In this document: positions 1-12,177 of the stretch, one piece after another | Layout of the letters: the number at the start of each line of letters is the position of its first letter | How positions within the stretch are numbered: position 1 is the stretch's first letter | DNA from: Candidatus Vogelbacteria bacterium | GTDB taxonomy: Bacteria; Patescibacteriota; Minisyncoccia; Phycocordibacterales; XYD1-FULL-46-19 | Length of the DNA stretch: 12,177 nt | Direction: 5' to 3' | Assembly: GCA_903825615.1 (NCBI GenBank) | Contig: CAIKBK010000025.1 | Location: 1-12,177, forward strand | Notes under the pieces: model-generated | What the model was told of the DNA's origin: nothing | What the model saw: only the letters and a program-made list of their open reading frames with translations | The model's database searches: none | Made by a program: the position numbers and the translations under genes

Positions 1-479
1 ACCCGAGCATCTCGTTGGCTAAGATGAAAATTGCTTTCGTGGGCAATGCGATTACGCACTTTGTGAGCCTGCCAGGCTTCATCAATAGATTGGAAATCGC
101 CCCGTTCAATATTCTTCATTTTTTCACCCATATTATCTCCCGGTACGGAAAAAGTGTTCACCACCATCTCTAAGACTTTATCAGCTTCAATAATCGCCAA
201 CTTCCAATCATTTGGATTGTCAGAACCAATAAGCTTTATTATCTTATCCCAAATCTCATTCTGGACTGGTTTATCTATCGCTAATTGCTCTTTTACCTCT
301 TCAGTCATAGAACTTGGTTTGCCATAAACCCGTTCACGCTGTTCGCGCAAGATAGTTTCGTAACGGTAAAGAAAATAGATTACTCCGACCAAAAACAGCG
401 AGGAGACAACTAGAAAAATCCACCAAATAAGATCGAGCCAGCTAAAAAATTCCACTCGCGCCGATGGATCAAAAATCAT
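1..479 (-). CDS. Membrane-anchored protein with HEPN-like RNxxxH motif, C-terminus cut by window edge
   Basis: I do not recognise a named family. The reading frame from ATG at 479 runs open for 159 codons to the window edge, so the C-terminus is missing. Residues about 15-38 form one strongly hydrophobic helix (LIWWIFLVVSSLFLVGVIYF). A charged stretch follows (RYETILREQRERVYGK), so the rest is probably cytoplasmic by the positive-inside rule. The soluble part is helical, with DWKLAIIEADKVLEMVV and later KVRNRIAHES. R142-N143-x3-H147 matches the Rx4-6H signature of HEPN domains, which are often RNases or toxins but also include non-catalytic binding modules. The gene lies 53 bp after gatA on the same strand and could be cotranscribed with it. 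No Shine-Dalgarno is visible. The start is the first ATG in a frame that stays open further upstream. A TTG 9 nt upstream is a less likely alternative. The function is unknown. Confidence 0.75.
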   Translation of the reverse strand, partial: MIFDPSARVEFFSWLDLIWWIFLVVSSLFLVGVIYFLYRYETILREQRERVYGKPSSMTEEVKEQLAIDKPVQNEIWDKIIKLIGSDNPNDWKLAIIEADKVLEMVVNTFSVPGDNMGEKMKNIERGDFQSIDEAWQAHKVRNRIAHESNFHLSQRDAR

Positions 480-532
480 CGTTCGCAAATTAACAAAAAA
501 ATTGTAAACTAAATAAATTAAATACTCTAGGT

Positions 533-1969
533 TTAAGCCTGACATGTCTCTATTATTGTACCAAGTGTGAACAAAATGTCATCTCGACGCCAGGGGGCAA
601 CTATCTGGATAGCCAGAGGCAAGCCCTTATCAGTCTTACCTGTTGGCACACTCATCCCAGGCACACCGGCCATGTTAATCGGCACTGTGAAAATATCCTC
701 AAGATACATCTGTAAAGGGTCACTTGTATTCTTGCCAATGGGATAAGCTGGCGACGGGGCCACTGGTGTGGCCACGACGTCCACCTCTTCAAAAGCTTTG
801 GCATAATCACGGCGAATTAATTCACGCACTTCTGTCGCTTTGTTGTAATAGGCATCATAATAACCAGCGGAGAGCACATAAGTACCAAGCATAATACGGC
901 GACGAACCTCACGTCCGAGCTTCTCCCCCCGAGTCTTCATATAATCCTCAAGTAAATCTTTGCCCTCTACGTGCGCACCATAGCGTACTCCGTCAAAACG
1001 GGCCATATTGGCCGACACTTCAGAGAAGACTGTAATATAATAACAGGCTAAAGAATAATGGAGGTTGGGCATCTCAATCGTCTTAATCTCACAGCCGGCT
1101 TGTTCTAATTTCTTAAGCGTCTCACGGAAATTATTAATTACCACTTCATCGATACCGCCCTGATTTAAGAAAGACTCCGGCACGCCTATTCGTAATTTCT
1201 TCGCCTCGCCGAAACTTTTAGTGGAGGCGGGTAATTCAGGTAAGTCATAACTTGTCGAGTCATAACGGTCCCAACCACGAATGGCGTTGTAGATAATTTC
1301 GGCATCTTCAATATTCTTGGCAATTGGTCCAATCTGGTCAAGTGACGAGGCCATAGCCATCACGCCATAACGACTAACCGAGCCATAGGTTGGCTTGAGA
1401 CCAACCGCTCCGCAAAAAGCCGACGGCTGACGAATTGAGCCACCAGTATCAGAGCCGAGCGCCGCGAGACATAAATTGCCACCCACGGCCGTGGCCGAAC
1501 CACCCGAAGAACCACCTGGCACACAAGTGGGATCGTGAGGGTTGCGAGTAATACCATAAGCGGAGTTCTCGGTTGAACCCCCCATCGCAAATTCATCCAT
1601 ATTTGTTCTGCCTAAAAAGACAACTCCTCTGGCTTTTAACTTCTCTATGACCGTGGCGTCATAAGTCGCCACATAATTCTCAAGCATCTTCGAAGCGGAT
1701 GAAGCGATTCGCCCCTTGATCAAGATATTATCTTTAATGGCCATCGGTATACCGGTTAAGATATCGGCTTGGCCGGCATGAATCCTCTTATCCGCCTCCC
1801 CCGCCTGCTCGAGCACATCAGCAAAAACTTCCAGATAAGCGTTGAGCTCGCCATTCTTCTTTTTTATTTCTTTCAGATAAGCCTCAGCTAACTCGACAGC
1901 GGTAAAATCACCGTGCACCAGCGCCTCATGCGCCTTCTTGATTGTTAAATTTTCTAAATCTATGGTCAT
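533..1969 (-). CDS. gatA: Aspartyl/glutamyl-tRNA(Asn/Gln) amidotransferase subunit A
   Basis: GatA hydrolyses glutamine and supplies ammonia so that GatCAB can convert Glu-tRNA(Gln) or Asp-tRNA(Asn) to the correct aminoacyl-tRNA in the cytoplasm. At 478 aa it is full length. The amidase-signature triad is intact: K79 (AIKDN), cis-Ser S154 (GGSSGGS) and nucleophile S178 (DTGGSIRQP). The numbering matches the triad known for Staphylococcus aureus GatA. The N-terminal helical region and the C-terminal part (VPINMAGVPGMSVPTG, then LAIQIVAP) are also normal. The ATG lies 4 nt after the gatC stop codon, so the two genes are almost certainly translated from one message (ligA-rluB-gatC-gatA). gatB is not in the window. 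It may lie beyond the left edge or elsewhere in the genome. The start at 1969 gives the usual N-terminus (DLENLTIKKAHEAL). Confidence 0.97.
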   Translation of the reverse strand: MTIDLENLTIKKAHEALVHGDFTAVELAEAYLKEIKKKNGELNAYLEVFADVLEQAGEADKRIHAGQADILTGIPMAIKDNILIKGRIASSASKMLENYVATYDATVIEKLKARGVVFLGRTNMDEFAMGGSTENSAYGITRNPHDPTCVPGGSSGGSATAVGGNLCLAALGSDTGGSIRQPSAFCGAVGLKPTYGSVSRYGVMAMASSLDQIGPIAKNIEDAEIIYNAIRGWDRYDSTSYDLPELPASTKSFGEAKKLRIGVPESFLNQGGIDEVVINNFRETLKKLEQAGCEIKTIEMPNLHYSLACYYITVFSEVSANMARFDGVRYGAHVEGKDLLEDYMKTRGEKLGREVRRRIMLGTYVLSAGYYDAYYNKATEVRELIRRDYAKAFEEVDVVATPVAPSPAYPIGKNTSDPLQMYLEDIFTVPINMAGVPGMSVPTGKTDKGLPLAIQIVAPWRRDDILFTLGTIIETCQA

Positions 1970-1973
1970 AAGT

Positions 1974-2282
1974 TTAAGTCAGAGAATCACCAAGAATTTT
2001 CTTAACCACATAATAATCACCTTTGCGTTTTGGTGCTTGGGACAGGATAATCTCGGTATTCACACCCGCGACAAAAGGTTCTTCGTCCTCACGCATGACA
2101 TTACGAAGATAATGATTGCCGGGCTTGCCCTCCGAAGCTTCAGCGTAGGAGGGGGCATTCTGAAGTTCACCAACATAGCCCAAAATAGACTCCATATCCT
2201 TTTGGAGCTTATCTTTCTCAGACTCGGACAAAGCAATTCTGGCCAAATTAGCCAGATTATCAATATCTTTTCGCTCTAACAT
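1974..2282 (-). CDS. gatC: Aspartyl/glutamyl-tRNA amidotransferase subunit C with in-frame palindromic insertion
   Basis: GatC is the small subunit that wraps around GatA and stabilises the GatA-GatB contact. This 102-aa protein has the typical N-terminal helix pair (DIDNLANLARIALSESEKDKL, then DMESILGYVGELQN) and the conserved VMREDE box (residues 62-67). The C-terminus (KKILG) is also typical. Residues 43-53 (APSYAEASEGK) replace the usual acidic loop between the second helix and the REDE box. They are encoded by a palindromic DNA element at 2124-2155 that also occurs in ligA. The gene starts 4 nt after the pseudouridine synthase stop and ends 4 nt before gatA. No Shine-Dalgarno is visible. 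The product call is firm. Calling the loop an insertion is an inference from the shared DNA. Confidence 0.94.
   Translation of the reverse strand: MLERKDIDNLANLARIALSESEKDKLQKDMESILGYVGELQNAPSYAEASEGKPGNHYLRNVMREDEEPFVAGVNTEIILSQAPKRKGDYYVVKKILGDSLT
2124..2155 (-). repeat. Palindromic element, copy 1 (in gatC)
   Basis: The 26-bp core at 2128-2153 begins CCCTCC and ends GGAGGG. Its 12-nt arms pair at 10 of 12 positions around a 2-nt centre. Read on the minus strand, 2155-2124 matches ligA 4681-4712 (plus strand) at 30 of 32 positions, so the copies lie in opposite orientation relative to their host genes. In gatC it is read in frame as residues 43-53. Such dispersed in-frame palindromes resemble Rickettsia palindromic elements in behaviour, not in sequence. 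Confidence 0.75.
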
Positions 2283-2286
2283 TTGT

Positions 2287-3003
2287 CTAGTATAGCATCG
2301 CTAAGAAATCTTTCAATTCTTGGCCGGTTAGCCCACGCCATTTACCAGGGGCGAGATTGCCTAATTTAATATTCATAACTCGCACCCGCTTCAAGTTCTT
2401 AACAGTCAAATGAGCACCATCGAGCATGCGGCGAATTTGATGTTTTTTGCCTTCGGTGAGAATTATCACCATAGAGTTAGGGCCAGTTATTTCTACTTTC
2501 TTTGCCTTCAATTTCTCGCGCAAAGAAAGCACTCCGCCCTCAAGAATCTTCTTATGCATGGGAGAAACTTTCTCCTTCACCTCTACCTCATACTCCTTCT
2601 CGTGTTCATATTTAGGGTTAAGCAAGCGGTCAGTCAAACGGCCGTCATTGGTCAGTAAAATCAAACCTTCGGATTCTTTGTCTAGGCGTCCGAGGGGAAA
2701 AATATCTTTTCTCTTCGTCAGATTCGCAATTTCGCGTTCACCCTCCCGTGGCGAATGCGTCACTATTCCGCGCGGTTTATAGAAAGCAAGATATTCATAA
2801 ATTTTCTCAGTTAATTTTTCTCCAGCTTTTTTAGTCAACTCTACTTTGTCACTCTTCTTCACTTGATAACCTAAGACTGCTAGCTCTCCATTGACCAACA
2901 CCAAGCCTTTAGCAATGAGTTCATCGGCTCCGCGTCTCGTCGCTATCCCTTGCAACTCTAAATAGCGGTTGATTCTGATTGGAAATTTTATTTCTTCTGA
3001 CAT
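2287..3003 (-). CDS. RsuA/RluB-family rRNA pseudouridine synthase
   Basis: It isomerises a specific uridine in rRNA to pseudouridine. The 238-aa protein has an N-terminal S4 RNA-binding domain at about residues 7-54 (INRYLELQGIATRRGADELI, with VNG about 38). A catalytic RsuA/RluB/RluE/RluF domain follows. The family signature GRLDKESEGLILLTNDG holds the catalytic aspartate D108. YLAFYKPRGIVTHS (about 71-84) and the late motif GKKHQIRRML are also present. The family resemblance is closest to RluB (23S rRNA) or RsuA (16S rRNA), and the target cannot be settled from sequence alone. The gene lies 4 nt after ligA and 4 nt before gatC, so it is the second gene of the ligA operon. The stop is TAG. 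The start is preceded by an A/T-rich stretch with no Shine-Dalgarno. Confidence 0.93.
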   Translation of the reverse strand: MSEEIKFPIRINRYLELQGIATRRGADELIAKGLVLVNGELAVLGYQVKKSDKVELTKKAGEKLTEKIYEYLAFYKPRGIVTHSPREGEREIANLTKRKDIFPLGRLDKESEGLILLTNDGRLTDRLLNPKYEHEKEYEVEVKEKVSPMHKKILEGGVLSLREKLKAKKVEITGPNSMVIILTEGKKHQIRRMLDGAHLTVKNLKRVRVMNIKLGNLAPGKWRGLTGQELKDFLAMLY

Positions 3004-3007
3004 AAAC

Positions 3008-5066
<2,059 letters not shown>

Positions 5067-5068
5067 TA

Positions 5069-5074
5069 ATTATA
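5069..5074 (-). promoter_or_regulatory. Possible -10 hexamer for the ligA operon
   Basis: A perfect TATAAT on the minus strand lies in the 96-bp gap upstream of ligA. No good -35 hexamer is seen at 16-18 bp. If it is used, the transcript would start near 5062-5063, placing the 5033-5066 hairpin at the extreme 5' end of the mRNA. Confidence 0.4.
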
Positions 5075-5122
5075 AGTAAAATATGAAAAAAGAGGAAATG
5101 CCTAGACTAAATTAAACTTGGG

Positions 5123-5677
5123 TTATTTTGCAATATAAAAAGCCGAACGAATAGCCTTCCTATCTCCACTCCCGCTATAACCATTGGCTCTTATCACATA
5201 CAGAGATTTCTCAATTAGACTAGTGTTAGAACAACCCAGCGAACCAGCAGAGAGCCTACATTTGTTAAACTGAACACGAAGGTCAAAGGAGTTCGGCCCA
5301 ATATCAACAGGAGCAGAGGTAAATACAGGATAATCATCACTACTAGATAAATACATAGTTAAAGGCAAGTCGATCTGACCGAGACAATTAATCTCGGCTA
5401 TACTATTAAAAGCGACGGTCATGTTTCCCGTTAGATCATCTACCGTTCTAGTAAAGAAAGGGTTATCGTCTAAAAGCTTAGTATAATTAACAAGACATTC
5501 TCGGCCAGAATTCGCTAAATAGTAGTAAGAAGTCTCAGAATTACGGCTAACTGAAGAATAGACTAATTGTTTGGTAATGATATTCATTAAAATAACCCCA
5601 ATAGATAAAACCGCACCGCTCAACAATAAGGCGTATAGAAGGGCGAAGCCATTTTTATTTTTAAAAAAATTTTTCAT
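5123..5677 (-). CDS. GspK/PilX-like minor pilin lacking Glu5
   Basis: This is a probable minor pilin of the type IV pilus or pseudopilus. The short basic leader MKNFFKNKNG is followed by a long hydrophobic helix, FALLYALLLSGAVLSIGVIL. This looks like a prepilin peptidase site (NG|F), but mature position 5 is Tyr and not the usual Glu. In known type II secretion and type IV pilus systems the tip subunit (GspK; often PilX-like proteins) lacks this Glu. The 184-aa protein has a globular part with four cysteines (SGRECL, INCLG, NKCRL, GCSNT) that could form disulfides. It is the last gene of the run of four minor pilin genes and starts 8 nt after the PilV-like gene ends. The C-terminus is much shorter than GspK, so the PilX-like label rests mainly on the N-terminus and gene order. 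Confidence 0.8.
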   Translation of the reverse strand: MKNFFKNKNGFALLYALLLSGAVLSIGVILMNIITKQLVYSSVSRNSETSYYYLANSGRECLVNYTKLLDDNPFFTRTVDDLTGNMTVAFNSIAEINCLGQIDLPLTMYLSSSDDYPVFTSAPVDIGPNSFDLRVQFNKCRLSAGSLGCSNTSLIEKSLYVIRANGYSGSGDRKAIRSAFYIAK

Positions 5678-5685
5678 AATTATTT

Positions 5686-6168
5686 TTAATAGGCAAATAT
5701 TATAGTAGAAGAGGTGATATATTTTGTTACCGTCCCCGCCATATAAGAGGCGGTGGAAGTGATCCGATATTGATTCCCTCCTACCGGCAAATCAATTTGA
5801 TCAACTTTTACTTCCCGACCATAATTTGTCGCGGTACCCCCACCAGGACTACAATCAAAACCAGTACCAGTATGCCAGTAAAATTGAGAACAAGTATAAA
5901 GTAGATCGTTAATAGTACCTGTTTTATTATACTTATCACCATCGCCATTTCTATCGTCAATTGCTAATTCTACACCCTCTTGAGCCAAGAAAGAAGCGGT
6001 CATCTGATCTTTAATAAAACGAGAATCTTGCAAAGCACGGGAGAGAAGTGACATTGGGCCAAGAACGGTAATGACCAAAATAGTAATTGCCACAAATGTC
6101 TCTATTAAAGTAAAACCCCTCGATGAACTCGGGACGTGGCCAGATTGTTTTTTGTAATCTTTAATCAT
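5686..6168 (-). CDS. PilV/GspI-like minor pilin
   Basis: This prepilin has leader MIKDYKKQSGHVPSSSRG and cleavage predicted at RG|FTLIE. The N-terminal helix FTLIETFVAITILVITVLG has Glu5, and the following SLLSRALQ...FLAQEGVELA matches the PilV/GspI style. I chose the ATG at 6168, which lies 4 nt after the previous stop and gives 160 aa. The frame also has an ATG at 6222, but using it would overlap the upstream gene by 50 bp and add a hydrophobic stretch (MLNFLSKILFLKGILI) before the prepilin leader. The globular part has two cysteines, in YTCSQ and FDCSPGGG. It is the third gene of the minor pilin set and probably forms part of the pilus priming or tip complex. Confidence 0.83.
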   Translation of the reverse strand: MIKDYKKQSGHVPSSSRGFTLIETFVAITILVITVLGPMSLLSRALQDSRFIKDQMTASFLAQEGVELAIDDRNGDGDKYNKTGTINDLLYTCSQFYWHTGTGFDCSPGGGTATNYGREVKVDQIDLPVGGNQYRITSTASYMAGTVTKYITSSTIIFAY

Positions 6169-6172
6169 TTTT

Positions 6173-6754
6173 TTAATTAGGATTCCTTTGAGAAACAGTA
6201 TTTTGGATAAAAAATTCAACAAGCTCTCGGCCAGTGCCAGCTGTACCTTGAATTAAAATTTTTACTTTGCTTCGCAAAAGACCCACTTCGTCAGTTGTTG
6301 TTATAAAATTTAAATTTGTGACATTAATATCAGAAGAAGTAAATCGATTCTCTTCCACAGCAGTACAAGGACAGGAACCAGAACATTTTAGAATTGTCCC
6401 TTTGCCACTAATAATCTGCCCGAGAGAATAACAAGCATCGGAAATGGTATCGTCAAAAGCGGCATCAACTGGCTTAAAACCAAAACAAGTACCAGCAGGA
6501 CTACAACCTACGGTTTGGTAAGCTGTCCCCTCTCTGATACCAAGCGACATAGACTGAAGGGAGAAATTAAAATTGTCCATAATTAGGCGCATCTTCTGCG
6601 CCTTTTTATAGGCATAGGACATAGTGAGGAGTGTCGAGACAACAATAAAAGCCACAATGACAAAGATCGATACTGCCACCATCATTTCAATCAAAGTAAA
6701 ACCTCTTCTTGTCTTGAGTTTCATCGAAAGATTATTTGTCTTATTCTTCAACAT
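6173..6754 (-). CDS. PilW/GspJ-like minor pilin
   Basis: This 193-aa prepilin has a basic leader ending KLKTRRG, the site RG|FTLIE and the helix FTLIEMMVAVSIFVIVAFIVV with Glu5. This pattern, and the TLLTMSYAYKKAQ that follows, resembles PilW/GspJ. The middle is Cys-rich (VGCSPAGTC, DACYS, LKCSGSCPC), suggesting disulfides outside the cell membrane. The leader is long if the ATG at 6754 is used, and an internal ATG (MKLKTRRG) 30 nt later is an alternative start. The gene begins 13 nt after the GspH-like gene and ends 4 nt before the PilV-like start, so it is part of one operon. Assignment to J rather than another minor class is inferred from N-terminal resemblance and order. Confidence 0.82.
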   Translation of the reverse strand: MLKNKTNNLSMKLKTRRGFTLIEMMVAVSIFVIVAFIVVSTLLTMSYAYKKAQKMRLIMDNFNFSLQSMSLGIREGTAYQTVGCSPAGTCFGFKPVDAAFDDTISDACYSLGQIISGKGTILKCSGSCPCTAVEENRFTSSDINVTNLNFITTTDEVGLLRSKVKILIQGTAGTGRELVEFFIQNTVSQRNPN

Positions 6755-6767
6755 TTTTCAATATATT

Positions 6768-7391
6768 TTATGGACAACTAGTAGTGCAACTAGCAACAGC
6801 AATCTGGCCATTGGCGTAAATACGAACACAGTTAGACAAAGAGATATTTTTCACACTCTGAATTTTGATATCAACATAATTAAAAGGAGTATCACCACTC
6901 TCCCCATCTACGTAGGCTTTGGCCTCTAAAGCTGTGCCAATACTTTCAGTGTAAGAATTAGCTTTATAAGTCACGTCTAGAGTGCCAATATTACACTTTA
7001 GGCCACCACTATTATCTTTCAAAATAATCTTCGTGATCTGGAAACCGCCATTTAGGTTAATTTCGGTCGGCACTAAGTCTTTATATAAAGAAAAATGTTC
7101 TTGATTATTACTACCAAAAGACAATTTATAGGTAACCTGAGTTGTACTATCAGCCCCAACTTGCGCTGCGCCATAAACTTGAGCCCCACGAATATTAGTG
7201 GCCACTTCACTAACAGTAAGATCAAGAGTGCTCTTATTGCGGAAATTGGGAATATCGACGATTAAAACAGTTGTCATAATGGCAAAAATAGCAATAACAA
7301 TCATGAGTTCTAACATCGAAAACCCCTTAGCTAAATTCAAGGAAGATTCTTTTATTAGATTTTTTTTATTAAAAGAAAACATCAATAACAT
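6768..7391 (-). CDS. FimT/GspH-like minor pilin
   Basis: This prepilin has the site KG|FSMLE and the helix FSMLELMIVIAIFAIMTTVLIV. Glu5 is present. The leader before the cleavage site is unusually long, 20-23 residues. Two ATGs are possible: 7391 (207 aa) and 7382 (204 aa). Both overlap the end of pilD, by 23 or 14 bp, so translation is probably coupled to pilD. The mature part (PNFRNKSTLDLTVSEVATNIRGAQVYG) matches the FimT/GspH-type layout with a beta-rich C-terminal domain. It has three Cys near the end (SNCVR and SCTTSCP) and one in GLKCN. This is the first of the four minor pilins. Confidence 0.84.
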   Translation of the reverse strand: MLLMFSFNKKNLIKESSLNLAKGFSMLELMIVIAIFAIMTTVLIVDIPNFRNKSTLDLTVSEVATNIRGAQVYGAAQVGADSTTQVTYKLSFGSNNQEHFSLYKDLVPTEINLNGGFQITKIILKDNSGGLKCNIGTLDVTYKANSYTESIGTALEAKAYVDGESGDTPFNYVDIKIQSVKNISLSNCVRIYANGQIAVASCTTSCP

Positions 7392-8139
7392 TAAAATTAA
7401 AAAACAGGGTAATTAAAAAAGAAACAATCAAAAACGGGGCAAAGGGAACTTCACTCTTCATATTATAACTCTTCTTCCTCTTTTTTAATAGGTTAGAAAC
7501 GGCAATAAGAGCGAGTCCAACAAGAGCGCCGAGCCAGAAGGCCAGCATAAGAGCAGACAAGCCATCACGAACACCAAGAAAGAGACCAAGACCAAGCGCC
7601 AACTTGACATCGCCGAAGCCAAGCCATCGGCCGTGAGAAATGGCCCAGAGAATAAAGAGGGGTAAAGCAGTCACCACTCCCCCACCAAGAACAAAGACCA
7701 ATTTGGTAAAAATTAAACCAGGGAAAAAGAAAGGGTAGACGAGACCCGCCAAAATAAAAAGACCTACAAACAAATCAGGAATAATTTGATGGCGCAAATC
7801 ATAGACTGTAATAACCATCAGAAGAGAAACAGTAAAAGCGTAAAAGGCAAACAGAGGCCAATTGCTAGGAGCCAATTGAAGATAAACCAAAACAAAGAGC
7901 AGACCAGTCGAGAGCTCGACTAGAGGGTATTGCCAAGAGATCTTGCTATAACAGAGACGACACTTGCCTCTTTGGACCAAGAAACTAAGAACGGGCACGA
8001 GCTCGTACCATGTAAGTTTCTTACCACAAGACAGGCAACCAGACCGGCCGGACAAAGTCCGGCCGGTGTTGTAACGATAAATGACAACATTGAGAAAACT
8101 ACCGATAATTAGGCCCAAGATGAAAATAGAAATGAGCAT
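7369..8139 (-). CDS. pilD: Type IV prepilin peptidase / N-methyltransferase
   Basis: PilD is a membrane aspartyl protease that cleaves prepilin leaders after Gly and N-methylates the new N-terminus. At 256 aa it is full length, with an N-terminal DiS_P_DiS domain and four zinc-type cysteines: C35 and C38 (CLSC), C60 and C63 (CRLC). The catalytic aspartates are D114 (VYDLRHQIIPD) and D177 (GFGDVKLA). Multiple membrane helices and the late VPFAPFL motif complete the family signature. All six prepilins in the window carry sites this enzyme would recognise. The gene starts 6 nt after the surface-protein stop and its end overlaps the GspH-like start, so it is tightly coupled. A perfect 11-bp hairpin (8043-8067) lies within codons for T25-R33. 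Confidence 0.96.
   Translation of the reverse strand: MLISIFILGLIIGSFLNVVIYRYNTGRTLSGRSGCLSCGKKLTWYELVPVLSFLVQRGKCRLCYSKISWQYPLVELSTGLLFVLVYLQLAPSNWPLFAFYAFTVSLLMVITVYDLRHQIIPDLFVGLFILAGLVYPFFFPGLIFTKLVFVLGGGVVTALPLFILWAISHGRWLGFGDVKLALGLGLFLGVRDGLSALMLAFWLGALVGLALIAVSNLLKKRKKSYNMKSEVPFAPFLIVSFLITLFFNFNVIDVFF
8043..8067 (-). repeat. Perfect 11-bp hairpin inside pilD
   Basis: The arms ACCGGCCGGAC (8043-8053) and GTCCGGCCGGT (8057-8067) are exact reverse complements around AAA. The run is far more GC-rich than the surrounding A/T-rich genes. It encodes about T25-R33, just before the first zinc-type CxxC of PilD. Since the protein length here looks normal for the family, it need not be an insertion. 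Confidence 0.6.
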
Positions 8140-8145
8140 ATAGGT

Positions 8146-9576
8146 TTAAGTCCCAGTACCACCAATGAAGTATATCCAGCGACCGAAGTAATTATCTTCG
8201 TCGGCCAAATTTGTTATTATCACCTGAAGTTGGTTCCCATTGACCAAGGTACTCCTCTTAAAATTAGATGGTGCTTGCACCCCAATTAAGGTTGTGCTAG
8301 TTATTCCACTACAATTTGCAAGACTCCAATCAGTCGAAACAGGGTTAGTTGTTACCTTTGAACAGACCATTCCTACACCAGCAGGGAAAGAAGAAGGAGT
8401 ATTAGCCGTAATTCTAAGGTTAAGAGGATTCGCAGTAGTACATCCACTTTCTGGAATCACTCTCACAACCTCTTGGCTGGTTTCCACTAGAGGATTATTA
8501 TTTTGCTGGAACCTCAAATTTATAGAGACTCCAGTCAGATCAAAAGTACAAGGAGCAACACAGCTAGCCAAATTTTCTACACAAATACCGTCTGGACACT
8601 CACGCAAAGGAGATACACAACCAACAAACACATCGTCGTTTGTTGCCTCGGTCTTACAAGGATAAGTCCCGACAGGAGTGCCTCCATCATTAACAACAAC
8701 AGAGACTGCTTTAGTACCAGTAGCATTGTAAGTAGTAACAAGAGGATTAGTATTAGACGGGATAGGAGTTGCTACAGTACCAGTATCACCGGACCAAACA
8801 TAAGTATAGCTAGCTGAAACAGGACTTACTCGGTAAGTAACCGGTGCCCCTTTAAGAACATTCGCTGGGGAAGCAATACAACGCCTAATTGGGCCATCAC
8901 AGGATCCTGGTGGCAAACATCTAGGAGGACAACCTGATGGGGGTTGAGGGTCATTACAAGTACAGTTAAAATTGGGTGTGCAATTAGGAATACAACCTGG
9001 AGGTAGAGGGATATTCCTACAATCAATAGTTGGGTCACCAGCATGGAAACTGGCCCAACCAACATTAAGATCCCCCCAAGCCGAGCCAGAGAAAATATGC
9101 GATGCTGTGTCATATTTGGAATTAGACATCTTAATCCAACCATCCCAATCGCCCCGAGCAGTATTGCTTGCCATATCTCCACTACAACCACTCACAAAAA
9201 CCGAACAGGCTCGAGCCCAACCGGTAACAGCATGGTTATTACCACTGATTGGAGTTGATTCTATTTGAACACCATGACTCGGAGCTGAAGGATAAGTAGT
9301 AGGAGGAACAAGAGTCGGGTTAAGATTAATCCACCCAACACTATCGCTCCAAGCGTGGCCTTGGAGATTGTTGTTAACGATCTTTACAGCATTAGTATCA
9401 CTAGTACCCATCCTGATCCAACCGATATTGTCACTCCATAACCAGCCCAAAATGTAGCCATTAACCGAAAAACCCGTTTGCGCTTGAGCCAAGTCCCTGA
9501 CGGATGGCAAGAAAACCAAAGCGGAGATGATGAGTAACCCAGCTAATAAGAGAAATCCAAGTCCTTTTTTTTGCAT
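8146..9576 (-). CDS. Secreted Trp-repeat / Cys-rich surface protein, candidate pilus-associated adhesin
   Basis: I do not recognise a named family. The 476-aa protein starts with a Sec-type signal peptide (MQKKGLGFLLLAGLLIISAL) with a likely cut after AQA at residue 32. Residues about 40-178 hold four Trp-rich repeats of the form WSDxxGWI: 44-57 (GWLWSDNIGWIRMG), 73-86 (QGHAWSDSVGWINL), 143-150 (DWDGWIKM) and 166-178 (AWGDLNVGWASFH). Residues 186-233 are a Pro/Cys-rich linker with nine cysteines. Residues about 234-320 resemble a PKD/Ig-like beta domain (VTYRV...YTYVWSGDTGTVATPIP). The last 130 residues form a separate beta-rich region. In total there are 20 cysteines. It lies between a pilin and pilD and carries a promoter motif shared with that pilin. 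A role as pilus tip or surface adhesin is inferred from position and composition only. Confidence 0.85.
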   Translation of the reverse strand: MQKKGLGFLLLAGLLIISALVFLPSVRDLAQAQTGFSVNGYILGWLWSDNIGWIRMGTSDTNAVKIVNNNLQGHAWSDSVGWINLNPTLVPPTTYPSAPSHGVQIESTPISGNNHAVTGWARACSVFVSGCSGDMASNTARGDWDGWIKMSNSKYDTASHIFSGSAWGDLNVGWASFHAGDPTIDCRNIPLPPGCIPNCTPNFNCTCNDPQPPSGCPPRCLPPGSCDGPIRRCIASPANVLKGAPVTYRVSPVSASYTYVWSGDTGTVATPIPSNTNPLVTTYNATGTKAVSVVVNDGGTPVGTYPCKTEATNDDVFVGCVSPLRECPDGICVENLASCVAPCTFDLTGVSINLRFQQNNNPLVETSQEVVRVIPESGCTTANPLNLRITANTPSSFPAGVGMVCSKVTTNPVSTDWSLANCSGITSTTLIGVQAPSNFKRSTLVNGNQLQVIITNLADEDNYFGRWIYFIGGTGT

Positions 9577-9614
9577 AATTATAAGACTATTTAAGTGGTG
9601 ATTAATTTACCCAC

Positions 9615-9657
9615 ATAATATCACAATCCCTTTATGGTTGTGTATATAGTTATCCAC
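9615..9657 (-). promoter_or_regulatory. Shared promoter-like region upstream of the surface protein
   Basis: On the minus strand GTGGATAA (9657-9650) is followed exactly 29 nt later by TATTAT (9620-9615). TACA sits at the same offset within the gap as it does upstream of the second pilin. Beyond the hexamer, GGGTAAATTAAT also resembles the other copy. The ATG is 38 nt further. This is a probable promoter with an upstream box. Confidence 0.5.
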
Positions 9658-9668
9658 TATAAGGCGGA

Positions 9669-10151
9669 TTAGTTACATTTATAGGGGTCAGTTGTTATAT
9701 TGCAAGGGGTCGTTCCCACATACTTTGATTTAAAGATACCACTACTATCCGCACAAGCAGCAGAACCACCAGAACTGGAAGTTAGCCAAGCCCCGATGCA
9801 ATAAGAAGTGTTCGAAGATGGTTTAAGAATGATAATCCCTGACGTCTTCCCACTTATTCTATTGCTGGAATTTTGTGTGCCACAAGTAGTAGCTGCCCCT
9901 TGCTGTGCACAAACATCTTCAGTCAGCCTTTCCCCATCACTACCAATGGCAACAATATTGGTAGTGTCATAAGTTTGGTCTAGGCCACGATTCAACTCCA
10001 TTAAGTTTTTAAATTGTCTGACTGAAGAAGCAATGCGAGAATCCCGGCTTGCTAGACGGGCATTATTTAAGAAGGTCATCAAAATAGAAGAGAGTATACC
10101 AATAATCGCAATGACAACCAAGAGCTCTATAAGAGTGAAGCCTTTTTTCAT
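9669..10151 (-). CDS. Type IV pilin (second pilin)
   Basis: This 160-aa prepilin has the classic short leader and helix [20 protein letters not shown]. Its first 21 residues are identical to those of the pilin at 10284-10718, so the two are paralogues. Glu5 is present. The mature part has the pattern SYCIGAWL...CADSSG...C...C shared with the other pilin (C118, C133, C150, C159), plus an extra pair C81 and C90 (EDVCAQQGAATTC). It is likely a major or alternative subunit of the pilus fibre. It lies after an intrinsic terminator and has its own promoter-like region, so it appears to be transcribed independently of pilC and the first pilin. The start is the only ATG giving a proper prepilin leader. 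No Shine-Dalgarno is visible. Confidence 0.93.
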   Translation of the reverse strand: MKKGFTLIELLVVIAIIGILSSILMTFLNNARLASRDSRIASSVRQFKNLMELNRGLDQTYDTTNIVAIGSDGERLTEDVCAQQGAATTCGTQNSSNRISGKTSGIIILKPSSNTSYCIGAWLTSSSGGSAACADSSGIFKSKYVGTTPCNITTDPYKCN

Positions 10152-10183
10152 GAGTTATTTACTAAAAATTATTAATTACCCTT

Positions 10184-10226
10184 ATTATAATATAAAAAAA
10201 GGGCTAAACTGTAGGAACTTATCCAC
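10184..10226 (-). promoter_or_regulatory. Shared promoter-like region upstream of the second pilin
   Basis: On the minus strand GTGGATAA (10226-10219) is followed 29 nt later by a perfect TATAAT (10189-10184). TACA occurs at the same offset as at 9615-9657. The downstream AAGGGTAATTAAT also matches that site. The ATG is 32 nt after the hexamer. A new promoter is expected here because a strong terminator lies just upstream. Confidence 0.6.
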
Positions 10227-10232
10227 TTTTGC

Positions 10233-10283
10233 CATTAAACCAAAAAAAGGCGAGGATAGGCCTCGCCTTTTTTTGGTTTAATG
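10233..10283 (-). terminator. Strong bidirectional intrinsic terminator
   Basis: The arms at 10233-10255 and 10261-10283 are perfect 23-bp reverse complements with a 5-nt loop. The GC-rich part GGCGAGG/CCTCGCC is next to A7 and T7 runs, so an RNA from either strand would form a stable stem followed by U7. The stem abuts the stop codon of the first pilin (10284-10286). It should end the pilT-pilC-pilin message. Confidence 0.93.
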
Positions 10284-10718
10284 CTATTTACATTTAATAG
10301 TGCCCGAGATACACCTACTCTCGACAGCGGCAACTTCTGTAGAATTTCCACTGCTGTCCGCACACCAACCTTTACCTGAGGCTGCGACATAAGCAGCTTT
10401 AACACAATAAGTAGCCGATCCTGCTGAAAGAGCGCCACCACTATCAGTTGTTTGGAAAATACCACCAGCACCCGTTCCTTGTTGAGTAGTCACATCAGAA
10501 TTAAGAGCTGTGTAATCAGTACCACTGACAGTACTATAACCGCCTGATGAATCAGCGTTTGCCTCCATCATTGTACGCATTTGGGAGATAGATGCTGTAA
10601 TTCTAGCAGTCTTAGCCTTGTTACGAGCAGTGTTTAACGAAGTCAATACAATCCCCGATAAAATACCAATAATCGCAATAACGACGAGCAACTCAATTAA
10701 TGTAAAACCTTTTTTCAT
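10284..10718 (-). CDS. Type IV pilin (first pilin, downstream of pilC)
   Basis: This 144-aa prepilin has leader and helix [20 protein letters not shown] with Glu5. It has four cysteines (C105, C119, C136, C143) in the [10 protein letters not shown]...WCADSSG...C...C layout shared with the neighbouring pilin. It is a likely major pilin because it directly follows pilC and ends in a strong terminator. I chose the ATG at 10718. An upstream in-frame ATG at 10739 would add MAGRKNI before a normal leader, and its codons fall in the edge of a hairpin, so it is less likely. No Shine-Dalgarno is present; the ATG is preceded by AAAAAATATT. The stop is TAG and is immediately followed by the terminator stem. 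Confidence 0.94.
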
Positions 10719-10731
10719 AATATTTTTTCTG

Positions 10732-10767
10732 CCCGCCACACCTCGAGCTCACTTGAGGAGTGGCGGG
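10732..10767 (-). repeat. Palindromic hairpin in the leader of the first pilin
   Basis: The 13-nt arms at 10732-10744 (CCCGCCACACCTC) and 10755-10767 pair at 12 of 13 positions, with three more inner pairs (one G-U) closing on a 4-nt loop. There is no T-tract on either side. On the minus strand it ends 13 nt before the chosen pilin ATG. It may be a REP-like palindrome, an mRNA processing or stabilising hairpin between pilC and the pilin, or part of a leader control. Confidence 0.65.
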
Positions 10768-10848
10768 AGGAAGGGGGAAAAATTAATTTAAAGCTAATAA
10801 TTGTTAATAATAAGTGACACCTTATATTTTAACGCTCAATCGGGCGAA

Positions 10849-12057
10849 CTACAAGCCCTGGGCCAAGTTATAGATGGGGACAAGTACCGATGTCAACAAA
10901 ACACCCACCCCCACACCCAGGATAACGATCATAATTGGCTCAATAAGGCCAACCAAGGTATCAACCTCATTTTCTACTTCTCGCTCATAGAATTTAGAGA
11001 GTTTCTCTAAAACAAAGCCTAATTTACCGGATTCCTCACCCACCTTCACCATCTGGACCATAACGCCCGGGATTTGCTTGTAACGGCCAAAGATGTCCGA
11101 CATCGAGCTCCCCGCTTTGATCGCCTCGGAGGCCTCGGACAAAATATCCTTATAAACTTGGTTACCCACCACATCACCCGTAATCTCGAGCGACCGCACC
11201 ATGGAGATACCTGAAGAAAGCATAGTGTTCATATTATCGGCAATACGAGCTAAATAGAGTTTCTGGAAGAGGGTGCCAACATAAGGAATGGCTAACTTAA
11301 ACTTGGACCAAGCCAGACGGCCGGACTCAGTCGTGATATAACGGCTGAAGTAGGCGCCGACAATGGCCAACAGGATAACAATCGGGATGCCAAAAGTGGC
11401 GGCAAAATTACTAAAACCAATAACCACCCGCGTATAAATAGGCAAGACTTGCCCGGTCTCCATAAGAATTTCTGACAGGCGCGGAATAACGAAAACTATC
11501 ATTAGAACCATCACTACCGCGAAGGAGGCAATAACGAAAGCGGGGTAAATAAGGGCATTGACAGCGCGCGAAGTAAGGGCATAGGAGCGATCCATATAGT
11601 CAGCGAGATAAGTAAAAGACTCAGACATCTTACCCGACTCCTCACCAGCCCGAACCATATTGACATAGAAATCAGAAAAAACCTTAGGGTGCTTAGCCAT
11701 CGCGGCCGAAATTGGGATACCCCCCTTAATATCATCCGTGATCTCGATCATCGCATTGCGCAAAATAGGGTTGGTCGCTTCAGTCGCCAGCAATCTAAAA
11801 GTGGCCAAGACCGAAACCTTGGCTTCGAACATGGTAGCAATCTGACGCGAGAGCATCACGACATCCTTGGTCTTAACCTTGTTTAGAAAAGGCAAGTCAA
11901 AGGGTAGAACACCCCTTTTTACCTCCTCGGGCCGAATTGAGACAATGACCAAACCACGGCGTTGCAGAGAGCCAATAGCGATATCGATGTTGGGAGCATC
12001 AATACTCCCCGTTTGCTCACCCCCCGCTTTATCAATTGTTTTATAGATAAAAAGCAT
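10849..12057 (-). CDS. pilC: Type IV pilus inner-membrane platform protein
   Basis: PilC (GspF family) is the polytopic inner-membrane protein that couples the PilB/PilT ATPases to pilin insertion and removal. The 402-aa length is normal. Two GspF domains are seen at about residues 69-190 and 270-394, each with the GEESGK motif (138-143 and 340-345). Membrane helices lie at about 170-191, 212-235 and 372-394. The N-terminal part (FIYKTIDKAGGEQTGSIDA...) is the usual cytoplasmic start. The gene begins 6 nt after pilT ends, and its ATG is preceded by A/T-rich sequence with no Shine-Dalgarno. A 130-bp gap with a hairpin separates it from the first pilin, and I see no terminator in that gap, so cotranscription is likely. 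Confidence 0.96.
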   Translation of the reverse strand: MLFIYKTIDKAGGEQTGSIDAPNIDIAIGSLQRRGLVIVSIRPEEVKRGVLPFDLPFLNKVKTKDVVMLSRQIATMFEAKVSVLATFRLLATEATNPILRNAMIEITDDIKGGIPISAAMAKHPKVFSDFYVNMVRAGEESGKMSESFTYLADYMDRSYALTSRAVNALIYPAFVIASFAVVMVLMIVFVIPRLSEILMETGQVLPIYTRVVIGFSNFAATFGIPIVILLAIVGAYFSRYITTESGRLAWSKFKLAIPYVGTLFQKLYLARIADNMNTMLSSGISMVRSLEITGDVVGNQVYKDILSEASEAIKAGSSMSDIFGRYKQIPGVMVQMVKVGEESGKLGFVLEKLSKFYEREVENEVDTLVGLIEPIMIVILGVGVGVLLTSVLVPIYNLAQGL

Positions 12058-12063
12058 AAAATA

Positions 12064-12177
12064 TTAAATAAGCTTAGTTAAACCATCAGGATTAAGGGAA
12101 TAACGGAAGGCGCTGTCAGCGCTAATCTCGCCATCACGCACCAACTCGGAGAGTGATCGATTGAGATCAACCATCCC
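12064..12177 (-). CDS. pilT: Type IV pilus retraction ATPase, C-terminal end only
   Basis: Only the last 37 residues and the TAA stop lie inside the window. The N-terminus and all Walker motifs are beyond the right edge. The sequence (GMVDLNRSLSELVRDGEISADSAFRYSLNPDGLTKLI) matches the C-terminal pattern of PilT-type retraction ATPases, in which a short helix reading SLxxLVxxGxISxxxA is followed by NPxxLxxL. PilB ends differently, and the position directly before pilC is common in pilus operons. PilT powers pilus retraction by hydrolysing ATP. The assignment rests on the C-terminal fragment and context, so it is likely rather than certain. Confidence 0.78.
   Translation of the reverse strand, partial: GMVDLNRSLSELVRDGEISADSAFRYSLNPDGLTKLI

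Follow-up and report, generated by a model that had tools for sequence, protein, structure and literature searches.

A REP-like 30-bp palindromic element within genes of Patescibacteria

Two essential genes of a Vogelbacteria genome, gatC and ligA, carry two copies of one 30-bp element without either reading frame being broken, and the codons that these copies supply are not ancestral protein sequence. Both belong to a sequence family with a paired stem kept up by compensatory changes, a tag on one side only and a phylum-wide spread, and this family is very probably a non-autonomous, REP-like mobile element of 30 bp, made of the tag C[T/C]TG and a 26-nt imperfect hairpin. Small palindromic repeats are known from other bacteria, and the element adds a new variety to them.

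The two copies and the anatomy of the element

Vogelbacteria are members of the Parcubacteria/Patescibacteria. The window, by which we mean the whole stretch of 12,177 nucleotides that was analysed, comes from a genome of 578 kb in 117 contigs (G000), and the copies and their host genes lie in it as follows:

2124..2153, + strand: element copy 1, 30 bp in gatC, antisense to the gene; tag CTTG at 2124-2127, hairpin at 2128-2153; read as PSYAEASEGK, exactly codons 44-53 of GatC
4683..4712, - strand: element copy 2, 30 bp in ligA, sense to the gene; tag CTTG at 4712-4709, hairpin at 4708-4683; read as LigA residues 106-114, LPSEALAKE, with parts of codons 105 and 115
1974..2282, - strand: gatC, 102 aa, host of copy 1 (NCBIfam TIGR00135, 52 bits, cut-off 47.1); PDB relatives of the product are 2df4_C and others
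3008..5026, - strand: ligA, 672 aa, host of copy 2 (NCBIfam NF005932, 810 bits, cut-off 369)

As the first-pass annotation had claimed, 2124-2155 matches 4681-4712 read on the opposite strand, with 30 of 32 letters identical, and about 2.6e-8 pairs of such likeness are expected by chance, given the size and composition of the window and independent bases. The element proper takes up 30 bp of this match, the two additional matching G's being flank. The copies are placed in opposite orientation with respect to their own genes and are read in different frames, and the covariance model described below (R1) recovers both of them, at 2122-2155 (E 8.0e-9) and at 4681-4714 (E 2.8e-9). The same annotation had read the palindrome in frame as GatC residues 43-53: the frame stands, the boundaries do not, and the palindrome itself is genuine but imperfect, with its inner trinucleotides unpaired.

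Both window copies fold into a 6-bp stem, a 3x3 mismatch, GC, a 4-nt loop and GC. The plan of the element is a one-sided tag followed by a 26-nt imperfect hairpin, with a rough hairpin consensus of CCC[G/T]CC-GNA-GC-YTYR-GC-GNA-GG[C/A]GGG; the 6-bp stem is G+C-rich, and the 3x3 internal mismatch, mostly GNA facing GNA, is followed by GC-NNNN-GC. In 25 oriented copies, kept out of 29 after four weak look-alikes had been dropped, the tag directly 5' of the hairpin holds 0.42-1.14 bits per position (-4 to -1), and on the 3' side there is no conserved tail, with 0.3 bits or less at every position. A larger set of 92 copies, which includes loci from IMG/VR contigs and was picked by consensus, T and G being required as the third and fourth letters of the tag, comprises 70 copies with CTTG, 15 with CCTG, 5 with TTTG and 2 with CGTG. 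In 21 copies, 93.1% of the stem cells are paired and the stem shows 13 double changes, against a mean of 4.2 in shuffles and at most 6 in slid controls; further pair types in the stem are not in excess in these copies (5 versus 5.2 in shuffles). Four of the six frames of the consensus are open, and read from head to tail they give LARRSFSEGG, LPAEALAKAG, PAFAKASAGK and PPSLKLRRAS.

Some copies are part of larger structures: inverted pairs with 10-18 nt between the copies, resembling REP dimers, occur in one genome (G036; L176, L177, L178), and in the same-genus genome G001 copies are centred within larger palindromes (L164, L165, L173, L174), for example CCAGACCTC...GAGGTCTGG. A separate feature of the window, at 10233-10283 between two pilin-like genes, looks like a two-way terminator: its 23-nt arms are perfect inverted repeats around a loop of 5 nt, and it has T/A tracts.

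Empty sites and carrier genes

Sites without the element were sought in homologues of the carrier genes. Of 79 GatC homologues found, 56 could be classed by their loop peptide; the element is present in 12 and absent from 44, five of which have unclear loops and were set aside in counting state changes. Among empty loops, the type P-GLTEEHLPENYYLR, with 15 residues, is the most frequent. Four element-bearing proteins (P0004, P0019, P0028 and P0053) have 25-residue loops, exactly 10 more than this type, and a fifth (P0010) has a loop of 29 residues against 19 in relatives such as P0040, again exactly 10 more. The alignment of GatC from relatives, which had been named as a check, was run and shows empty loops, so that these codons are not ancestral sequence. 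Seven rows, the window's included, have 17-residue loops; the earlier claim that the GatC loop of the window departs from the ordinary one agrees with this, although the net difference from the commonest empty-site relatives is only +2 residues. A plain full-length insertion in the window GatC was rejected on account of this small net gain. The best reading, based on the aligned sequences, is that a 10-residue insertion was probably followed by the loss of 8 old loop residues, because this fits the states of P0009 (empty), P0004 (full) and P0001 (short), which fall into one clade with support 100/98 in a tree from which the loop was excluded. The tree requires at least 11 state changes, and a test rejects the grouping of the 12 element-bearing rows in a single clade (p 4e-5); the 'full' and 'short' states cluster no more than in shuffles. 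It was built from 85 columns, has unsettled bootstraps and many open forks, and recombination may have had a part in the history of GatC. In the AlphaFold model of GatC, residues 44-53 follow a helix (20-42) and are largely low-confidence linker, with pLDDT below 50 at residues 48-50 and 52-62, and the predicted structure fits a flexible linker at the place of the element.

A similar scenario is seen in other genes. The isoleucyl-tRNA synthetase of the genome from which the window comes contains a 10-residue insertion, PDSAKASTGK, that is lacking in 29 of 29 aligned relatives (an alignment that left out G005, with a weak match only); small other length differences occur in a few of them, such as L307 and L324. 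At the DNA level, comparison with G001 agrees with an insertion of 30 bp, bounded on the element strand by ..ATTC and GCC... In genome G186, a nucleotidyltransferase of another family has exactly 10 extra residues compared with nine of nine aligned family members (14 genomes searched). By sequence comparison, then, gains of exactly 10 codons over empty sites are established in three genes, gatC, ileS and the nucleotidyltransferase gene.

The situation of ligA is different in detail. Near relatives of the window's LigA, P0083 and P0084, have segments of 18 residues versus 26 in the window, a difference of 8 and not 10. The ligA of G001 has no copy at the window's site but has one about 125 codons beyond it. 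The lengths of their longest contigs suggest that P0009 and P0083 (8,142 bp), and likewise P0014 and P0084 (77,472 bp), share a contig that has neither the gatC nor the ligA copy. Other LigA proteins (P0085, P0086, P0099) bear long, unlike insertions in the same loop, for example RLPDGQGSLKDSPRKS; given this variety, repeats of several families may insert in this loop.

We also considered that the likeness of gatC and ligA might be ordinary coding sequence, alike by chance or by descent. Both genes are intact and in frame, as this would require; it is nevertheless refuted by the chance expectation given above, by the presence of the same 30-mer family in unrelated genes and between genes, and by the finding of the peptide in just the 12 of 56 classed GatC relatives.

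Besides GatC and LigA, in-frame copies are carried by a wide range of genes, named here by their best NCBIfam family, with several of the open reading frames partial or below the family cut-off: the tRNA ligases for valine (two genomes), isoleucine and leucine, RadA, a XerD/XerC-type recombinase, a PcrA-like helicase, a second UvrD-like helicase, SMC, an RluA-family pseudouridine synthase, PNPase, RNase R, YchF, MurC, MurJ and DnaK, the last in its C-terminal tail. For one further locus (L204) NCBIfam gave no match. In LeuRS and MurJ the copy is upstream of the modelled domain, and a later start codon is therefore possible. In the window's own genome, the copy in leuS lies between two diverged versions of the gene start, KYEHSKIEKKW and KYNHSKIEHRW (L006:1420-1600).

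Copies within the phylum and beyond

The search of the host genome and its relatives for further copies, also proposed in the first-pass annotation, was carried out, and the gatC/ligA pair turned out to be far from the sole match. With a pattern search at up to 3 mismatches, 8 places were found in the genome of the window and none with the reversed-pattern control; in 41 genomes, this one included, the pattern matched in 15 and the reversed control was positive once (G007). The covariance model R1, built from 21 of the 25 oriented copies, has 16 matches in the window's genome at E<=1, 14 of them at E<1e-3, and six of these 14 lie in identified genes (gatC, ligA, xerD-like, ileS, ychF and leuS). 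At E<=1 it has 26 matches in G001, and 24 of the 41 genomes have matches, that of the window counted. Some low-scoring matches are probably chance, such as L157, perhaps also L154; the L157 stretch resembles serine hydroxymethyltransferase. These many dispersed copies, together with the empty sites in homologues, support the idea of a mobile or amplifying palindrome, and tolerance of orientation and frame is borne out too, both orientations and four frames being in use among the copies.

A restriction to the lineage of the window, as the first-pass annotation had implied, did not survive a wider survey: of 286 genomes surveyed in the phylum, 120, the window's own among them, have matches at E<=1e-4, in counts that are lower bounds with 24 candidates scored per genome, and the pattern is present in 35 IMG/VR stretches, the reversed pattern in none. 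In 7 unrelated genomes (about 25 Mb), R1 had no match at E<=0.01 among the 150 candidates scored per genome out of 396-3224 at first look.

The family does not seem to be confined to Patescibacteria. Twenty-six of the 35 IMG/VR loci have a GC content of at least 57%, and the ten of these records that were searched contain 1 to 16 R1 copies each, for example 16 on a contig of 33.8 kb and 12 on another of 45.6 kb. L224, L225, L241 and L250 come from IMG/VR contigs with a GC content of 66-70% and up to 16 copies in 33.8 kb, and the portal protein of the 45.6-kb contig (L225) is closest, among named records, to that of Sphingomonas flavalba, with 63% identity. Searches of reference records gave little: with the window copy as query there was no match in phage records and there were two weak Sinorhizobium matches in plasmid records (E 0.1-0.3), a GC-rich variant of the query found 6 plasmids at E 0.3-0.9 and one phage at E 0.4, and a 12.6-kb GC-rich contig had no match in plasmid records.

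Could the palindrome have arisen by point mutation at many sites and been selected in place as a signal, be it a terminator, a DNA-uptake sequence or an RNA element? The stem kept with compensatory changes and the intergenic copies that adjoin tRNA genes are what such a signal might show, but the empty sites already disfavour it, since homologues differ by a gain of 10 codons and not by substitution; moreover, copies sit in frame in conserved genes in both orientations, and about 16 matches in 0.58 Mb are a density far below that of DNA-uptake sequences. We regard this explanation as very improbable, and a DNA-uptake sequence or terminator as the main explanation was rejected because of the 10-codon gains in homologues.

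Junctions, movement and relation to known repeats

The ends of the copies are of two types, with and without a short flanking repeat. No flanking repeat was found at the ends of the insertions in ileS and in the G186 gene. Among 60 loci scanned for tRNAs, nine copies adjoin the 5' end of a tRNA. Seven of them (L194, L196, L197, L203, L207, L159 and L026) run into a tRNA-Gly or tRNA-Pro gene by its first 4-5 bases, and to the left of their tag 4-6 identical bases, GCGGG/CGGG, recur, a repeat that resembles a short target duplication; the other two (L176 and L178, both in G036) have a one-base overlap and no repeat. In the set of 92, an identity of 5-6 nt between the left flank and the 3' arm occurs in 8 copies, versus about 3.3 (at least 5 nt) in shuffled pairings, the left flank is weakly linked to the base that closes the arm (p 0.04), and it is GGG in 18. 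On one IMG/VR contig, copies L237 and L243 have a 7-nt direct repeat, AATATTG, on both sides.

A Y1_Tnp (PF01797) match is present in 41 of 61 genomes, that of the window included, where the gene starts at a contig end with one side only in view. Among the matches listed, none of 74 distinct Y1 loci, viewed as a rule over about 1.5-2 kb on each side and less at contig ends, is directly flanked by R1 elements. Two Y1 loci have an R1 match at E<0.01: in L092, a stretch that had been extended to take in its R1 match, the distance to the gene is about 2.6 kb, and in L271 it is about 1 kb. Five further R1 matches near Y1 genes have E values of 0.56-1.1. A Y1 match is absent from 5 of 17 high-copy genomes and from all 32 IMG/VR records searched. 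A Y1 transposase (RAYT) as a linked partner was rejected, with no directly flanked gene among the 74 loci, which were drawn from the matches listed for the 61 genomes, the 17 high-copy genomes and the 32 IMG/VR records. Many Y1 genes of the phylum (many of L065-L108, in a survey of 51 loci, with 6 left out for lack of a tblastn match) are accompanied, near one end or both, by a near-perfect palindrome that differs from the element.

In the reading that we hold very probable, new copies enter DNA as 30 bp. As 30 is a multiple of three and four of the six consensus frames have no stop, they can persist within genes in either orientation, and they later erode. Movement would be transposition in which an enzyme of the HUH/Y1 type, supplied in trans, recognises the hairpin as single-stranded DNA, a step suggested by analogy with REPs and their RAYT transposases; no Y1 locus examined is directly flanked by R1. 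Spread without any transposase is possible but doubtful: hairpin-primed or template-switch DNA synthesis, or an RNA intermediate, would multiply the element, its arms annealing to short G-rich targets during replication or repair. The want of a closely linked Y1 gene, the five high-copy genomes without a detectable one, the GCGGG/CGGG repeated on the left in seven of the nine tRNA-abutting copies and the 18 GGG flanks would all agree with this, whereas the exact 10-codon gains in ileS and the G186 gene have no flanking repeat, nor have the two G036 copies next to tRNAs, and the tag is conserved on one side only, as expected of a guide recognised by an enzyme.

Transposase-free spread of such a kind has reportedly been proposed for the SDR repeats of Nostoc, which are said to be hairpins of 21-27 nt with compensatory changes, nested in other repeats, and for which no mobiliser is known. 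They are like the element in size class, in their compensated hairpin, in nesting and in having no known mobiliser, and differ in being cyanobacterial; their sequence is not known to be related.

Like REPs in general, the element is an imperfect palindrome within 20-40 bp, dispersed in many copies and with an unpaired tetranucleotide at one end only. In the main text of PMC3733652, GTAG REPs are described as having a stem and an inner GC..GC hairpin with di- or trinucleotides that do not pair between the two, and their movement by RAYTs, Y1 transposases flanked by REPs, is given as a hypothesis. The element resembles these GTAG REPs (GTAG-3, E. coli type) in length (20-40 bp), in the one-sided unpaired tag of 4 nt, in dispersal and in occasional inverted pairs; in contrast, its tag is CYTG and not GTAG, GYAG, GYRG, GTRG, GTMG or GTGG, it has no directly flanked RAYT, and many of its copies are inside essential genes (as compared with the text of PMC3733652). 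The enzymes flanked by terminal inverted repeats in the same text are paralleled by the phylum's Y1 genes with their own, different palindromes nearby.

In behaviour, the CGTC REPs of that text, which include RPE-4 and RPE-6 of Rickettsia and are described there as having intragenic copies and no associated transposase (PMC3733652), resemble the element. They have in common with it a short hairpin with a tag, the lack of a dedicated transposase and copies that lie within genes for repair and tRNA synthetases; however, as described, they have a CGTC, TGTC or CCTC tag, a stem of 8-9 bp starting with A-T pairs and a CCA-type tail, whereas the element has a CYTG tag, a 6-bp G+C-rich stem (CCC[G/T]CC), an inner mismatch and no conserved tail. 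As in the Rickettsia palindromic elements, a palindrome lies in frame in protein genes whose homologues are without it (GatC, IleRS, nucleotidyltransferase), and RPE-1 likewise occurs within otherwise normal genes, but consists of 'longer palindromic insertions' (PMC3733652) against 30 bp here. The likeness to Rickettsia that the first-pass annotation had drawn therefore holds for the in-frame habit, with RPE-4/RPE-6 (PMC3733652) and not RPE-1 as the nearer match. Going by the descriptions in that text, the element is a REP in anatomy, of the GTAG-3 plan with another tag, and like RPE-4/RPE-6 in behaviour; we place it in neither the GTAG nor the CGTC superfamily because its tag and the absence of flanking transposases set it apart.

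A bolder reading, which we consider unlikely, is that of a third superfamily of tagged palindromes (CYTG), mobile as 30 bp without a linked transposase, common to Patescibacteria and phages of GC-rich bacteria, and able to take part of the 3' arm from a short G-rich target, which is left duplicated at some tRNA 5' ends. If true, the smallest mobile DNA would have a hitherto undescribed means of copying itself into genes in the form of ready-made 10-residue peptides.

Literature searches for the literal element and peptide strings returned no paper, and those for palindromes or REPs in Patescibacteria or Parcubacteria none on the topic, in a coverage outside of which most subscription papers fall; the words Patescibacteria, Parcubacteria and OD1 are absent from the main text of PMC3733652. 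The intragenic REPs in repair and tRNA-synthetase genes described there thus recur in a phylum that this text does not name. For annotation the element carries a warning: where these proteins contain peptides such as PSFAKASEGK or LARRSLGEGG, the origin can be an insertion of DNA and not conserved protein.

Patescibacteria have genomes among the smallest known, yet a selfish-looking 30-bp repeat has entered genes such as ileS, valS, radA, a xerD-like gene and ligA without a frameshift. The element is a directly countable source of new protein sequence, in stretches of 10 residues, and marks mobile activity throughout the phylum. The movement of REP-like elements that lack linked transposases can be studied on it as a test case.
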